Shown piece after piece: positions 1-64,000 of a stretch of DNA of 64,000 nucleotides. Location: assembly GCA_002716355.1 (NCBI GenBank), contig PBAU01000003.1, positions 62,001 to 126,000 of the forward strand, in the 5' to 3' direction. The position numbers and the translations under genes are program-made. The stretch is from a bacterium (lineage in GTDB: Bacteria > UBP7 > UBA6624). Positions within the stretch are counted from its first letter, which is position 1. Each line of letters opens with the position of its first letter. The notes beneath the pieces are model-generated. The model searched no databases, was not told the DNA's origin, and worked only from the letters and a program-made list of their open reading frames with translations.

Positions 1-1279
1 TTGTTGCTGTTTTGTTTTTTTGGTCATTGCTAGCTGATGTTTCTATCTCTGTTGTTACGAGATGTTTTGGCAGCATGAATTTTTGTGAGATTTTTTCTAT
101 TATTTGCTGTTTTGAAATCGATTCGTTCATATCCTTTATTAGTGGTTTTATTTTTTCAATTGCTCGTTGTTTCGAGATTTCAGTTTTTAGATTGTTTTCT
201 TCTTCTATTATCTGGTTTAAATAAAAATCCAATGCATCTTGTTTTGTTGCTAGATCCCATCCCTTTTTACCCTCCTCTTTAAGCCATTCATCAGGATCTT
301 TTTTTCGTGGAGGTATGACCACAAGTGGCTCTATTCCAGCCTTGAGCAGTCTTCCGATTGCTTTGCTTGCTGCAATCAGGCCTTTGTCATCTCCATCCAT
401 AACAACTACAGCTTTATCTTTGACCCTCTTCACCATGTAGGCATGATCTTCAGAGAATGCTGTTCCCATCGATGCAACAGCGCCTTTTATTCCCTCTTTT
501 TCAAACCTCAAGACATCAGACTGGCCTTCACATAGTATCAATGGCCCTTTGCTTTTTTTGGCATTATGCCAGTTGTATAAAAGTTGACTTTTTTTAAATA
601 TTTCAGATTCAATTGAATTTTTGTATTTTGCTATTTTTTTGTTTTTATCGTTTAATATTCTTGCGGAAAATCCACGTATCCTGCCAATATTATCTCTTAT
701 CGGAAAAGATATTCTTCCAGCAAGTGGCTCCCATTTATTTTTTGCCTTTGAGATTAAGCCGACTTCCAGGAATATTTTTTTTTCTAGGTTTGTTTTTTTA
801 AGAATGTAACTTTTTAATAATTGCCCTTGTGGAGGAAAGGCTCCAATTCCATATTCTTTACACCACTGATGATCAAAACCTCTTTTCTCCATATAGTCTC
901 TAAAGGGTTTACCATAATCTGAATCCTGGAACACCTTAATCAACCAATCATTTAAATTTTCAAGAACTTCAAAATATGACTTTTTTGATTTTTCTCTTTT
1001 CCCCGTTAGTTGAATATTGTGTTTTTCAGCTAGATAATGTAAAGCTTCACTAAAGTCAAGATTTTGTTTTTCTTGTATAAATTTGAATATATCACCAGAG
1101 GCGCCACATGCAAAGCAGTTGTACAAACCTTTATCCTCGCTTACTGAGAAAGAAGGATTTTTATCATTATGGAATGGACATAGTCCAGTCCAGCTAGAGC
1201 CTGTTTTTTTTAGTTTGGTATATTCGCTTATTGTGTCAACAATAGAAACTTCATTACGAATTTTTTCTCTATCGTCCAT
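1..1279 (-). CDS. dnaG: DNA primase DnaG (3' end cut by window edge)
   Basis: DnaG makes the RNA primers for replication. The reading frame is open from an ATG at 1279 to position 1, giving about 426 residues of a protein that is usually about 580-620 residues. The N-terminal CHC2 zinc finger is visible (C34, H37, C55, C58, in 'CPFHNDKNPSF' and 'CFACG'). The TOPRIM core follows, with the acidic motif 'CEGQSDVL' and the metal-binding 'DGDDKG'. The C-terminal DnaB-interacting region lies outside the window. The start codon overlaps the rho stop codon as TAATG, so translation is probably coupled to rho. The start is fixed by this overlap and by the standard spacing to the zinc finger. Identification is firm; only the truncation by the window limits it. 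Confidence 0.95.
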   Translation of the reverse strand, partial: MDDREKIRNEVSIVDTISEYTKLKKTGSSWTGLCPFHNDKNPSFSVSEDKGLYNCFACGASGDIFKFIQEKQNLDFSEALHYLAEKHNIQLTGKREKSKKSYFEVLENLNDWLIKVFQDSDYGKPFRDYMEKRGFDHQWCKEYGIGAFPPQGQLLKSYILKKTNLEKKIFLEVGLISKAKNKWEPLAGRISFPIRDNIGRIRGFSARILNDKNKKIAKYKNSIESEIFKKSQLLYNWHNAKKSKGPLILCEGQSDVLRFEKEGIKGAVASMGTAFSEDHAYMVKRVKDKAVVVMDGDDKGLIAASKAIGRLLKAGIEPLVVIPPRKKDPDEWLKEEGKKGWDLATKQDALDFYLNQIIEEENNLKTEISKQRAIEKIKPLIKDMNESISKQQIIEKISQKFMLPKHLVTTEIETSASNDQKNKTAT

Positions 1280-2604
1280 TAAAAAGTTATATTACCACTA
1301 TTTCTGTTAAGCTCTTCCCCTTCTAAAAATTCAAGATTTGTTTTATGGCTATTTATACCGTTTAGCATTACCTCTAAACTTTCAACTGCGTCTAAGGATG
1401 AGAGCATTCTTCTCAGCTTCCATATTTTCCTTAATTCTTCATCTTGGTAAAGCAACTCTTCATGCCTTGTTGAGGATTTGTTGATGTCAACAGCTGGATA
1501 AAGCCTTCTGTTCGCTAATCCTCTATCGAGATGAACTTCAAGGTTTCCAGTTCCTTTAAACTCTTCATATATTATGTCGTCGAGTTTAGAGCCGGTATCA
1601 ACAAGAGCTGTTGCAATTATTGTTAAAGATCCTCCGTTTTCTATGTTTCTTGCAGAGCCAAAAAATCTTTTTGGCTTGTAAAGACTTGCAGGATCCAAAC
1701 CACCAGATAGTGTTCTTCCACTTGAGTTGACTGTTAGGTTATAGGCTCTTGCTAGTCTTGTTATTGAATCAAGCAGTATCACAACGTCTTTGTCCTGTTC
1801 AGCAAGACTTTTAGCGTGTTCTATTACAAGTTCAGCAACATGGGTATGGTTTTCAGGCCTTTCGTCAAATGTGCTTGATATCACTTCACCATCTATCGAT
1901 CTTTCAAAATCTGTAACCTCTTCAGGTCTTTCGTCAATAAGTAATGCAAAAAGCTTTACATTTGGATGATTTTGAGATATTGAATCAGCTATGTCCTTAA
2001 GTATTGTTGTTTTTCCAGCTTTTGGAGGTGATACTATTAAGGCTCTTTGCCCTAGGCCTATAGGTGCAATAATGTCAATGATCCTAGCTGTAGTTTTTAA
2101 AGGAGTTGTTTCGAGTCGAATTCTTTCATTTGGATAGATAGGTGTAAGTTTTTCGAATGTTTTTCTGTTTTTAATGTATTGGTATGGAGATGATGATCCA
2201 TTTATAGAAACTATATCAATTGCAGCAGCATGTTTTTCTTTTTTCGCTCTTCTTGGAGGAGTTACTTTCACTTCTACAATGTCACCTGTTTTTAGTTTAA
2301 ATTTATTTTTTATTAATTGAGGAATGAATACGTCTTCTGAGCCTTGATTCCATTTGTTAACTCTTATAAAACCATGCCTTTCTGTCAAATCAACAATGCC
2401 AGTTCTGTTTTTCAAAGGTTCAATTCTTTTTTCTTCCTTTTTAGTCTTTTCTTCCTTTTTAACTATCATGCTTTTGTTTATTTCTTTGATCAATTCAAGC
2501 TTGGTAGCTTTTTTGTCATGTTCTATATTTTTAGACTCTGCAATGGCTTTTAGTTCCGAGACTTTCATTGATTCAAGTTTTTCTTTATTGAAATTTTCTT
2601 CCAT
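1279..2604 (-). CDS. rho: Transcription termination factor Rho
   Basis: Hexameric RNA-dependent ATPase that terminates transcription. The 441 residues are a normal length. Visible parts are an N-terminal Rho_N helical region (about 10-50), a cold-shock-like RNA-binding domain ('GFIRVNKW', 'EDVFIPQ', about 65-115), the P-loop 'SPPKAGKTT', the Walker B '[16 protein letters not shown]', and the C-terminal R-loop region '[17 protein letters not shown]'. A stretch of Lys/Glu-rich sequence at about 45-65 joins the first two domains. It begins one base after the hpt stop codon, with a GAGG Shine-Dalgarno inside the end of hpt, and its own stop overlaps the dnaG start. In a genome whose convergent genes leave little room for intrinsic terminators, Rho probably carries much of the termination load (inference). 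Confidence 0.97.
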
Positions 2605-2605
2605 A

Positions 2606-3133
2606 TCATTTCCTCACTTTTTGTAAATGTCTTATTTCTTTTAGGTTTCTAAATTTTTGATTGATATCAAGGCCATATCCAACTAGGTAATTATCCTTTA
2701 TTTGAAAACCTTGGTAGTCAATTTTTATATTCTCTTTTTCTATACTGGATCTCTTAAGAAAACAGGCAATTTTTACCGAAGCTGGACCTCTCGCAAGTAG
2801 CATTTTTTTCAGGTAATTTAGCGTCAAGCCCGTATTTGTTATGTTTTCTAGAAGGATTACATGCTTCCCCTCTATGGAGATGTCAATATCTTTTTTTATT
2901 TGAACTTGGCCCGTAGAGCTTTTGCCTTCAAATTCTGAAATTGATAAAAAATCCATTTCGCAGTCAGGTTTTATCTGCTTCATGAGATCTGAAGCAAACA
3001 TGAAGCTTCCCTTCAATATGGATATAAAGCATATGTTTTTATTGACGTAATCATTATTTATCTCCTGAGCAATATCATTAACTCTTTCTAGTATCTCGCT
3101 TTCAGAAAAAAGAACTTCGCCAATTTTATTCAT
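2606..3133 (-). CDS. hpt: Hypoxanthine phosphoribosyltransferase-like protein with altered PRPP loop
   Basis: Family reaction: hypoxanthine or guanine plus PRPP gives IMP or GMP and pyrophosphate (purine salvage). The 175 residues match the family along their length: 'ILKGSFMFASDL' (about 39-50), the flexible loop region 'SSTGQVQIKKD', and the C-terminal 'YLVGYGLD' and 'KFRNL' motifs. The odd point is the PRPP-binding motif. The family normally reads E-D-x-x-D-T-G, but here residues 96-102 read E-N-I-T-N-T-G, so both Asp residues are Asn. The second is the usual general base. Either activity is altered or lost, or the protein has another role. It sits in the guaB-guaA-hpt-rho-dnaG direction of transcription, 144 bp after guaA, so it may have its own promoter. 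Fold assignment is firm; catalytic function is uncertain. Confidence 0.85.
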   Translation of the reverse strand: MNKIGEVLFSESEILERVNDIAQEINNDYVNKNICFISILKGSFMFASDLMKQIKPDCEMDFLSISEFEGKSSTGQVQIKKDIDISIEGKHVILLENITNTGLTLNYLKKMLLARGPASVKIACFLKRSSIEKENIKIDYQGFQIKDNYLVGYGLDINQKFRNLKEIRHLQKVRK

Positions 3134-3277
3134 GGTTTTTTATGTGTTAAAGGTGGTAAACGTAGTGTTTATTTTTTTTGATGTATCTATATTCTACATA
3201 TAAAAGCTTCAAACTTCTATAAAGCCACATCTTAGCAAGTATTCAAAAGTTCGATCATAAAATTTTGGAAGCCTTGT

Positions 3278-4837
3278 TTACTCCCACTCGATAGTTGATG
3301 GTGGTTTTGTTGACACATCATATACGCAGCGATTTATGCCGTTTACCTCATTCATTATTCTGCTTGACATTTTTCTTATAAGGCTCCATGGAAGCTCTGG
3401 AAAGTCACATGTCATACCATCAACGCTTGTCACGGCACGTATGGCGCATAAGTGTTCATATGTTCTGCCATCACCCATTACGCCTACTGTTTTCAGGTCT
3501 GTAAGAACTGCAAAGTATTGCCAAACTTCTTCTTCAAGTATTGTGCTTTCTATTTCTTTTCTTACTATCTCATCAGCCTCTTGCAGGATTCTTAATTTTT
3601 CATTCGTTATTTCGCCAATAATTCTTATTGCAAGGCCAGGGCCAGGAAAAGGTTGCCTGTATGCCATTTCTTCTGGTATTCCTATCTCTATTGCAACCTT
3701 TCTAACCTCATCTTTGAAAAAATACCTTAAAGGTTCAACTAATTTAAACTTCATATCTTCTGGAAGCCCACCAACATTGTGGTGAGTTTTTATTGTTGAG
3801 CTTGGTCCACCTTTAGGGTCAAAAGATTCAATTACATCAGGATATAGCGTTCCTTGTGCAAGGTATTTTATATCCTGTCTTTCTTTTGAAAAATCCTCAA
3901 ACACCCTTATAAATGACTCTCCAATTATTTTTCTTTTTTCCTCTGGATTGGTTATCCCTTTTAGTTTAGATAGAAATAATTCTGATGCATCAATAACATT
4001 TAATTCAATATTGAAAAACTTAAATGCATTTTCGACCTCTTGCCTTTCATTTTTTCTGAGCAGGCCATGATCTATAAAAACACATGTTAGATTGTCTCCA
4101 ATTGCTTTATGTATTAGCACCGCTGTTGTCACGCTGTCCACACCACCAGAAAGAGCGCATAAAACTTTTTCATCTTGGACTTCTTTCTTTATGTTTCTGA
4201 TTGCCATCTTGCTTACTGATTCAGGAGTCCATGTTTTTTTACATCCTGCAACTTCTGAAGTGAAATTTTCAAGCAGATCTTTTCCCCAGACTGTATGTGT
4301 TACCTCTGCATGAAATTGAATTCCATAAAGTTTTTTCTCTTTATTCTCAAAAGATGCAATAGGTATGTTTTTTGACCTTGCTAATGTTTCAAAACCTTCA
4401 GGAAGTCCTTTTACAAGATCTTTATGGCTCATCCAGCATACAAGATCTTCTTGAAGACCCTCAAAGAGTTTGTTTTCTTTTGTGACATTGATCTGGGTGC
4501 TTCCGTATTCGCTTTTTTCTCCAGGCTCAACAATCCCGCCCATTTCTTGTGCCATAAGTTGCATCCCATAGCATATTCCGAGTATAGGTATGTTTAGACT
4601 CCAGATATCTTTGTCGATTTTTGGGGAATTCTTTTCATGGACAGAGTCAGGGCCTCCTGAGAGTATTATGGCCTTTGGGGATCTTGCAGTGATTTCTTTT
4701 GCGGAGATCGTGTGTGGTTTTATTTCACAATATATATTTTGCTCTCTGATTCTTCTTGCTATCAGTCTTGCATACTGCGCCCCAAAGTCAATGATGATAA
4801 CCAGATCGTCAATTGGTTTTTTGTCCTGAATCTTCAC
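3278..4837 (-). CDS. guaA: GMP synthase (glutamine-hydrolysing) GuaA
   Basis: Converts XMP, glutamine and ATP to GMP, the last step of de novo GMP synthesis. At 519 residues it has the complete two-part layout. The class I glutamine amidotransferase domain has the nucleophile motif 'GICYGMQ' and the His/Glu part 'QFHAEVTHT' (the usual Pro after His is Ala). The PP-loop ATP pyrophosphatase domain has 'LSGGVDSVTT', followed by the dimerisation domain with 'RQPFPGPGLAIR' and the C-terminal 'KPPSTIEWE'. The start is GTG at 4837, forming a GTGA overlap with the guaB stop codon, so GuaB and GuaA are translationally coupled and supply consecutive steps of the pathway. Confidence 0.97.
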   Translation of the reverse strand: MKIQDKKPIDDLVIIIDFGAQYARLIARRIREQNIYCEIKPHTISAKEITARSPKAIILSGGPDSVHEKNSPKIDKDIWSLNIPILGICYGMQLMAQEMGGIVEPGEKSEYGSTQINVTKENKLFEGLQEDLVCWMSHKDLVKGLPEGFETLARSKNIPIASFENKEKKLYGIQFHAEVTHTVWGKDLLENFTSEVAGCKKTWTPESVSKMAIRNIKKEVQDEKVLCALSGGVDSVTTAVLIHKAIGDNLTCVFIDHGLLRKNERQEVENAFKFFNIELNVIDASELFLSKLKGITNPEEKRKIIGESFIRVFEDFSKERQDIKYLAQGTLYPDVIESFDPKGGPSSTIKTHHNVGGLPEDMKFKLVEPLRYFFKDEVRKVAIEIGIPEEMAYRQPFPGPGLAIRIIGEITNEKLRILQEADEIVRKEIESTILEEEVWQYFAVLTDLKTVGVMGDGRTYEHLCAIRAVTSVDGMTCDFPELPWSLIRKMSSRIMNEVNGINRCVYDVSTKPPSTIEWE

Positions 4838-5991
4838 TTAGCCTGGCCGACACCATCTACAAATTGATAATGTTTGCCTTCATCTTTTAGTGATGGACAA
4901 TGGACCACAGTTGCTTTTTGCATTTCTTGAATATTTATAGCCCCCACCATACCCATCGAATTTTTCAAACCGCCTATAAGGTTTAATGTGCCATCATCCC
5001 TATCGCTTGGGCCAAAGAATAATTTTTCAAGTTCAACCATGTTTTTAACAGAGACTCTTGTCCCTCTAGGTAGATTGGGGTCCTGTGTCGCCATTCCCCA
5101 ATGGTATCCTTCTCCTGGGGTTTCTTTTAAACCGCTAAAGCAGCTTCCTAACATTACAGCGTCTGCACCAGAAGCAATAGCTTTTGATATTTCCCCACCT
5201 TTTCTCATGCCTCCATCAGTGATTATGGATACATATTTTCCTGTTTTTTCAAAATGAACATCTCTTGCTTTGCAGCAGGACATTGTTGCTGTGACTTGCC
5301 CAACCCCTACTCCAGTGACAGCTCTTGTAGTGCATGCTGCACCAGGCCCTATACCAACTAATATTCCGGCAGGCCCTGTTTGCATAAGTTCATAAGCTAC
5401 ATCCTGAGTCACACAGTTTCCTAGCACAACAGGAATTTCTATTCTTGCTATAAAGTCTTTGAGGTTCAAAGAGATTTTACCTCTATGGTTAGAGCTTATT
5501 ACTGTTGCTTGTATGAAAATAACATCAGCACCTGCATCTCTTGCTAAAAAACCCAACCTTTCTGCATTTGCTGGTGTTACGCTAACTGCTGCATCGATTC
5601 CTTTGTTTTTTAGCTCTTGCACCCTTAATGAAACAAGTTCTTCCTTTATGGGTTCAGCATAAAATTTTTGAATCACCTTTATGGCCTCTTGTGAATTGCA
5701 TGAGGTTATTTTGTTGAAAGCTTCAGTTGGATTTTCGTATTTTGTCTGTAAGCCTTCAAGGTTTAAAACGCCCATTGAGCCAACTTTAGATAGCCTTGAA
5801 GCAAAATTAACATCAACAGCTGAATCCATGGCGCTTGCAATTATTGGGATTTTTAATTTTGATTTGCCGATTTTTACAGAGGTGTCAACGTCTTTTGGAT
5901 CCAAGGTGCTCAATCCTGGAAGTATTGAAACATCATCAAAACCATAAGTTGCTTGAAGTTGTGGTAAGAAGCTTTCTTTTAAATTTTCCAT
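4834..5991 (-). CDS. CBS-less IMP dehydrogenase family protein (GuaB3 type)
   Basis: IMP dehydrogenase family (IMP to XMP with NAD+). At 385 residues it is about 100 shorter than classical GuaB because the two regulatory CBS domains are absent. The N-terminal signature 'SAMDSAVD' followed by 'GVLNLEGL' and 'KYENP' resembles the GuaB3 branch known from actinobacteria and cyanobacteria rather than canonical GuaB. The catalytic loop 'GIGPGAACTTR' holds the active-site Cys (C220), and the phosphate-binding 'ITDGGMRKGGEISKA' and 'GADAVMLGS' are intact. It is coupled by a GTGA overlap to guaA, which argues that it is the IMP dehydrogenase of the GMP pathway here. A GMP-reductase-like activity cannot be excluded from sequence. 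No second GuaB is seen in the window. Confidence 0.88.
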   Translation of the reverse strand: MENLKESFLPQLQATYGFDDVSILPGLSTLDPKDVDTSVKIGKSKLKIPIIASAMDSAVDVNFASRLSKVGSMGVLNLEGLQTKYENPTEAFNKITSCNSQEAIKVIQKFYAEPIKEELVSLRVQELKNKGIDAAVSVTPANAERLGFLARDAGADVIFIQATVISSNHRGKISLNLKDFIARIEIPVVLGNCVTQDVAYELMQTGPAGILVGIGPGAACTTRAVTGVGVGQVTATMSCCKARDVHFEKTGKYVSIITDGGMRKGGEISKAIASGADAVMLGSCFSGLKETPGEGYHWGMATQDPNLPRGTRVSVKNMVELEKLFFGPSDRDDGTLNLIGGLKNSMGMVGAINIQEMQKATVVHCPSLKDEGKHYQFVDGVGQAK

Positions 5992-6051
5992 ATTTATAAA
6001 AATCCGAGACGCACTAACTCTTGTTTTTGGGCAAGTGCTATGATTTTCTAG

Positions 6052-6057
6052 ATTATA
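6052..6057 (-). promoter_or_regulatory. Candidate -10 element for the guaB3-guaA operon
   Basis: On the minus strand a perfect TATAAT lies at 6057-6052, which would start transcription near 6045 and leave a leader of about 54 nt before the guaB3 ATG at 5991. No good -35 hexamer is present at 16-18 bp spacing, so support is the -10 match and its position just after the stop codon of the upstream gene. The leader contains a small possible hairpin (GCACT paired with AGTGC). Confidence 0.35.
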
Positions 6058-6064
6058 TATTGAT

Positions 6065-7141
6065 TTAGTTTAAATCCAAAACAAATATATCCCAATTCCA
6101 GTGTTGCTTATGACTGGTTGCGATAACTGCAATTTTTTTTCTGTTTGGGCTAATTTGAATGTTTTTTAACTTGTCCATTTTTGCTACGGTTTTAAAATTT
6201 TGATTTTCTATATTCCATTTTGTAAGGTGTATTTGATTTGTTTGTATATTGATTGACGAATTAATCCAGTTTTGTTCATCTAATGCCCATTGATAAACTT
6301 GCATAAAGTGGCCTTCTTCAGGTTCAAAACATATTGTTTCAAGATTGCTAGATGCTTTGATGGTGCAGAATTTTTGATTTGTTTGATTGCTTTTTTTTGG
6401 ATTCATCCTCCATCCAATATTCATTCCACCATATATTCCAATGGTATAAGTTTCTGTCCATGGAACTAATGTTCTTGTTTTCTTGTCATTTTCAATTATT
6501 TTTAGCTGACTTTCATTATTTTTTGTTTCTAGCACAATTAGATTTGAATGTTTGTCACTAGTGAAGTCTAAAATTTTTGCACCCTCTTCTGTTGAGTATA
6601 TATTTTCTGCACCCTCTTCTGTTGTTTTTTTAATTACGTTGTTTTTTAGATGGTAGACAGAATCCTTTGATGAGATTGCTGGTTGTGATTTGTTATCGAG
6701 CAAATAGGTTTCCTCATTGAGCCAGCCCCTGATCCAAAGTTTTTTGTCTCCCACCCATGCAACTTCTTTGGATGTGATTTTGTTTTGAGATTCTGCAATA
6801 ATTTTTTCTTGTCCTATTTCTCCATACCATATAAGGCTTGAGCCTGGCATTTTTTCATCCATCCAAAGTATCTTGTTGCCGTTTGTTGAAAGTATTTTTC
6901 CAATTGATTTCTTAGAAAAAGAAATACCATTTTTGCTTATGTCGACATGTTTAACCATTTTTTCAAACGGAGGAAAGGCGTTTTCTTCAAGGAATATAAA
7001 ACTTTCATCATCAAGCCAGTTTAAATCTTCAATTTCTAAACCTTGCCCCCATGGTCCAGTTAGCTTATATTCACTTTCTATCTTGTCTGATTGAAAAGTA
7101 CTTGCACACATTAAAAACAGAATGTAAATTTCTTTTTTCAT
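6065..7141 (-). CDS. Predicted secreted beta-propeller-like protein of unknown function
   Basis: 358 residues. The N-terminus (MKKEIYILFLMCASTFQS) is a short signal-peptide-like segment with a Cys at position 12, though the lipobox is weak. The rest is rich in short beta-strand-like units with Trp and Asp turns ('LNWLDDESFIF', 'ISPNRKKIAVIA', 'WDIFVLDLN'), as in TolB-like or DPP4 N-terminal propellers. I recognise no catalytic motif. A 17-bp perfect direct repeat (6578-6594 and 6608-6624, period 30 nt) encodes two consecutive TEEGA segments, probably a recent in-frame duplication in a surface loop. It is divergent from dnaE with only 27 bp between the start codons, and is followed by the guaB3 promoter region. 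Function unknown. Confidence 0.7.
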   Translation of the reverse strand: MKKEIYILFLMCASTFQSDKIESEYKLTGPWGQGLEIEDLNWLDDESFIFLEENAFPPFEKMVKHVDISKNGISFSKKSIGKILSTNGNKILWMDEKMPGSSLIWYGEIGQEKIIAESQNKITSKEVAWVGDKKLWIRGWLNEETYLLDNKSQPAISSKDSVYHLKNNVIKKTTEEGAENIYSTEEGAKILDFTSDKHSNLIVLETKNNESQLKIIENDKKTRTLVPWTETYTIGIYGGMNIGWRMNPKKSNQTNQKFCTIKASSNLETICFEPEEGHFMQVYQWALDEQNWINSSINIQTNQIHLTKWNIENQNFKTVAKMDKLKNIQISPNRKKIAVIATSHKQHWNWDIFVLDLN

Positions 7142-7168
7142 ATGATAGATATGATACTATTATCAGCC

Positions 7169-10100
7169 ATGTCTTTCTCTCATTTGCATTTGCACACAGA
7201 ATATTCAGTTCTTGATGGCGTATGCTCTCCAAAAGAAATTTTAACCTATGCAAAAGAGTGTGGCCAGAAATCAATAGCAATTACTGATCATGGTGTTATG
7301 TACGGGGTTCCATCTTTTGTAAGAGAGGCTCGTGATTTAGGCTTAAAGCCTTTGGTTGGATGTGAAGCTTATATTTACGATGATTTTGAATTTCATGACA
7401 GAGGTAGAGATACCATGAAATCAAATCATATAACACTATTGGCAATGAATAAAAAAGGTTATTCGAATCTTTCAAAACTTATAACAAAAGCTCACCTTGA
7501 AGGCTTTTATAGAAACCCTAGAATAAATCTCAGCTGGCTTGCAGAAAGGAATGAGGGGATAATAGTCCTTTCTGGGTGCATTCAAGGTATCTTATCAAGG
7601 GCTATTATCGATGGCAATTTAACACATGCTGAAAATCGTGTTGATTGGTTTAAAGAAATTTTTGGAGATAGGTTTTTTCTTGAAATTATGAATCATGGGA
7701 TCGAAGAAGAAGATGTCATATCCAAACAGCTTATTGAATATGGCAAAAAGAAAAAAATTAAAGTTGTAGCAACAAATGATGTCCACTTTTTAAAAAAGGG
7801 TGATCATGTTGTTCAGGATCTTCTTTTGGCAATAAGGAGCAATCAATTGATTGATGATCCAACAAGATTTAAGGCAAAATGGTCCAATTTGCACCTTGCA
7901 ACAGAGGCTGAAATGTTAAAGCTTTTTGAAGGCAATGAAGAATGTGTGGAAAATACAGCCCTTGTGTCAGATATGATTGATGATTTTTCAGATATTTTCT
8001 CGAATGCAAAACCGATATTTCCTGTTGTTCAGGTTCCAAAATCCCATAATAATTCAAATGATTATCTGAGGTATCTTGCCGAAGAAGGCTTGAAAGAGAG
8101 GTACAAGGGAAATATCGAAGAAGCAAGATTGCGACTCGAGAAAGAGATGGATGTAATAGAGGAACTGGGTTATCCTGATTATTTTTTAGCTGTAAGGGAT
8201 TATGTCAAATATGCTAAAGATAATGATATTCCAGTTGGACCTGGGAGAGGATCTGGGGCTGGGTGTCTTGTTGCTTACTGTTTAGACATAACGACTATAG
8301 ACCCGCTTAAATATGGTTTGATTTTTGAAAGGTTTTTAAACAAGGGAAGGAAATCTTTGCCTGATATAGATATGGACTTTTGCACAATGGGAAGAGATGA
8401 TGTTATTAAGTATATTAGAGAGAAGAATGGAGCAAAAAAAGTATCTCAAATTATCACTTTCAACAGGCTGAAGGGAAAACTTGCTTTTAGGGATATAGCA
8501 AGATTATCAGGAATTCCAGAGCCACGTTTCAGCTTGGTCGCAAAAGCTTTATCCGATGGGGAAAGCCTTCAGGAGGCTTCAGAAAACAATATCATTAAAG
8601 ATATTGTTAACAGGGATCCTGATTGCGAAGATGCTTTACAGAAGGCAACATTGATAGAAAACACGATAAGAAACAAAGGTGTCCATGCAGCAGGATTAGT
8701 GATTTCAAATGAAAATCTTTCTGGATTAGTTCCTTTGGCAAAAGGTAAAAATGGGGAGGTCGTGAGTCAGTATGAAATGGGAGATCTTGAAAGCATGGGT
8801 TTGGTCAAGATGGACATTTTAGGCATAAGAAATTTAACATTTTTAAATGAAGCGCAGAAAAAAATTCAGGCAAATGGTCATGAGTGCAACATATATGACC
8901 TCAATGATAAAGAGCACGATAAAAAAACTTACCGATTACTTGCAAAGGGTCATACAGACGGTGTTTTTCAATTTGAATCTTCAACAGCTGTCAGCCTTTT
9001 GAAGAAAATTAAACCTAAATCAATAGAAGATTTAGCTGTGATAAATGCTTTAAATAGGCCTGGTCCTCTTAACTCTGGGTTAGCTGACAGTTATGTTAAG
9101 AGAAAACTTGGAAAAGAAAAACCAACGCCTCCCCACCCCGCTCTAAAAGAGGTTTTGAAGGAAACTTTAGGTGTTATGGTTTATCAGGAGCAGGTTATGA
9201 GGATAGCTCAAGAGCTTTCAGGTTATTCCTTAATTGAAGCGGATGATCTTAGAAAAGCTATGGGTAAAAAAATTGAATCGCTAATGAAGACTCAAAAGAA
9301 AAGATTTATTGATGGTGCAAAAAAGGTTGGAAAGATTAGCAAGCCAGAAGCTTCAAAGATATTCGCTCAAATAGAAGAGTTTGCACAGTATGGTTTTCCA
9401 AAATCACATTCTGTTGCGTATTCAGTTATAGGTTTTCAATGTGCTTTTTTAAAAGCTCATTTCCCATCTTTTTTTCATGCAGCCTGGCTTTCAAGCTATG
9501 CAGGTAACGCTGACAAGGTTGGAGATTGCGTGTCAAGATTAATCAGTTGGGGAAAAGATGTTTTACCACCTGATATAAATACCAGCGAGGATCTTTTTAG
9601 TGTGAACAAAGAAAATCAAATAGTTTACGGACTTGCAAGCATTAGAAATGTTGGAGAGGCAGCTGCCAGTGACATAGTTTCAGAAAGAAAAAAAGGTGGA
9701 GATTTTTTGGATTTGCAAGATTTTGTTACTCGTTGCCAGAAAATAGTCAATACTAGAGCTTGTGAGACTCTTGCGGCCGCAGGGGCTTTTGATCTTTTTG
9801 GTCTTGACAGAAGGCACTTGCAGGTAGTTATAAAAAATATCTATAAAGAGGTTGAAAGGTTATCAAGGTATAAAGGGCAAGGTTCTCTTTTTGGTGAAAA
9901 AACATTAGTTAGCATTCCTGCTATTGCAGATGTTGACATGTCAGAGGTTCCATCTGTTTCTAAGCTTGAATTTAATGCATTAGAGTCATTTGTTACAACC
10001 TCGCCAATTTCAGAAAAGCATGATGTTTTGTTAGGAATGGGGATTAAGAAGTTAAGCAATTTGAAAACTGGATCAAAGGTTGATGCGATTGGGTATCTTT

Positions 10101-10567
10101 CTTCTTGCAAGATTAGGAAAACTTATGCTGGAAAAAGGTTTGCTGAGGGCGTGATTCAGGATAAAGGTTTTAGGTTCCCTGTCTTTTTTTACGAAAGATT
10201 TTTAGATCAAATTGACTCAAGCCATCTTGCAGATGGAACTGTAGTTATAAGGGGTCGCACCAGAAAAGGGAAGGACGGACAGGTAAATTTTTATGGAGAA
10301 TATATTTGGCCTGAAGGGTCAGGTTACCATCCTCAAGAAAATTTAATAGACAATCAACCCTTGAGAGAAAGTGTGGTGCTGGACATGCATGGTTTGCTGA
10401 AAAAAGAAAACTTGAGTTCTTTGCAGGATGTGCTCAAAACTTTAAAGCCTGGAAATGTTGAAGTTTATATAGATTTTGGTGATAAAAAATTTAGACTTAA
10501 AGATAAATATGATAGAAGTTGCAAAAAAATACTTTCAAATTGGAAAGAAAAGCTAGAAAAAAAATAG
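7169..10567 (+). CDS. dnaE: DNA polymerase III alpha subunit DnaE
   Basis: Replicative polymerase catalytic subunit. The N-terminal PHP domain starts at once ('SFSHLHLHTEYSVLDG', then 'AITDHG'). The palm carries 'PDIDMDF' at residues 398-404, with catalytic Asp at about 399 and 401, and a third Asp in 'LVKMDILGIRNL' (about 548). The finger motif 'GPGRGSGAGCLVAYCLDIT' and the conserved 'YGFPKSHSVAYSVI' are present, and an OB-fold and C-terminal region complete about 1,132 residues, a normal length with no intein. I chose the ATG at 7169, which leads straight into the PHP motif, rather than the ATG at 7142. The region shared with the divergent upstream gene is only about 27 bp, so the leader must be very short. 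Confidence 0.97.
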   Translation: MSFSHLHLHTEYSVLDGVCSPKEILTYAKECGQKSIAITDHGVMYGVPSFVREARDLGLKPLVGCEAYIYDDFEFHDRGRDTMKSNHITLLAMNKKGYSNLSKLITKAHLEGFYRNPRINLSWLAERNEGIIVLSGCIQGILSRAIIDGNLTHAENRVDWFKEIFGDRFFLEIMNHGIEEEDVISKQLIEYGKKKKIKVVATNDVHFLKKGDHVVQDLLLAIRSNQLIDDPTRFKAKWSNLHLATEAEMLKLFEGNEECVENTALVSDMIDDFSDIFSNAKPIFPVVQVPKSHNNSNDYLRYLAEEGLKERYKGNIEEARLRLEKEMDVIEELGYPDYFLAVRDYVKYAKDNDIPVGPGRGSGAGCLVAYCLDITTIDPLKYGLIFERFLNKGRKSLPDIDMDFCTMGRDDVIKYIREKNGAKKVSQIITFNRLKGKLAFRDIARLSGIPEPRFSLVAKALSDGESLQEASENNIIKDIVNRDPDCEDALQKATLIENTIRNKGVHAAGLVISNENLSGLVPLAKGKNGEVVSQYEMGDLESMGLVKMDILGIRNLTFLNEAQKKIQANGHECNIYDLNDKEHDKKTYRLLAKGHTDGVFQFESSTAVSLLKKIKPKSIEDLAVINALNRPGPLNSGLADSYVKRKLGKEKPTPPHPALKEVLKETLGVMVYQEQVMRIAQELSGYSLIEADDLRKAMGKKIESLMKTQKKRFIDGAKKVGKISKPEASKIFAQIEEFAQYGFPKSHSVAYSVIGFQCAFLKAHFPSFFHAAWLSSYAGNADKVGDCVSRLISWGKDVLPPDINTSEDLFSVNKENQIVYGLASIRNVGEAAASDIVSERKKGGDFLDLQDFVTRCQKIVNTRACETLAAAGAFDLFGLDRRHLQVVIKNIYKEVERLSRYKGQGSLFGEKTLVSIPAIADVDMSEVPSVSKLEFNALESFVTTSPISEKHDVLLGMGIKKLSNLKTGSKVDAIGYLSSCKIRKTYAGKRFAEGVIQDKGFRFPVFFYERFLDQIDSSHLADGTVVIRGRTRKGKDGQVNFYGEYIWPEGSGYHPQENLIDNQPLRESVVLDMHGLLKKENLSSLQDVLKTLKPGNVEVYIDFGDKKFRLKDKYDRSCKKILSNWKEKLEKK

Positions 10568-10578
10568 AATCGTTCTTT

Positions 10579-11418
10579 ATGACAAATCAAAAAAACAAGA
10601 ACCTTCCTGACCTTATGAGCCAAAAGGACTCAAGGGGCGTGCCTATAAAAAAAGTTGGAATATCTGAATTAAAGGTTCCTTTGAAGGTTAGGAAAAACGA
10701 TGGGTCTATTTGTGAAACTGTCGGTGTATTTGGTATGTTTGTTGGCCTTAAGGCATCAGAGAGAGGTACACACATGAGCAGGTTTTCAGTCCTGTTAAAT
10801 GATTTTATTTCAGGTCAAGGATGTTTAGATTTCGAATCAATCGAATTTTTAACAAGAAAAATGAAAGATTATCTTGACAGCGAAAGCTCTTATATTGATG
10901 TTGAATTTAGTTATTTTAAGAATATAGAGGCTCCAGTGACTTCAATTGCAGGTATTGCTCCTTTTACAGCTGGATATAAAAGTTCGCTTGATCAAAAGGG
11001 TAATTTTTCTCTGAAAACATATGTGTCGGTAACAGGTCAAACATGCTGCCCTTGCTCGAAAGAGATTTCTGATTATGATGAAGAAATAAAAAAGGGCAGA
11101 GGCGCACATTCTCAACATGGCCATGTTTTTATAGAGGTTGAGAACACAGAGAGCCAAGATGTTTCAATAGATGCTTTGATTGAGGTTGCTCAATCGTCCC
11201 TCTCTGCACCTTCGTATCCAATATTAAAAAGACAGGACGAAAGGATTGCGACAATTTCAGCTTACGAAAACCCTTGTTTTGTTGAAGATGTTATAAGAGG
11301 TTGTGCTACACGCTTGAGAAAGTTTGAAGGCATAAACAGTTTTTATTTAGAGGTTGTTAATGACGAGGTTATCCATTTTCACAAAGCAAAAGCCTCACTT
11401 TATGAATCTTTAACTTGA
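10579..11418 (+). CDS. folE2: GTP cyclohydrolase FolE2 (type IB)
   Basis: Converts GTP to 7,8-dihydroneopterin triphosphate, the first step of folate synthesis; FolE2 is the metal-flexible alternative to zinc-dependent FolE1. The family signature is present: 'CCPCSKEISDY' with the catalytic Cys, then 'GAHSQHGHV' and the C-terminal 'AYENPCFVEDVIRG'. The start is taken at the ATG at 10579, 11 bp after the dnaE stop codon, giving 279 residues, a normal length; an upstream in-frame ATG at 10519 lies inside dnaE. It probably shares the dnaE transcript. Its 3' end overlaps the convergent MocA-like gene by 9 bp. FolK, FolC and GlyA elsewhere in the window continue the folate route. Confidence 0.95.
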   Translation: MTNQKNKNLPDLMSQKDSRGVPIKKVGISELKVPLKVRKNDGSICETVGVFGMFVGLKASERGTHMSRFSVLLNDFISGQGCLDFESIEFLTRKMKDYLDSESSYIDVEFSYFKNIEAPVTSIAGIAPFTAGYKSSLDQKGNFSLKTYVSVTGQTCCPCSKEISDYDEEIKKGRGAHSQHGHVFIEVENTESQDVSIDALIEVAQSSLSAPSYPILKRQDERIATISAYENPCFVEDVIRGCATRLRKFEGINSFYLEVVNDEVIHFHKAKASLYESLT

Positions 11419-11985
11419 TTCATTTATTTTTTTTGCTTTGAAATATTCATCAGGATTATTCATTTCATAATTGATCCAATCATCCTGAACTTCTAAAGAA
11501 ATTTTTTTCTGCCGTCTTACCCAATTGTTTAAAGGAGCATCTGAGCTTATTTTTTTTAAATCGTTTATCAAATTTGAGCCTATAAGAATTGGGTGCCCTC
11601 CTTTTTTGTTTGACCTCGGACAAACAACGTGATCATGAATATGCTTACTTGTTATCGCTTTGATTGTTTTAGTTTTAACTAATGGATAGTCGATAGGCCA
11701 AATAAGACATCCGTTACCTTCTTTAATTAACGACAGCCCCTTTTTTATAGACAGGGATCTCAGTTTCGTTTTTTCATTTATTGCAATTTTTTCTAAATTT
11801 GTTATTTCTTTTATTTTTTGTTTATTTTTTCCAGCGACAATTATCATGTCTGCTATTTTGCACTTTTTGGCTTTTCTTAAAATTAGTTCGATTGCTTTTT
11901 CCCCATTGAATTCAAGAAAAGTTTTATCCTCCCCCATTCTGGTTGACATTCCAGCACAAAGTATTACTACGGATATTTTTGCCAC
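11410..11985 (-). CDS. MocA-like molybdenum cofactor nucleotidyltransferase
   Basis: 191-residue NTP transferase of the MobA/MocA fold. The N-terminal nucleotide-binding motif 'ILCAGMSTRMGEDK' is present, as is an acidic 'WPIDYPLV' at the position of the metal-binding D-x-P motif. In the MocA branch the enzyme converts Mo-molybdopterin to molybdopterin cytosine dinucleotide, the cofactor form used by xanthine-oxidase-family enzymes. It is the last gene of the molybdenum hydroxylase operon. Its GTG start overlaps the stop of the FAD subunit by one base (TAGTG), which fits a dedicated cofactor-maturation role. A MobA (GMP-transferring) role is possible from sequence but less likely in this context. 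Its 3' end overlaps folE2. Confidence 0.8.
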   Translation of the reverse strand: MAKISVVILCAGMSTRMGEDKTFLEFNGEKAIELILRKAKKCKIADMIIVAGKNKQKIKEITNLEKIAINEKTKLRSLSIKKGLSLIKEGNGCLIWPIDYPLVKTKTIKAITSKHIHDHVVCPRSNKKGGHPILIGSNLINDLKKISSDAPLNNWVRRQKKISLEVQDDWINYEMNNPDEYFKAKKINESS

Positions 11986-12959
11986 TACGAATCAGTCAAT
12001 CTTGTCAAAAGTCTTTTGCATAGGACTCCAACCATTTTTTTCCTATAGCTTACAGGCATGGTTAAATTATTGTATGGCTGAGCTTTTTTTTGAATCTTTT
12101 CAGAAATTTCTTTGATCATTGAATTTGAAATTTTTTCACCTTTGAACAAATCTGTTGTATCTTCATTTTTTATTGGATAAGTTCCTATTGCACCTAAAAC
12201 AATATTTATATTTTCAATTTTTTTATCCTTGTCGATTTTAAGTGCTGCAGCAACTGAAACTAATGGATAGTCAAACGTATCTCTAACTCTAATTTTTTCA
12301 TACCCTGTTTTTAAGTTTGCAGTTGTTTTTGGTATTTTTATCTTCGTGATTATTTCAGATTCGTCTTTGAAGTTTCTTTTGATTCCATCATGTGTATAAA
12401 AGTCACTAGATTCAACTATGCGTTTGCCGTTTTTCCCTTCTAGTTCATATTTTGCATCAACTGCAACAAGCATTGGTGCAGAATCGCTTGAGAAAGTTGC
12501 AACACAATATTCTTTTTGAGGAATAACCCTGCATGTGTCTGATTCTGCTTTTAGGCAAGCGCCTAAAGAGGTTCTCCAGAAAGGTGTTTGGTTGTAGAAA
12601 TAACATCTATTATCTATAAGTACATTTCCGCCAATTGTTGCAGTTTTTCTGACAAGAATGCTGCCAACTTGACTGCAGGCTTCAACCAAGCCAGTAAAAT
12701 CTTTTTGTAATGTTTTGTTTTTTGATATCTCGTCAAGAGTTACCATTGCTCCAATATTAAAATTCTGTATAGATCTAGTTTCTTTTATGTTTTTAAGGCT
12801 GATTAAATGAGGCTTAACGTTAAGTCGATTTTTATAATTTTGAAGCAAGTCTGTTCCTCCAGAAACATAATCAAAACCCTCGTTTTTAACTTTTTGACTT
12901 ATTTCTATTGCCTCTTTGATAGAGTTTGGATTGTGCAGTTCAAAAGGTGGTAATATCAT
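11985..12959 (-). CDS. Molybdenum hydroxylase FAD subunit with extra Fe-S insertion (HcrB type)
   Basis: 324 residues of the CO dehydrogenase medium/FAD subunit fold. It binds FAD through 'SGGTDLLQNY' (about 33-42) and 'TATIGGNVL' (about 107-114). Between the FAD-binding core and the next domain there is an insertion with Cys at 119, 135, 143 and 152 (C-x15-C-x7-C-x8-C), flanked by 'DNRCYFYNQTPFWR'. That arrangement is the hallmark of 4-hydroxybenzoyl-CoA reductase beta subunits, where it binds an additional [4Fe-4S] cluster; ordinary xanthine dehydrogenase FAD subunits lack it. It is ATGA-coupled to the large subunit upstream and TAGTG-coupled to the MocA-like gene downstream. The family is firm and the HcrB subtype well supported. 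The true substrate is unknown. Confidence 0.88.
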   Translation of the reverse strand: MILPPFELHNPNSIKEAIEISQKVKNEGFDYVSGGTDLLQNYKNRLNVKPHLISLKNIKETRSIQNFNIGAMVTLDEISKNKTLQKDFTGLVEACSQVGSILVRKTATIGGNVLIDNRCYFYNQTPFWRTSLGACLKAESDTCRVIPQKEYCVATFSSDSAPMLVAVDAKYELEGKNGKRIVESSDFYTHDGIKRNFKDESEIITKIKIPKTTANLKTGYEKIRVRDTFDYPLVSVAAALKIDKDKKIENINIVLGAIGTYPIKNEDTTDLFKGEKISNSMIKEISEKIQKKAQPYNNLTMPVSYRKKMVGVLCKRLLTRLTDS

Positions 12960-15310
12960 TTCTTTTTAGCTATTGCTGAGATTATTTTTTCAGGTGTCAT
13001 AGGAAGGTTACGAAGCCTGATTCCGACTGCATCGTAAATTGCATTTGCAACAGCAGGCAGTATTGGCAATATTGGACCTTCACCAGCTTCTTTTGCTCCA
13101 AATGGGCCTTCAGGATCCCCTGATTCAATCATAAAAACATCAACATCAGGCATCATAGTTGGAGGTATGCATCTGTAGTCTAGAAAATTTGGATTTTCTA
13201 TTCTGCCTGTGTTCCTGTTGTAATCAAAAGACTCCATCAAGGCTTGCCCTAGGCCCATATGAATACAGCCTTCAATTTGACCTTCAACAGCAAGTGGGTT
13301 TAATGCTTTTCCACAATCATGAGCAGCCCATACTTTTTCAACATTAACCAATCCGGTTTCGGCATCAACTTCTAATTGGCAAACATATGCCCCCATTGAA
13401 TAAGAGGGAGAAAGCCCTGCTGCAGCACCTTTGTGAGAGCCTCCCATTGGAGCTCCTTTTTCAGATTCTTTTCCTCTTAGCTCATCAACTCGAGGCAAGC
13501 CTGGATTAAGGTTGGGAGCCTGGTAATGACCTTTACCATGTAGTGCTCCAGAATCATGTAAAGCTTCTCTAACTGCCTCATTGAAACTGATTGATGATTT
13601 AGTTTTTAACTCTGTTATCCGATCGTTTTTCAGTTCAAGATTTTCAATTGGAGATGCCATTATTTTTGAAGCTGCATTCAGTATTTGTTTTTTTATTTTT
13701 TCAGCTGCTCTTTTTGCAGCAAGTCCAGCCATAAACGTCACTCTTGACGAGTATGACCCAAGGTCTATTGGAGCGGTGTCTGTGTTTTTTGAATATATTC
13801 TGATTCTTGACATGTCACATTTAAGAACTTCCCCTACACATTGGGCTAATACCGTATCAGAACCTTGTCCAATTTCTGCAGCTAGAGAATGGACAGTTAC
13901 CCCTCCGTCAAAATCAATCTTTACATGTACTGTTGATTGAGGCATTCTTTCCCAATTAATAGGAAGAGCGCTGCCTGAAATATAAAATCCACAACCTATT
14001 CCTATGCCTTTGCCATAAGGCATTTGTTTGAATTTTTTATCCCAACCTGAAGCAATTTTGACTTTTTCTATACATTCTTTTATCCCGCAAGAGGTTATAC
14101 GAAAGCCATTTGCGGTTGTTGAGTTTGGCTCATATGCATTTTGGATCCTCAAGTCACAAGGATCAAAATCAATATCCTCAGCAATTTCATCTATTAGAGT
14201 TTCTACCGCAAATCTTGAGTTTACCGCTCCATGGCCTCTCATTGCTCCTGATGCAGGCTTGTTTGTGTAAACTCTATTTCCGTTGTAATTAAAATTTTTT
14301 ATTTTGTATGGGCCAAGACTTAATACCCCATTGTAATAAGTTGTAATGACACCAAAGCTTCCCCAGGCTCCACCATCAATCAAAGCATCAATTTCAAGAG
14401 ATGTAAACTCTCCATCTTTTGTTGCCGACATTTGCATTTCTGTTTTTGTTGGATGTCTGCCGTGATTGCTTATAAAAACTTCATCTCTATCGAATAGTAT
14501 TTTGACAGGCTTTCCTGTTTTTTTAGAGAGGATTGCTGCTGCCATTTCATGAGGAAAAGGATCACTCTTTCCTCCAAAGCCACCTCCAACATAAGGCCTT
14601 ATTACTTTTATGCGATGCATTGGCATTTCCATAACTTCAGCAAGAGCCCTATGGAGGTAATGCGGAACTTGAGTCGAACTCCACACAGTAAGTTTTTTGT
14701 CCGATCCATAACTTGCTATTACTCCCATTGGTTCTGTAAAGGCATGTGTAACACCATTGAATGAAAACTTGCCATTTTTCACTACTGAAGATTTTTTTAA
14801 GGCTTTTTCTACATTTCCAAAGCTTTGGTTAACTGTTTTGAATATATTGCCTTCATATTTTGACCAAGGTTGTATTTTTTGATCAGGATGGCTTATTGGA
14901 GCTAATGATTTTTCAGGTTTTAGTATTGGAGGCAGTTCTTCGTATTCAACCTGTATCAAGTCAAGAGCTTTGATTGCTGTTTCTTCGTCTGTTGCTGCTA
15001 CAGCTGCAATTTGATCACCTATAAATGTAACTTTATCGATCGCAAAAGCTGTTTCATCTTTTGTTATGGGGAGTACTCCAAATCTGTTGTCAGAGTCTTC
15101 TGCAGTTGCTATTGCATAAACTCCTTTGAGCTTTTTTGCTTTAGAGTAGTCAATTTTTTTTATTTTGGCATGGGCAAATGGACTTCTAAGTATTTTTCCT
15201 ATCAGCATAACCTTGCCAGGCAAAACGATATCATCAATATAAACAGCTCTTCCAGTTACCTTTTGAGCTCCATCAACCAATGGAGTTTTTTTGCCGACTG
15301 TATGACTCAC
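12956..15310 (-). CDS. Molybdenum hydroxylase large (Mo-MCD) subunit, HcrA-like
   Basis: Catalytic subunit of a xanthine-oxidase-family enzyme, binding the molybdopterin cytosine dinucleotide centre. It starts 'SHTVGKKTPLVDGAQKVTG', typical of the aldehyde oxidase a/b hammerhead domain. Then come 'PYVGGGFGGKSDPF', 'GAMRGHGAVNSRFAVE', 'EIGQGSDTVLAQCVGEVL', and near the C-terminus 'GPFGAKEAGEGPILPILPA' with the active-site Glu. I chose the GTG at 15310, which makes a GTGA overlap with the small-subunit stop and gives 784 residues; the longer frame upstream only overlaps the small subunit. Together with the neighbouring 2Fe-2S and FAD genes this is a complete three-subunit enzyme. Because the FAD partner is HcrB-like, an aromatic or acyl-CoA substrate is as plausible as a purine. 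Confidence 0.92.
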   Translation of the reverse strand: MSHTVGKKTPLVDGAQKVTGRAVYIDDIVLPGKVMLIGKILRSPFAHAKIKKIDYSKAKKLKGVYAIATAEDSDNRFGVLPITKDETAFAIDKVTFIGDQIAAVAATDEETAIKALDLIQVEYEELPPILKPEKSLAPISHPDQKIQPWSKYEGNIFKTVNQSFGNVEKALKKSSVVKNGKFSFNGVTHAFTEPMGVIASYGSDKKLTVWSSTQVPHYLHRALAEVMEMPMHRIKVIRPYVGGGFGGKSDPFPHEMAAAILSKKTGKPVKILFDRDEVFISNHGRHPTKTEMQMSATKDGEFTSLEIDALIDGGAWGSFGVITTYYNGVLSLGPYKIKNFNYNGNRVYTNKPASGAMRGHGAVNSRFAVETLIDEIAEDIDFDPCDLRIQNAYEPNSTTANGFRITSCGIKECIEKVKIASGWDKKFKQMPYGKGIGIGCGFYISGSALPINWERMPQSTVHVKIDFDGGVTVHSLAAEIGQGSDTVLAQCVGEVLKCDMSRIRIYSKNTDTAPIDLGSYSSRVTFMAGLAAKRAAEKIKKQILNAASKIMASPIENLELKNDRITELKTKSSISFNEAVREALHDSGALHGKGHYQAPNLNPGLPRVDELRGKESEKGAPMGGSHKGAAAGLSPSYSMGAYVCQLEVDAETGLVNVEKVWAAHDCGKALNPLAVEGQIEGCIHMGLGQALMESFDYNRNTGRIENPNFLDYRCIPPTMMPDVDVFMIESGDPEGPFGAKEAGEGPILPILPAVANAIYDAVGIRLRNLPMTPEKIISAIAKKK

Positions 15311-15822
15311 TCTGACTTCTTGCCTCTTATTTTTTCTGAAGCTTTTTTTATAGAATCGACAATTTTTATATAGCCAGTGCATCTGCACATATTGCCGGAA
15401 ATAGCCTCTTTGATCTCTTCTTTTGTTGGATTTTTATTTTCTTTGAGCAATGCAAAGCTTGTCATTATGAAGCCAGGTGTGCAAAAACCACATTGGCTTC
15501 CTCCCTCTGTATGAAAGCATTCCTGGATAGGATGCATGTTTTCATTTTCTTGAAGAGATTCAATTGTTTTGATTTTTTTATCTTGTACTTGCATAGCAAG
15601 CGTTAAACATGATAATACGGGTTTGTCATCTATGATAACTGTACAACATCCACATGTACCCATATCACACCCTCTTTTTGTGCCTGTAAGGTTGAGTTTG
15701 TACCTGATTACATCTAAAAGCAAATCATTAGGCCTTATTGCCAATTCGACAATTTCATTATTTATGTTAAATTCAACAATTTTCTTGCTAATTTTCTTGC
15801 TTGGAAATGGAATTAATGTCAT
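15307..15822 (-). CDS. Molybdenum hydroxylase [2Fe-2S] subunit
   Basis: 171 residues with two [2Fe-2S] clusters. The N-terminal plant-type ferredoxin cluster uses C52, C57, C60 and C72 ('GCDMGTCGCC', then 'LSC'), and the C-terminal helical cluster uses C111, C114, C146 and C148 ('QCGFCTPGF', then 'NMCRCTGY'). It relays electrons from the Mo centre to the FAD subunit. First gene of a four-gene operon; its stop overlaps the large-subunit GTG. The ATG at 15822 lies inside the first copy of a perfect 20-bp tandem duplication. No Shine-Dalgarno is visible, and a 7-codon upstream ORF ends on this ATG (ATGA), so initiation may be by coupling. Confidence 0.93.
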   Translation of the reverse strand: MTLIPFPSKKISKKIVEFNINNEIVELAIRPNDLLLDVIRYKLNLTGTKRGCDMGTCGCCTVIIDDKPVLSCLTLAMQVQDKKIKTIESLQENENMHPIQECFHTEGGSQCGFCTPGFIMTSFALLKENKNPTKEEIKEAISGNMCRCTGYIKIVDSIKKASEKIRGKKSE

Positions 15823-15856
15823 AAGTAAGTGCTATATGTCATAAGTAAGTGCTATA
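15817..15856. repeat. Perfect 20-bp tandem duplication over the start codon of the 2Fe-2S subunit gene
   Basis: Two identical 20-bp copies lie head to tail at 15817-15836 and 15837-15856, each containing GTCATAAGTAAGTGCTAT. The first copy contains the ATG of the [2Fe-2S] subunit gene (minus strand), and the second contains an equivalent ATG 20 nt upstream. A further partial GTGCTAT follows at 15857-15863. The duplication lies between the operon's -10 element and its first gene. Confidence 0.95.
15819..15842 (-). other. 7-codon upstream ORF in the molybdenum hydroxylase leader
   Basis: The duplicated ATG at 15842 opens a frame of seven codons (M-T-Y-S-T-Y-L) that stops with TGA at 15821-15819. 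This stop overlaps the ATG of the [2Fe-2S] gene as ATGA. Because 20 is not a multiple of three, the duplication necessarily created this out-of-frame leader. Whether it is translated is unknown; no Shine-Dalgarno is seen for either ATG. Confidence 0.5.
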
Positions 15857-15861
15857 GTGCT

Positions 15862-15890
15862 ATTATAAATTTTATTATCACTGTTGGCAA
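15862..15890 (-). promoter_or_regulatory. Sigma-70-type promoter of the molybdenum hydroxylase operon
   Basis: On the minus strand TTGCCA (15890-15885) is separated by exactly 17 bp from a perfect TATAAT (15867-15862). Transcription would begin near 15855, inside the second copy of the 20-bp repeat, leaving a leader of about 33 nt. The -35 box abuts the divergent xdhC start at 15893, so both genes share this 70-bp control region. Confidence 0.6.
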
Positions 15891-15892
15891 AT

Positions 15893-16678
15893 ATGAATAA
15901 TTTTAATTTTAGAAAAAAGGTTGTTTCTTTATTGGAGAAAGGTAATAATTTTGCAATTGCAAAATTAATCTTAGTAAATGGACATGCTCCTCAAAAACCT
16001 GGGACAGCTATGATTGTGCACAGCGACAAAAGTATTGATTTCACGATTGGTGGAGGCCCTTTTGAAGCTGAGGTTATATCTGATGCAGTTGATTTAATTA
16101 ATTCAGGCAAGAAAATCATTCAAAAAACTTATAAGTTGAACATTAAAGACTTGGGGATGTATTGTTCTGGTGAGGCTGTCGTGTTGATTGAGGCAGTGCA
16201 GCCTCCCCCAAAATTATTCATATTTGGAGCAGGTCATATTGGGGCAAAGTTAGCAAAAATTGCTTCTGAGTTGGATATTTTTAATATTTTTTTGATTGAT
16301 GACAGAAAAGCTTTTTTAAACAAGCAGGATTTTTGTGATTGGGAAAATGTCAATCTTGTTCATACAGATGCAAAATGGATAAAAGGCATACCTGAAATTG
16401 ATCCTGCTTCATTTTTAGTGATTTTAACTAGATGTCATGCAACTGATAAAATCCTTGTTAAAAATTATGCTGAAGTTAAGCAAGCCTATATTGGAATGCT
16501 TGGGAGCAAAAGTAAAGTAATCAAGATGTGGAAAGAGCTTGAAAATGAAGGTCTGAATCCCCATTCACTTAAAAAGGTCCATGCGCCTATCGGCTTGAAC
16601 CTAGGAGGCAAAAACCCTTCTGAAATTTCAATTTCAATTTTGGCCGAAGTGTTAAAGGTTAAGTCGAATTTATCTTAA
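15893..16678 (+). CDS. xdhC: XdhC-family molybdenum hydroxylase maturation factor
   Basis: XdhC proteins bind the molybdenum cofactor, help sulfurate it and insert it into xanthine-oxidase-family apoenzymes. The N-terminal XdhC_CoxI domain shows 'IGGGPFEAEV' and 'MYCSGEAVVLIE'. The C-terminal Rossmann-like domain has 'LFIFGAGHIGAKLA', 'LIDDR', 'YIGMLGSKSK' and 'APIGLNLGGKNPSEISISILAE'. I chose the ATG at 15893 (261 residues) over a TTG nine bases upstream. It is divergent from the hydroxylase operon across a 70-bp region, and pairs with the MocA-like gene as the second maturation factor. Its 3' end overlaps the convergent ABC permease gene by 9 bp. Confidence 0.92.
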   Translation: MNNFNFRKKVVSLLEKGNNFAIAKLILVNGHAPQKPGTAMIVHSDKSIDFTIGGGPFEAEVISDAVDLINSGKKIIQKTYKLNIKDLGMYCSGEAVVLIEAVQPPPKLFIFGAGHIGAKLAKIASELDIFNIFLIDDRKAFLNKQDFCDWENVNLVHTDAKWIKGIPEIDPASFLVILTRCHATDKILVKNYAEVKQAYIGMLGSKSKVIKMWKELENEGLNPHSLKKVHAPIGLNLGGKNPSEISISILAEVLKVKSNLS

Positions 16679-18331
16679 ATTAAGCAGTCTTTTCTTTTCA
16701 ATCGAGGTAAGTGCAAGTAATATTATTAGCTTTAATGCTGGCAGGCCTATGCCCAAAGGCATCCACCAATTGCTGCTTTCTGTCATCAACTTGTATGTTG
16801 ATCCAGAAAGCAATCCCAAGCCTACAGCTGGAAGGAAGATTGATATCCAGGCTGGATAATTATCTGCAGAATCTAGTTTTTTAGAGAGAGGCAATGCAGG
16901 GTTTAATATTGTGTCAAGCTTTATAGCGAGAAGGCAATCAAGAACAAGGGAAACTATCATTGTTATTGTGTATTTGAATAAAAGAGGCTCGTTAACCCCA
17001 TGGAAGAGCAAATGAACTGTTAGGCCGTAAAGGATAGTTATTGGCCCTAGGTATATTAGCCATGTTAAAAAAAGTGAGCACCTATGTATGAAAAGGGGAT
17101 CTATTGGCAGTGAGAGAAACCTCAGCCCCCCATCACCATGTTTAGCGTACCTAAACTGATGGACAAAGCTTGTTGAGCCTAATATACCAATTGCAGGTAT
17201 CAATGCAGAAAAACCAATCATAAGCCTCCTGCCCCACGTAACTTGATTATCTGGGCTTATTATGTGTGACATTTCTCCAGGCCTATACCATGCAATTAAA
17301 AAAGGTATGGCCAGGAGAACGTACAAAGGGGGTATGTTTTGTTTCAGTCTTTCTTCCCATTGGAGATGCCTGAAGAGTATATGCATAACGGCTCCTCTTT
17401 TCCCAAAGATTTTTGGCCAGAGTCTGGCGATGGAATACCTCTTTATTTTTCTCTTTGCTATCTCTTTGCTTAGTAAGAAATCAAATGATTTGATCGCTGG
17501 AACCAGCAGCACTGCTGATAATGTTATTGCGCCTAATGTTGTCAGTCCATATTGCGAAACGTATGATGGTAAGCCGTTTATGAATTCAAACATTATTGAA
17601 AACCAAAGTGGAGGTAGGTACCATGTAGCTGCACCAGGATCTAAATCCAATCTAAGAGCGAGAGAGTCTGTGTGTCCAGTGCTCGACCATATAACGAATG
17701 CTCCTAAAACAGAAACCATCATCATGCTTGTTATCCAAGATATATGAGGTCTGATTATTTTTAACCTCCATAGGGACGAATAGAAAAGTATAGTAAAAGA
17801 TTGCGTGAATGCTGTAAAAGATATTGAGACCAAGCAGAGCCCAATTATGGATTTTATAATCTCAAAAACAGCTGATCCATTTAAGCCAGAATTTATTATT
17901 GGTTTTATTTGTAAAAAAATAACTGATGGTAAATTAAAAAACACAGACCATATCACACCAAATATAAACAGTACAAAAAGTTTTGCTTTAGCAAAGTCAC
18001 TAGGAGACAAAGGTAAAGCTCTAAGGAGAAGATTTCCCTGATGTGAAAGTATCAAATGTCCCATGTTTAATGCTGTAAACCCTAAAAGCACAAAGAAGAG
18101 AAGAGAGAGAGCGACGAAGTTAGTTGTTATCATTGAGCCATATTGCCAAAGTACCGAAAAAACATAACCTATTGCAGAGAGGGCCAAGAGAGGAATTAGA
18201 AAACCTATCGTTTCTATGGTTTTTGATTGAAGTAGCTTTTCTAACGTTCCTCCAATTTTTATTGACATGCCTCTTCTGAATGATATAAGCTCCATTCTGA
18301 GGAGTGCATTGAATGAAGATCTATCCTTCAA
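16670..18331 (-). CDS. ABC-2 type transporter permease
   Basis: 553 residues with about ten or more hydrophobic membrane spans spread along the chain (for example 'TIGFLIPLLALSAIGYVFSVL', read across about 40-60, and several spans at about 370-550). It lacks a recognisable enzymatic motif. Its start overlaps the stop of the ATPase gene (ATGA at 18328-18331), so the pair forms one exporter. ABC-2 exporters of this layout move lipids, polysaccharides, antibiotics or other hydrophobic substrates; the substrate here is unknown. Family assignment rests on the coupled ATPase and membrane topology. Confidence 0.8.
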   Translation of the reverse strand: MKDRSSFNALLRMELISFRRGMSIKIGGTLEKLLQSKTIETIGFLIPLLALSAIGYVFSVLWQYGSMITTNFVALSLLFFVLLGFTALNMGHLILSHQGNLLLRALPLSPSDFAKAKLFVLFIFGVIWSVFFNLPSVIFLQIKPIINSGLNGSAVFEIIKSIIGLCLVSISFTAFTQSFTILFYSSLWRLKIIRPHISWITSMMMVSVLGAFVIWSSTGHTDSLALRLDLDPGAATWYLPPLWFSIMFEFINGLPSYVSQYGLTTLGAITLSAVLLVPAIKSFDFLLSKEIAKRKIKRYSIARLWPKIFGKRGAVMHILFRHLQWEERLKQNIPPLYVLLAIPFLIAWYRPGEMSHIISPDNQVTWGRRLMIGFSALIPAIGILGSTSFVHQFRYAKHGDGGLRFLSLPIDPLFIHRCSLFLTWLIYLGPITILYGLTVHLLFHGVNEPLLFKYTITMIVSLVLDCLLAIKLDTILNPALPLSKKLDSADNYPAWISIFLPAVGLGLLSGSTYKLMTESSNWWMPLGIGLPALKLIILLALTSIEKKRLLNLR

Positions 18332-19080
18332 AGCCTTTCTATTATTTCTTGAGAGAGATCAAAATAGCTTTTTTCTTGAGCTTCTTTTCTGAATAATTTT
18401 TCTAACTTCCCAGGGTTTTTTTCAATTTCTTCACGTTCAAGGTTGTGTTTTATTTGGCCGTCGATGAGGATTGTTACTTTATCGCAAACTCTTTCAACAA
18501 CCTCTACTATATGACTTGAGTAAATGATGGTCTTGCCTTGTTTTGAAAAGTCTTGTATAAGGTCACGGAAAACCAACACTGCATTAACATCCATTCCTGA
18601 TAAAGGTTCATCAAGAAGCAAAACTTCTGGATTATGGATAACTGAAGATGATATCATTATCTTTTGCTTCATGCCCCTGGAGAAAGAAGACATTTTTTCA
18701 TGAATTACATGTCCAAGTTGAAAAAGGTCCAATAGGTCGTCGATTCGCTTTTGGGTTTCATCTCTAGACATTTCATGAATCTCTCCAATGACATGAAGGA
18801 ATTCATGTGGTGTTAGGTGTTCATAAATAGTCAGCTCTTCCGGGACAAAGCCTACAAGTTTTCTAGCCTCTATTGGGTTTTTGTATGGGTTTATGCCATG
18901 TATCTTTACCGTTCCAGAGTCCGGCTTTAATAACCCTAAAAGAAGTTTGATCGTAGTTGACTTCCCTGCACCATTTGGACCTAGATAGCCATGTATCATT
19001 CCAGGATTCACCTTAAGGGATATGTCTTTTAGGACATTATTGTCACCATAGGACATTTTTATATTTTTGATCTCTATCAT
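18328..19080 (-). CDS. ABC transporter ATP-binding protein (ABC-2 exporter)
   Basis: 250-residue ATPase. Walker A is 'GYLGPNGAGKSTTIK', the signature is 'SSFSRGMKQKIMISS' and Walker B is 'PEVLLLDEPLSGMD', followed by the switch His in 'IIYSSHIVE'. The start of the signature motif (SFSRG rather than LSGGQ) is typical of CcmA/NatA-like exporter ATPases. It drives the permease encoded immediately downstream, with which it overlaps by four bases. Located on the inner face of the cytoplasmic membrane. Substrate unknown. Confidence 0.93.
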   Translation of the reverse strand: MIEIKNIKMSYGDNNVLKDISLKVNPGMIHGYLGPNGAGKSTTIKLLLGLLKPDSGTVKIHGINPYKNPIEARKLVGFVPEELTIYEHLTPHEFLHVIGEIHEMSRDETQKRIDDLLDLFQLGHVIHEKMSSFSRGMKQKIMISSSVIHNPEVLLLDEPLSGMDVNAVLVFRDLIQDFSKQGKTIIYSSHIVEVVERVCDKVTILIDGQIKHNLEREEIEKNPGKLEKLFRKEAQEKSYFDLSQEIIERL

Positions 19081-19095
19081 CGTTACTGATTCTAA

Positions 19096-19320
19096 TTATT
19101 TTATTATGGTTCCAATTCCAAGTCTATACAAAATCGTGACTAACAAAGAAATAATTATCATTGACGATATTGGAATGTATATGCTTATGTTGTTTTTTTT
19201 AATAAAAATGTCTCCAGGCAACTTAAAAAGCTGTAATCCGTTATTTTCCAAAAGGTAAGCAAAAGCCGAAGCGATTAAAAAGAAAACCGCAATAAGCAAG
19301 CTCAAACGAGAAAAGTTCAT
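19096..19320 (-). CDS. DUF2905 family small membrane protein
   Basis: 74 residues, mostly membrane. An N-terminal span (about 5-24) and a C-terminal span (about 50-68) flank 'LPGDIFIKKNNISIYIPI', which matches the conserved 'LPGDI' plus 'FYFPL'-like core of DUF2905. Function of the family is unknown. It overlaps the upstream RusA gene by four bases (19317-19320), so it belongs to the yebC-rusA transcript. Confidence 0.82.
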   Translation of the reverse strand: MNFSRLSLLIAVFFLIASAFAYLLENNGLQLFKLPGDIFIKKNNISIYIPISSMIIISLLVTILYRLGIGTIIK

Positions 19321-19754
19321 GAAATTTCGGGAAGCGCATATATTTCAACTTCTAACCTTGGCGGCTCGCCTTGTGCTGCTATCCTTTTCTTGATAACCAA
19401 TTCGGCAATTTGACCGTCATCATGATAAAGAACTCCATTAAGGCCATCTTTTACTGATTTTGCAATATTGTCTGCGTCAGGCCTTTTTGCATGATGTCTT
19501 TCCGGTCTCGGATTTGTTTTTCTGTACTGGCTTTTCGGACATGGAAAATAAGCTTTAACTTTTAGCCCTATTGCGCCTTCCATTAGTTTTTCAAAGCCTA
19601 TTTTTTCAAGTTCTTTTTTTGCTATGTATGAAATGTCAGCTTTATAAACCCTGCTAGCTTGAGGATCAACTGCAGATACATATTTTCCCCTTCTGTAAAA
19701 TCTCGGTCTACCTTGGGCTACAGGTTTTCCAGGAATTGTAAATCGTATCCTCAT
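19317..19754 (-). CDS. RusA-family Holliday junction resolvase
   Basis: 145 residues. RusA proteins are dimeric metal-dependent endonucleases that cut four-way DNA junctions. The catalytic acidic motif 'RPDADNIAKSVKDGLNG' with 'LYHDDGQI' places three Asp residues as in RusA, and the N-terminal beta strand 'IRFTIPGKPVAQGRPRF' is typical of the family. It overlaps yebC by four bases (ATGA). RusA is usually phage-derived, yet no phage genes surround it. In many bacteria the gene next to yebC is ruvC, the housekeeping resolvase, so this may be a replacement for RuvC (inference). Confidence 0.88.
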   Translation of the reverse strand: MRIRFTIPGKPVAQGRPRFYRRGKYVSAVDPQASRVYKADISYIAKKELEKIGFEKLMEGAIGLKVKAYFPCPKSQYRKTNPRPERHHAKRPDADNIAKSVKDGLNGVLYHDDGQIAELVIKKRIAAQGEPPRLEVEIYALPEIS

Positions 19755-20491
19755 AGCGTTAAAACTTCTTCATCAATGTCTAAATTTGTCCATACACAAT
19801 TCACATCATCAAGATCTTCAAGCTGTTCTAGAAGTTCAATAATTGAATTTTGTTTTTCTCTGTTTGCAATTAGGTTTTCTGGATCAAAGATTATTCTTGT
19901 TGTTGTCTCGCTGCCAGTTTGTTTTTTTAGAGCTTCGTTAGCTTCGGATGTTAGGCTTAATGGGACGGTGACAATAGTTTCATCTTGAAAATTTTCAACT
20001 TTTAAATAATCTTCAATTCCTGAATCTATAAGCATCTCAAGGATTTTTTCTTCATTTATTTTTTTAAAAATTTTAATCATTCCGCATTTTTTGAAAAGGT
20101 ATGAAACTGCTCCTGAGCTTGCAAGGCTTCCACCTTTTTTGTTCAGGACTGTCCTGACTTCAGCAGCAGCTCTGTTCTTATTATCTGTCATTATTTCTAT
20201 AAGTATTCCAACACCGCCTGGAGCATAAGCCTCATAAAGAGCTTTTTCAAAAGAGTTTGCTTCAGAGCTTAATGCTGCTTTTATTGAGGATTTTATTTTT
20301 TCTTTTGGGAAATTTATTTCTTTTGCTCTTTCTATTGCTGACCGCAGTGAGAAGTTGAAATTCGGATCTGAGCCACCCTCTTTGACGGCAACCATTATTT
20401 CTCTAGAAACTTTGGCAAAAGCCTTCCCCCTTTTGGCATCAACTGCTGCTTTTCTATGCTGTATGTTCGCCCATTTGCTGTGTCCAGCCAT
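19751..20491 (-). CDS. yebC: YebC/PmpR family protein
   Basis: 246 residues, full length. It begins with the hallmark 'MAGHSKWANIQHRKAAVDAKRGK' region (residues 1-23), followed by 'GGSDPNFNFSLRSAIERAK' and the middle 'YEAYAPGGVGILIE'. The family was long annotated as a transcriptional regulator; recent work on relatives links it to translation of difficult motifs such as polyproline. It lies between mlaD and rusA on the minus strand, two bases after mlaD is read in the other order, and is ATGA-coupled to rusA. Confidence 0.95.
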   Translation of the reverse strand: MAGHSKWANIQHRKAAVDAKRGKAFAKVSREIMVAVKEGGSDPNFNFSLRSAIERAKEINFPKEKIKSSIKAALSSEANSFEKALYEAYAPGGVGILIEIMTDNKNRAAAEVRTVLNKKGGSLASSGAVSYLFKKCGMIKIFKKINEEKILEMLIDSGIEDYLKVENFQDETIVTVPLSLTSEANEALKKQTGSETTTRIIFDPENLIANREKQNSIIELLEQLEDLDDVNCVWTNLDIDEEVLTL

Positions 20492-20493
20492 AA

Positions 20494-21882
20494 TTAAAAA
20501 TTATGTTGAATTCCTGAAAAAATTGTTTGTTCAGAGTTTTGAATTTTTTCAAGACCGATGACTATGTTTGTTGATTTAGAAACAGGTATACCTAATTTTA
20601 TTTTTAAGTTCATGTCTAGATTTTCTGGCCACCATGCTACCGTTTTAAAATTTATATTTTGATTAAGCGATATTTCAGCAGCTGTTTCACCTCTGAACCT
20701 TCCAGCTCCAAGATTAACTTTTCTTCCTTTCAGTCCAGCAAAAAAATTGGTTTGAGATTCATTCCACCATTCCTGATTAAGGCCAAGGTACCAATCATTT
20801 TTGAAGAATTGAAATTCAAGTTCACTTCCTAGACTTTTTGACTGTGTACTTTCATTGTCTAGATGGAAAATACTTATATTCGATTTTCTTTCAATTTGGT
20901 TTATGCTTGAAAATGTCTCATTTATTGAAGATGTAGCATTGTTAATGTTTTCTGCCATATCTTGAACATCCTCAAGAAAGCTTTCTTTGGAAAGTTCAGA
21001 GGTGATTGTTGCAATGTTATCTAAGACATTGTTAATTTCTTTCTCTATGTTGTTTAGTCTTGAATTCATTGACAAGCCTTCAATTTCATTTTGCAAAGAA
21101 GAAATTGTTTCATTTGCATTTTCAACAATAGATTTTATTTGGTCAGGAAGACCCTCTGTAGCTTGATCCATGTTTGAACTTGTGTTATCAAGATTCGCCA
21201 CAACGCTGTCTGTTTTTTCTGTGATTTCCTTTACGGACTCTCTTAATTCTTTTGTCATCTGGTCTATGTTGCCAATTGTTGAGCTTAGTTTAGGGCCAAT
21301 ATCTTTCATGGTTACATTCATCTCTTCAAGAATTTTATTTACACCTAAAAGGGTTGTTGTTCTTAGCTGCTTTATGACTCCCTCTAATTCTTTTACAGCA
21401 TCATCAAGATTTGGCGTTGCTTCATATATCCCTATAGCTGTTGCTCCATTTTGCAGATATCCGCCAGGTACGTTTTCATTACACCCTGACTCTTCATCAC
21501 CTGTAAGTTCTTTCGGCAGTTCTTTTGCAGCTGTTGGACAGCTGTATATATCCAAAGAAGCATCCCCTAACAGACTTCCTGTATTGATTGTGTAGTAGCT
21601 TCTATTGGAAATTTTAATGCCTTTGTATAAGCCTAAATAAACACGTGCCCCTCCAATTTCAGGATCACTAATTACGTTATTGACTGTTCCGACTCTTACT
21701 CCATTTTGCCTTACATCAGCTCCTCTAACAAGCCCCTTTACATTTCTAAATTTAACATTTACCTCAAGGCCTTTCCTGGATTCGATTGTGTTCCAGCTGA
21801 ACCAGAAGACCAAGCCAACCAGTATTGATATTGTTAAAAATACAAAAAAACCAAGCCTTATTAAGTGTGATTGATTATTCAT
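20494..21882 (-). CDS. mlaD: MlaD-type MCE domain lipid transport protein
   Basis: 462 residues. An N-terminal membrane anchor (about 8-28) is followed by one MCE domain beginning 'GLEVNVKFRNVKGLVRGADVRQNG' (within about 40-130), then a long Thr/Glu/Asn-rich coiled-coil-like stretch (about 155-320), and a C-terminal part with alternating hydrophobic residues that could be beta-barrel-like ('DWYLGLNQEWW', 'VGRFRGETAAE'-like strands). MCE proteins form a hexameric tunnel carrying phospholipids across the periplasm. The length and coiled coil are closer to needle-forming MCE proteins than to short E. coli MlaD. Downstream of mlaE and mlaF in one transcript; no mlaB or mlaC is nearby. Confidence 0.9.
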   Translation of the reverse strand: MNNQSHLIRLGFFVFLTISILVGLVFWFSWNTIESRKGLEVNVKFRNVKGLVRGADVRQNGVRVGTVNNVISDPEIGGARVYLGLYKGIKISNRSYYTINTGSLLGDASLDIYSCPTAAKELPKELTGDEESGCNENVPGGYLQNGATAIGIYEATPNLDDAVKELEGVIKQLRTTTLLGVNKILEEMNVTMKDIGPKLSSTIGNIDQMTKELRESVKEITEKTDSVVANLDNTSSNMDQATEGLPDQIKSIVENANETISSLQNEIEGLSMNSRLNNIEKEINNVLDNIATITSELSKESFLEDVQDMAENINNATSSINETFSSINQIERKSNISIFHLDNESTQSKSLGSELEFQFFKNDWYLGLNQEWWNESQTNFFAGLKGRKVNLGAGRFRGETAAEISLNQNINFKTVAWWPENLDMNLKIKLGIPVSKSTNIVIGLEKIQNSEQTIFSGIQHNF

Positions 21883-21909
21883 CTTTCTTAATTATAAAAT
21901 CCTTATTCA

Positions 21910-22677
21910 TCATGTTGGTAACCCCTTTATAAACTTGCTTAATTTATTTAAATTCGAATCTTTGTAATCCGTTTTTTTTGATTTGATAATTTTTTGTATT
22001 CCTTCCTTGTTTGTAGAAGCTGAAACAATTCCATTTTCAATCAGTATGGTTTTTGTGCAGATTTCAGATATGAAATTCATATCATGGCTGACTATTATTG
22101 AAATCTTGGAATCAGATAAAGATGATTTGATTATTTTGATTATGCTTCTTGATCTTTGTGGATCTAGCCCGGTTGTAGGTTCATCGAATAGTATTATCTC
22201 TGGACTTGTCACCAGCGTTCTAGCTAACCCAACCCTTCTTGCTTGCCCTCCAGACAGCTGGCTAACAAATCTTTTTCTAATGTTTCCAATATCATCAAGA
22301 CCAACTGAGCCAAGCATCCTGTCTATTGTGGAGTCCCATTGTTTTCTTGGCACGCCTGTTGCTTCCATTGCAAATTTAAGGTTGCCTTCAACATTCAAAA
22401 AGTCAAAAAGAGCTCCTGCCTGAAAGACCATGCCTATTTTTTCAGAAATGGCTTTTTTCCTTACAATGGTGTTTTTCCATATTGATTCTCCATTTATTTT
22501 TACATCACCTTCATCTGGCCTAAGCAAACCTCCAATTATTCGTAAAAGTGTTGATTTTCCACATCCGCTTTGTCCAAGTATGCCAAGCACTCCATCAGAT
22601 ATTGAATAATTTAATTTGTCAAGTATGCGCTCGTCAATATTGTGTCCAAAAGATATATTTTCAATTTCTATCTTCAT
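21910..22677 (-). CDS. mlaF: MlaF-type ABC transporter ATPase
   Basis: 255 residues. Walker A 'GILGQSGCGKSTLLR', signature 'QLSGGQARRVGLARTL' and Walker B 'PEIILFDEPTTGLDP' are all intact, with the switch His in 'IIVSHDMNF'. The Q-loop 'GMVFQAGALFDFLNV' is the form typical of MlaF. It powers the MlaE permease, encoded two bases upstream, and transports phospholipid with the MCE protein encoded downstream. The C-terminal tail is Lys-rich. Confidence 0.95.
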   Translation of the reverse strand: MKIEIENISFGHNIDERILDKLNYSISDGVLGILGQSGCGKSTLLRIIGGLLRPDEGDVKINGESIWKNTIVRKKAISEKIGMVFQAGALFDFLNVEGNLKFAMEATGVPRKQWDSTIDRMLGSVGLDDIGNIRKRFVSQLSGGQARRVGLARTLVTSPEIILFDEPTTGLDPQRSRSIIKIIKSSLSDSKISIIVSHDMNFISEICTKTILIENGIVSASTNKEGIQKIIKSKKTDYKDSNLNKLSKFIKGLPT

Positions 22678-22679
22678 AA

Positions 22680-23471
22680 TTAAAAAACAAGTACAGTCAT
22701 AATTAAATTTGCTATGAGTATAAATGTCATAGAACCTACAACTCCTACTTGTATCCTTCTAGAAAGCTCTTCTGAGCTCTGATGAACCGTCCAGCCTTGA
22801 TAAAAACTAACAATGGTGATTATTGCTCCAAATACTATACTTTTATAAATTGAATGATAAAGCTTTTCTATTTCGAAAAGGTCTAATATGGAGAATGTCC
22901 ATGTGCTCCAAGACAAATGAAGCACCCTTTCGGCTGCAAGATATCCAGCAATATTCCCCATTATGCATCCAAGGATGGTTAAGCAAGGTAAAACTGTCAT
23001 GAGTCCAAGCAGTCTTGGAAAAAAAAGAAACTGTATCGGGTCTGTTGAAATGCTCTTAAGCGCTTCTACCTGTTCTGTTATTTTCATAGATCCTATTGAT
23101 GCAGTTATGGCGCTTCCAGTCCTTCCTGCGACCACAAGACCAACAAGTATTGGAACAAGTTGAGTTACAAGCATCTGTGTCACTCCACCACCCATAAACT
23201 CAGCACCTACGCCTGCTCTTCGAACCTCCTCTGCTATTAGGTATGAGGAGGTCACTCCGGCTACTGCGCTGGTTATCGCAACTATTCCGAATGCGTTAAC
23301 CCCAGAGCTGGAGGAAAAGTAAACAAACTCGGAAAAATAATATTTGTATGGAGGATGAAAACCCTCCCATATCGAGGAAACAAAATTACCTATATTCTTA
23401 AAAGCACTTTTACCCAGGTCAGAACTTTGATCCTGTATGCTTTTTCCAATATGTAAGAAGATTTTTTTCAT
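22680..23471 (-). CDS. mlaE: MlaE-type phospholipid ABC permease
   Basis: 263 residues. The core permease signature is 'LVVAGRTGSAITASIGSMKITEQVEAL', read across about 117-143, with 'DPIQFLFFPRLLGLMTVLP' next. About five membrane spans are visible. It forms the membrane part of the retrograde (or anterograde) phospholipid transporter with MlaF and MlaD. First gene of the mlaE-mlaF-mlaD run. Its start lies 25 bp after the midA stop, so midA may be co-transcribed upstream. Confidence 0.95.
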   Translation of the reverse strand: MKKIFLHIGKSIQDQSSDLGKSAFKNIGNFVSSIWEGFHPPYKYYFSEFVYFSSSSGVNAFGIVAITSAVAGVTSSYLIAEEVRRAGVGAEFMGGGVTQMLVTQLVPILVGLVVAGRTGSAITASIGSMKITEQVEALKSISTDPIQFLFFPRLLGLMTVLPCLTILGCIMGNIAGYLAAERVLHLSWSTWTFSILDLFEIEKLYHSIYKSIVFGAIITIVSFYQGWTVHQSSEELSRRIQVGVVGSMTFILIANLIMTVLVF

Positions 23472-23496
23472 TTATTTAATTCTAGATAAATAATTA

Positions 23497-24426
23497 TCAA
23501 ATATCTCCAGTTGCAACTTGAAAAGACTCACCCATTCCAAATGGAGAAATCAGCTCTTTTAGAGCCATTTTATCTTTATAGGACATATCAGGTTTGACAA
23601 TTTCCTCTAAAAGGGGTAATGAAAAATTAGTTAATGTTTTTATTTTGATGTTTTTAAAATCATTTTTTGAACATTCATCCTCAAAAAAGTTCCACCTTAC
23701 ATCAGTTGTCCAATCTGTTTTACCAGGACTGGAAAACGGTTTCAATTGTTTATGACCCTCAAAGCCTCTAAGCGTGTCTCCATAAGGTTCATAAATACCG
23801 TAATCAATAAAAATGAAACTTGATTTTTTAAATTTATTTTTCAAACCTGAAAGGAATCTTTTTAAATTTGGTTGATATTCTAAGATTTTATCTCCATCTG
23901 GTTTTTTTATATTTTTCAAAAAAGTATTATTTTTTTTTATTTTTTCCCATTGGTTTGTCCATTTTTCATCTTTGAAAACCCAATGCTCTTCATGCCAATC
24001 GCCTTTTGAGAATAGAAACCTTCTTGCAGGAAAGGCATCTAGAATTTCTATTCCAACAATTAGGCAGTTCCTGTAAGCCTTTTTGCTTTCAAGGTGCTTG
24101 TTTGGATTTATCGTTTTGGTATTTTTTGAATCAACCCAGTCTATTATTGTGTAATCTGTATTTTTTTTCAAATTTTGAAACTGTCCCGCAAAGTAACCAT
24201 CACCACCTCCAAATTCAAAAACTTTATCGTGTTTCTTTTTTTCAAATTTTAAAGCAATCATCTTTGCCAAGATATCGCTCAGGTGTATTGGGGTATAGAA
24301 ATCACCAGATCCACCAGGCTCTTTCTCTCTTTTCCTGTAGTAGCCTTTTTCTGGATGGTAAAGTGCAATCTCAAGCCATTTATCTGTTCTGTATTTTTTT
24401 GTATTATCAATCCATTCCATTTTCAT
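23497..24426 (-). CDS. MidA-type SAM-dependent methyltransferase
   Basis: About 309 residues from the ATG at 24426. The MidA family (COG1565/DUF185) methylates an arginine of a complex I subunit in mitochondria; the bacterial role is less clear. Features are the N-terminal 'LYHPEKGYY', 'GGSGDFYTPIHLS', a glycine-rich SAM site 'VFEFGGGDGYFAGQF', then 'GIEILDAFPARR' and 'IFIDYGIYE', which match the family order. A longer frame begins at 24477, but it would overlap the divergent gatC promoter. Only 37 bp separate the two start codons. Confidence 0.82.
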   Translation of the reverse strand: MKMEWIDNTKKYRTDKWLEIALYHPEKGYYRKREKEPGGSGDFYTPIHLSDILAKMIALKFEKKKHDKVFEFGGGDGYFAGQFQNLKKNTDYTIIDWVDSKNTKTINPNKHLESKKAYRNCLIVGIEILDAFPARRFLFSKGDWHEEHWVFKDEKWTNQWEKIKKNNTFLKNIKKPDGDKILEYQPNLKRFLSGLKNKFKKSSFIFIDYGIYEPYGDTLRGFEGHKQLKPFSSPGKTDWTTDVRWNFFEDECSKNDFKNIKIKTLTNFSLPLLEEIVKPDMSYKDKMALKELISPFGMGESFQVATGDI

Positions 24427-24428
24427 CT

Positions 24429-24456
24429 TTGATTCTAAAATCCGAATGCTTATAAT
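24429..24456 (+). promoter_or_regulatory. Candidate promoter giving a leaderless gatC-like transcript
   Basis: TTGATT (24429-24434) and a perfect TATAAT (24451-24456) are separated by 16 bp. The -10 box ends only 7 bp before the ATG at 24464, so transcription would start at or next to the start codon. No Shine-Dalgarno is present between them. This long plus-strand gene run (gatC-like to nadC) probably starts here. Confidence 0.45.
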
Positions 24457-24463
24457 TGACTCG

Positions 24464-24760
24464 ATGGCTACAAACAAGAATTATGAAAAAATTGTTGAAA
24501 GGTTAGCGCTTTTGAGCAACCTTAATTTAAATCGAGAAGAAATAAGCCTTCATGCTAAAGATTTCCCTAAACTTTTAAGCTGGATGAATAAAATATCAAC
24601 AGCTGATTTAGCTGAAGATTTTAAAAGCTGTCAGAAACATACAGAAGGCGAAAGCGATACGCCTTTGAGTTCACTTGATCAAGATTTAATCCTTAAAATA
24701 GCAAATAAATCAGAAAATGGTTATGTTTGTGGACCGAAGCCAAAAGGTAGAAAAAGCTAG
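24464..24760 (+). CDS. gatC: GatC-like aminoacyl-tRNA amidotransferase subunit C
   Basis: 98 residues. The GatC family links GatA and GatB in the complex that converts misacylated Glu-tRNA(Gln) or Asp-tRNA(Asn). The pattern matches GatC: an N-terminal helix 'YEKIVERLALLSNLNLNREE', then 'LSWMNKISTADL' and a C-terminal region ending 'NGYVCGPKPKG', similar to the usual 'GFFVVPKV'. Similarity is modest, and gatA and gatB are not in the window, so the call is tentative. The start at 24464 follows a TATAAT by 7 bp. It is followed two bases later by pheS, another tRNA-charging gene. Confidence 0.6.
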   Translation: MATNKNYEKIVERLALLSNLNLNREEISLHAKDFPKLLSWMNKISTADLAEDFKSCQKHTEGESDTPLSSLDQDLILKIANKSENGYVCGPKPKGRKS

Positions 24761-24762
24761 CA

Positions 24763-25743
24763 ATGAAAGACATAAAGAAGCTTGTTGATGAATGCTGTGA
24801 GTTAATGTCTTCTAAAAAAGAAATTAACGAAGTTTCAAGAGTAAGGTCTAGATATTTAGATGAGGTTACTTCAAGCTTGAAATTGATGAAGGATTTAGAC
24901 TCTGCTGGCAAGAAAAAACTTGGCTCTGAGGTTAATTTTGCAAAAAAAGCAATTCTTAAGCATTATCAAGATGTTTTGGAATCCATAAAAAATAAAAAAA
25001 CTTCCAATTTAAGCAAAATGCATTCAAAAAGCAAATTCTTACCCGCAGCCAAGGTTGCTTCTGGAAAAATGCATCCTTTAGAGCGTGTTAAAAGAGAGGC
25101 TATTGGCATTTTCAAAACCATGGGTTTTTCTGTTGTAGATGGATCTGAAATTGAGTCTGAAAGTAATAATTTTTCTTTGTTGAATATACCTAAAGATCAT
25201 CCTGCCAGGGATGAAACAGATACTTTTTGGATTAGTGGCGATTCCCTTTTAAGGACTCATACATCTTCTGTGCAATCAAGAATTATGCAATCTAATGATC
25301 TTCCAATTAGGGTAATATGCCCTGGTAGAGTTTACAGAAGAGAGAATGATGACAGCACTCATGCGAGTGTTTTCCATCAGATAGAAGGACTTTTGGTCGA
25401 TGAGGATATAAAGTTTTCTGATTTAAAGGGGCTTCTGGCTGAATTCTGTAAAGAGTTTTTTGGAGAGGTTACTGTTAGATTCAGACCAGACTATTTCCCT
25501 TTTACGGAACCTTCAGCTGAGGTAGCAATTGCCTACAAGGGTAAAAAAAATGAAAATTGGATTGAGATTGGTGGGTGCGGAATGGTGCATCCGAATGTTC
25601 TCCAGATGGCCGGTATAGACCCGCTTAAGTGGAAGGGTTTGGCTTTTGGCATGGGGGTTGACAGGTTGACTATGCTTAGGCATGATATAAGAGATATTAG
25701 ATTGTTGCTCGAAGGTGGATCTAGATTTATTGAACAATTTTGA
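24763..25743 (+). CDS. pheS: Phenylalanyl-tRNA synthetase alpha subunit
   Basis: Catalytic subunit of the alpha2-beta2 enzyme that charges tRNA(Phe). The 326 residues are standard. An N-terminal coiled-coil segment (about 1-90) is followed by the class II core: 'DTFWISGDSLLRTHTSSVQ', 'PGRVYRRENDDSTHASVFHQ' with motif 2, 'PFTEPSAEV' and motif 3 'GLAFGMGVDRLTML'. Its partner pheT is 25 kb away on the opposite strand, unlike the usual pheST operon. The 3' end overlaps folC by 29 bp if the GTG at 25715 is used. Confidence 0.96.
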   Translation: MKDIKKLVDECCELMSSKKEINEVSRVRSRYLDEVTSSLKLMKDLDSAGKKKLGSEVNFAKKAILKHYQDVLESIKNKKTSNLSKMHSKSKFLPAAKVASGKMHPLERVKREAIGIFKTMGFSVVDGSEIESESNNFSLLNIPKDHPARDETDTFWISGDSLLRTHTSSVQSRIMQSNDLPIRVICPGRVYRRENDDSTHASVFHQIEGLLVDEDIKFSDLKGLLAEFCKEFFGEVTVRFRPDYFPFTEPSAEVAIAYKGKKNENWIEIGGCGMVHPNVLQMAGIDPLKWKGLAFGMGVDRLTMLRHDIRDIRLLLEGGSRFIEQF

Positions 25744-26821
25744 CCCATTATCTTACAGGGGTGAACCTACAGCTTTATTTGATTTGTCTTTTGTAAAGGA
25801 TGCTATAAGAGATTTAAGATTAAAACCCAAAAATAAAGTTATTTTAACAAGGGGTACAAATGGAAAAACTTCTACTTGTTTTTTCCTTGATTCGATTGTA
25901 AGAAAAAACAACTTGAGTTCAATTTGTTTTACATCGCCACATATACATGCACCAAATGAAAGAATCTTGTTAAATGGTGCTAATTTACCCATGGAAGATT
26001 TTTTTTATTACGAGCAAAGAATATCACTATATGAAGATCAAAGATGCGAAAGGAAATTTACGTATTTTGAAGCAGTTTTTTTAATCTGCCTGTTTGTGAA
26101 TGTTGAAAATAATGCTGATTATTTAATTCTTGAGGCTGGTCTAGGCGGACCAAAAGATGCAACAGCTGCAGTTGATTTTGATTTATTAGTGCTCACCTCA
26201 ATAGGCCTTGATCATCAAAGTTTTTTAGGCGATACAAAAGAGCAAATACTTGAGTCTAAGTTGCTTGATGTTGAAGACACACAGATAATAACTTTTGCTG
26301 AAAATAAGAAGTATGGTTATCTGAATTCTAAAAATGTTAAATATGTAGAGGTTTCTGATTGTGGTTCTGAGTTTTTATCTAAAAATAAAAATTTAGCAGA
26401 GAATGCTGCTGAACACTTGGGGCTTCAGCGAAAAAAATCAAACCAAACTATAAAAGGGAGACTTCAGGTTCTTAGAAAAAAGCCATTATTGATTTTAGAT
26501 GGAGCGCATAACCCAGAAGGCTTGCATTACTTATGCGAGCATGTGGAAAAATTTAAAATTAGAAAAGCATTATTGGGGATGAAGAATGGCAAGCTGAAAG
26601 ATTGCAGGTATGTTATAGATAAATTTGGTTTTGAAAAGATAGCCTGGTGCGATCTGCCTGAACCTTGGCGTTCAGATGCTCCATTAGATCATTGGACTCA
26701 CTTGAAAACTGATTCAGAAATATTAGAATGGATTCTTGCTGATGAAGATTGCATTGTGTTTGGATCTTTGTATCTTGCATCTAAAATTTTGAAAATGCTA
26801 AAGAGAAGAAAAGTAAAATGA
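25715..26821 (+). CDS. folC: Folylpolyglutamate/dihydrofolate synthase FolC
   Basis: Adds glutamate to folates, or to dihydropteroate. Mur-ligase fold: P-loop 'TRGTNGKTSTC' (usual GTNGKGS), 'SPHIHAPNERI', 'LEAGLGGPKDATAAVD', 'TSIGLDHQSFLGDT' and the C-terminal 'LILDGAHNPEG'. At 368 residues it is some 50 shorter than typical FolC, mostly through a compact middle. The start is uncertain: GTG at 25715 gives a 29-bp overlap with pheS, while a TTG at 25730 has an AGGTGGA Shine-Dalgarno at a better distance. It acts with FolE2, FolK and GlyA from this window. Confidence 0.88.
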   Translation: MDLDLLNNFDPLSYRGEPTALFDLSFVKDAIRDLRLKPKNKVILTRGTNGKTSTCFFLDSIVRKNNLSSICFTSPHIHAPNERILLNGANLPMEDFFYYEQRISLYEDQRCERKFTYFEAVFLICLFVNVENNADYLILEAGLGGPKDATAAVDFDLLVLTSIGLDHQSFLGDTKEQILESKLLDVEDTQIITFAENKKYGYLNSKNVKYVEVSDCGSEFLSKNKNLAENAAEHLGLQRKKSNQTIKGRLQVLRKKPLLILDGAHNPEGLHYLCEHVEKFKIRKALLGMKNGKLKDCRYVIDKFGFEKIAWCDLPEPWRSDAPLDHWTHLKTDSEILEWILADEDCIVFGSLYLASKILKMLKRRKVK

Positions 26822-27189
26822 AGTTTGAACTCAAGAAACATTCAAATTATATTTATCCTGCTTTTGTTTTTCTTTTTTCCATGTATCTAATGATTAGCTC
26901 TTATAAAGACAAGGATGTTTTTCAATTTTTTGATAAAAAAACTAGCCGTGTTCAAATTTACGTTGGTTCTTTTTCTGATACGCAAGCCATGACTTCTTTC
27001 TTGGTTGATTTCACCAAATGGGGTAATCAGAAATATTCAAACAATTATCCTCCTCCTTATGTCAAAGTGACAAAAGGCAGTAAAGCCATGGTTGTAACGT
27101 GGGGCCCTTTTGAGGAGAGTGTTGCAGAAGAGGCATTAAATGAGATATTGGATGAATGGAATATATTGGCAGAGGTTCGCGATGAGTGA
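26818..27189 (+). CDS. Membrane-anchored SPOR-like protein
   Basis: 123 residues. One transmembrane helix (about 12-27), then a periplasmic domain of about 80 residues that resembles a SPOR domain: 'VQIYVGSFSDTQAM' at its start and 'VVTWGPFEESVAEEAL' at its end, the positions where SPOR repeats read 'QVGSF..A' and 'VGPF.....A'. SPOR domains bind denuded peptidoglycan at division sites. The two-repeat pattern is recognisable but divergent, so the call is moderate. ATGA overlap with folC; 8-bp overlap with the prenyl synthase gene. Confidence 0.6.
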   Translation: MKFELKKHSNYIYPAFVFLFSMYLMISSYKDKDVFQFFDKKTSRVQIYVGSFSDTQAMTSFLVDFTKWGNQKYSNNYPPPYVKVTKGSKAMVVTWGPFEESVAEEALNEILDEWNILAEVRDE

Positions 27190-28171
27190 TTTTTCTTCTC
27201 TTTGGTTAGGTCTAGATCAAAGTGTTGTCTTAAAGCTTGACAAAGAATGCGATAAGCTTTCTGGCGAACCTGATGGAGAATGGTATGACGAAGTTCTTTC
27301 TCATGTTGCAAAAACAGGAGGGAAAAGAGTAAGGCCTAAGTTTTTATTAGTTTTGTTAAATTTTTTAAATTACAAAATTGATGATAGATGTATAAAGCTC
27401 GGTGCGCTTGTTGAAACTCTCCACCAGGTTAGTCTTTTGCATGATGATGTTGTTGACGATGCTCCAAAAAGACGGTCTGAAATAAGTGTGAATCTAGGCT
27501 GGGGCTCCAAAACTGCCATTCTTTTAGGAGATTTTTTGTTAGGCAGGGTTCTTGAGGTCCTTTCTAACGATCCCAACAAAGAGGTTATGAAGGATTTCGC
27601 AAGAGCATCTAGAGCTTTATCGAGAGGCATTCTTTTAGAGCATGAAGCAAGATACAATTTCAATGTTTCAGATGATCTTTTGTCAAGAATAGCCCAAGAA
27701 AAAACAGGTTCTCTTTTTAGGCTTTCGGCAGAAACTGCCGGAAGGATAGCAGGTTTAAATGACAGTAAAGTTAAATCCCTTGCATTTGCTGGTGAATTGA
27801 TTGGAGAAAGCTTCCAATTCATTGATGATTGCTTGGATTGGACTGGGGGAGAATCTATAGTCGGCAAGCCAACTGGCCATGATCTTCTGGAAGGATTTGT
27901 CAACAGGCCCCTTGTAAGGCTTAGAGAAAAAGGTTTTAATTTTGGTGAACATCCTCAAAAGCATGACATTAAGAAATGGAAAGCGTGGGCCGATGAAAAC
28001 ATTGATGAGATAACTTGTTTAATGAATGACGAACAGATAATTGAAAAATGTATTGAAGAGTCAGAGCTCTTGCTAAAAGAAGCTTTTGAAATTTTAAAAA
28101 CGGTTTTGCCAGATGATTCTGGTTTTGATCCTGATTTTTGGCTTCAAATCTTTTCTAGGAGGATGAAATGA
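27182..28171 (+). CDS. Trans-polyprenyl diphosphate synthase (IspB-like)
   Basis: Condenses isopentenyl diphosphate units to make the quinone side chain (octaprenyl or similar). The 329-residue frame from the ATG at 27182 contains 'GGKRVRPKFLLVL', the first Asp-rich motif 'HQVSLLHDDVVDDAPKRR', and the second 'FQFIDDCLDWTG' with 'GKPTGHDLLEG'. Both DDxxD motifs are intact. The start overlaps the SPOR-like gene by 8 bp. Product chain length cannot be read from sequence. Confidence 0.92.
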   Translation: MSDFSSLWLGLDQSVVLKLDKECDKLSGEPDGEWYDEVLSHVAKTGGKRVRPKFLLVLLNFLNYKIDDRCIKLGALVETLHQVSLLHDDVVDDAPKRRSEISVNLGWGSKTAILLGDFLLGRVLEVLSNDPNKEVMKDFARASRALSRGILLEHEARYNFNVSDDLLSRIAQEKTGSLFRLSAETAGRIAGLNDSKVKSLAFAGELIGESFQFIDDCLDWTGGESIVGKPTGHDLLEGFVNRPLVRLREKGFNFGEHPQKHDIKKWKAWADENIDEITCLMNDEQIIEKCIEESELLLKEAFEILKTVLPDDSGFDPDFWLQIFSRRMK

Positions 28172-29076
28172 AAAATAAAGGTTGGATATTTATAGTTGTT
28201 GTTTTGCTATTAAGTTTTTTTGTTGATGATGTTAACTTAGATCAAAATATGGGATCTCATATTGCCCTACTAGAGATTAAAGGCCCGATCATGCAGGAGT
28301 CATCCGGTATTTCTGCAGGTAGCAGGGATATAGCTAATGCAGTATTAAAAGCAGCTGAAAACAGCGAGGTAAGAGCTATTTTTCTTGATATAAATAGCCC
28401 GGGAGGCACTGTTGGAGGCTCACAAGAGATATATTGGGCTTTGATGAAATTTAGAGATTCTGATTATTCCTATTTAGAAGATAATGGTGAGATGTTGACT
28501 TCAAAAAAAATTATTCATGCTTATATTGGTGAGCTTGGAGCTTCCGGCGGTTACTATGCTGCTAGCGCAGCAAATCACATTTCCTCCCTACCCTCTTCTC
28601 TAGTTGGTTCAATAGGTGTTATATTTTCAAATTTTAACTTTGTCAAGATGATGGAGAAGATAGGAATTGAGGATCAGACTTTTACAGCTGGAGAGTATAA
28701 GGACCTAGGCAGTTCGTTTAAAACTATGAGTGATGAAGGCAAGAAAGTTATGCAGGAAATGATTGATGAATCTTATGATGTTTTTGTTAATGACGTTGCT
28801 AATGGAAGAAAGGACTTGAGTGTGGAGGATGTAAGGAAGCTTGCAAACGGTTGGGTATACTCTGGAAACAAGGCTGTTGAAAACGGTCTTACTGATTCAG
28901 TTGTTTACAGCTACAGGGAGGCTTTAGATAATTTGTGTTTAGAGATAGGAGAAGAGGCTCAGTGTGAGACTTACATGATTACACCGGAGCTCGATCCTTT
29001 TGCAGACATATTTAATCTTCTTGGTAAATTTGATTTATTGAATCATAATTTTTTTGCACTTTACCCTAATTATTAA
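28168..29076 (+). CDS. sppA: Signal peptide peptidase SppA (S49 family)
   Basis: Membrane-bound serine protease that clears remnant signal peptides. The 302-residue form corresponds to the short, single-domain SppA. One N-terminal membrane helix (about 6-20) is followed by 'DINSPGGTVGGSQE', the nucleophile loop 'GELGASGGYYAASAANH' (Ser), and 'AGEYKDLGSSFK' with the catalytic Lys. The start overlaps the upstream stop by 4 bp (ATGA). In the same transcript as the prenyl synthase and the ferredoxin gene. Confidence 0.93.
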   Translation: MKNKGWIFIVVVLLLSFFVDDVNLDQNMGSHIALLEIKGPIMQESSGISAGSRDIANAVLKAAENSEVRAIFLDINSPGGTVGGSQEIYWALMKFRDSDYSYLEDNGEMLTSKKIIHAYIGELGASGGYYAASAANHISSLPSSLVGSIGVIFSNFNFVKMMEKIGIEDQTFTAGEYKDLGSSFKTMSDEGKKVMQEMIDESYDVFVNDVANGRKDLSVEDVRKLANGWVYSGNKAVENGLTDSVVYSYREALDNLCLEIGEEAQCETYMITPELDPFADIFNLLGKFDLLNHNFFALYPNY

Positions 29077-29120
29077 TATAAAATAAGCGTGAATTGTTGC
29101 AAATGGAGGCTGTTTTTTAA

Positions 29121-29753
29121 ATGATAGTACAAGCACAACCTAGGGAATTAATAATCACCTGTTTAAACTCTTATGCTAATTTCAATTTAGCTTATTGGAA
29201 TTATGCTGACCCAGGAAAGATAGTTAGGTTTTGGGTTGGCTACAGAGAGAGAGCTGAATTTTTGATTTCAGAAATGGAAGAATCTGAAGAAAAAGAGGAA
29301 ATGACAGCTAGGCTTTTTGAGGCTGATAGAGTTGTCCTAAAGAAACGTTTAGGTAATTTGAGGTCTAAAGATTTTGTTAATTTGCCTAGAGCCGATGTAC
29401 CTTTTGAAAGATGGTGGTGGTATATAGATTTGATTAAAACAAAATTTATAAAACCTGAACCTGGTTTTATGGGCAGTATTCCACAATCAGTTTCAAAGCT
29501 TTTCGGTTTTGGTGTTGAGGAGATTGTTGAGGAAGAGATAGAAATAGATTTGTCAAATTTAAAAATTGGAAAGGTTTGGATTGCACCAGGCTGTATTGTT
29601 TGCAATGCTTGTGAAGAGATATGCCCTGATGTTTTTGATGTTCAGGAAGAGAGTTGTGTTATTCGTGATGATCCAAATTTAGAACTCGTTCAAGATATTG
29701 TTGATGCTGCTGATGCATGTCCTGTAGAGGTTATCAAGTTCCAGCCAGCATAG
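29121..29753 (+). CDS. Ferredoxin with an unknown N-terminal domain
   Basis: 210 residues. The last 65 form a bacterial single-cluster ferredoxin with 'CIVCNACEEICPDVF' (C-x2-C-x2-C-x3-C-P) and a distal 'ADACPVEVI', binding one [4Fe-4S]. The first 140 residues are an acidic, Trp-rich region ('FERWWWYIDLIK') without a recognised domain. The start has a good GGAGG Shine-Dalgarno about 11 bp upstream. It follows sppA and precedes nadK. It could donate electrons to a partner through its N-terminal domain (inference). Function unknown. Confidence 0.75.
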   Translation: MIVQAQPRELIITCLNSYANFNLAYWNYADPGKIVRFWVGYRERAEFLISEMEESEEKEEMTARLFEADRVVLKKRLGNLRSKDFVNLPRADVPFERWWWYIDLIKTKFIKPEPGFMGSIPQSVSKLFGFGVEEIVEEEIEIDLSNLKIGKVWIAPGCIVCNACEEICPDVFDVQEESCVIRDDPNLELVQDIVDAADACPVEVIKFQPA

Positions 29754-29757
29754 GTTG

Positions 29758-30585
29758 ATGAAAAAAATAGGATTAAGGGTGAACCCGGTTGATAAAAGGG
29801 TTGATTCCTTTTTGCCCAAAATAGTAAAAGATTTAAAATATTTTTCAGTAAAACCCATAATATTAAATGAAGATGCTGAACAAAAAGGAATGTATGTTCA
29901 GAAGGAGAAATACCTTGAAGAAGATCTTGATTTACTGATTGTTTTAGGAGGCGATGGCACTATTTTAAATGCTGGGCGAATGTCTGCCATTAACCAAGTT
30001 CCTATATTAGGAGTCTCTGTAGGCTCTTTTGGCTTTTTAACAAGCACTGATGTTGATGGCTTTAGAGAAACTTTCAAGTCTGTAATTGAAGGAAAATTTA
30101 TCCTTGAAAAGAGACCTTTGCTTGAAGGTTTAATTAAAGAAAAATGTTTTTTATCTGTGAATGATTTGGTTGTTTCTCATCATGGGCACTCTTCAGTTTC
30201 TCCTTTTGAGATTCAAATAGACCAATCTGTCTTGAAGTATAAAGGAGATGGTCTTGTTGTGTCTACTTCCACTGGATCTACAGCGTACAATCTTTCTGCA
30301 GGTGGTCCTGTTGTTGATCCAGAGATGTCATGTATGCTTTTAACTCCTATTTGTGCTCATCTTATTGGAGTTAGGCCAATGGTTATATCAAATAAAAAAG
30401 TTCTTATATCGGCAATAAAGTCAAAAAAATATTCACTTTCTGTAGATGGACAGCATGCAGTTGATTTTTCAAACCTTGAATCATTGGAAGTGAGAATAAG
30501 TGATTTGTTTTTTAAGCTAATAAGAAGTCAGCAATCTTCAGATTTCTGGACAGTCGTAAAAGAAAAATTTCATTGGGGTAATTGA
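29758..30585 (+). CDS. nadK: NAD kinase
   Basis: Phosphorylates NAD to NADP. 275 residues from the ATG at 29758. Motifs are 'IVLGGDGTILNAGR', 'GVSVGSFGFLTS', 'SVNDLVV' and 'STGSTAYNLSAGGPVVDP', all of which form the active site. A TTG three bases upstream is also possible but less likely. It starts 4 bp after the ferredoxin stop and is followed at once by an unknown protein gene. Together with nadA and nadC it covers NAD synthesis and phosphorylation. Confidence 0.96.
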   Translation: MKKIGLRVNPVDKRVDSFLPKIVKDLKYFSVKPIILNEDAEQKGMYVQKEKYLEEDLDLLIVLGGDGTILNAGRMSAINQVPILGVSVGSFGFLTSTDVDGFRETFKSVIEGKFILEKRPLLEGLIKEKCFLSVNDLVVSHHGHSSVSPFEIQIDQSVLKYKGDGLVVSTSTGSTAYNLSAGGPVVDPEMSCMLLTPICAHLIGVRPMVISNKKVLISAIKSKKYSLSVDGQHAVDFSNLESLEVRISDLFFKLIRSQQSSDFWTVVKEKFHWGN

Positions 30586-31224
30586 TTGATTTATTTTTTA
30601 TTTTTTCTAGATTGGTTAACAGTTGGAAAAGTTTATACTTATGAAGGCGTTTTGTTTCGTGATAAAGTTTTTTACGAATCTAAACAAGAGGTTGAGTCCA
30701 AGGTAGTTTATTACCTGAGTGTTATTGAGGAGAATGACGATAGCACTGTTGAGGTTAGTATTATCTGTCAGCCTAGAAATAAAGATTCTAAATTTAACGA
30801 AATTCAGATTAATCTTTTGAAAGAGGTTTGTCTTCCTGAGATAAAAATCAATCTTGACAAAAAAACACCTACACTTCCAAGGTATTTAGGTTTTGGGCCA
30901 TACCAACTTTACCCTTACGACAAGGTTCAAGAAATGAAAGAAAATTTATATGAAGGTAATTTCACAAAGGATGACGTTAAGCATGGTTGGCAACTAAGGT
31001 ACATTCCTAAAAAAGAAAAAAAAGGTGTTGTCTTAGCTGGAGATTTAAAAATAGAAAATAGCAAAGGGTTGATACCGACTAAAAAAAGTTTAACATTTGA
31101 TGTTTTTTATATCTATGAGAACGAAAAGATAAAAAAAACAGAGATGGTTTTCGACTATCTTTTAGAGCCTTTTAATGTAAGTTCAACTTTCAGAATTCAA
31201 TTAAGGCTTATTGAAGATGCTTAA
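30586..31224 (+). CDS. Hypothetical protein
   Basis: 212 residues, not recognised. It begins with a TTG directly after the nadK stop codon. The N-terminus 'MIYFLFFLDWLTVGKVYTYEG' has a short hydrophobic stretch that could be a signal peptide with no clear cleavage site. The remainder is Lys/Glu-rich with many beta-strand-like segments ('VFYESKQEVES', 'VVYYLSVIEEN', 'RIQLRLIEDA'), as in an extracytoplasmic beta-sandwich protein. Its 3' end overlaps the next gene by 8 bp, so the two are probably co-translated. Confidence 0.6.
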   Translation: MIYFLFFLDWLTVGKVYTYEGVLFRDKVFYESKQEVESKVVYYLSVIEENDDSTVEVSIICQPRNKDSKFNEIQINLLKEVCLPEIKINLDKKTPTLPRYLGFGPYQLYPYDKVQEMKENLYEGNFTKDDVKHGWQLRYIPKKEKKGVVLAGDLKIENSKGLIPTKKSLTFDVFYIYENEKIKKTEMVFDYLLEPFNVSSTFRIQLRLIEDA

Positions 31225-31801
31225 CCAGCAGTTTGATAAAAATTTAACCAGGCATGTTCCTGGCGAGTTTTCATTTGGATCTTTTATTGGAAAGTTTCTT
31301 CTTACAATATTGTCTATCATTTCACTTTATGCTTTTGTTGTTTATGTTGCTGACTCAAAAGCTCAAAATGAAATTCCTAAAATTATTGAAATAATACCTC
31401 CTCCAGGGAATTTGCCTCGAGAGCATATTGCATATGTTGAATTCAGTATACCTCTGGATGAATGGTCTGTTTTCGATGGTCTTGTCTATAGGATACATAG
31501 AAAAGATGGTTCAATTTCACCAAAAAAGAAAGTTTCAAATGCTGGAAGGTTGATATTGAAAAACAACGGTAAAAGTTTAATATTTATGATTAATCATCAA
31601 AATTTACCTGTGGTTGGAGAAAAGATAATAGTTGATATTTCTGGAATTCGTTCAAGATCTGGAGTTGGCTTAAGCATGCAGTTTTTAGAGTATGACATCA
31701 CTGATGAAAAACCTGACTTTCTGTTCGAGCAACTGCTTACCAGGCTGTCACTTTCTGAATTAAAGGTTTTATGGGACGAATGGCTTTCAGGAAATTTATA
31801 A
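31217..31801 (+). CDS. Hypothetical membrane-anchored protein with Ig-like domain
   Basis: 194 residues from the ATG at 31217; a TTG six bases upstream is an alternative. One transmembrane helix (about 23-44) is followed by 'EIIPPPGNLPREHIAYVEFSIPL', read across about 58-80, and a beta-rich region that resembles a Big_5-type Ig-like fold ('DGLVYRIHRKDG', 'LVVDISGIRSRSG'-like strands). I cannot name a function. It overlaps the preceding gene by 8 bp and precedes yggT by 49 bp. Confidence 0.6.
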   Translation: MLNQQFDKNLTRHVPGEFSFGSFIGKFLLTILSIISLYAFVVYVADSKAQNEIPKIIEIIPPPGNLPREHIAYVEFSIPLDEWSVFDGLVYRIHRKDGSISPKKKVSNAGRLILKNNGKSLIFMINHQNLPVVGEKIIVDISGIRSRSGVGLSMQFLEYDITDEKPDFLFEQLLTRLSLSELKVLWDEWLSGNL

Positions 31802-31850
31802 AAAACGCTAAAATAACAGAGTTTAGAGTCAAAGGGAAAATAGTTTAATT

Positions 31851-32087
31851 ATGGTGGTTGTTGTCGGATTTATACAATTTTACAAATTGGTTTTATTTGC
31901 AAGGATTCTTTTGAGTTGGTTTAGTGTTGATTGGAGAAGTCAGTATTTTTTTTGGATTGCTGATGTAACTGAGCCAATTTTAAGATTTGTTAGGCCTATC
32001 TTCCCAAGAATGGGAGGTATAGACTTTTCCCCTATTATTGCTTTTTATTTATTGGATTTGATTACTGGGGTGTTGATGAGATTATGA
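31851..32087 (+). CDS. YggT family membrane protein
   Basis: 78 residues, with two membrane segments (about 1-20 and 55-75) and the family core '[12 protein letters not shown]', '[24 protein letters not shown]' (read across about 40-62) and '[12 protein letters not shown]'. YggT proteins are linked to cell division and osmotic tolerance in some bacteria; the molecular role is unclear. It ends in an ATGA overlap with glyA. Confidence 0.9.
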
Positions 32088-33313
32088 GTTATTTTTTTGG
32101 TGAAGACAAAGAGGTTGAAAATATAGTACATTCAGAAATATCTAGACTAGAAGAAGGTTTAGAGCTTATTGCAAGTGAAAATGTTGCAAGTAAAAATGTA
32201 ATGCTTGCTCAAGGAAGCCCTCTTACAAATAAATATGCCGAAGGGTATCCTTCAAAAAGATATTACGGCGGTTGCGAAGAGGTCGATAAGGTTGAAAATT
32301 TAGCAATAGCAAGAGCTAAAAGTATATTTAATTGCTCTTATGCAAATGTTCAACCTCATTCTGGGTCACAGGCAAATCAAGCAGTTTATTCAGCTTTGCT
32401 TGAACCAGGAGACACAATATTATCGCTATCTCTTTCTGATGGTGGCCACCTTTCGCATGGGCATTTTGTAACCCAGGTTGGTAAAATTTTTAAAATCTCG
32501 AATTATTCATTGAATGAAAAAACAGAACTTATTGATTTTGACAAAGTTAAAAAAGTTGCTTTTGAGGTAAAGCCAAAATTGATAATTTGTGGATACAGTA
32601 ATTATTCAAGAAAAATTGATTTTTCTTCTTTTAGAGATATTGCAGACCAGGTAGGTGCTTATCTTTTGGGGGATATTGCTCATATTTCTGGAATTGTCGC
32701 AGCCGCCAAACACCCCTCCCCCTTTCCTTATTGTCATATTGCTACAACCACAACACATAAAACACTAAGGGGTCCAAGAGGTGGGATGATTTTAAGTTCA
32801 GATCGTGATATTTCTGAAAAAATTGATAAAGCTGTTTTTCCAGGGATGCAAGGTGGACCATTGATGCATGTTATTGCAGCTAAGGCTGTTGCTTTCGGGG
32901 AAGCAGCAAAACCTTCTTTTAAAGAGTATATAAATCAAGTTTTAAAAAATGCAAAATGTCTTTCTCGTTGCTTATCAGAAAATGGCTTGAGGATAGTTTC
33001 TGGAGGAACTGATAATCATTTATTTTCGTGTGATCTGAGAAATTGGAAACTTACAGGAAAAGAAGCTGAGGCTTTGCTTGGGGACGCAGGTATAACTGTT
33101 AATAAAAATACAATCCCTAACGACCCTCAAAGCCCTTTTGTAACTAGTGGTGTGAGAATTGGAACCCCAGCAGTTACAACAAGAGGAATGCGGGAAGCAG
33201 AAATGAAACATATTTCTGATTTTATAGTCAAGGTTTTGAAAGAGAAGGCTGATCCTAAAAAAATTAAAAATGAGGTACTTGAACTTTGTCAAAAATTCCC
33301 CCTCTACACGTAG
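32084..33313 (+). CDS. glyA: Serine hydroxymethyltransferase GlyA
   Basis: PLP enzyme that interconverts serine and glycine and makes 5,10-methylene-tetrahydrofolate. 409 residues, full length. Motifs are the N-terminal '[29 protein letters not shown]', read across about 26-54, and the PLP-lysine region '[14 protein letters not shown]', with '[21 protein letters not shown]'. It overlaps yggT (ATGA) and its 3' end overlaps folK by 28 bp. It joins FolE2, FolK and FolC in folate and one-carbon metabolism. Confidence 0.97.
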
Positions 33314-33714
33314 CTTATTTATGTATAGGCTCAAATATTGGCAATTGTGAGCTTCATTTAAAAAACGCAATAAAGGAAATTAAAAAATGGCCAAGAACCA
33401 AGGTTGTAAAAGTTTCAAAAATTCTAGAGACGGAACCATGTGGACCTGTAAGAAATCAAGATAATTTTTTGAACCAGGTGGTAAAAATTAAAAGTTTCTT
33501 AAACCCTTTGAGCATTATTGACCTAATAGAGATTACTGAAAACAAAATGGGAAGAGACAGAGTTGACGTGCCAAAAAAAGGCCCTCGCATAATAGATATT
33601 GATTTAATAATTTTTGATGATTTTAAAATAGTCTCAAAAAGGTTAACACTGCCCCATCCCGCTATTGACTCAAGAGCTTATATTTCAAAGCTTATGGAGG
33701 ATATTGATGGTTGA
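33286..33714 (+). CDS. folK: HPPK (6-hydroxymethyl-7,8-dihydropterin pyrophosphokinase)
   Basis: Pyrophosphorylates the pterin in folate synthesis. 142 residues. '[10 protein letters not shown]' at the start, '[14 protein letters not shown]' and '[25 protein letters not shown]' (read across about 92-116, including the metal-binding DID) match the family. The TTG start at 33286 lies inside glyA. A GAGG Shine-Dalgarno at 33272-33275 is 10 bp upstream, and no better start is available. Overlaps nadC by 8 bp. Confidence 0.92.
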
Positions 33715-34558
33715 TTTTTTTTCAAGCTTTAAGAGCGAAATACAAATTTCTTTTGATAATTTAATAGCAGAAGATAAAATCTTTCAAGATGTTACTACTG
33801 ATTATTTAGAAATAAATGAAAAATCTGTCTCTGAAATTACATCTAGAACAGATGGTTTTGTTTCAGGTATTTCGATTGTTAAATCTTTTTTCAATTACCT
33901 TAACCTTAATTGCAGTATTGTTCATGAGCTTAAGGATGGCGATCCCGTTTCAAAAAATGATATGTTTTTTTCATTTGTTACAAGTGCTCCTGATGCCCTG
34001 AAAATTGAACGAATTGTTTTAAATTTAATTGCTAGATGCTCATCAATATGTACTGAAGTTAAGAATTGGAAGAGGATTATGGATCCCTACAAGGTAAAGC
34101 TTCTGGATACACGTAAAACTGCTCCTGGCAATCGTTATTTCGATAAGCATTCTGTGTTTATTGGAGGGGGAGGAAATCATCGATTTAATTTAGCAGATGA
34201 GGTTTTGATAAAGGAGAATCATTTGATTTTTTTCAAGGATTTAAAATCCGCAATTCAAAAAATACAAAAAAATAATAAATTTAAAACTGTTGTTGTTGAG
34301 GTTGAAAACATGAAGCAGCTTCAGGAAATTTGCAAATTAAATTTTGACAGAGTTATTTTTGATAACTGGAAGTATGAAGAGATAAGTGAAGGGATAAAGC
34401 TTGCAAAGGAAAAAAATAAAGATGTAGAACTGTCTGGAGGGATAAATTTATCAAACCTTGATTCATATTGTCTTTTGAAGCCTGATTTTATATCTGCTGG
34501 GTCTTTGACCAATCCAAGCAAAGATTTTGATATTTCAATGCTACTTAAACGTTATTAG
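33707..34558 (+). CDS. nadC: Nicotinate-nucleotide pyrophosphorylase (quinolinate PRTase) NadC
   Basis: Makes nicotinate mononucleotide from quinolinate and PRPP, with NadA upstream in the pathway. 283 residues from the ATG at 33707, which has GGAGG 6 bp upstream. Motifs are 'LDTRKTAPGNRYFDKH', 'GGGGNHRFNLADEVLIKENHL' (read across about 153-173), and the C-terminal 'LSGGINLSNLDSY' and 'FISAGSLTNPS'. The 3' end overlaps the convergent DUF456 gene by 18 bp. It closes the long plus-strand run that begins at the gatC-like gene. Confidence 0.95.
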   Translation: MVDFFSSFKSEIQISFDNLIAEDKIFQDVTTDYLEINEKSVSEITSRTDGFVSGISIVKSFFNYLNLNCSIVHELKDGDPVSKNDMFFSFVTSAPDALKIERIVLNLIARCSSICTEVKNWKRIMDPYKVKLLDTRKTAPGNRYFDKHSVFIGGGGNHRFNLADEVLIKENHLIFFKDLKSAIQKIQKNNKFKTVVVEVENMKQLQEICKLNFDRVIFDNWKYEEISEGIKLAKEKNKDVELSGGINLSNLDSYCLLKPDFISAGSLTNPSKDFDISMLLKRY

Positions 34559-35020
34559 AACTATTTGCGCTAAGTAGACTAAAGAAAAAATAAATCTGCC
34601 AAAACCGCTTGCTAAGACTCCCAACAAGGCTCCTTTTGCAACTTTTAAACTTTTATCTTTTGACCCGTGAGCTTTCATTTCCCATAAGAATGAACCCAAG
34701 AATGCGCCTATAAAAATACCCCAAGGTGGAATGATTGCAGCAAATAGGATTATTCCAGCTAAACATGCCCAAGGAGTTCCCTTTGATGATTTGTATTTCT
34801 TTAAAACACCTGTCCTTATCATGTGCTCAATAACACTATTTAAAATCCATACTGTAACCCCTATTATCAAAGGTAAAAAACCATTGGATTTATCGCTATT
34901 TGTCCATGCTAAGAATGTCATAAATAATAAAAGTTCAATACACGGTATTATTGGAAAAAAGCTTAATAGTGAAAAGATGCCACTAAATATAATTATTACC
35001 CAATCTATTAATTCCATCAA
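34541..35020 (-). CDS. DUF456 family membrane protein
   Basis: 159 residues with three or four hydrophobic spans. The family signature is the central and C-terminal glycine-rich part 'WACLAGIILFAAIIPPWGIFIGAFLGSFLWEM', read across about 84-115, followed by 'AKGALLGVLASGFGRF'. DUF456 has no known function. Convergent to nadC (18-bp overlap) and divergent from nadA, 24 bp from its start codon. Confidence 0.85.
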   Translation of the reverse strand: MMELIDWVIIIFSGIFSLLSFFPIIPCIELLLFMTFLAWTNSDKSNGFLPLIIGVTVWILNSVIEHMIRTGVLKKYKSSKGTPWACLAGIILFAAIIPPWGIFIGAFLGSFLWEMKAHGSKDKSLKVAKGALLGVLASGFGRFIFSLVYLAQIVLITFK

Positions 35021-35044
35021 AACTTATTTTAAAATATCCTCTTC

Positions 35045-35992
35045 ATGGATAGTAAAGAATTAATAAGTGAAATTAAGCGTCTAAAAAATGAAAAGAATGC
35101 TTTGATCCTTGCGCATAATTATGTCAAAGGTGAAATTCAAGATTTAGCTGATTATGTTGGGGACTCTCTTGGCTTGTCTAGAAAATCAGCTGAAACAGAT
35201 AACGAGTTGATTGTTTTTTGTGCTGTTCATTTCATGGCTGAAACAGCTAGTGTTCTTGCCAAGAGAAGGCAAAGAATACTATGTCCTGATTTAAATGCAG
35301 GGTGCTCTCTTTCAGAAACAATAACAGGCAGTCAGTTAAAAGAATGGAAAAAAGAACATCCAGACGCTATTGTTGTTAGTTATGTGAATACGTCTGCTGA
35401 GGTTAAGGCGGAAAGTGATTATTGTTGTACTTCTGGAAACGCTTTAAATGTTGTCAGATCGATACCAGAAGATAAAGACATCTTGTTTTTGCCAGATATG
35501 TTTTTGGGAGCTTGGGTACAGGAGGTAACTGGAAGAAAAATGCATATATGGCCTGGTGAATGTCATGTCCATGCTTCGCTTCCCCCAGAGAGAATTCAAG
35601 ATTTGATGAAAGTTCACTCTGATGCTGATTTCTTGATACATCCTGAATGTGGATGTTCAACCTCGTGTATGTATCTAGGCTCAGTGGGCAAGCTTGAAAA
35701 AAAACCACATATTCTTTCTACAGCAGGAATGGTTAAGCATGCAGAAAAAAGCAATGCTGAAACATTTGTTGTGGCTACAGAAACTGGCATCTTGCATCCT
35801 TTGAAAAAATCTTTGCCAAAAAAAGAATTTATACCTGCGTCAGACAGTATGGTTTGTCAATATATGAAAATGGTTACGCTAGAAAAACTCTATCTGTCTT
35901 TAAGAGACGAGAAACATGAGGTGAAAGTTGAAGAGCCTTTAAAGAGCAAAGCCAAGAAGGCTATAGTTCGTATGTTGGATATTGATGGCTAA
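35045..35992 (+). CDS. nadA: Quinolinate synthase NadA
   Basis: [4Fe-4S] enzyme making quinolinate from iminoaspartate and DHAP. 315 residues. The N-terminal 'ILAHNYVKGEIQDLADYVGDSLGLSR' (read across about 20-45) contains the conserved His and Asp. The cluster Cys are in 'CAVHFMAE', 'HPECGCSTSC' and 'DSMVCQYMKMVTLEKLYLSL'. The family's 'MFLGAWVQEVTG' is present. It ends in an 8-bp overlap with the SpoU methylase gene. NadB is not in the window. Confidence 0.95.
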   Translation: MDSKELISEIKRLKNEKNALILAHNYVKGEIQDLADYVGDSLGLSRKSAETDNELIVFCAVHFMAETASVLAKRRQRILCPDLNAGCSLSETITGSQLKEWKKEHPDAIVVSYVNTSAEVKAESDYCCTSGNALNVVRSIPEDKDILFLPDMFLGAWVQEVTGRKMHIWPGECHVHASLPPERIQDLMKVHSDADFLIHPECGCSTSCMYLGSVGKLEKKPHILSTAGMVKHAEKSNAETFVVATETGILHPLKKSLPKKEFIPASDSMVCQYMKMVTLEKLYLSLRDEKHEVKVEEPLKSKAKKAIVRMLDIDG

Positions 35993-36545
35993 GGTAAAAA
36001 GAAAATCAACATCAGATCTAATAATCTCAAGGCCAACAGAAAAAGAAAGGAACGAAAAGAAAATTTCAGTAACAATCCTTTTAGATAATGTTAGAAGTGC
36101 AAGAAATGTTGGTTTGATTTTCCGCTTAGCTGATTGTGTTAATGTTAAAGAGGTGTGGATGTGTGGGATAACTCCTTATCCTGGGTTCACAGAGCATGCT
36201 ACAAATCAAATTAATAAAACAGGTGTAGGAGGCAGTGTTGAAACAGTTCCCTGGAAGCATTTTGACAAGGCTTTAGATGCTTTGAATGAGGCTAAGAGGA
36301 AAGGTTTGCATATTATTTGTTACGAACAGGCTAAAGGCTCAAGTAAATGGCCGGTTAAATTAAAAAAATATAATCTATTGCTCGTTTTTGGACATGAGAT
36401 AAAAGATGTAAGTGATTGTTTTATTGAAAATAATGATGAAGTTATTGAACTGCCGATAAGAGGTATAACGAATAGTTTAAATGTTGCTTTGTGTGCAAGT
36501 GCTGTTTTGTATGAAATTTTGAATCAGTTTGATGATGCTGGTTAG
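35985..36545 (+). CDS. SpoU/TrmH-family RNA 2'-O-methyltransferase
   Basis: 186 residues from the ATG at 35985 (8 bp inside nadA). The SPOUT knot motifs are all seen: motif 1 'NVRSARNVGLIFRLAD', motif 2 'LLLVFGHEIKDVSDC' and motif 3 'ELPIRGITNSLNVALCASAVLYE', read across about 156-178. Motif 1 carries the catalytic Arg. The family methylates ribose in tRNA or rRNA; the exact substrate cannot be told here. A basic N-terminal extension (about 1-30) precedes the catalytic domain. Convergent to the LysM gene with 19 bp between them. Confidence 0.88.
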   Translation: MAKVKRKSTSDLIISRPTEKERNEKKISVTILLDNVRSARNVGLIFRLADCVNVKEVWMCGITPYPGFTEHATNQINKTGVGGSVETVPWKHFDKALDALNEAKRKGLHIICYEQAKGSSKWPVKLKKYNLLLVFGHEIKDVSDCFIENNDEVIELPIRGITNSLNVALCASAVLYEILNQFDDAG

Positions 36546-36564
36546 CCTTAAAGCTGCTCTCAGT

Positions 36565-37128
36565 TTATTTTTTAGGAACGTTAATCATTGTTCCAATTTT
36601 TAATTTTGCAGGATCTATACCTGGGTTTAAATCCAGTAGAACATCAATTGTTGTGTTTAGAAATTTTGCTATACCTTCTAATGTGTCACCTTTTTTTATC
36701 CTGTATAAACCATCATCTTCTGGATAATCAGAATTCCATTGATCTCTGAGTGGTATCTTCAATTCCTCTCCAAGTTTTAGCTTGTCTGGATTCTTTATTT
36801 CATTTAATTCGATTATTGATTTTATTGTGACACCCCAGTCTCTCGCTATTGATGTTAGGTTTTCTCCAGATTTAACAACATGTATATCAAAATTATCATC
36901 CTTCTTTTCATCAGAGTGGTCATTGAAAACTGTATCTTCTGATTTCACTTCTTCTTGTAATTCAGGGTCTCCAAGCTCAAGGTAAACAGGTTTTTCATTT
37001 GTTTTTGGGCTTGCACTTGACTCTTTAGGGTTTTGTGTTTTTGTTGCTTTTGGAAGTATGGCCAAGGCAGCAATAACAACAATCAAAAAGGGAAGCAGGT
37101 TTGATTTGGTTTTTTTAATGTATTTCAT
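36565..37128 (-). CDS. Membrane-anchored protein with two LysM domains
   Basis: 187 residues. An N-terminal basic stretch and membrane anchor (about 10-27) is followed by an acidic low-complexity linker (about 30-80) and two LysM peptidoglycan-binding domains: 'VVKSGENLTSIARDWGV...LKLGEELKIP' (about 84-127) and 'RIKKGDTLEGIAKFLNT...LKIGTMINVP' (about 142-185). No catalytic domain is present. It probably anchors to or organises the cell wall. A strong hairpin sits just upstream of its start codon. Confidence 0.85.
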   Translation of the reverse strand: MKYIKKTKSNLLPFLIVVIAALAILPKATKTQNPKESSASPKTNEKPVYLELGDPELQEEVKSEDTVFNDHSDEKKDDNFDIHVVKSGENLTSIARDWGVTIKSIIELNEIKNPDKLKLGEELKIPLRDQWNSDYPEDDGLYRIKKGDTLEGIAKFLNTTIDVLLDLNPGIDPAKLKIGTMINVPKK

Positions 37129-37136
37129 TGGCGAGG

Positions 37137-37184
37137 TTGAGGGAGAGTCAATGCCTGGGTGGGTTCATTGAAAAACTCCCTCAA
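37137..37184. repeat. Long inverted repeat just upstream of the LysM gene
   Basis: Left arm TTGAGGGAG (37137-37145) pairs perfectly with CTCCCTCAA (37176-37184). Inside it TCAATG (37148-37153) pairs with CATTGA (37166-37171), leaving a 12-nt loop. On the minus strand the structure ends 9 nt before the LysM ATG at 37128, in the leader of that gene. There is no T-run after it on that strand, so it is more like a leader structure or operator than a terminator. On the plus strand it is followed by TTTTAG, which could terminate weakly. Confidence 0.7.
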
Positions 37185-37249
37185 TTTTAGTTTAGGCATT
37201 TTTAGACTAAGCATATATTTTTTACAATAAGCTTTGGTTAGCTTTTTTG

Positions 37250-38383
37250 TTATTTCTTGAATATTTTTTCAAAATTAAGATCCGGATCAGTAAACTTTCC
37301 TTTTTCTTGTATCACTTCATCATCAAGAAGTATCTTTCCTTCCTCTCTAAGATCAAGAATCATGTCCCAATGAAGTGCACTATTATTTTTTGAGCCACTT
37401 TCAGGATAGCCTTTTCCTAAAGCCATATGGAAAGTTCCACCAATCTTTTCATCAAAAAGTATATTTTTTATATGCCTGTCAATAGAGTAATTGGTTCCAA
37501 TTGCAACCTCTCCTGGAACTTTTGCCCCTTTGTCTAAGTTTATAAGCGAGAGAAGATGCTCTTCCCCAATTTTAGCTGAAGCATCAGCCACTTCGCCATT
37601 TTTAAAAATCAGATTAATATCTTGAACTAAAACACCTTGGTAAACAGTTGGCCATCTGTACCTTACCCTACCCTCTACAGAGCCTTCCACGGGCGCTGTA
37701 AAAACTTCTCCATCTGGAAAGTTTAGCTTTCCAGAACATGGAATCCATTTTCTGCCCTCTATTTCCATTTTTAAATCAGTTTCTTTTGAGAGTACCCTTA
37801 ATCTTTTTCCTTTATTGAGGATTGAGGCAAGTTTATCTTGCTCCACTTCAAACTCTTTCCAAAAAACAGAAGGATCGTCAAGATGGAGATTTCCTGCCTT
37901 GTAGACAAAATTAAAAAAATCCTCATAGCTCATTTCAGCTTCTTTGGCAAACGCTTCAGTTGGCCATAGCGTCCCAACCCAGTGAAAATCACCATCAGCA
38001 GATCTTTTCAAAGTTATATCTCTTATCTCTTCAGTTGATTTGTAGAACATTGATATTTTTTTTGTATCAACTTTGGACAAAAGCCTAGTATCGCTAGTTG
38101 CATTTATGCCTATTCTTGCATCAAGTGTTTTTGCTTCCAGCAATGAGGTTTCATGAACATAGCTCAATTGTTTGTCGTTTGCGTTTCTGATAAAAACAGG
38201 AGTACATGAGTCTAAATGTATATTTGTTTTTGGGTGAGCTCCAGTTTTTAAAATTTCTTTTATTATCTCTTTCACCAATGGTTCTGCCAAAGGAGTTGTG
38301 TTTACTGCCACTCTCCAGCCTTCTTGAACATTTAATGAATAATTTACAAGAACTTTTGCTAGTTTTTTTGCTATATCTTTCAT
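37250..38383 (-). CDS. M29 family aminopeptidase
   Basis: 377 residues. Thermophilic metalloprotease family M29 aminopeptidases act as cytoplasmic dimers with two metals. The N-terminal 'NVQEGWRVAVNTTPLAEPLV', 'LNFPDGEVFTAPVEGS', 'GEVAIGTNYSID', 'FDEKIGGTFHMALGKGYPE' and 'SALHWDMILD' hold the Glu, His, Tyr and Asp metal ligands in the expected order. Full length. A TTG-start hypothetical gene is divergent 36 bp away. Confidence 0.92.
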   Translation of the reverse strand: MKDIAKKLAKVLVNYSLNVQEGWRVAVNTTPLAEPLVKEIIKEILKTGAHPKTNIHLDSCTPVFIRNANDKQLSYVHETSLLEAKTLDARIGINATSDTRLLSKVDTKKISMFYKSTEEIRDITLKRSADGDFHWVGTLWPTEAFAKEAEMSYEDFFNFVYKAGNLHLDDPSVFWKEFEVEQDKLASILNKGKRLRVLSKETDLKMEIEGRKWIPCSGKLNFPDGEVFTAPVEGSVEGRVRYRWPTVYQGVLVQDINLIFKNGEVADASAKIGEEHLLSLINLDKGAKVPGEVAIGTNYSIDRHIKNILFDEKIGGTFHMALGKGYPESGSKNNSALHWDMILDLREEGKILLDDEVIQEKGKFTDPDLNFEKIFKK

Positions 38384-38419
38384 AATGGTTTGATTTTATG
38401 ATAATAAAATAGCTTTATC

Positions 38420-38878
38420 TTGGAAAACAAAGCTAAAAAGCTCTCTTTTGCCGGCCTGAAAGTAATTGAAAGGGATGGGTCTTTAAAATTATTTCAACCT
38501 GATGAAAATTATTTTTTTTTCGATTTAGAAAATATAGAAGTTGAAACATGGGAAAAAAGAGGCAAAAGGGGTGCAAGGCTTTCTAATGGATATCAAGTTT
38601 TAGAAGGTTGGATCCTGTTTCCTCCAGGAGGTGTAAATTCAAGTAATGATATACCTGAAGGAATGCCAAAACTTGTATCACTGCGAGATTTAAACTTGAT
38701 GAGTAATAATTTTGAAAAAGAACTTTTGACAGAGCCAAAAAATCAAAGTTTGATAAATGCAATTTATCTTACTTCAAAATCAATTGTTGAAGGAGCCAAG
38801 AAGGCAGGCCTCAATATGACTCCAAAAATAGAGTCAATTTTGAAATTTATGAAAATCTATGTAGTTGATCTTGTTTGA
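38420..38878 (+). CDS. Hypothetical protein
   Basis: 152 residues, not recognised. It starts with TTG at 38420; no in-frame ATG is close. A TATGAT at 38397-38402 could be its -10 element, with a short leader. The middle 'VETWEKRGKRGARLSNGYQ' is basic, and the C-terminal half is helical. No transmembrane segment, signal peptide or catalytic motif is evident, so it is probably cytoplasmic. Divergent from the aminopeptidase gene. Confidence 0.55.
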   Translation: MENKAKKLSFAGLKVIERDGSLKLFQPDENYFFFDLENIEVETWEKRGKRGARLSNGYQVLEGWILFPPGGVNSSNDIPEGMPKLVSLRDLNLMSNNFEKELLTEPKNQSLINAIYLTSKSIVEGAKKAGLNMTPKIESILKFMKIYVVDLV

Positions 38879-38935
38879 GTCATCTTAAGTGTAAATTTTA
38901 TTTTTGACCATTATTCAGAATAAAATGAATTGATA

Positions 38936-39619
38936 ATGCGTATAAAGTGCTTGATTATTGACCTTGACGACACTCTTTGTAACACTTTTTCAGATCTAGT
39001 CTTTCTTGCTCATCGGGATGCGTCTAAAGCAATGGTTGAAGCAGGTCTTGACATGCCTGTTGATGAAGTTTTTAAAAAAAGGATAAAAATATTAGAGCAA
39101 ACAATAGCTAATAATTTTTCAAAAACATTTGAAGAAATGCTTATTGAGGGCTTTTGCTGTTCTCAAAAAATTATTAATGCTGGTTTTGATGCATACTATA
39201 GTCGTGACATAGGTAAATTAACTCTTTTTCCACTTGCTCAAGACTTTTTAAATTTATGTTCTTTTTTAAAAATTGCACTTGTTACAAAAGGGAACAAATC
39301 AACTCAACTTCAAAAAATAAATAAATTAAACATTAAAAAACATTTTGATCATGTTGCAATTGTTGAAATATCAAATTCAAAAGAAGCTGAATTTAAAAGC
39401 ATTATGGAGAGATGGAACCTTCAGCCTCAAGAAATATTTGTAATTGGAGACAGGCCTGATGCAGATATTTATATTGGAAATAAATTAAAAATGAATACTG
39501 TTAGGTTTAAGTCTGAACATTATGCGAATATGAAACCAAGGAACAAGCTTGAAGTTAGCGATTACGAAGTAAAAAGTTACAAAGAGCTTATTGGCCTATT
39601 TGACAAAAACTTCATTTGA
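38936..39619 (+). CDS. HAD-superfamily hydrolase
   Basis: 227 residues from the ATG at 38936; a TTG six bases upstream is an alternative. HAD motif I 'IIDLDDTLCNT' supplies the nucleophile Asp and the acid Asp, motif II is the Thr in 'ALVTKGN', and motif IV 'FVIGDRPDADIYIG' the metal Asp residues. The cap is an alpha-helical HAD-IA type (about 20-95). Substrate unknown, perhaps a small phosphate ester. The 3' end overlaps the convergent lipoprotein gene by 24 bp. Confidence 0.88.
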   Translation: MRIKCLIIDLDDTLCNTFSDLVFLAHRDASKAMVEAGLDMPVDEVFKKRIKILEQTIANNFSKTFEEMLIEGFCCSQKIINAGFDAYYSRDIGKLTLFPLAQDFLNLCSFLKIALVTKGNKSTQLQKINKLNIKKHFDHVAIVEISNSKEAEFKSIMERWNLQPQEIFVIGDRPDADIYIGNKLKMNTVRFKSEHYANMKPRNKLEVSDYEVKSYKELIGLFDKNFI

Positions 39620-40666
39620 CCAAACCGATGGTTGCGTCCAGCTAGATATTATTGATCTGTATTCTTCATAGGATATGTAATATGTAACTTTAGGCCTATC
39701 AAAGGCATCTAGAAGAACAGCTTGAACCTTTCCACCTTTCCTTAAGTCCAAATCATCCTCATAGGGAAAATCAAATTTATATGTTCTTAAAACCTTTCTA
39801 TATTTGTCCATAATTTTAAAGGTATGAATATCTCCTTCACAACTTAAAACAGGACACATTCCTTCTGGAGCTCCATAATTCAACATGGCTACTGCTATGT
39901 CTCCATCCTCAGTGCCCAATATGTCAACTTTTGCAAGTATTGGAACAAACTCGCCATCACCAAGTGGTTTCCAGCCATATTGAAAAACCATTTCAATATC
40001 ACCGTCAATATGCCCCCAATTGTTATTGTCGATTTCGGTTAGATTGTTATTTGTTGTTATTTTTTCAACACCATCTAATCCGCATTCAATGGATTTTTCC
40101 GAATCTTCTTTATCAGAGGAGAATATTATTTTATTTCCGTATCGTGTCATACTTCCAGAAGAGCCCTCTATTTCAAAAGTCCCAGAATCATTATCTGACT
40201 GGGGAAAACTGATTGTTCCAACTGGAGAGTATCCGTCATTGCGCATGATTTCTACAAAATTACTATTTTCATTTTTTGATCTGAATAATTGAACAAGTGG
40301 ATTGCTTAAAAGTTCATCTTTTGAATCTTTCGACACTTCAAAAGATAATTTACCAGAGCAAGGTTCCCAGTGTAAAAAATACCTATTATCATCTTCCTCT
40401 TGAGCAGCAGAAAGCAAATCTTCCTCTAAGCCTTCATTGCTTAAAATATCAGTTTCAGTTTCTTCCAGAGCTTCTGTGTCTGCTGTTTGCAAGCTTTCAG
40501 ATTTATCATTCAATGTAGTTTCTTCAATCTCTTCAACAGGGGCTATTGCTTCAACGCCTTTTTCGTTGTTTGTATTGCTTGCATCAATAGGTTCTTTTGA
40601 CCCGGATTTTTCACAAGCAAAAATGCTTAAGAAAAGAACGGTTAGTAACGGTAATTTATTATTCAT
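39596..40666 (-). CDS. Hypothetical lipoprotein
   Basis: 356 residues. The signal 'PLLTVLFLSIFAC' ends in a lipobox with Cys at 18. A long acidic, low-complexity linker (about 19-95, rich in Glu, Thr and Asn) precedes a beta-rich C-terminal domain containing two Cys pairs ('PCSGKLSF', 'CGLDGVEKI', and 'CPVLSCEGDIHTF'). No enzymatic motif is seen. It is probably attached to the outer or inner membrane and holds its C-terminal domain away from it. Function unknown. Confidence 0.75.
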   Translation of the reverse strand: MNNKLPLLTVLFLSIFACEKSGSKEPIDASNTNNEKGVEAIAPVEEIEETTLNDKSESLQTADTEALEETETDILSNEGLEEDLLSAAQEEDDNRYFLHWEPCSGKLSFEVSKDSKDELLSNPLVQLFRSKNENSNFVEIMRNDGYSPVGTISFPQSDNDSGTFEIEGSSGSMTRYGNKIIFSSDKEDSEKSIECGLDGVEKITTNNNLTEIDNNNWGHIDGDIEMVFQYGWKPLGDGEFVPILAKVDILGTEDGDIAVAMLNYGAPEGMCPVLSCEGDIHTFKIMDKYRKVLRTYKFDFPYEDDLDLRKGGKVQAVLLDAFDRPKVTYYISYEEYRSIISSWTQPSVWSNEVFVK

Positions 40667-40722
40667 GATTTAGATTGTAATCTTATTTAGAATGTCAATG
40701 TTCAAAAAAACATTTTAATATT

Positions 40723-41490
40723 ATGAAGCTTCTTCAAATTGCTACACATCTAGATAAACTTTTGAAACAAGATAAATTTGATGACGGATGCTTAAATGGG
40801 GTTCAGGTCTTTGGAAAACCAGATGTGAGAAAGATTCTAACTAGTGTTTCTGTGTCCATGGAGCTAATCTCAAAAGCAATTAATGAAAATTTCGACTCGA
40901 TAATAGTTCATCATGGTCTTTTCTGGGGGGAAAGAAGCTACCCTTTAAATCATGTAAATAAGCAAAGGCTTAAGCTTCTTCTAGAGAATAATATTTCTTT
41001 AATTGCATACCATCTCCCTCTTGATGCACATAAAACTTTAGGCAACAACTATCCTGCCTGTAGGGAATATGCAAGTGAGTTCAATGGTACAAAAATCAAG
41101 CCTTTTGGTTCTCTTGGAGATTCTTTCATTGGAGCAAGTTTTGAATTGCATAAAGCCATTAGAGTTGAGGACGCTAAAAAGAAAGCTGAACTTTTTTATG
41201 ATCATGATGTTGTTCATTTAAATTGCAGTAAAAAATTTATAAAAAAAATAGCTATTGTCTCTGGTGCTGGAGCTTCTTTTTTGGAAGAAGCATACAAAGC
41301 CAATATTGACTTGCTGATCACCGGGGAGGCTGAAGAGTGGACAATGCATGAAGCAATTGAGTTTAACGTAAATGTTTTTGCCTGTGGGCATTACGCAACT
41401 GAAAGGATTGGAATAAAGATGCTGAGCAAGTATTTAAATGAAAAATTAAATATTGAATCTGTTTTTGTTGATATACCTAACCCTGTATGA
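40723..41490 (+). CDS. Nif3-like dinuclear metal centre protein
   Basis: 255 residues of the NIF3/YbgI family, hexameric proteins with a two-metal site. The metal His residues are visible in 'SIIVHHGLFWGE', 'LIAYHLPLDAHK' and 'VFACGHYATERIG', and the Glu in 'ITGEAEEW'. Relatives are sometimes annotated GTP cyclohydrolase I type 2; the physiological reaction is not established. It is followed after 7 bp by the DUF2203 gene. Confidence 0.9.
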   Translation: MKLLQIATHLDKLLKQDKFDDGCLNGVQVFGKPDVRKILTSVSVSMELISKAINENFDSIIVHHGLFWGERSYPLNHVNKQRLKLLLENNISLIAYHLPLDAHKTLGNNYPACREYASEFNGTKIKPFGSLGDSFIGASFELHKAIRVEDAKKKAELFYDHDVVHLNCSKKFIKKIAIVSGAGASFLEEAYKANIDLLITGEAEEWTMHEAIEFNVNVFACGHYATERIGIKMLSKYLNEKLNIESVFVDIPNPV

Positions 41491-41497
41491 TTAAAAG

Positions 41498-41890
41498 ATG
41501 AGTGATTTTCAAGAAAAAAAATATAGCATAAAAGAAGCTGAAGCCTTAATCCCAGGTTTAAAAAAAGATTTTGAAGAAATTGTTGAACTTAAAAAAAAAT
41601 TAGATGATATTGGATTTGATATTGTCTATGGGACTTTTCGAGAAGGTTGTTCCCCTAATGGCACAGGGTCATTGCCTCAGGATTTTTTAGATTTTTGTGG
41701 AATTATTGAAAATAATTTTCATAAAGTTGGAATATTATTAAGATCTCTTGATGAAGGAATTGTTGATTTTCCGGCAAAGAGAGGGAAGGATGATGTTTTT
41801 ATAACTTGGATTTATCCTGAATCCAAGATTAATTATTGGTATTTTCCAGAGGAAGGATACCAAGAAAAGAAATCAATAGTTGATTTTTGA
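41498..41890 (+). CDS. DUF2203 family protein
   Basis: 130 residues. The start 'KYSIKEAEALIPGLKKDFEEI' (about 7-27) and the C-terminal 'RSLDEGIVDFPAKRGKDDVFITWIYPE', read across about 84-110, match DUF2203. An N-terminal helical hairpin precedes the conserved GIVDFP. No known function. Co-oriented with Nif3 and ends 22 bp before a strong GC-rich hairpin. Confidence 0.82.
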   Translation: MSDFQEKKYSIKEAEALIPGLKKDFEEIVELKKKLDDIGFDIVYGTFREGCSPNGTGSLPQDFLDFCGIIENNFHKVGILLRSLDEGIVDFPAKRGKDDVFITWIYPESKINYWYFPEEGYQEKKSIVDF

Positions 41891-41912
41891 TTCCTTCAAT
41901 TACAATTATGCT

Positions 41913-41971
41913 GTGCGGACAAGGCGCGACCGGCAAGGCCCTCGGCCAGCCGGTTTTGTCCGCACTTTTTT
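41913..41971 (+). terminator. GC-rich intrinsic terminator or attenuator abutting aroF
   Basis: A hairpin with 10-bp outer arms (GTGCGGACAA at 41913-41922, TTGTCCGCAC at 41956-41965), an inner stem ACCGGC/GCCGGT (41929-41934, 41949-41954), and an apical GGCC/GGCC stem (41937-41940, 41944-41947). A 6-nt bulge is on the left side. Six T residues follow (41966-41971). It is far richer in GC than anything around it. The T-run ends 3 nt before the aroF ATG at 41975, so if it terminates it must be regulated. It also ends the Nif3-DUF2203 unit. Confidence 0.85.
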
Positions 41972-41974
41972 ATT

Positions 41975-42802
41975 ATGACAGGATATCCATTAAGTTCATA
42001 CAAGGGTGAAAAAGTTGATGTTTCAGTAGGAAATGTATCTTTTTCAAAAGATTCTTTTACTGTTGTTGCTGGCCCTTGTTCTGTTGAAACTGAAGAGCAG
42101 ATATTAAAAACAGCTGAAACTGTTTCAATGCTTGGAGCCTCTATTTTAAGAGGTGGCACCTACAAGTATAGAAAAAGTCCTTATACATTTTCAGGTTTGG
42201 GAGACAAGGGTGTTGAATATTTAAAAAAAGCTTCAATAAAAGCTTCTTTGCCAACTGTCACAGAGGTCATGTCGATTGATAAAGTTTCTTATTTGTCAAA
42301 AAATGTAGACATGTTGCAAATTGGTAGCAGAAACATGCATAATACACCACTTTTAAAAGAAATTGGAAAGACAAAGGTGCCAGTAATTTTAAAACGTGGA
42401 TATATGGCGACTATAGAAGAAACCCTTCTTGCAGCAGAACACATCGCAAAAGAAGGCAATCAGAATATAGTTTTATGTGAAAGAGGTATAAGGTGTTTTG
42501 ATGACTCTTTAAGGTTTACTTTGGATTTAGCTGGAGCCATCTTGCTTAAAGAAAATTCAAAATTCCCTGTAATAATAGATCCATCTCATGCTACAGGAAA
42601 ATCAAACCTTGTTAAGCCATTATGTTTAGCTGCATCTGCCGCTGGCCTTAATGGTGTAATGGTTGAAGTTCATCCTGAACCAAGAAAGGCCTTATCTGAC
42701 TCTGAACAAAGCTTAACATTTGACGAGTTTGCTGATTTGATGGATTCTTTGTCCATTTTTACAAAAAATAAAAATAAAATAACTAGAAGTGTCGGGGACT
42801 AG
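41975..42802 (+). CDS. aroF: 3-deoxy-7-phosphoheptulonate synthase (DAHP synthase, type I beta)
   Basis: First step of the shikimate pathway: PEP plus erythrose 4-phosphate. 275 residues. Motifs 'VVAGPCSVETEEQ', 'ILRGGTYKYRKSPYTFSGLG' (about 52-71), 'GSRNMHNTPLLKEIG', 'PVILKRGYMATIEE' and 'VIIDPSHATGKSNLV' give the metal and PEP sites. The short N-terminus (about 24 residues before 'FTVVAGPCS') means there is no ACT-like regulatory domain, so allosteric feedback may be weak. The start codon directly follows the T-run of a strong hairpin. The last 10 bases of the gene are also the first 10 of tRNA-Pro. Confidence 0.95.
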   Translation: MTGYPLSSYKGEKVDVSVGNVSFSKDSFTVVAGPCSVETEEQILKTAETVSMLGASILRGGTYKYRKSPYTFSGLGDKGVEYLKKASIKASLPTVTEVMSIDKVSYLSKNVDMLQIGSRNMHNTPLLKEIGKTKVPVILKRGYMATIEETLLAAEHIAKEGNQNIVLCERGIRCFDDSLRFTLDLAGAILLKENSKFPVIIDPSHATGKSNLVKPLCLAASAAGLNGVMVEVHPEPRKALSDSEQSLTFDEFADLMDSLSIFTKNKNKITRSVGD

Positions 42803-42869
42803 CGCAGCCTGGTAGCGCGACTGTTTTGGGAACAGTAGGTCGTGGGTTCAAATCCCGCGTCCCCGACCA
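42793..42869 (+). tRNA. tRNA-Pro (TGG)
   Basis: 77 nt including an encoded CCA. The acceptor stem CGGGGAC pairs with GTCCCCG, the anticodon arm CTGTT-TTGGGAA-CAG shows TGG, and the T arm is GTGGGTTCAAATCCCGC. Its first 10 bases lie inside the end of aroF, whose stop codon TAG is in the D-arm region. The GNAT gene's stop is 8 bp beyond it on the other strand. Confidence 0.96.
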
Positions 42870-42877
42870 TCCTATCT

Positions 42878-43360
42878 TTACTTTTTTTCGGAATGATTCA
42901 TTTTTTGAATCTGCTCTTTTGTAAGCATCCCATGTAGCCATGTTTCAAAATCTGCTTTATGTTTTTTATAAAAATTTATTGCAGGCTCATTCCAGTCTAA
43001 AACTTGCCAAGTCATAGCGTTTAAGTTTAGTTTTTTGCATATAGCAACTGTTTTTTTGAACAGTAAGCTCCCCACCCCTTTGTTTCTGTATTCCTCAGTT
43101 ATGACAAAATCTTCCAAGTGTAAAATTTTTCCTTTCCATGTTGAATATCGTATAAAGTAAAAAGACAATCCAATAATCTTTTTTTCATCTTCAGCAATTA
43201 AAAATTGGTAGTATGGGCGATCGCCAAAACCATCATTCTCCAGGTCCTGCAATGTGATAGTTACTTCGTCAAGTGATTTTTCATAATCTGCTAATTCTTT
43301 TATTAGTTTTAAAACTAATGGTAAGTCTTTCTTTACACCTCGTCTGATTGTTATTTTCAT
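42878..43360 (-). CDS. GNAT acetyltransferase of the SSAT (diamine N-acetyltransferase) type
   Basis: 160 residues. The order of motifs follows spermidine/spermine N1-acetyltransferase: 'VLKLIKELADYEKS' at the start, 'ENDGFGDRPYYQFLIAE', 'LHLEDFVITEEYRNKGVGSLLF' (the acetyl-CoA R/Q-x-x-G-x-G/A loop, read across about 82-103) and 'VLDWNEPAINFYKKHKA'. Substrates in the branch include polyamines and thialysine; the specificity here is unknown. It follows tRNA-Ile by 11 bp on the same strand. Confidence 0.85.
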   Translation of the reverse strand: MKITIRRGVKKDLPLVLKLIKELADYEKSLDEVTITLQDLENDGFGDRPYYQFLIAEDEKKIIGLSFYFIRYSTWKGKILHLEDFVITEEYRNKGVGSLLFKKTVAICKKLNLNAMTWQVLDWNEPAINFYKKHKADFETWLHGMLTKEQIQKMNHSEKK

Positions 43361-43371
43361 AGTGGTTTTTA

Positions 43372-43448
43372 TGGTGGGCCATCGTGGACTTGAACCACGG
43401 ACCTCGCCCTTATCAGGGGCGCGCTCTAGCCAGCTGAGCTAATGGCCC
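43372..43448 (-). tRNA. tRNA-Ile (GAT)
   Basis: 77 nt including an encoded CCA. The acceptor stem GGGCCAT pairs with ATGGCCC. The anticodon loop reads CCCTGATAAGGG, giving GAT. D-arm AGCTCAGCTGGCTAGAGC and T-arm GGTTCAAGTCC are standard. It stands alone, not in an rRNA spacer, between birA (17 bp) and the GNAT gene (11 bp), and is probably processed from their shared transcript. Confidence 0.97.
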
Positions 43449-43465
43449 AATAACAACTTATTTTA

Positions 43466-44467
43466 TTATTTAAAGCAATAAAACGGAGTTTCTTCAGCGG
43501 TTATTTCAAACTTTTGGTGTTTTTCGTTTTCGACAAGCGCATTTCCATTCTCACACCCGTTGACAAACCTGCCATGTACCTTTTGGCCTTTTGAATTTAT
43601 CCAGAATATCTTTCTACCTTTGTCAATAAGCATTTTGTTCCAAGATTCAAAAATATTATCTGAATCGTTTATATCTTTAATTTTTTGCTCTAATGATTCA
43701 AGCCATTTTTTTAGAATATGTGCTCTGGGGTTTTGCCATTTTGAATCTATTAATTTTTCATTCTCCATTGTAGTGGCATTTTTTATACTGGCTGGGATTG
43801 TATTTTTATCACCAAAAACATTCAAGCCAAGACTAAACACTGCATACTTCTCTTCACCTTTAATGCTTAAGCTCACTAAAGTTCCTCCTATTTTTTTACC
43901 ATTACAAACAATATCATTGGGCCAGGATATTTTTGCATTGCTAATTTCTGCTGCGGATAAAGATATTGCTATAGGGAGCATGTTGAGATTTGAGTTCTTC
44001 ATATGGCTGATGTTTAAAATCACACTTGCAAGTATTCCTTTTCCCAGTTTAGAAAACCATTTTCTCCCTGTTCTGCCTCTACCTGAGGATTGATATTCAG
44101 CTAAAATCAAAGCTTGCTCAACAGCTTTTGTTTTAATTAGCCTGTTTGCATATTCATGTGTTGAATTAACAGTTGTGAAATAATGATAATCTTTTATGAA
44201 TCTCCTCGGGCAAAAGTCAAAAAAATCAATTGGTGTTAATCTTGATTTCGATTTGAATGTTTGGATGTATTTGTTTTGTTTTATTGTTGACTTGAACCCT
44301 AGCTTTTCAAAATATTCAAGGCTCTTGTAAAAATTTGATTTTGAAATCTTTCCCTCGTTTAGGACCTTGTCAAGTTCCAAGAGACCATCTTCTGATCCAA
44401 AAATTTGCTGAAAAAGAAGTTTATCCTCTTTTGTAACTTCATAACCGCGCACTTGGTCAAAAATCAC
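43466..44467 (-). CDS. birA: Biotin protein ligase BirA
   Basis: Attaches biotin to acetyl-CoA carboxylase. 333 residues. The central ligase domain shows 'YQSSGRGRTGRKWFS' (the biotinyl-AMP loop), 'ISWPNDIVCNGKKIGGTLV' and 'FSLGLNVF'. The first 70 residues look like a winged helix ('LLFQQIFGSEDG...SNFYKSLEYFEKLGF'), so it may also repress biotin genes, none of which are in the window. It begins with GTG inside the end of ribH (11-bp overlap). Confidence 0.92.
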   Translation of the reverse strand: MIFDQVRGYEVTKEDKLLFQQIFGSEDGLLELDKVLNEGKISKSNFYKSLEYFEKLGFKSTIKQNKYIQTFKSKSRLTPIDFFDFCPRRFIKDYHYFTTVNSTHEYANRLIKTKAVEQALILAEYQSSGRGRTGRKWFSKLGKGILASVILNISHMKNSNLNMLPIAISLSAAEISNAKISWPNDIVCNGKKIGGTLVSLSIKGEEKYAVFSLGLNVFGDKNTIPASIKNATTMENEKLIDSKWQNPRAHILKKWLESLEQKIKDINDSDNIFESWNKMLIDKGRKIFWINSKGQKVHGRFVNGCENGNALVENEKHQKFEITAEETPFYCFK

Positions 44468-44882
44468 AATTTTGTTCCAAGAGGTTCAGCAGAGCAAGGG
44501 CTGCTTCAGATCCTTTGTTGCCTTTTTTTCCTCCGGCTCTATCTTTTGCCTGTTCGATATTCTTTGTTGTCAATATCCCCATGCTTATCAGAGCTCCATG
44601 ACGAACTTGAAGACTTGCCAATCCATTAAATATTGAGCTACAGAGGAAATCGTAATGGTCAGTTTCCCCTTTCACTATAGCTCCAATTGTTATTATGGAA
44701 ACATCTTCAGGAAAGCTTGCATCTTCCAAAATTTTTGAAGCAAGGGAAAGTATTTCCCAAGACCCAAAAACTTCAAAATGGCTAAATTTTTTATTTCTTG
44801 AGTCAAGAATGCTTTTTGCACCTTGGAAAAGAGAATCGGTGATATCTTTGTTGAAGCTTGATTGAATGATTATTATTTTCAT
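44457..44882 (-). CDS. ribH: 6,7-dimethyl-8-ribityllumazine synthase
   Basis: Penultimate step of riboflavin synthesis, condensing the pyrimidine with 3,4-dihydroxy-2-butanone 4-phosphate. 141 residues, a little short. 'FGSWEILSLA', 'GAIVKGETDHYDFLC', 'PISMGILT'-like 'HGALISMGILTTKN' and 'DRAGGKKGNKGSEAALALL' are diagnostic. ATGA overlap with ribBX; 11-bp overlap with birA. Confidence 0.93.
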   Translation of the reverse strand: MKIIIIQSSFNKDITDSLFQGAKSILDSRNKKFSHFEVFGSWEILSLASKILEDASFPEDVSIITIGAIVKGETDHYDFLCSSIFNGLASLQVRHGALISMGILTTKNIEQAKDRAGGKKGNKGSEAALALLNLLEQNCDF

Positions 44883-45910
44883 ATTTTTATTTCTTTTGTT
44901 GATTCGATTTGTAAATCAAAACCTTCTAATGCAATGATGTTCCTCTTGTTGTTTGTAATTATTTTCATTTCCCCAACACCGCAGGCTTTGAGTATCTGGG
45001 CACCTATCCCATAAGATCTAAAATCCATCTCATTTTCTTCTTTCGATTGGTTTGTGTTTGAGCCAAGAAGAACAAGAATTCCTCTTTCTGCATTGCATAT
45101 CATTTCCATTGCTAGATTCAATCTTTTTTCAGAATTTGAACTAGTGTCTTTTTCTGAATGAACTCTCACAAGCGTTTCTTTTTCGCTTGAGATATCTCCT
45201 TTCACAAATGCAAAATGTGTTTCATTTGTATTTTTAGATTTAAAAATAAACATTTGCATATTGCTTTGATCGGGCAATTTGATTTTGCTTTTAAGAAAGA
45301 TGTTTGGTCTTTTTTTCAACAGATAAGAAATTAAATCAGCTATTGTGATTAGGGGTATATTATGCTTTTTTGCAAACTTCTTAAGGGAAGGCATTCTCAT
45401 CATTTCACCATCGTCTTCGAGTATTTCACATATAACACCTGCTTTTGGCAGGCCTGCAAGCTCACAAAGGTCTATAGACGCCTCAGTATGTCCTGCCCTT
45501 GAGAGAACGCCACCATCTCTGGCTCTTAGTGGGAATATGTGACCTGGTTGCCTAAAGTCACTTGGGCCTTTTAAAGGATCGATTAGCTGCATGATTGTTT
45601 TCGATCTTTCAAAAGAGCTTATTCCAGTAGTTATTCCTTCTATTGCATCGACAGAAATGGTAAATGCTGTACCATGAGGGTCCATGTTGTTTCTCGTCAT
45701 GGCGGTTAACCCTAATTGATCAAGCCTTTCTCCAGTCATTGGCACACATATAAGACCTCTTGCCTCTTTTGTCATGAAGTTTATATTCTTTGGGCTTGCA
45801 TGTATTGCGGCGCATATGAGGTCGCCTTCATTCTCTCTGTCTTCACTATCCGCAACAACAACCATACCCCCGCTCTGGAGCATCTTTATTGCTTCTTCAA
45901 TACTTTTCAT
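44879..45910 (-). CDS. ribB: 3,4-dihydroxy-2-butanone 4-phosphate synthase with degenerate RibA domain (RibBX type)
   Basis: The N-terminal RibB half (about 1-200) is intact: 'VVADSEDRENEGDL' and 'LSRAGHTEASIDL' carry its Glu and His residues. The C-terminal half aligns with GTP cyclohydrolase II at both ends ('ALVRVHSE'-like 'TLVRVHSE', and 'SYGIGAQILKACGVGEMKIITNNKRNI'). The zinc-binding Cys triad after HSE is replaced by 'KDTSSNSEKRL', and the arginine-rich EGRGIGL block is gone. GTP cyclohydrolase II activity is therefore unlikely, and the cell needs a separate RibA, not seen here. I use the ATG at 45910, which makes a TAATG overlap with ribE; an ATG at 45919 is possible. Confidence 0.9.
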   Translation of the reverse strand: MKSIEEAIKMLQSGGMVVVADSEDRENEGDLICAAIHASPKNINFMTKEARGLICVPMTGERLDQLGLTAMTRNNMDPHGTAFTISVDAIEGITTGISSFERSKTIMQLIDPLKGPSDFRQPGHIFPLRARDGGVLSRAGHTEASIDLCELAGLPKAGVICEILEDDGEMMRMPSLKKFAKKHNIPLITIADLISYLLKKRPNIFLKSKIKLPDQSNMQMFIFKSKNTNETHFAFVKGDISSEKETLVRVHSEKDTSSNSEKRLNLAMEMICNAERGILVLLGSNTNQSKEENEMDFRSYGIGAQILKACGVGEMKIITNNKRNIIALEGFDLQIESTKEIKI

Positions 45911-46494
45911 TATTGCCATTTTCCTAATGAGTATCTGGAAATTACGTCAATTTCTAAATTGACAAGGTCTCCAGCTTTCATAGATTCTATATTTGTTCTC
46001 TTTAGGGTTTCTTCAATTAGGTAAATTTTTATTTTTTGTTTTTCTTTTGCAGCAATTGTTAAACTTATCCCAGAAATTGAAATGCTTCCTTTTTTCGAGA
46101 TAAAGCAGTCTAGGTTAGAAGGGTATTTTATTGTCCAAATAGAACTTAATTTGTCAATTCTTTCAATCTTGGAAACAGCCCCAACCCCGTCAATATGACC
46201 TAAAACTATGTGCCCCCCCATGGCTTCACCCAGCTTTAAAGCTCTTTCCCAATTAACAATTTTCCCCTTACACTTGGTGTTAAAAGCTGTTTTCAGAATT
46301 GTTTCTTTAGAAAGGTTAAAAGATGCAATGTTTTCTTTGTATTGATTTAAGGTTAAGCATACTCCGTCAATTGCGATAGATTCTCCAATTATTGGGTTTT
46401 TAAAATCATTAAGTTTGACATGAAGAATAATGGATTCTCCAATTGATTCAACCTCCATGATTGTCCCTTTGTCTTTAATTATCCCTGTAAACAT
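45910..46494 (-). CDS. ribE: Riboflavin synthase alpha subunit
   Basis: Dismutates two lumazines to riboflavin. 194 residues, two lumazine-binding half-repeats. The start 'MFTGIIKDKGT', 'SIAIDGVCLTLNQ', 'FNLSKETILKTAF' and the second-repeat 'GGHIVLGHIDGVG' and 'SISISGISLTI' are all typical. Overlaps ribD by 20 bp and couples to ribBX through TAATG. Confidence 0.95.
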   Translation of the reverse strand: MFTGIIKDKGTIMEVESIGESIILHVKLNDFKNPIIGESIAIDGVCLTLNQYKENIASFNLSKETILKTAFNTKCKGKIVNWERALKLGEAMGGHIVLGHIDGVGAVSKIERIDKLSSIWTIKYPSNLDCFISKKGSISISGISLTIAAKEKQKIKIYLIEETLKRTNIESMKAGDLVNLEIDVISRYSLGKWQ

Positions 46495-47527
46495 CCGTTA
46501 GGTATCCTTCTATTTTTACATCTTTGCCGATTTTTTTAATATTGATATCGCAAAGTTTTTTTGAATCTGATAAAGTTTTCCACTCCGAGGGTGAAAACCC
46601 TAAACCTTGACTCCCGATTAATTTTGGAGAAATATAAGCCACTATTTTGTCTGCAAGATTTTCTTTGATCAATTCAGATGAAAGCATTCCTCCTTCGCAC
46701 AAGACTGACTGAATTCCTTCTTTTCTTAACAACTCTAAAAGATTCTTTAAATTTTTTGCCTTGAGGTATTTAGGTTTTTTATCTAACCCATTTTTTCTCT
46801 TGCCCCAAATGTAAATCTTTCCATCTTTAAACATTTTGGCGCTTTCCGCTACTTTGTTTTTTCTATCTACCAAAACTTTTTTCCAGTTTTTAACCCTCAG
46901 GCTCCTGTTTAAAACAGGGTTGTCTTTTAATGCAGTTCCTGATCCAACAAGAATAGCATCATTTTTATTTCTTAATTTCTTACCATCATGCCTTGATTCT
47001 TTAGAGGTTATCCATTGAGATGTGCCATCACAAGCGGCTATTTTCCCATCTAGAGACAATGCGACTTTTATTGTTACTGAAGCTCTGTTTTTTTTAATTC
47101 CAGTTAAATAGCTGTAATTTAATAATTTTGATTCATTTTCAAGACAGCCTTGATAGACTTTTACTCCTGCTTGTTTAAGTATTCTTAAACCTTTTCCATT
47201 AACTTTCTTATTAGGGTCTTTCATCCCGACGAATACTGTTTTAACCTTTCTTTCTATTATCTGCTTTACACAGGGAGGTGTTTTGCCATAATGCGAACAT
47301 GGCTCAAGGTTTACATATAGCGTTAAGCCTTCTTCTTCTGTTTTGTCTAAAGCATCTATCTCAGCATGTTTTTGGCCATATGATGAATGATAGCCCTTGG
47401 CGATAATTTCATCATTTTTAGTCAGTACACAACCAACAAGAGGATTTGTTTTCGTTCTGCCTCTTCCTTTTTTGGCAATCTTTATTGCCTCAAGCATAAA
47501 TTCTTTATCTTTTTTTCGAAATTTCAA
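46475..47527 (-). CDS. ribD: Bifunctional riboflavin deaminase/reductase RibD
   Basis: Deaminates the pyrimidine and reduces its ribosyl side chain. 350 residues. The deaminase zinc site is 'KHAEIDAL' with 'LEPCSHYGKTPPCVKQI', in about the first 145 residues. The reductase half follows with 'VALSLDGKIA', 'TSQWITSKESR' and 'ILVGSGTALKDNP'. It starts 3 bp after the pheT stop, with no room for an FMN riboswitch; the riboflavin genes are transcribed as part of a pheT operon. Confidence 0.95.
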   Translation of the reverse strand: MKFRKKDKEFMLEAIKIAKKGRGRTKTNPLVGCVLTKNDEIIAKGYHSSYGQKHAEIDALDKTEEEGLTLYVNLEPCSHYGKTPPCVKQIIERKVKTVFVGMKDPNKKVNGKGLRILKQAGVKVYQGCLENESKLLNYSYLTGIKKNRASVTIKVALSLDGKIAACDGTSQWITSKESRHDGKKLRNKNDAILVGSGTALKDNPVLNRSLRVKNWKKVLVDRKNKVAESAKMFKDGKIYIWGKRKNGLDKKPKYLKAKNLKNLLELLRKEGIQSVLCEGGMLSSELIKENLADKIVAYISPKLIGSQGLGFSPSEWKTLSDSKKLCDINIKKIGKDVKIEGYLTDVYRDN

Positions 47528-47530
47528 TTT

Positions 47531-49513
47531 TTAAATCCCGTTTTTTTTAAGCTCTTTTTTGAAAAGCTCAAATGCTTGATTTATTTCAGAATCTTTATAT
47601 GATTTTTTACCATCTCCAATAACAAGCCTCCAGGTTAGATTCCAATTTTCCTTTTTTTTGTAAACATCAAATAGGTAAATTTCATGAATCAAATCTAGTT
47701 TTATTTTTGCAATAACTGAGGTTACTTTCTTGACTTCATCTGAACTTTTTGTATTAACTGTTAAATCTCTGTGTGAAAATTTATGACTTGGTAGCTCTTT
47801 TGCTTTTTGTTTTGGCATCGGCCATAAAATTTTTAATTCAAGCTCGCAAGACCACACTAGCTCCTTTTTGCTCCCTATCTCTATTTCAATAGCTCCTAAC
47901 AGGCCTTGAAACACTTTCGCTTCTATCTTTAATGCCGAAGAGTCTAGAAAGTAATTGTTTTTTACGTCAAAATAAAAGACTTCTGAGTTCCATTTTTGAG
48001 CAATACTTTCAAGTATCGTTTTGATGAGTCTTGATCCGCCATCTTCCTCAGGGATGAGAAGGCCTAAATGTAAGCTTTCTTCATTTTCTTTAAAAACTTT
48101 TCCAACCTCAAAACTCCAAGTAGACTGAAAATCTTTTTTTCTTGAATCTTCATGGCCCTTCAGCAAGCATGCTGATATGGAATTCCTAAGAAAAGCTTTT
48201 TCTTTTGAACGAGGGTTTAATAATTTTACTGGCTTATTTTCTAAAACTGATTTTCCAAATAATGTTAGACCTTCAGAGACAAGACTTGATCTTATTTCTT
48301 GCCTGCCCCCAAAGGACAAAAGAGTATCTATGAGAAATTCTTCCAGCTGAAAGATGTCATCCATTTTTGAAGTTTTAATTTGAATTTTTGGAAGTGTTTC
48401 TTTTAGGCCCGTGTAGCCATAAACCCTTATAACCTCTTCGATAAGGTCTTCAGGAATGGACAAGTCAGTTCTATGTGATGGAATCAGCCACTCACCCTTC
48501 CTTAAGCCCTTTTTTCTTTTTATCTTCCAGGAATCATTCCAATTCCCCTCTCTGTCCTTCGATATCTGCCTAATGCCTAAGCTTTCTAAAATTTGAACCA
48601 CTCTCTCTTCAGGTATATTCATCCCTAATCTTTTATTTATCTCAGAAGCCTTAATTGATATTGAATGATTTTCTAAAGTTTCTTCTACTGAGCTTGCAGA
48701 ATAAACTTGATTTGTCCAACCCAAATTATCAAGCCACCATAAATACCTTTTTGCACCTAAAAGAAAGCCTTTTGGATCAACTATTCTTTGAAATCTGTAA
48801 GATGAATCTGTTGAAAGGTTTAACCTGTTTGCGCTTTGTCTGGTTGATGAATTTTTAAAACAGGCAGCTTCTAGCAAAAATTCAGAATCCGAGACATCAG
48901 AAGAACCTTTTTTTGATCCAATTATTCCAGCTAAGGCCAAAGGCTCATTTGATTTATTTTGGACAAGAAGGTCTCCAGCTTCAATTTCATAAGATTTATC
49001 ATCAAGGGCATTAAATTTGATCTTTTTGTTGGCTAATGAAATTTTTACCCCATCATTCATCACATTGAATGGAAAAAGATGTAAAGGCTGACCTGTTTCA
49101 AAAAGTACATAATTTGTTAGGTCGACAAGTGGGTTTATGGGGTTTCTGCCCATAAGCTTAAGCATTTTTTCAATATGAGCATTTGCTTCAGGTTTAATTT
49201 TCAAATGTACGCCTAAATAAGACTGGCAATTTTTACTTTCTATTTTTATTGGGTATTTGTTGTCTATTGGGAAATCTTTCAATTCCAATTTTTTTATTTC
49301 TAGGTTTTTTGCAGTTGCAAATTCTCTTGCCAAACCATAGATTGAAAGGACATCAGTTCTGTTGCTAGGTGTGCTTAAATCTAAAACTTTCTCGCCTTCA
49401 ACTTCAAGTATTTCTTCACATTCAAACCCTATTTCAGTGAATATGTCAGCTATCTCTTGTGTTGAATAGCTGCATTGTATGAACTCCTTTAACCAGCAAA
49501 TCGGAAGGCGCAT
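47531..49513 (-). CDS. pheT: Phenylalanyl-tRNA synthetase beta subunit, short form
   Basis: 660 residues against about 790-800 in E. coli. It begins 'MRLPICWLKEFI', as normal, but then runs from 'ILEVEGEKVLDLSTPSNRTDVLS' (read across about 36-58) straight into the B3/B4 editing region ('VDLTNYVLFETGQPLHLF'). The N-terminal tRNA-binding (EMAP/OB) domain of some 110 residues is missing. The B5 domain ('HRTDLSIPEDLIEEVIRVYGY'), the catalytic-like module and the ferredoxin-fold anticodon-binding domain ('HKFSHRDLTVNTKS') remain. The partner pheS is at 24763. First gene of the pheT-rib operon, about 10 bp after the small 53-codon gene. Confidence 0.93.
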   Translation of the reverse strand: MRLPICWLKEFIQCSYSTQEIADIFTEIGFECEEILEVEGEKVLDLSTPSNRTDVLSIYGLAREFATAKNLEIKKLELKDFPIDNKYPIKIESKNCQSYLGVHLKIKPEANAHIEKMLKLMGRNPINPLVDLTNYVLFETGQPLHLFPFNVMNDGVKISLANKKIKFNALDDKSYEIEAGDLLVQNKSNEPLALAGIIGSKKGSSDVSDSEFLLEAACFKNSSTRQSANRLNLSTDSSYRFQRIVDPKGFLLGAKRYLWWLDNLGWTNQVYSASSVEETLENHSISIKASEINKRLGMNIPEERVVQILESLGIRQISKDREGNWNDSWKIKRKKGLRKGEWLIPSHRTDLSIPEDLIEEVIRVYGYTGLKETLPKIQIKTSKMDDIFQLEEFLIDTLLSFGGRQEIRSSLVSEGLTLFGKSVLENKPVKLLNPRSKEKAFLRNSISACLLKGHEDSRKKDFQSTWSFEVGKVFKENEESLHLGLLIPEEDGGSRLIKTILESIAQKWNSEVFYFDVKNNYFLDSSALKIEAKVFQGLLGAIEIEIGSKKELVWSCELELKILWPMPKQKAKELPSHKFSHRDLTVNTKSSDEVKKVTSVIAKIKLDLIHEIYLFDVYKKKENWNLTWRLVIGDGKKSYKDSEINQAFELFKKELKKNGI

Positions 49514-49522
49514 TTGTTTATT

Positions 49523-49684
49523 CTATCTTCCAAGTGTTGCTGTGCTCTCGCCACCAGGCCTTTGTTCAAGATCTTGAAGATTCATAACTTGACCATTTTT
49601 TTCATATTTAAAATTTAACTGCGCTCTGTAAGAAAAAGCAGCTACTAAAAAAATTAAAACAAAAATATAAATTCTTTTCTTCAT
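49523..49684 (-). CDS. Small 53-residue membrane or exported peptide
   Basis: ATG at 49684 to TAG at 49525-49523, 53 codons. A clear AAGGTGA Shine-Dalgarno (about 49693-49687) partly overlaps the stop codon of the large Ig lipoprotein gene, so the two are probably co-translated. The peptide starts 'MKKRIYIFVLIFLVAAFSYRA', a signal-anchor-like segment, and the remainder 'LNFKYEKNGQVMNLQDLEQR' is hydrophilic. It sits between the surface cluster and pheT. No family recognised. Confidence 0.6.
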   Translation of the reverse strand: MKKRIYIFVLIFLVAAFSYRAQLNFKYEKNGQVMNLQDLEQRPGGESTATLGR

Positions 49685-49695
49685 AATATCACCTT

Positions 49696-52600
49696 CTATT
49701 TCGTGTCAACAATAACCTCGTCAATTTGCCAACCTGCACCAACCACACCATCAGCATTTCCATCTCCATCTAAAGTTTGATCATCTTCCCCCCAGAAGAT
49801 AAAGCAAACGTATTTGCCTCTAAATGGACTAAGGTCAATTGTTCTTTTGTTTCCAATCGAACTTCCTCCTGCATTTGCAAAAGTATCACCAATGCTATTG
49901 CTGTAAAGCCATACGTTTCCACCCATGTAACAATCATCTATTTGTGTATCGCTCCACCTTACAACTATGCCAAATGTGCTTGGGCTGGGAGTTTCGTAAA
50001 GCTCGTTAAACAACAACCTTGTCCAGCCTCCCTCTGACACGTAATAACCATTAGCACCGGTTGAATCACCTGAAGGGTATGGGTAAGTTATCTGTAGAGC
50101 TGTGTCGTCATATGTCCATCCATCTAGGTAATTACCAGTATTAGTGTTGGTTCCAGTCATCCACATCTTGCAGTCAAGATTTCCATCGTCACCAGGTATA
50201 ACCCTCCACCATTGACTGTCATCTATCCAGTAGCCCATTTCAGTCCATGTATGTTGATCTGTACAGCTAGACCCATCACCAGGGAAAGGCTCGTAAAAGA
50301 GAGTCTTGGTGAAATCAGGTTGTTCTACAAGCTGTATATTGTCAAAAATAAATCCTGTATCAACATCTTCAGCATTAGTTCTTTGAGCTAACCCTATGCA
50401 AACATTTGAATTTCCTGCAAATTCGCTAATGTCAAGATAAAGGTATGTCCAGTCATTTGTATCAAGAGATGGATTCGTAACTCCAGTATCAACATTGACA
50501 AGCTCATTTACTATAGGGGTATACTGTCTCCATTCTCCAACAAAACAATTATCTGAATTACCTATATCTGTATTAACCCAAAGACGAATGTCTTCAAAAT
50601 CTTCAGCCGGCCTATTTAGCTGATGTGCCAAAACCAAAGCAGGATTGCTTGTTAATGAAAGATCTAAAGCTTTTTGGGTTATAAAAATAGGATCTTCATC
50701 GTTATCGTATTGTTGGGTATCTGGATTCCAGCCAGCTATCCAGGATTGGCCAGAATATGAAGCATTTGCTACCGAGCTTGACCAAACTTGGAAATAGGAA
50801 GTTTCAGTGTTTCCAAAAGAAGTTGAAACCCAATTTCCAGTACCAGCTACTTCGTCATAAAGAACATCTCCCTCAAAATTATCATACATATAAGTTGGAT
50901 ATGTCAGAGATGTTTCTGGCCCTGCTGCAGTTCCTGTTGACCCATCATCTGCAACAGCTTGGATACCATAGCAATATTTTGAATTTAAATTCAGGTTGCT
51001 TAAAACAGTTCCGCATTTTCCATCAGAGCAGCTAATGGTTTCTGATGTGCTGTCATAAGAGCCGCTATCAATTGCTGGACATTCTGATTTATTTCCATTT
51101 GAGGAATTGCTTAATGCATGAGTGTAAATCAAATATTCACATTCTCCATTTGAGGAATCTACAGGATTGCAGTGCGACAATTCATAATCCCAATAGTTAT
51201 CTTCCCACTCAAGCTCAACATCTGTTACAGCTAAAGAGGTAAAGAAAGATCCCTCCATGTTTGGGCCAGAAAGAAACATGCCAATTAAATCGGTAATAAT
51301 AACCCAGTCATAAGACGCAGGAGACGGATCAGTTAAACCGCCAGAATTTGTTGCCCTTACTCTGAAGTTGTTTTCTCCGTAAGGCAAATCGAAAGAGTAA
51401 TTTTTTGGACTTGTACATGACTCCCAGGATTCTTGATTCAATGAACATTCAAAAGTTGCCTCTGGATCATCTGAACTAAATGTGAAATCAGCTGTGTTGA
51501 AAAAGGTTTTTGAAGGTGGAGAGCTGTTTATAAAAGTATCTGGAGGCAAAATGCTTGAATCAACATTCCAATTCCAAACAGCAGGAGTTAAATCAACATT
51601 TCCAGCAGCGTCAATTGCCATAACTTCAAAAGTATGAGCTCCATCTAAGAATCCAGAATAATCTTGAGGGCTTATGCATGATTCCCATACGCCATTGTCA
51701 ATCTTGCATTCAAAAGTGCTGTTTGCTTCATTACTTTCAAAAATGAAAGTTGCTGAAGAGTCTGGTGTTGGATCAGGAGGACCATCTGTTATTGTTGTTT
51801 CTGGCTCAGTTTGGTCTATTCTCCAAGTCCATGAAGCTGGTGTTAAATCTTCATTGCCAGCTTCATCAATTGATTTAACCTCAAACGTATAGACATCTTC
51901 AAGAAGGTCTGAATAAGTTTTTGTCCCTCCATTGCATTCTTCCCATTCAATATCATCTCCTGAAACAGCGTCAAGCCTGCACATAAAGTAATCTGTCGGT
52001 TCATCATCACGATACACAAAAGAAGCTGAGGTTGAAGCTGTTGGGTCATTTGGTCCAGAATCAATATATGTTTCTGAAGGTGTTGTGTCTATATCCCAAG
52101 ACCATGAATCCCCTGTTGTATCAGTGTTTCCAGCTTGATCAGTAGCATAAACCTTGAAAACATGGCTCCCTTCCGCTAAATCACTAAAGGTGATTGATCC
52201 GGTGTTGCACTCAGTCAAATCACCACCATCCAACTCACATTGGAATGTAGCATTTGGATTTTCAGGACTTTCATATGTGAAAGTTGGAGCGGTGTTGTTT
52301 GAAGGGTTGGAAGGCCCTGTGAGAATCACTGTAGTTGGATTGATGGTGTCTATGCTCCATGTCCAAGCATCTGCAGCACCTAAGTTCCCTAAGTCGTCAG
52401 TTGATCGAACTTCAAACACATGATTTGTATTTTGCTCTAAGTTCAAATAAGTTTTTGGGCTTTCACAGGATTCCCATTCGCCATCATCCAATTTACACTC
52501 AGATGTTGAAGTTTCATCTGTAGACCATTCAAACACAGCATCTATGGAGTTGGTTGGATCCATAGGTGCGGAAGTTATTGATGTTACCGGTCCTGTTATA

Positions 52601-55600
52601 TCTATCAACCAGTTGTATTCAGAAGGAGTTGGATCAATGTTTCCAGCAAGGTCTTGTGCCCTTGTTGAAAATGTATGGCTTCCGTCTGTTAATTCGATGT
52701 AAGCTATTCCGCTTTGGCAAGCTTCCCATTCTCCATCATCCAACTTACATTCAAAAATTGCATCTGTGTCTGAGGGGCTTGAGAATGTAAATATCGCTTC
52801 AGTGGATGTTGTTGGGTCTGTTGGAGTTGAATCAATTTGGGTAGTTGGAGAAACTGTGTCTATTGTCCAGGTCCATACTGCTGGAGATACATCTTCATTT
52901 CCAAGAGAGTCAAAAGCTCTAACTTCAAATGTGAATTCACCGTCTGTTTGAGAGGGGTAAGCTTTTGGGCTAGTGCATGATTCCCAATCAGGAAGAACTG
53001 GTGATAACCTACATTCAAAAGTTGCTTCTGGGTCATCAGAAGACTCTTTGAATTCGAATGCTGGAATAGTTGCATTTGTAGGATCGTCAGGACCATTCGT
53101 TATTTCAGTTTGAGCACCTGTGGTGTCAATATTCCAAGTGTGTTCAGCGTTTGCACCTTGCACTTCAATGTTTCCTGCAAGATCCACACTCCAAGCCTTA
53201 AATACCCACTGCCCTTCAGCCAATGAAGAGTAATCTGCAGAATAAGATCCGTCTCCTTGGTCTGTCATTTCATTTGCCTGGCATGTTCCATCATTTGAAA
53301 TGCAATAAAAAACTGAAGTTAAGCCAGGAAGTGTTTCCCATGGTTGATCCTGAACACTGACTTCAAAAGTCCCGTCTGTTTCATTAGACGGGTCAGAAGG
53401 TGAACTTGTTATTGTGGTTACAGGAGCAGCTCTGTCTACATTTGTTGTGCTTTCTGCTGGCGTTGCATCAATGTTGTTTGCTGCATCCCAAGCCCTAACC
53501 ATAAATGTATGTGTTCCTTCAGCTAGAAGCTCATATTCTTTTGGACTTGTGCAGAAATTCCATGAACTCGCTGATGAGAATTTGCATTGGAAGAAAGGAG
53601 CTTCTTCATCTGCAGAGAAATGCCAAGCTATGATGTCTTCATTTGTGTATATAGCAGGCTCTATGGTTATGTTTGTCTCAGGTGGAGTTTGGTCTATTGT
53701 CCATTCTCTTTCAGCAGGTGTCGGATCGGCTGTGCCTACATCATTTAAGGCCCGAACATAAAATGTCTTAATTCCTTCTGTCAGGTCAACATAAGCTTTT
53801 GAACCCGAACCATTTATGCCATTACAAGAAGTGTAAACAGTTTCATCAGGACTCAACATACATTCAAAAATACTATCTCCTTCAGGGTTTGTAAAGGTGA
53901 AGGTAGCATTATTTACATTTGTTATTCCGCTAGGGCCTGAAGTTATTGCTGTATCTGGTATTGAAAGGTCTATTGTCCAGGTGTAACTTGCAGGGCTGCT
54001 ATCAATGTTTCCTGCAACATCTTGTGACTTGACATAAAAAGTATGTTCTCCCCCAGACATGCCAGAATAAGTTTTTGGACTTGTGCATGATTCCTCCCAT
54101 TCACCGTCATCCAGCTTGCATTCGAAAATACTACCTGTCTCGTTTGAAGTAAATTCAAAAGTTGCCTCATCAGAACCGGACAAGGATGAAGGGCCTGAGT
54201 CAATTGTTGTATTTGGATCGGTGGTATCTATGGTGAATGAATATGAATCAGGATCACTTATATTTCCTGCAAGATCAGTTGCCCTTACCTCAAAAACATA
54301 TGCGCCTTCTTGATTCAAACCAGAATACTGCCAACCTGTTCCAGGACAAGATTCCCAATCTACATTAATGCCACCACTAAGCTTGCATTCAAACCACCCA
54401 GCAGGAAGTGTATCTTCATTGCTTGAGTAAGTGAATGCAACAGTTGTTTCGTTTGTTGGGTCGTTAGGACCAGAATCCACAGAGACTTCTGGCTTAACAG
54501 TATCAACTGTCCAGCTTAAAGTTTTTTCAACATCTGCAATTTCAGCTATCTCAATATGATGAGCTTTAACTATTAAATTCTGAGAACCTTCAGGCAGGCC
54601 AGAAGCAAGCCAATAATGTCCATCAGTATCTTTGTCATTGCAGTCAAACCAACTTGAATTGTTCAGATTGCACTCAAAAGAAACCTTTTCTTCAGGGTGA
54701 TTCATTTCTTCAAAATATATCTTCAAGCCTGTAACTTCATTTGAGAAATCTCCTTCTTCAATATCACTAGGAGGGTTTGCCTTAAAGCGAAGCTCTAAAG
54801 GTTGATGCTCTATAACAGCAAAATAATCGCGTTCATCAGCATCATCACCATCTATCGTTTCATTCCCAAGAGAATCAACCACCTTGTATTGAATGAAATA
54901 TTCGTCAAGGCTTGATTCAAGAACCGGCAAGTTAGTATAAACCGCATTGTAAAACTGTCCACCATCAGATGCTAGCTGCCATGAGCCCTCAAAAGATACA
55001 ACTGAACCATCTTCTGCTCTGAATATGAACATTTGATAGTAAGCCGTATCAATATCATTAGAGTCACCATCTTCAGAGTCATTTCCAAATTCAAAAGTAA
55101 TTTGATCTTCAAAAACGATTTCGGCACTATCTGGATCTCTTGTCTTGTGCGTTATGGAAGGGCCTGTTATATCAATTGTCCATTCATGAGATTTGGATGC
55201 AGAGTTCTCCAAGTCATCCAAGCTATCAACCCTAAAGTCATGTTCACCTTCTGTTAGAGCTGTAGGTGAACCGTAAGAAAATGGACTAACACACGGATCT
55301 GTTGTAACTCCATCTAGTACACAAGATGCACTAACTCCATCATGGGTAAAAGAAATTTGACCACTTGTAGCATTTGTTGGGTCATTGGGAACTGTCTCTA
55401 GGTTTATTGTTGGCCCAGTTGTATCAACCGTCCATGTGAAAGAGGCAGGAGTCTTGTCTTCTTTTTGGTTGTCGTCAAGAAGGTAAGCTTTAACCTGGAA
55501 AGTGTACTGGGCATCTTCAAGGTTTGGGTAAGTCTTGGTTCCGCCTGGGCAACCTTGCCACCCTGCTCCATTGAGGCTACATTGGAAACCAACTGCTTCA

Positions 55601-55788
55601 GTTGATGATGTGCTGAAGCTGAATGTCGCTGTTTTTTGATTAGTTACACCTTCAGAACTAATGCCCATTGAGTTGTCGTCAATTGATGTATTTGGAGCAG
55701 ATGGCCCTGTATCACCCCCTCCTCCACCGCCACCACAAGCGACAAAGATAAAAGCAAAAGCTATAAATATAAAATTAATTTTTTTCAT
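49696..55788 (-). CDS. Very large Ig-repeat lipoprotein with C-terminal binding domains
   Basis: 2,030 residues from the ATG at 55788 (AGGTG Shine-Dalgarno; a GTG 9 bp upstream is less likely). A lipobox ends the signal: 'FIFVAC' with Cys 18, then a run of Gly. About 15 Ig-like modules of some 85-100 residues follow, each ending 'TWTID' or similar, with one Cys pair per module ('FECKLDDGEWE.C'). One module at about 340-440 begins 'LRFKANPPSDIEEGDFSN' and has a sister in the subtilase. After a fibronectin-like part, two MAM/immune-inhibitor-A-like beta-sandwich domains close the protein (about 1,650-1,830 and 1,840-2,030). Likely a surface adhesin or binding scaffold. A 24-bp palindrome lies 39 bp upstream of its start codon. 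Confidence 0.88.
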   Translation of the reverse strand: MKKINFIFIAFAFIFVACGGGGGGGDTGPSAPNTSIDDNSMGISSEGVTNQKTATFSFSTSSTEAVGFQCSLNGAGWQGCPGGTKTYPNLEDAQYTFQVKAYLLDDNQKEDKTPASFTWTVDTTGPTINLETVPNDPTNATSGQISFTHDGVSASCVLDGVTTDPCVSPFSYGSPTALTEGEHDFRVDSLDDLENSASKSHEWTIDITGPSITHKTRDPDSAEIVFEDQITFEFGNDSEDGDSNDIDTAYYQMFIFRAEDGSVVSFEGSWQLASDGGQFYNAVYTNLPVLESSLDEYFIQYKVVDSLGNETIDGDDADERDYFAVIEHQPLELRFKANPPSDIEEGDFSNEVTGLKIYFEEMNHPEEKVSFECNLNNSSWFDCNDKDTDGHYWLASGLPEGSQNLIVKAHHIEIAEIADVEKTLSWTVDTVKPEVSVDSGPNDPTNETTVAFTYSSNEDTLPAGWFECKLSGGINVDWESCPGTGWQYSGLNQEGAYVFEVRATDLAGNISDPDSYSFTIDTTDPNTTIDSGPSSLSGSDEATFEFTSNETGSIFECKLDDGEWEESCTSPKTYSGMSGGEHTFYVKSQDVAGNIDSSPASYTWTIDLSIPDTAITSGPSGITNVNNATFTFTNPEGDSIFECMLSPDETVYTSCNGINGSGSKAYVDLTEGIKTFYVRALNDVGTADPTPAEREWTIDQTPPETNITIEPAIYTNEDIIAWHFSADEEAPFFQCKFSSASSWNFCTSPKEYELLAEGTHTFMVRAWDAANNIDATPAESTTNVDRAAPVTTITSSPSDPSNETDGTFEVSVQDQPWETLPGLTSVFYCISNDGTCQANEMTDQGDGSYSADYSSLAEGQWVFKAWSVDLAGNIEVQGANAEHTWNIDTTGAQTEITNGPDDPTNATIPAFEFKESSDDPEATFECRLSPVLPDWESCTSPKAYPSQTDGEFTFEVRAFDSLGNEDVSPAVWTWTIDTVSPTTQIDSTPTDPTTSTEAIFTFSSPSDTDAIFECKLDDGEWEACQSGIAYIELTDGSHTFSTRAQDLAGNIDPTPSEYNWLIDITGPVTSITSAPMDPTNSIDAVFEWSTDETSTSECKLDDGEWESCESPKTYLNLEQNTNHVFEVRSTDDLGNLGAADAWTWSIDTINPTTVILTGPSNPSNNTAPTFTYESPENPNATFQCELDGGDLTECNTGSITFSDLAEGSHVFKVYATDQAGNTDTTGDSWSWDIDTTPSETYIDSGPNDPTASTSASFVYRDDEPTDYFMCRLDAVSGDDIEWEECNGGTKTYSDLLEDVYTFEVKSIDEAGNEDLTPASWTWRIDQTEPETTITDGPPDPTPDSSATFIFESNEANSTFECKIDNGVWESCISPQDYSGFLDGAHTFEVMAIDAAGNVDLTPAVWNWNVDSSILPPDTFINSSPPSKTFFNTADFTFSSDDPEATFECSLNQESWESCTSPKNYSFDLPYGENNFRVRATNSGGLTDPSPASYDWVIITDLIGMFLSGPNMEGSFFTSLAVTDVELEWEDNYWDYELSHCNPVDSSNGECEYLIYTHALSNSSNGNKSECPAIDSGSYDSTSETISCSDGKCGTVLSNLNLNSKYCYGIQAVADDGSTGTAAGPETSLTYPTYMYDNFEGDVLYDEVAGTGNWVSTSFGNTETSYFQVWSSSVANASYSGQSWIAGWNPDTQQYDNDEDPIFITQKALDLSLTSNPALVLAHQLNRPAEDFEDIRLWVNTDIGNSDNCFVGEWRQYTPIVNELVNVDTGVTNPSLDTNDWTYLYLDISEFAGNSNVCIGLAQRTNAEDVDTGFIFDNIQLVEQPDFTKTLFYEPFPGDGSSCTDQHTWTEMGYWIDDSQWWRVIPGDDGNLDCKMWMTGTNTNTGNYLDGWTYDDTALQITYPYPSGDSTGANGYYVSEGGWTRLLFNELYETPSPSTFGIVVRWSDTQIDDCYMGGNVWLYSNSIGDTFANAGGSSIGNKRTIDLSPFRGKYVCFIFWGEDDQTLDGDGNADGVVGAGWQIDEVIVDTK

Positions 55789-55826
55789 AAAGTGCACCTA
55801 AAACCTATAAAACCTAGAGTTATTGT

Positions 55827-55850
55827 ATACATTTATATATATAAATGTAT
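55827..55850. promoter_or_regulatory. Perfect 24-bp palindrome upstream of the Ig lipoprotein gene
   Basis: Left half ATACATTTATAT (55827-55838) is the exact reverse complement of the right half (55839-55850). It lies 39 bp upstream of the ATG at 55788 and 11 bp after the nuclease gene stop. A TACAAT directly after it on the minus strand may be the -10 element of the lipoprotein gene. A near-identical site is at 61566-61588 in front of the subtilase gene. Confidence 0.75.
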
Positions 55851-55860
55851 TTAAAAAAAA

Positions 55861-56646
55861 TCATTCAAAAAGATAACCAAACCAATCATCTAGATTTATT
55901 GTTGATTCAATACTGTCTTCTATTGAGTCAGGCAGCATATGAAAGAAATCAATTCCAGTCTCTTGCTCTACTTCGTCTACTGATTTTGCAAAACTGGAAA
56001 GAGGTTGGTCTGAGCTTTCGTTAGCCAATATAAAACCTATTGCTTTGATTTCTGGTTGAGTGTAGTCTAAAACCACCTTGTAATAATGGGATGGAACAGA
56101 AACGTTGTTCCCCCCTATCGTGTCTAATATTGGATAACCATCGCCAAAAACAGGACCTGTAACTATATGAATCTTGTCATTTGTTTTTGCAGCATCCCTT
56201 ACATCCGCCTCAAGATCTTTCCAAATGTAGCGGTTAAATCCTGCAAGCTGAGGAGACATGTTTGAAAGAAAAAAGGATTCACTCATTGCTGTATGATCCC
56301 ATTCCATATCTCCTGCCGGAGCCAAATGGCCCCTATCGTACCCAGAGCCACTATAGTCACTCAATGATGCTGAACCATTTTCAACTGCTGGATCTTCCCT
56401 ATAGTCATCCGTTCTTTCCATATCGGAAGATGCCTGTTCAGAGGTTAATGTGTAAGCAACCCATAATGCTTGTTCATGCTCTTCACTATAGCTTAACGTG
56501 TAAGCTGTATGTGATATTATCTCTTCTTCTTCCGAGTAGTATGGGAGGCTGGCTTCCTCATCGCTTAATGGAACATACAAAACATTATCTGAGTCGCATG
56601 AAATAAAAAAAGCAAACAAGGTTAACAGCCTGATTAATTTAAACAT
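55861..56646 (-). CDS. NUC1-type DNA/RNA non-specific endonuclease, lipoprotein
   Basis: 261 residues. A lipobox ('LFAFFISC', Cys 17) anchors it to a membrane. The beta-beta-alpha-metal nuclease motif 'DRGHLAPAGDM' (catalytic His 107) is followed by 'FFLSNMSPQLAGFNRYIWKDLE' (read across about 125-146), with the Asn that binds Mg2+. This family cuts both DNA and RNA outside the cytoplasm. Its start overlaps the subtilase stop (TAATG). Placed between two huge surface proteins, it probably belongs to the same extracellular degrading system. Confidence 0.92.
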   Translation of the reverse strand: MFKLIRLLTLFAFFISCDSDNVLYVPLSDEEASLPYYSEEEEIISHTAYTLSYSEEHEQALWVAYTLTSEQASSDMERTDDYREDPAVENGSASLSDYSGSGYDRGHLAPAGDMEWDHTAMSESFFLSNMSPQLAGFNRYIWKDLEADVRDAAKTNDKIHIVTGPVFGDGYPILDTIGGNNVSVPSHYYKVVLDYTQPEIKAIGFILANESSDQPLSSFAKSVDEVEQETGIDFFHMLPDSIEDSIESTINLDDWFGYLFE

Positions 56647-59600
56647 TATTGAATGACGGTTATGTAATTGCTTACAGTAGGTGTCGTTTCAAGTTGCACA
56701 ACACTTGGATTCTCGTTTGGCACAATGTCAGAATAGTTCTGAATGCTGATGTTGTAAGTTTTGCTTACAGAAGGATTGCTATCTCCTCCACCACCACCAC
56801 AAGAGGTTACAAAGAGAAGGATTGCAAAAACACCTGCGATTCTCCTTTTCTTAATTACCGCTAAACTCATGAATGCAAGAGCAAAAATCAATTCAATATC
56901 AAAAGGCATAGAAGCAAGAGATGAATCACCAGTAAAATCATATGTAATAAGATAGATTATTTCATTTACCCCATTGTCAATGCCTTGTTCATCGTCAAGT
57001 GTTATTGTTACAGTGCCATTATCTGCATTAAATTCTTCTTCGCCAAGATTGCTTTCGCTGTCAGGAATACCATCAGAGTTCATGTCAAGCCAAATTTCAA
57101 CTAAGCCTATATCGAGTTTGTCATTCCCTGTTCCAGATGCTCTTAAAGTTATTTCGTTTAATTGGTTTTGCCCAGTTATCGGACCATCAGTTTTAATGTA
57201 AGAGAACCTAAAGACAGGTTGCTGGATTCCTGAAGGCTCGAAATCTAAAGTAATAGCTGGAACAGGATTTTCATGCTTTATAGAAATGTCATATATAGCA
57301 TCAACTATAAAGTTTCTTGTTTCGCTACCACCAATATTCCCATTTATCAGAGCTCTTACTGTAAAGCTGTTGCTGCCATCTTCCATGGCTGATATTGTGT
57401 GTGAGCCTTCTCCATCAGAAAGAGTATCTCCATTGCATGAAACCCAATCTGTATTATTGCTGTCCTGGCATTCAAAGTTTGCATTTGTATTTGAACTATT
57501 AAAAGTAAACAATGTAGAAGAATTATGGATTTCCTCACCTTCTTGAGGTCCACTGATTATTGTTACATCAGCCGTTTCGGTTTCTATTGTCCATGTATAT
57601 GAGTCAGCAGATTCATCCTGGTTGCCAGCAAGATCAGTTGCCCTCACCTCAAAAGTGTGGGTTCCTACAGTAAGGTCTGCATAAGTTTCAGGACTTGTAC
57701 AAGACTCCCAGCTAAGCTCATCCCTTCTGCATTCAAATGTGCTATTTGGCTCACTGCTTTCAAAATGGAAAGTTGCAGTAATATCTGTTGTTGGATTGCC
57801 CGGTTTTGGATCATTGATTGTTGTTTCAGGTCTAACTGTATCAACAGTCCAATCATGGGCTGCAGGGCTTTGATCAGTGTTTCCGGCTTCATCTGTTGCC
57901 CTGACCTTGAAGATGTGCCAACCCTCGGAAAGGTTGTTTATCTCATAAGGGCTTGTGCACGAAAACCAGTGACCATCAGCTGTTTTCTCACATTCGAATG
58001 TGCTGTTTGGCTCACTGCTCTCGAAATCAAACACTATCGATTGGCTATTTGTGAGATCGGGAGGGTCATTCGTTATTGTTGTTTCAGGGCTATCTGTGTC
58101 TATTGTCCAATTCCATTCAGCAGGGGTGCTATCTTCGTTACCTGCCTCATCGATTGCCTTTACAAGGAAGTTATGTAGACCTTCAGCTAAACCAGAAAAT
58201 AATGAGCCTGAGGTACAAGGTATCCAATTACCCTGATCAAGACTGCATTTGAAAGTAGCATTTGAATCGTTGGATTCAAAAACGAATGTTGCTGAAGTTT
58301 CATTTGTTGGATTGTCTGGTCCTGAGATGATTGTAGTGTTTGGCCCTGTTTGATCTATATTCCAGGACCAAGATGGATCATCACTTATGTTTCCAGCTTG
58401 ATCAGTTGCCTGAACCTTGAAAACATGAGAACCATCTGGAAGATTGCTGTATACTTTGGGGCTTGTACATGATTCCCATTGATTGTCATCTAATTTGCAT
58501 TCGAAGCTGACAGATTCATTGCTTTCAAATTCAAATGTTGCTTCAGCTGAATTTGAAGGATCTGAAGGGCCATTTGTTATGTCAACTGTTGGAGCCACAG
58601 TATCAACGGTTATATTTCTTAATTCAGCTAGTCCAACATTTCCAGCTTCGTCGATTGCTCTTACCTCAAAAACATGGGCGCCTTCGCTAAGTTCTACGTA
58701 AGTTTGTGGACTTGTGCACGTTTCCCATCCTGAAGAATCCATATTGCATTCAGTCGTTGAAGGCTCATCAGCTGAAAATTCATATGTCACTGTACTGCTT
58801 GCCCAATAACCTTCTGGCCCAGAGTCTATTGTTGTTACAGGAAGGGTAAGGTCAATAGTGATTGTTTTTGAACTGCTTTCCGAAATGTTTCCTGCAGGAT
58901 CTATTGTCCTGAAATGGAATGTATGGCTTTCTTCAGCAAGTCCTGAATATTCTTTAGGGCTTGTGCAAGCGCTCCAAGGTTCAAGTTCTTTACTGCATTC
59001 ATATGAAGAATCTTCCTCATTGCTTGAAAAGCTGTATGAAACTGTTGATACGTTTATTTTTCCCTCAGGTCCACTAACTGAAACAACAGGTTGAGTAAGG
59101 TCAATTTCCCAATTGTGGGTATCACTCCCTGTGTTTCCAGATTCATCTTCTGCGACAACAACAAAAGAATAATTATCCTCACCAAGAGAATTGTAAGTAT
59201 ATGGAGAAGTGCAATTAATCGCACTGCTTCCATTCAAGCTGCAGGTAAATGTTGCCATTGGATCATCTGACTCAAATTCAAAAATGGCATTAGTTTGATT
59301 TGTTGGATTATCTGGTCCTGAATTTATCGTGACGGAAGGAGCAAAGTCAATTGTCCATTCCCAAATTGCAGGCTCGCCAACATCGCCCTCTCCTGTAGCC
59401 TCAATTGCTCGTACTTCAAAAACATGCTGCCCTTCATCAAGACCTATGTACACTCTTGGGCTTGTGCAATTGCCTGCTTCCCAATTTTCACTATCTAGCT
59501 TGCATTCAAATATTACATTCGGTTCATCACTTGAGCTGAATGTAAAAGTTGCATCAGGGCTGGCGCTTGGGTCACTTGGACCAGAATCTATTGTTGTTAT

Positions 59601-61538
59601 TGGGGCTATGTCTATATTCCATTCAAACCATGGCGGAGTGGGATCTACATTGCCTGCTTGATCGATTGCTCTAACCTCAAAATTATGTGTTCCTTCGCTA
59701 AGGTTTGTATAAGTTTTTGGACTTGTGCATGTCTCCCATGGAGCATCATTGAAAGCGTTCCAATCAAGTCTGCATTCAAATGTTGTGGTGCTGTTTTCTC
59801 CTGAATTTGTATTTTCAAATTCAAAAGTGGCAGAATTTTCACTGGATGGGTTTGGCGGACCTGATATTATCACTGTATCTGGAGGATTTGAGTCCAACGT
59901 CCAAGTAATCGTCTCATCAACAAACTGTCCATTATCATGTGTTGCCCTTACGGTTAATGACTGCCCTCCATCAGCAAGCGCACCTGACTCCCAATAGCTT
60001 CCATTCTCATCAACACTATTGCAGGCATTGAAGCCAGACATCATGTATTGACAAGAATAAGAAATCTCACTTTCTGGGTAATTTGTTTCAAAATATACCC
60101 TTACATCATTATCTTTATTCGAAAGATCTCCTTCTTCAACATCACTAGGAGGGTTGCCTTTGAATGTTAACGAAATAGGCGCTGTTGAAGCACAAGGTGA
60201 ATTTAAAAGATTGAACATGTTGTTCATTCCCTCGGAAACAGACAATCCCTGAAGAGATGATATGTCAGCTGCAGCATCGATTAAAGCTTGTTTTACTTCA
60301 ATCCTTGTATCATCTGGACACTGGGTCCATCTTAATGCAAGAAGCCCTGCTGTTTGAGGTGTTGCACAAGATGTGCCACCAAAAAGAGCATAACAGTCAT
60401 CAGACCCAGAACTGTCAGCACTGCAATACGGCAATATTCCACATCCAATATCAAAGCTAGCAAAACCATGAACATCAACACTGCTTGAACCGTAATTGAA
60501 TTCGTTATCACCTGCCTGGTCAAGAGCACCTACGGCAACCACATGGTCGTTCCTCGCACTTGCTGGCAAGCTCCACCATTGGTCATTGTCCCTTGTTTCA
60601 TTTCCAGCAGCAGCAACAAAAAGGCCATTGAAAGAATCTATTATTGCTTCTTCTGCCTCAACACAAGCCATATCAACATTGCCAGGACTAAATGTACACC
60701 CGTAATGCCCATAGCTTGCATTGAATATTTTTGCTCCAATAGCATTTGCATAATCAATGGCTTCGGTCATTCCGCCTATGCATTGCCATGCTCCGTCACA
60801 CCAGACAGCTTCAGAATAATGTGAAAGCTGAGCTGTCCATGCAGCACCAACAGAACCAACACTATTGTTTCCTCTTGCTGCAACAGCACCACCAACACCT
60901 GTTCCATGATCCCCATGAAGGTTTATAAAACATCCATGAAAATCATCTATACAGCCATTATTGTCATCATCAACACCAGGGCTTCCATTTATCTCAGCTG
61001 TGTTTTGCCAAAGGTTGTCAAGCAGGTCTTCATGTGACTCCCTGAAACCTTGGTCATGAACCAAAACAATCACACCGCTTCCGTCAGTTGATATGTCCCA
61101 ACCCTGTGGAGAGTCCATGTCATACCCACCACCTGAACCAGCACCTACAGGATCCTCATGGTTTTTATGAGGCCAAACATAATAACCATCCCCAAACATG
61201 TGATCGTAGTATTCATCATTTGGCTCGGTGTCTAAGATTCTCCTCACTGTATCTTCATAAATAACAGCATACTTGGTAAAAGATTTGCCTTTCACATCAT
61301 CTAATATGCTTAATCTATCTGAACTATTAACAATTATCCTGTAAACCCAAGAGATGCTGTTGCCTTGCCATTCAATTTCTCCATTACCCTCAAGCCAATT
61401 TAAAAATTGGTCTCTTTGCGATTCCTCGATATGGACGTACATCCTTGATTGTTGCCATTCTTCTGAACCATGCTCTGCAGTAGATTTAGATCCAATCAAG
61501 CATAAAAAGATAAACAGAAAATTAAATAGTTTATTCAT
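56646..61538 (-). CDS. Secreted subtilase (S8) with about ten Ig-like repeats and a double C-terminal tail
   Basis: 1,630 residues from the ATG at 61538; an ATG at 61562 would run into the rnpB control region. Signal peptide (about 1-22), I9-like propeptide (about 30-95), then the S8 protease: Asp 162 in 'LVHDQGF', His 211 in 'GDHGTGVGG', Asn 313 in 'AAGNE' and Ser 390 in 'GGTSCATPQ'. After one unusual module ('LTFKGNPPSDVEEGD') come about ten Ig-like modules as in the neighbouring lipoprotein. The C-terminus has a hydrophobic span (about 1547-1562), KKRR, a second span, and 'FVTSCGGGGG' (Cys 1580), a complete lipoprotein leader fused in frame. Predicted to digest external protein. Confidence 0.92.
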   Translation of the reverse strand: MNKLFNFLFIFLCLIGSKSTAEHGSEEWQQSRMYVHIEESQRDQFLNWLEGNGEIEWQGNSISWVYRIIVNSSDRLSILDDVKGKSFTKYAVIYEDTVRRILDTEPNDEYYDHMFGDGYYVWPHKNHEDPVGAGSGGGYDMDSPQGWDISTDGSGVIVLVHDQGFRESHEDLLDNLWQNTAEINGSPGVDDDNNGCIDDFHGCFINLHGDHGTGVGGAVAARGNNSVGSVGAAWTAQLSHYSEAVWCDGAWQCIGGMTEAIDYANAIGAKIFNASYGHYGCTFSPGNVDMACVEAEEAIIDSFNGLFVAAAGNETRDNDQWWSLPASARNDHVVAVGALDQAGDNEFNYGSSSVDVHGFASFDIGCGILPYCSADSSGSDDCYALFGGTSCATPQTAGLLALRWTQCPDDTRIEVKQALIDAAADISSLQGLSVSEGMNNMFNLLNSPCASTAPISLTFKGNPPSDVEEGDLSNKDNDVRVYFETNYPESEISYSCQYMMSGFNACNSVDENGSYWESGALADGGQSLTVRATHDNGQFVDETITWTLDSNPPDTVIISGPPNPSSENSATFEFENTNSGENSTTTFECRLDWNAFNDAPWETCTSPKTYTNLSEGTHNFEVRAIDQAGNVDPTPPWFEWNIDIAPITTIDSGPSDPSASPDATFTFSSSDEPNVIFECKLDSENWEAGNCTSPRVYIGLDEGQHVFEVRAIEATGEGDVGEPAIWEWTIDFAPSVTINSGPDNPTNQTNAIFEFESDDPMATFTCSLNGSSAINCTSPYTYNSLGEDNYSFVVVAEDESGNTGSDTHNWEIDLTQPVVSVSGPEGKINVSTVSYSFSSNEEDSSYECSKELEPWSACTSPKEYSGLAEESHTFHFRTIDPAGNISESSSKTITIDLTLPVTTIDSGPEGYWASSTVTYEFSADEPSTTECNMDSSGWETCTSPQTYVELSEGAHVFEVRAIDEAGNVGLAELRNITVDTVAPTVDITNGPSDPSNSAEATFEFESNESVSFECKLDDNQWESCTSPKVYSNLPDGSHVFKVQATDQAGNISDDPSWSWNIDQTGPNTTIISGPDNPTNETSATFVFESNDSNATFKCSLDQGNWIPCTSGSLFSGLAEGLHNFLVKAIDEAGNEDSTPAEWNWTIDTDSPETTITNDPPDLTNSQSIVFDFESSEPNSTFECEKTADGHWFSCTSPYEINNLSEGWHIFKVRATDEAGNTDQSPAAHDWTVDTVRPETTINDPKPGNPTTDITATFHFESSEPNSTFECRRDELSWESCTSPETYADLTVGTHTFEVRATDLAGNQDESADSYTWTIETETADVTIISGPQEGEEIHNSSTLFTFNSSNTNANFECQDSNNTDWVSCNGDTLSDGEGSHTISAMEDGSNSFTVRALINGNIGGSETRNFIVDAIYDISIKHENPVPAITLDFEPSGIQQPVFRFSYIKTDGPITGQNQLNEITLRASGTGNDKLDIGLVEIWLDMNSDGIPDSESNLGEEEFNADNGTVTITLDDEQGIDNGVNEIIYLITYDFTGDSSLASMPFDIELIFALAFMSLAVIKKRRIAGVFAILLFVTSCGGGGGDSNPSVSKTYNISIQNYSDIVPNENPSVVQLETTPTVSNYITVIQ

Positions 61539-61565
61539 GTCAGCACCACTAATCATATACAAAAA

Positions 61566-61588
61566 ATACTTTTATATAATAAAAGTAT
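61566..61588. promoter_or_regulatory. 23-bp palindrome between the subtilase gene and rnpB
   Basis: ATACTTTTAT (61566-61575), a 3-bp ATA centre, and its exact reverse complement (61579-61588). It ends one base before the mapped 5' end of RNase P RNA and 28 bp upstream of the subtilase start codon, so it could control either gene. On the minus strand it is followed by six T residues. It differs from the palindrome at 55827 only at the fifth base and its mirror position, plus one base in the centre. Confidence 0.7.
61575..61580 (+). promoter_or_regulatory. -10 element of the RNase P RNA gene
   Basis: A perfect TATAAT ends 8 bp before the 5' end of rnpB (61589), the expected distance. No clear -35 hexamer is seen. 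The box is part of the 23-bp palindrome, so a protein bound there would cover the rnpB promoter. Confidence 0.6.
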
Positions 61589-61910
61589 GGGTGAGTTGGG
61601 TGATTGCGGGCGAAAGCCTGAGGAAAGTCCGGACTCCTAAGAGCATGGTAGTGGGTAACACCCACCCAGGGCAACCTGCGGGAAAGTGCCACAGAAACGA
61701 AACCGCCATTTGATGGTAAGGATGAAACGGTGAGGTAAGAGCTCACCAGCAAGTTGGTGACAATTTGGCTGAGGTAAACCCTGCCTGGAGCAAGGTGCTG
61801 ATGAGGAAGCTCTGCCTTTGATTCAGCAAGAAGACCGCGAGAGGTTACTGGTAACAGTAACCGCAGATAGATAATCACACAAATACAGAATCCGGCTTAC
61901 AGACTCACCC
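61589..61910 (+). ncRNA. rnpB: RNase P RNA (bacterial A type)
   Basis: 322 nt. Universal blocks are present: 'GAGGAAAGTCCGGACTCC' at the 5' side, 'CAGGGCAACCTGCGGGAAAG', 'GCCACAGAAACGAAACCGCC', 'GGTAAGAGCTCACC', 'GAGGTAAACCCTGCC', and the 3' 'GAATCCGGCTTACAG'. P1 is formed by GGGTGAGT (61589-61596) and ACTCACCC (61903-61910), which fixes the ends. It lies on the plus strand wedged between two minus-strand genes, and its last base is also the last base of the ThuA gene. Confidence 0.95.
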
Positions 61911-63988
61911 TACTCTTTATAGGTTATCTTTGATATTTTTGAATCCTCATAACCATACCAACTTTGACCGTATTCAAGGATGTAAAGATTTCCCTGTTTG
62001 TCAAAAACCATATCAACAGGACGCAAAAAATCTTCATTTGGTAAAAAATCATTTATGTGAAGGATTTCACCTTTTGAATCTAGGTGGACCTCTCTGATCC
62101 AAAACCTAGACCATTCATAAATAAAAAGTACATTTTCATAATACTCAGGAAAACCTTGTCCCTTGTAACGGTAGACAGGTCCAGCCATTGCGGACCTCCC
62201 ACCGCCTGAAAATAAAGGAAACTCTTCAGATTGAGAGTAAGGGTACCAGATAAAAGCTTCATTTGCAGCAGGTATGTTAATTGACCCTGTATTGTTTATT
62301 GAATTATTTTTTAAGTTTTCACAATCAAAATAATCAGAAGATATTTTGTTTTCAAAATCATAGCTTCTGTAAGGTTTATTGTTGGCAATACAAAAAGGCC
62401 AGCCATAATTGCCTGCTGTTCTTGCCTGGTTGATCTCGTCATAGCCCATCGGCCCCCTACTGTCATCATCCTCACTAGCATCTGGACCAATCTCCCCCCA
62501 GTAAAGCCAATTATTTTTTTGGTCAATTGATATCCTGTAAGGGTTCCTGTTGCCCATTACATATATTTCAGGCCTTCCAGAATTTGATGAAAAAAGATTT
62601 CCTTCTGGAATCTCATAACTTCCATCTTCCAAAGGCTTTATTCTCAATATTTTTCCTCTTAAGTCATTTACGTTGCCTGAAGACCTTGCAGCATCCCATG
62701 GCTTTCTTCCGTCAGTTTCGTCAATCGGGCTAAAACCGTCTGAGGCAAAAGGATTGGTGTCATCACCAGTTGAAATAAATATATTGCCATTTTTATCAAA
62801 CTCAATGGAGCCACCAGCATGGCAACAAGTTTCCCTTTGGCTTTCAACCTTAAGTATTGAAACTTCAGAACTGATTTCGAGCTTATTGTCAACAATATTA
62901 AACCTAGATAAAGTTTGATGGTTTTCTGTTGGATGTGAATAATAAACATAAATCCTTCCTGTTGAGTCAAAATCTGGAGAAAGTGCCATTCCCAACAAAC
63001 CATACTCAAGACCATTGTCTATACCTGTAAAAACATCAATAGTACCCAATTCATCAATTTCACCAGAATCAGAATTTACTTTTTTTAATTTACCAAATCT
63101 TTCTATAAAGTACACATCACCATTTGATGCAACATCTAACTCTGTTGCTCCTTCAATATCGGTTGCAATTATCTCTCTTGTGTAATTAACTGCCAAGCCT
63201 GCATCGCAATCACCATCCTTTAAACCTACAAGCCATTCTGCAGCACCTAAAAGAAGTTTTTGAAATTCTTGATTTGTATAAGTTTCTTCAGTGTGGCCCA
63301 TTCCAGTATAAAAAGAACGCCCTCCATCATAGTTATGACACCATGTTATTGGATGATCTGGCCCCATTTTCCCTTGATCAACAACAGCAAGAACATGAAC
63401 CTCACCTCTTGGATTGTGATCATAGTCATACCATTCATCGACCTTCTTCCATCTTTCGTCTAGATGCCTGGTTGATGGATGAGATTTGTCTAAAATGGAA
63501 ACAGTTCCTTCTTTTATTTCTTCATGACCAGCAAAATATGCTCCAACAAGCTTTCCATACCATTCCCAGTCATATTCAGTATCTGCAGCTGAGTGAATAC
63601 CAAGATAAGCTCCACCATTGTTAATATAATTTTTAAAATATTCCTGTTCTAAATCATTCAAAACATCACCCGTTGTATTTAAGAAAAAAACAACATCAAA
63701 ATTACTCGAAAGATCTTTGTTGAAGACTGAAGAGTCTTCAGTGAATTCCAAATCCCAACTCTCAGGCTTGAAAAAAGATGGTAAAGCTTCTATAGCACCC
63801 TCTATAGCACCATGTCTGTAACCAGCTGTTTTGGAAAAGACCAAAATTCTTTTTGGCTCTTCTTTTTTTTCTGCCACCTCTATAGCCTTGCCAACACCAT
63901 CAACAATATCAACAACACTAATTTTTTTTGCACAAGAATTTAAAAGAAGCAAGAATAAAAAAATAAAAAAAGGAAATTTAATTTTCAT
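61910..63988 (-). CDS. ThuA plus glucose/sorbosone-dehydrogenase-like lipoprotein
   Basis: 692 residues. Lipobox 'LLLLNSC' (Cys 19). The ThuA-like domain (about 45-260) has 'VFSKTAGYRHGAIEGAIEAL', 'GGAYLGIHSAAD' and 'RSFYTGMGHTEETY'. A six-bladed beta-propeller of the glucose/sorbosone dehydrogenase family follows (about 265-692), with 'YGLLGMALSPDF', 'GGSIEFDKNGNIFISTGDD', 'GNRNPYRISIDQ' and 'GNYGWPFC'. Such fusions are known mostly from planctomycetes and Bacteroidetes and are linked to sugar oxidation or degradation. Its stop codon shares one base with rnpB. It is the first gene at the right edge. Confidence 0.9.
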   Translation of the reverse strand: MKIKFPFFIFLFLLLLNSCAKKISVVDIVDGVGKAIEVAEKKEEPKRILVFSKTAGYRHGAIEGAIEALPSFFKPESWDLEFTEDSSVFNKDLSSNFDVVFFLNTTGDVLNDLEQEYFKNYINNGGAYLGIHSAADTEYDWEWYGKLVGAYFAGHEEIKEGTVSILDKSHPSTRHLDERWKKVDEWYDYDHNPRGEVHVLAVVDQGKMGPDHPITWCHNYDGGRSFYTGMGHTEETYTNQEFQKLLLGAAEWLVGLKDGDCDAGLAVNYTREIIATDIEGATELDVASNGDVYFIERFGKLKKVNSDSGEIDELGTIDVFTGIDNGLEYGLLGMALSPDFDSTGRIYVYYSHPTENHQTLSRFNIVDNKLEISSEVSILKVESQRETCCHAGGSIEFDKNGNIFISTGDDTNPFASDGFSPIDETDGRKPWDAARSSGNVNDLRGKILRIKPLEDGSYEIPEGNLFSSNSGRPEIYVMGNRNPYRISIDQKNNWLYWGEIGPDASEDDDSRGPMGYDEINQARTAGNYGWPFCIANNKPYRSYDFENKISSDYFDCENLKNNSINNTGSINIPAANEAFIWYPYSQSEEFPLFSGGGRSAMAGPVYRYKGQGFPEYYENVLFIYEWSRFWIREVHLDSKGEILHINDFLPNEDFLRPVDMVFDKQGNLYILEYGQSWYGYEDSKISKITYKE

Positions 63989-64000
63989 TTAATTGTTCAT

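Follow-up and report, generated by a model that had tools for sequence, protein, structure and literature searches.

Why should two surface-protein genes of one bacterium be preceded by nearly the same palindrome? The host belongs to UBP7, an uncultured candidate phylum, and has a draft genome of 1.26 Mb; the window analysed here is a stretch of 64,000 nucleotides of that genome. The initial annotation had read the two palindromes as an operator shared by both Ig-repeat surface genes or, alternatively, as a conserved RNA hairpin. The features of the locus are as follows:

49696-55788, minus strand: Ig-repeat (Big_13) lipoprotein gene by Pfam, start codon ATG at 55788
55822-55827, minus strand: predicted candidate −10 of the lipoprotein gene, TACAAT (5/6), abutting the site 1 palindrome
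55827-55850, no strand: site 1, a palindrome in the gap that separates the nuclease stop from the Ig-lipoprotein start, ATACATTTATATATATAAATGTAT
55861-56646, minus strand: DNA/RNA non-specific endonuclease gene (Endonuclease_NS, Pfam), with an overlap at the end of the subtilase gene
56646-61538, minus strand: subtilase gene (Peptidase_S8, Pfam) with Ig-like repeats, start codon ATG at 61538
61566-61588, no strand: site 2, an inverted repeat between rnpB and the subtilase gene, ATACTTTTATATAATAAAAGTAT
61575-61580, plus strand: predicted −10 of rnpB, TATAAT (6/6), placed from the Rfam alignment, with the start at A61587
61576-61581, minus strand: predicted reverse −10 of the subtilase gene, TATTAT (5/6), overlapping the rnpB −10 in the geometry of PMC10268837
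61588-61915, plus strand: rnpB, class A RNase P RNA (Rfam RF00010, 262 bits against a gathering score of 100)

At its 3' end (61903-61915, P1 strand ACTCACCC), rnpB overlaps by a few bases the stop end of a convergent ThuA/GSDH gene at 61910-63988.

Both elements are present and intergenic as initially described, with site 1 lying 39 bp from the lipoprotein ATG and site 2 lying 28 bp from the subtilase ATG. Site 1 is fully palindromic over its 24 bp. Site 2, which had also been called a palindrome, spans 23 bp and consists of perfect 10-bp arms around a centre of 3 bases, and hence is an inverted repeat rather than a full palindrome. The reported likeness of the two sites is borne out, with the outer half-sites ATACATTTAT and ATACTTTTAT alike at 9 of 10 positions. 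The exception is position 5, which is A in one site and T in the other, with the mirror partners differing to match. This mirrored difference is real, but the compensatory change that had been read into it is not independent evidence, because both sites are palindromic and palindromes that differ necessarily do so in mirrored pairs; it tells no more than the symmetry already does.

At site 2, the position of rnpB allows a specific prediction. In the Rfam alignment, the first standard base pair of stem P1 is formed at G61589 (GGGUGAGU with ACUCACCC), and 8 bases separate it from a perfect TATAAT at 61575-61580, a spacing that places the predicted rnpB start at A61587. The earlier observation that one palindrome copy covers the rnpB −10 therefore holds, given that this box lies inside site 2. 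The centre of the site is the heptamer TATAATA (61575-61581), which reads TATAAT on the plus strand toward rnpB and TATTAT on the minus strand toward the subtilase gene, so that the −10 boxes predicted on the two strands overlap with reciprocal −7T/−11A, the signature of a bidirectional promoter. The predicted subtilase start falls at 61569, which would give a leader of ~31 nt and puts it 18 bp from the predicted start on the other strand, the commonest arrangement among published bidirectional promoters (PMC10268837; see also PMC12825309). Site 2 is thus best explained as a predicted core promoter; it is probably, in essence, the start signal of rnpB, working in both directions.

As far as the accounts in PMC10268837 and PMC12825309 go, the bidirectional promoters of Warman et al. 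(2021, Nat Microbiol, cited in PMC10268837) and site 2 share overlapping symmetric −10 elements, an 18-bp start spacing, predicted in the case of site 2, and a divergent gene pair. Site 2 differs from the promoters so described in that its symmetry reaches into 10-bp arms, beyond what the −10 elements need, and in that its start points are predictions; site 1 differs from them in lacking the heptamer. The −35 elements match at 3 of 6 positions at best at either site, and the divergent gaps of this genome show no excess of TATNATA heptamers (2 seen vs 9.6 in mononucleotide shuffles).

Site 1 appears to sit in the promoter region of the Ig-lipoprotein gene, in a different manner. It begins 10 bp beyond the nuclease stop, on the way to the lipoprotein ATG, and its last base is also part of the best −10 candidate for the lipoprotein, TACAAT, which has a predicted start near 55815. 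With the box at this edge, the palindrome would fill the spacer and the −35 region instead of enclosing the −10, so its placement relative to the best −10 differs from that at site 2. A symmetric −10 of the TATNATA type is absent from the site 1 palindrome, where no heptamer of this kind has a T in sixth position.

The explanation that we favour, at even balance, is that both palindromes belong to promoter regions, with site 2 as a quasi-symmetric divergent core promoter and site 1 as a related AT-rich element that gives the lipoprotein gene its own start. Under this model, RNA polymerase would bind site 2 in either orientation and initiate at points 18 bp apart, driving rnpB on one strand and, via the near-mirror −10 of the TATNATA heptamer, the subtilase and nuclease genes on the other, whereas site 1 would supply the Ig-lipoprotein gene with a separate start inside the cluster.

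Relatives inform this model to a limited extent. Among those with a name, the UBP7 bacterium UBA7824 (DLTY01) is the closest. In the sister species, site 2 is identical at 23 of 23 bases, but the remainder of the 50-bp rnpB-subtilase gap outside the palindrome is identical at 25 of 27; because the whole gap is conserved, the conservation of site 2 does not single out the palindrome. For comparison, rnpB is 95% identical between the two species and the adjacent subtilase codons 78%. Part of the subtilase gene of the sister species (L006, about 720-1120) reads as N, masked or unsequenced. The lipoprotein contig of that draft starts within the gene, and the nuclease is absent from the draft. In the sister genus, no palindrome precedes rnpB; the stretch fetched there is 53% GC and too distant to inform.

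Gene order around rnpB differs among these genomes. A protein with a PheT B3/4 domain directly adjoins rnpB in the sister genus, whereas in this genome and the sister species pheT follows the Ig lipoprotein. For this reason, as judged from three drafts, the surface cluster appears either to have come between pheT and rnpB, once neighbours, or to have been lost from the sister genus. In the present genome, the subtilase-nuclease-Ig lipoprotein cluster that separates pheT and rnpB measures ~12 kb (49513-61588; for the gene-order comparison also L008:3-1334 and L063:6003-6998).

The operator proposed in the initial annotation had to be considered at several scales. Pattern searches reject a genome-wide operator, for which only two copies exist. 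The exact motif occurs genome-wide at sites 1 and 2 only; a consensus search of this genome allowing up to 3 mismatches returned the same two sites plus one 3-mismatch place; and ATAC-N14-18-GTAT matches 52 places genome-wide, with sites 1 and 2 the only near-perfect palindromes among the matches listed. Both copies precede surface genes, and no copies exist beyond this cluster. Nor is the dyad a general operator of Ig surface genes, a possibility contradicted by two other Ig-like or lipoprotein genes, one with a Pfam match to Big_13/Y_Y_Y and the other recognised solely from its resemblance to the lipoprotein of the window, neither of which has the palindrome. The shared surface-gene operator initially proposed is not borne out. 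Because there are no other copies in the genome, the element looks like a local promoter feature, not a general surface-gene control system.

A narrower version of the operator is doubtful, though worth weighing: a dimeric regulator encoded elsewhere might bind ATACWTTTAT-N3/4-ATAAAWGTAT at the two sites and co-regulate the Ig lipoprotein along with the subtilase-nuclease genes. The shared outer ATAC/GTAT arms leave room for it, since neither their symmetry nor their sharing between the sites is required by a core promoter. Like the operators of dimeric repressors and activators, which are AT-rich dyads over a −10 or spacer, sites 1 and 2 are dyad-symmetric, lie over promoter elements, with the site 1 palindrome filling the −35/spacer region of the best −10, and number two per cluster; their half-sites are alike at a level improbable by chance, and the sole two copies in the genome stand 5.7 kb apart in this one cluster. 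Unlike such operators, they come with neither a recognised regulator in the window nor an autoregulated copy, the genome containing no third site and hence none before a regulator gene. Their centres differ in length (3 vs 4 bases) as does their placement relative to the −10, the central symmetry of site 2 is already accounted for by the promoter core, and binding there would cover the −10 of rnpB, a normally essential gene. The two other Ig-like or lipoprotein genes that lack the site also speak against this version. In agreement with the initial annotation, Pfam scans of 54 window proteins (7 of them without a match) revealed no recognisable DNA-binding regulator. The YebC/TACO1 protein at 19751-20491 matches a Pfam model named 'Transcrip_reg'; despite the model name, we take this family to be a translation factor, as it is nowadays seen. 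If the two-site operator were true, it would give the surface proteins of UBP7 a first regulatory site.

Chance is an improbable source of the pair, but one for which there is a ready route: AT-rich promoter DNA tends to self-complementary TATA runs, such low-complexity runs favour palindromes, and the best-looking pair was picked post hoc. Moreover, inverted repeats with arms of at least 9 bp were found 47 times, mostly within genes, in a 464-kb sample drawn from stretches of the same genome. Against this, dinucleotide shuffles produced arms of at least 12 in 0.015% of cases for the site 1 region and arms of at least 10 in 0.055% for the site 2 region, and palindrome pairs from these region shuffles had 9 of 10 outer bases in common in 0.23%. 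No comparable pair appeared among 200 simulated intergenic sets, which have average intergenic composition and so understate the local AT richness, making the region shuffles the fairer test. The likeness of the two sites is accordingly hard to credit to chance (p ~0.002, judged post hoc), which is suggestive and not proof. Within the window, there are three perfect inverted repeats with arms of at least 10 bp and loops of up to 8, two of which are sites 1 and 2; the third, TAATTTTGCAATTGCAAAATTA (15946-15967), has 11-bp arms and lies within a predicted XdhC-family gene. Separately, several of the gaps among loci L035-L054 repeatedly contain C-rich/G-rich intergenic runs, for example CCCCCCTTTATAT and GGGGGGAGACTATAGAGGGGGGATTAG, which resemble a dispersed intergenic repeat.

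The promoter and operator explanations could be combined, if this UBP7 genus had a locus-specific regulator recognising a dyad that is itself the symmetric core promoter of rnpB, the cluster being co-regulated through it and through the second copy inside the cluster; to this combination we give little credence.

Still harder to sustain is a rearrangement footprint, in which the subtilase-nuclease block (about 55851-61565) would have been inserted or duplicated beside rnpB with the palindrome carried or copied to each end. The palindromes do bracket the subtilase and nuclease genes, and the cluster intervenes here where pheT adjoins rnpB in the sister genus, but the flanks beyond the palindromes have no clear similarity by eye, and transposase and integrase families are absent among the scanned window proteins. 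Ig repeats are common to the subtilase and the lipoprotein and are up to 49% identical, yet the palindromic repeats themselves are so short and AT-rich that they cannot prove descent. No relatives of the nuclease were found in viral contigs.

Finally, an RNA hairpin on the minus strand, acting as an mRNA stability element or weak terminator, is very improbable: stems of −7.2 and −6.0 kcal/mol are predicted, six T follow site 2 on the minus strand and site 1 comes 10 bases after the nuclease stop, but the stems are not G-C-rich, each having one C-G pair, no T run follows site 1, neither site combines a G-C-containing stem with a T run after it, as an intrinsic terminator does, or is in the terminator scan list, and at site 2 the conserved hairpin of the initial annotation is unlikely, since the predicted starts fall inside the palindrome, which would be incomplete in either RNA.

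Returning to the promoter explanation, if it is true, the locus would illustrate clearly, at the level of sequence, how a symmetric divergent promoter links a surface-protein cluster of an uncultured candidate phylum with an essential RNA gene. It suggests that the symmetry of a strong promoter might bring expression to a gene cluster set beside it.
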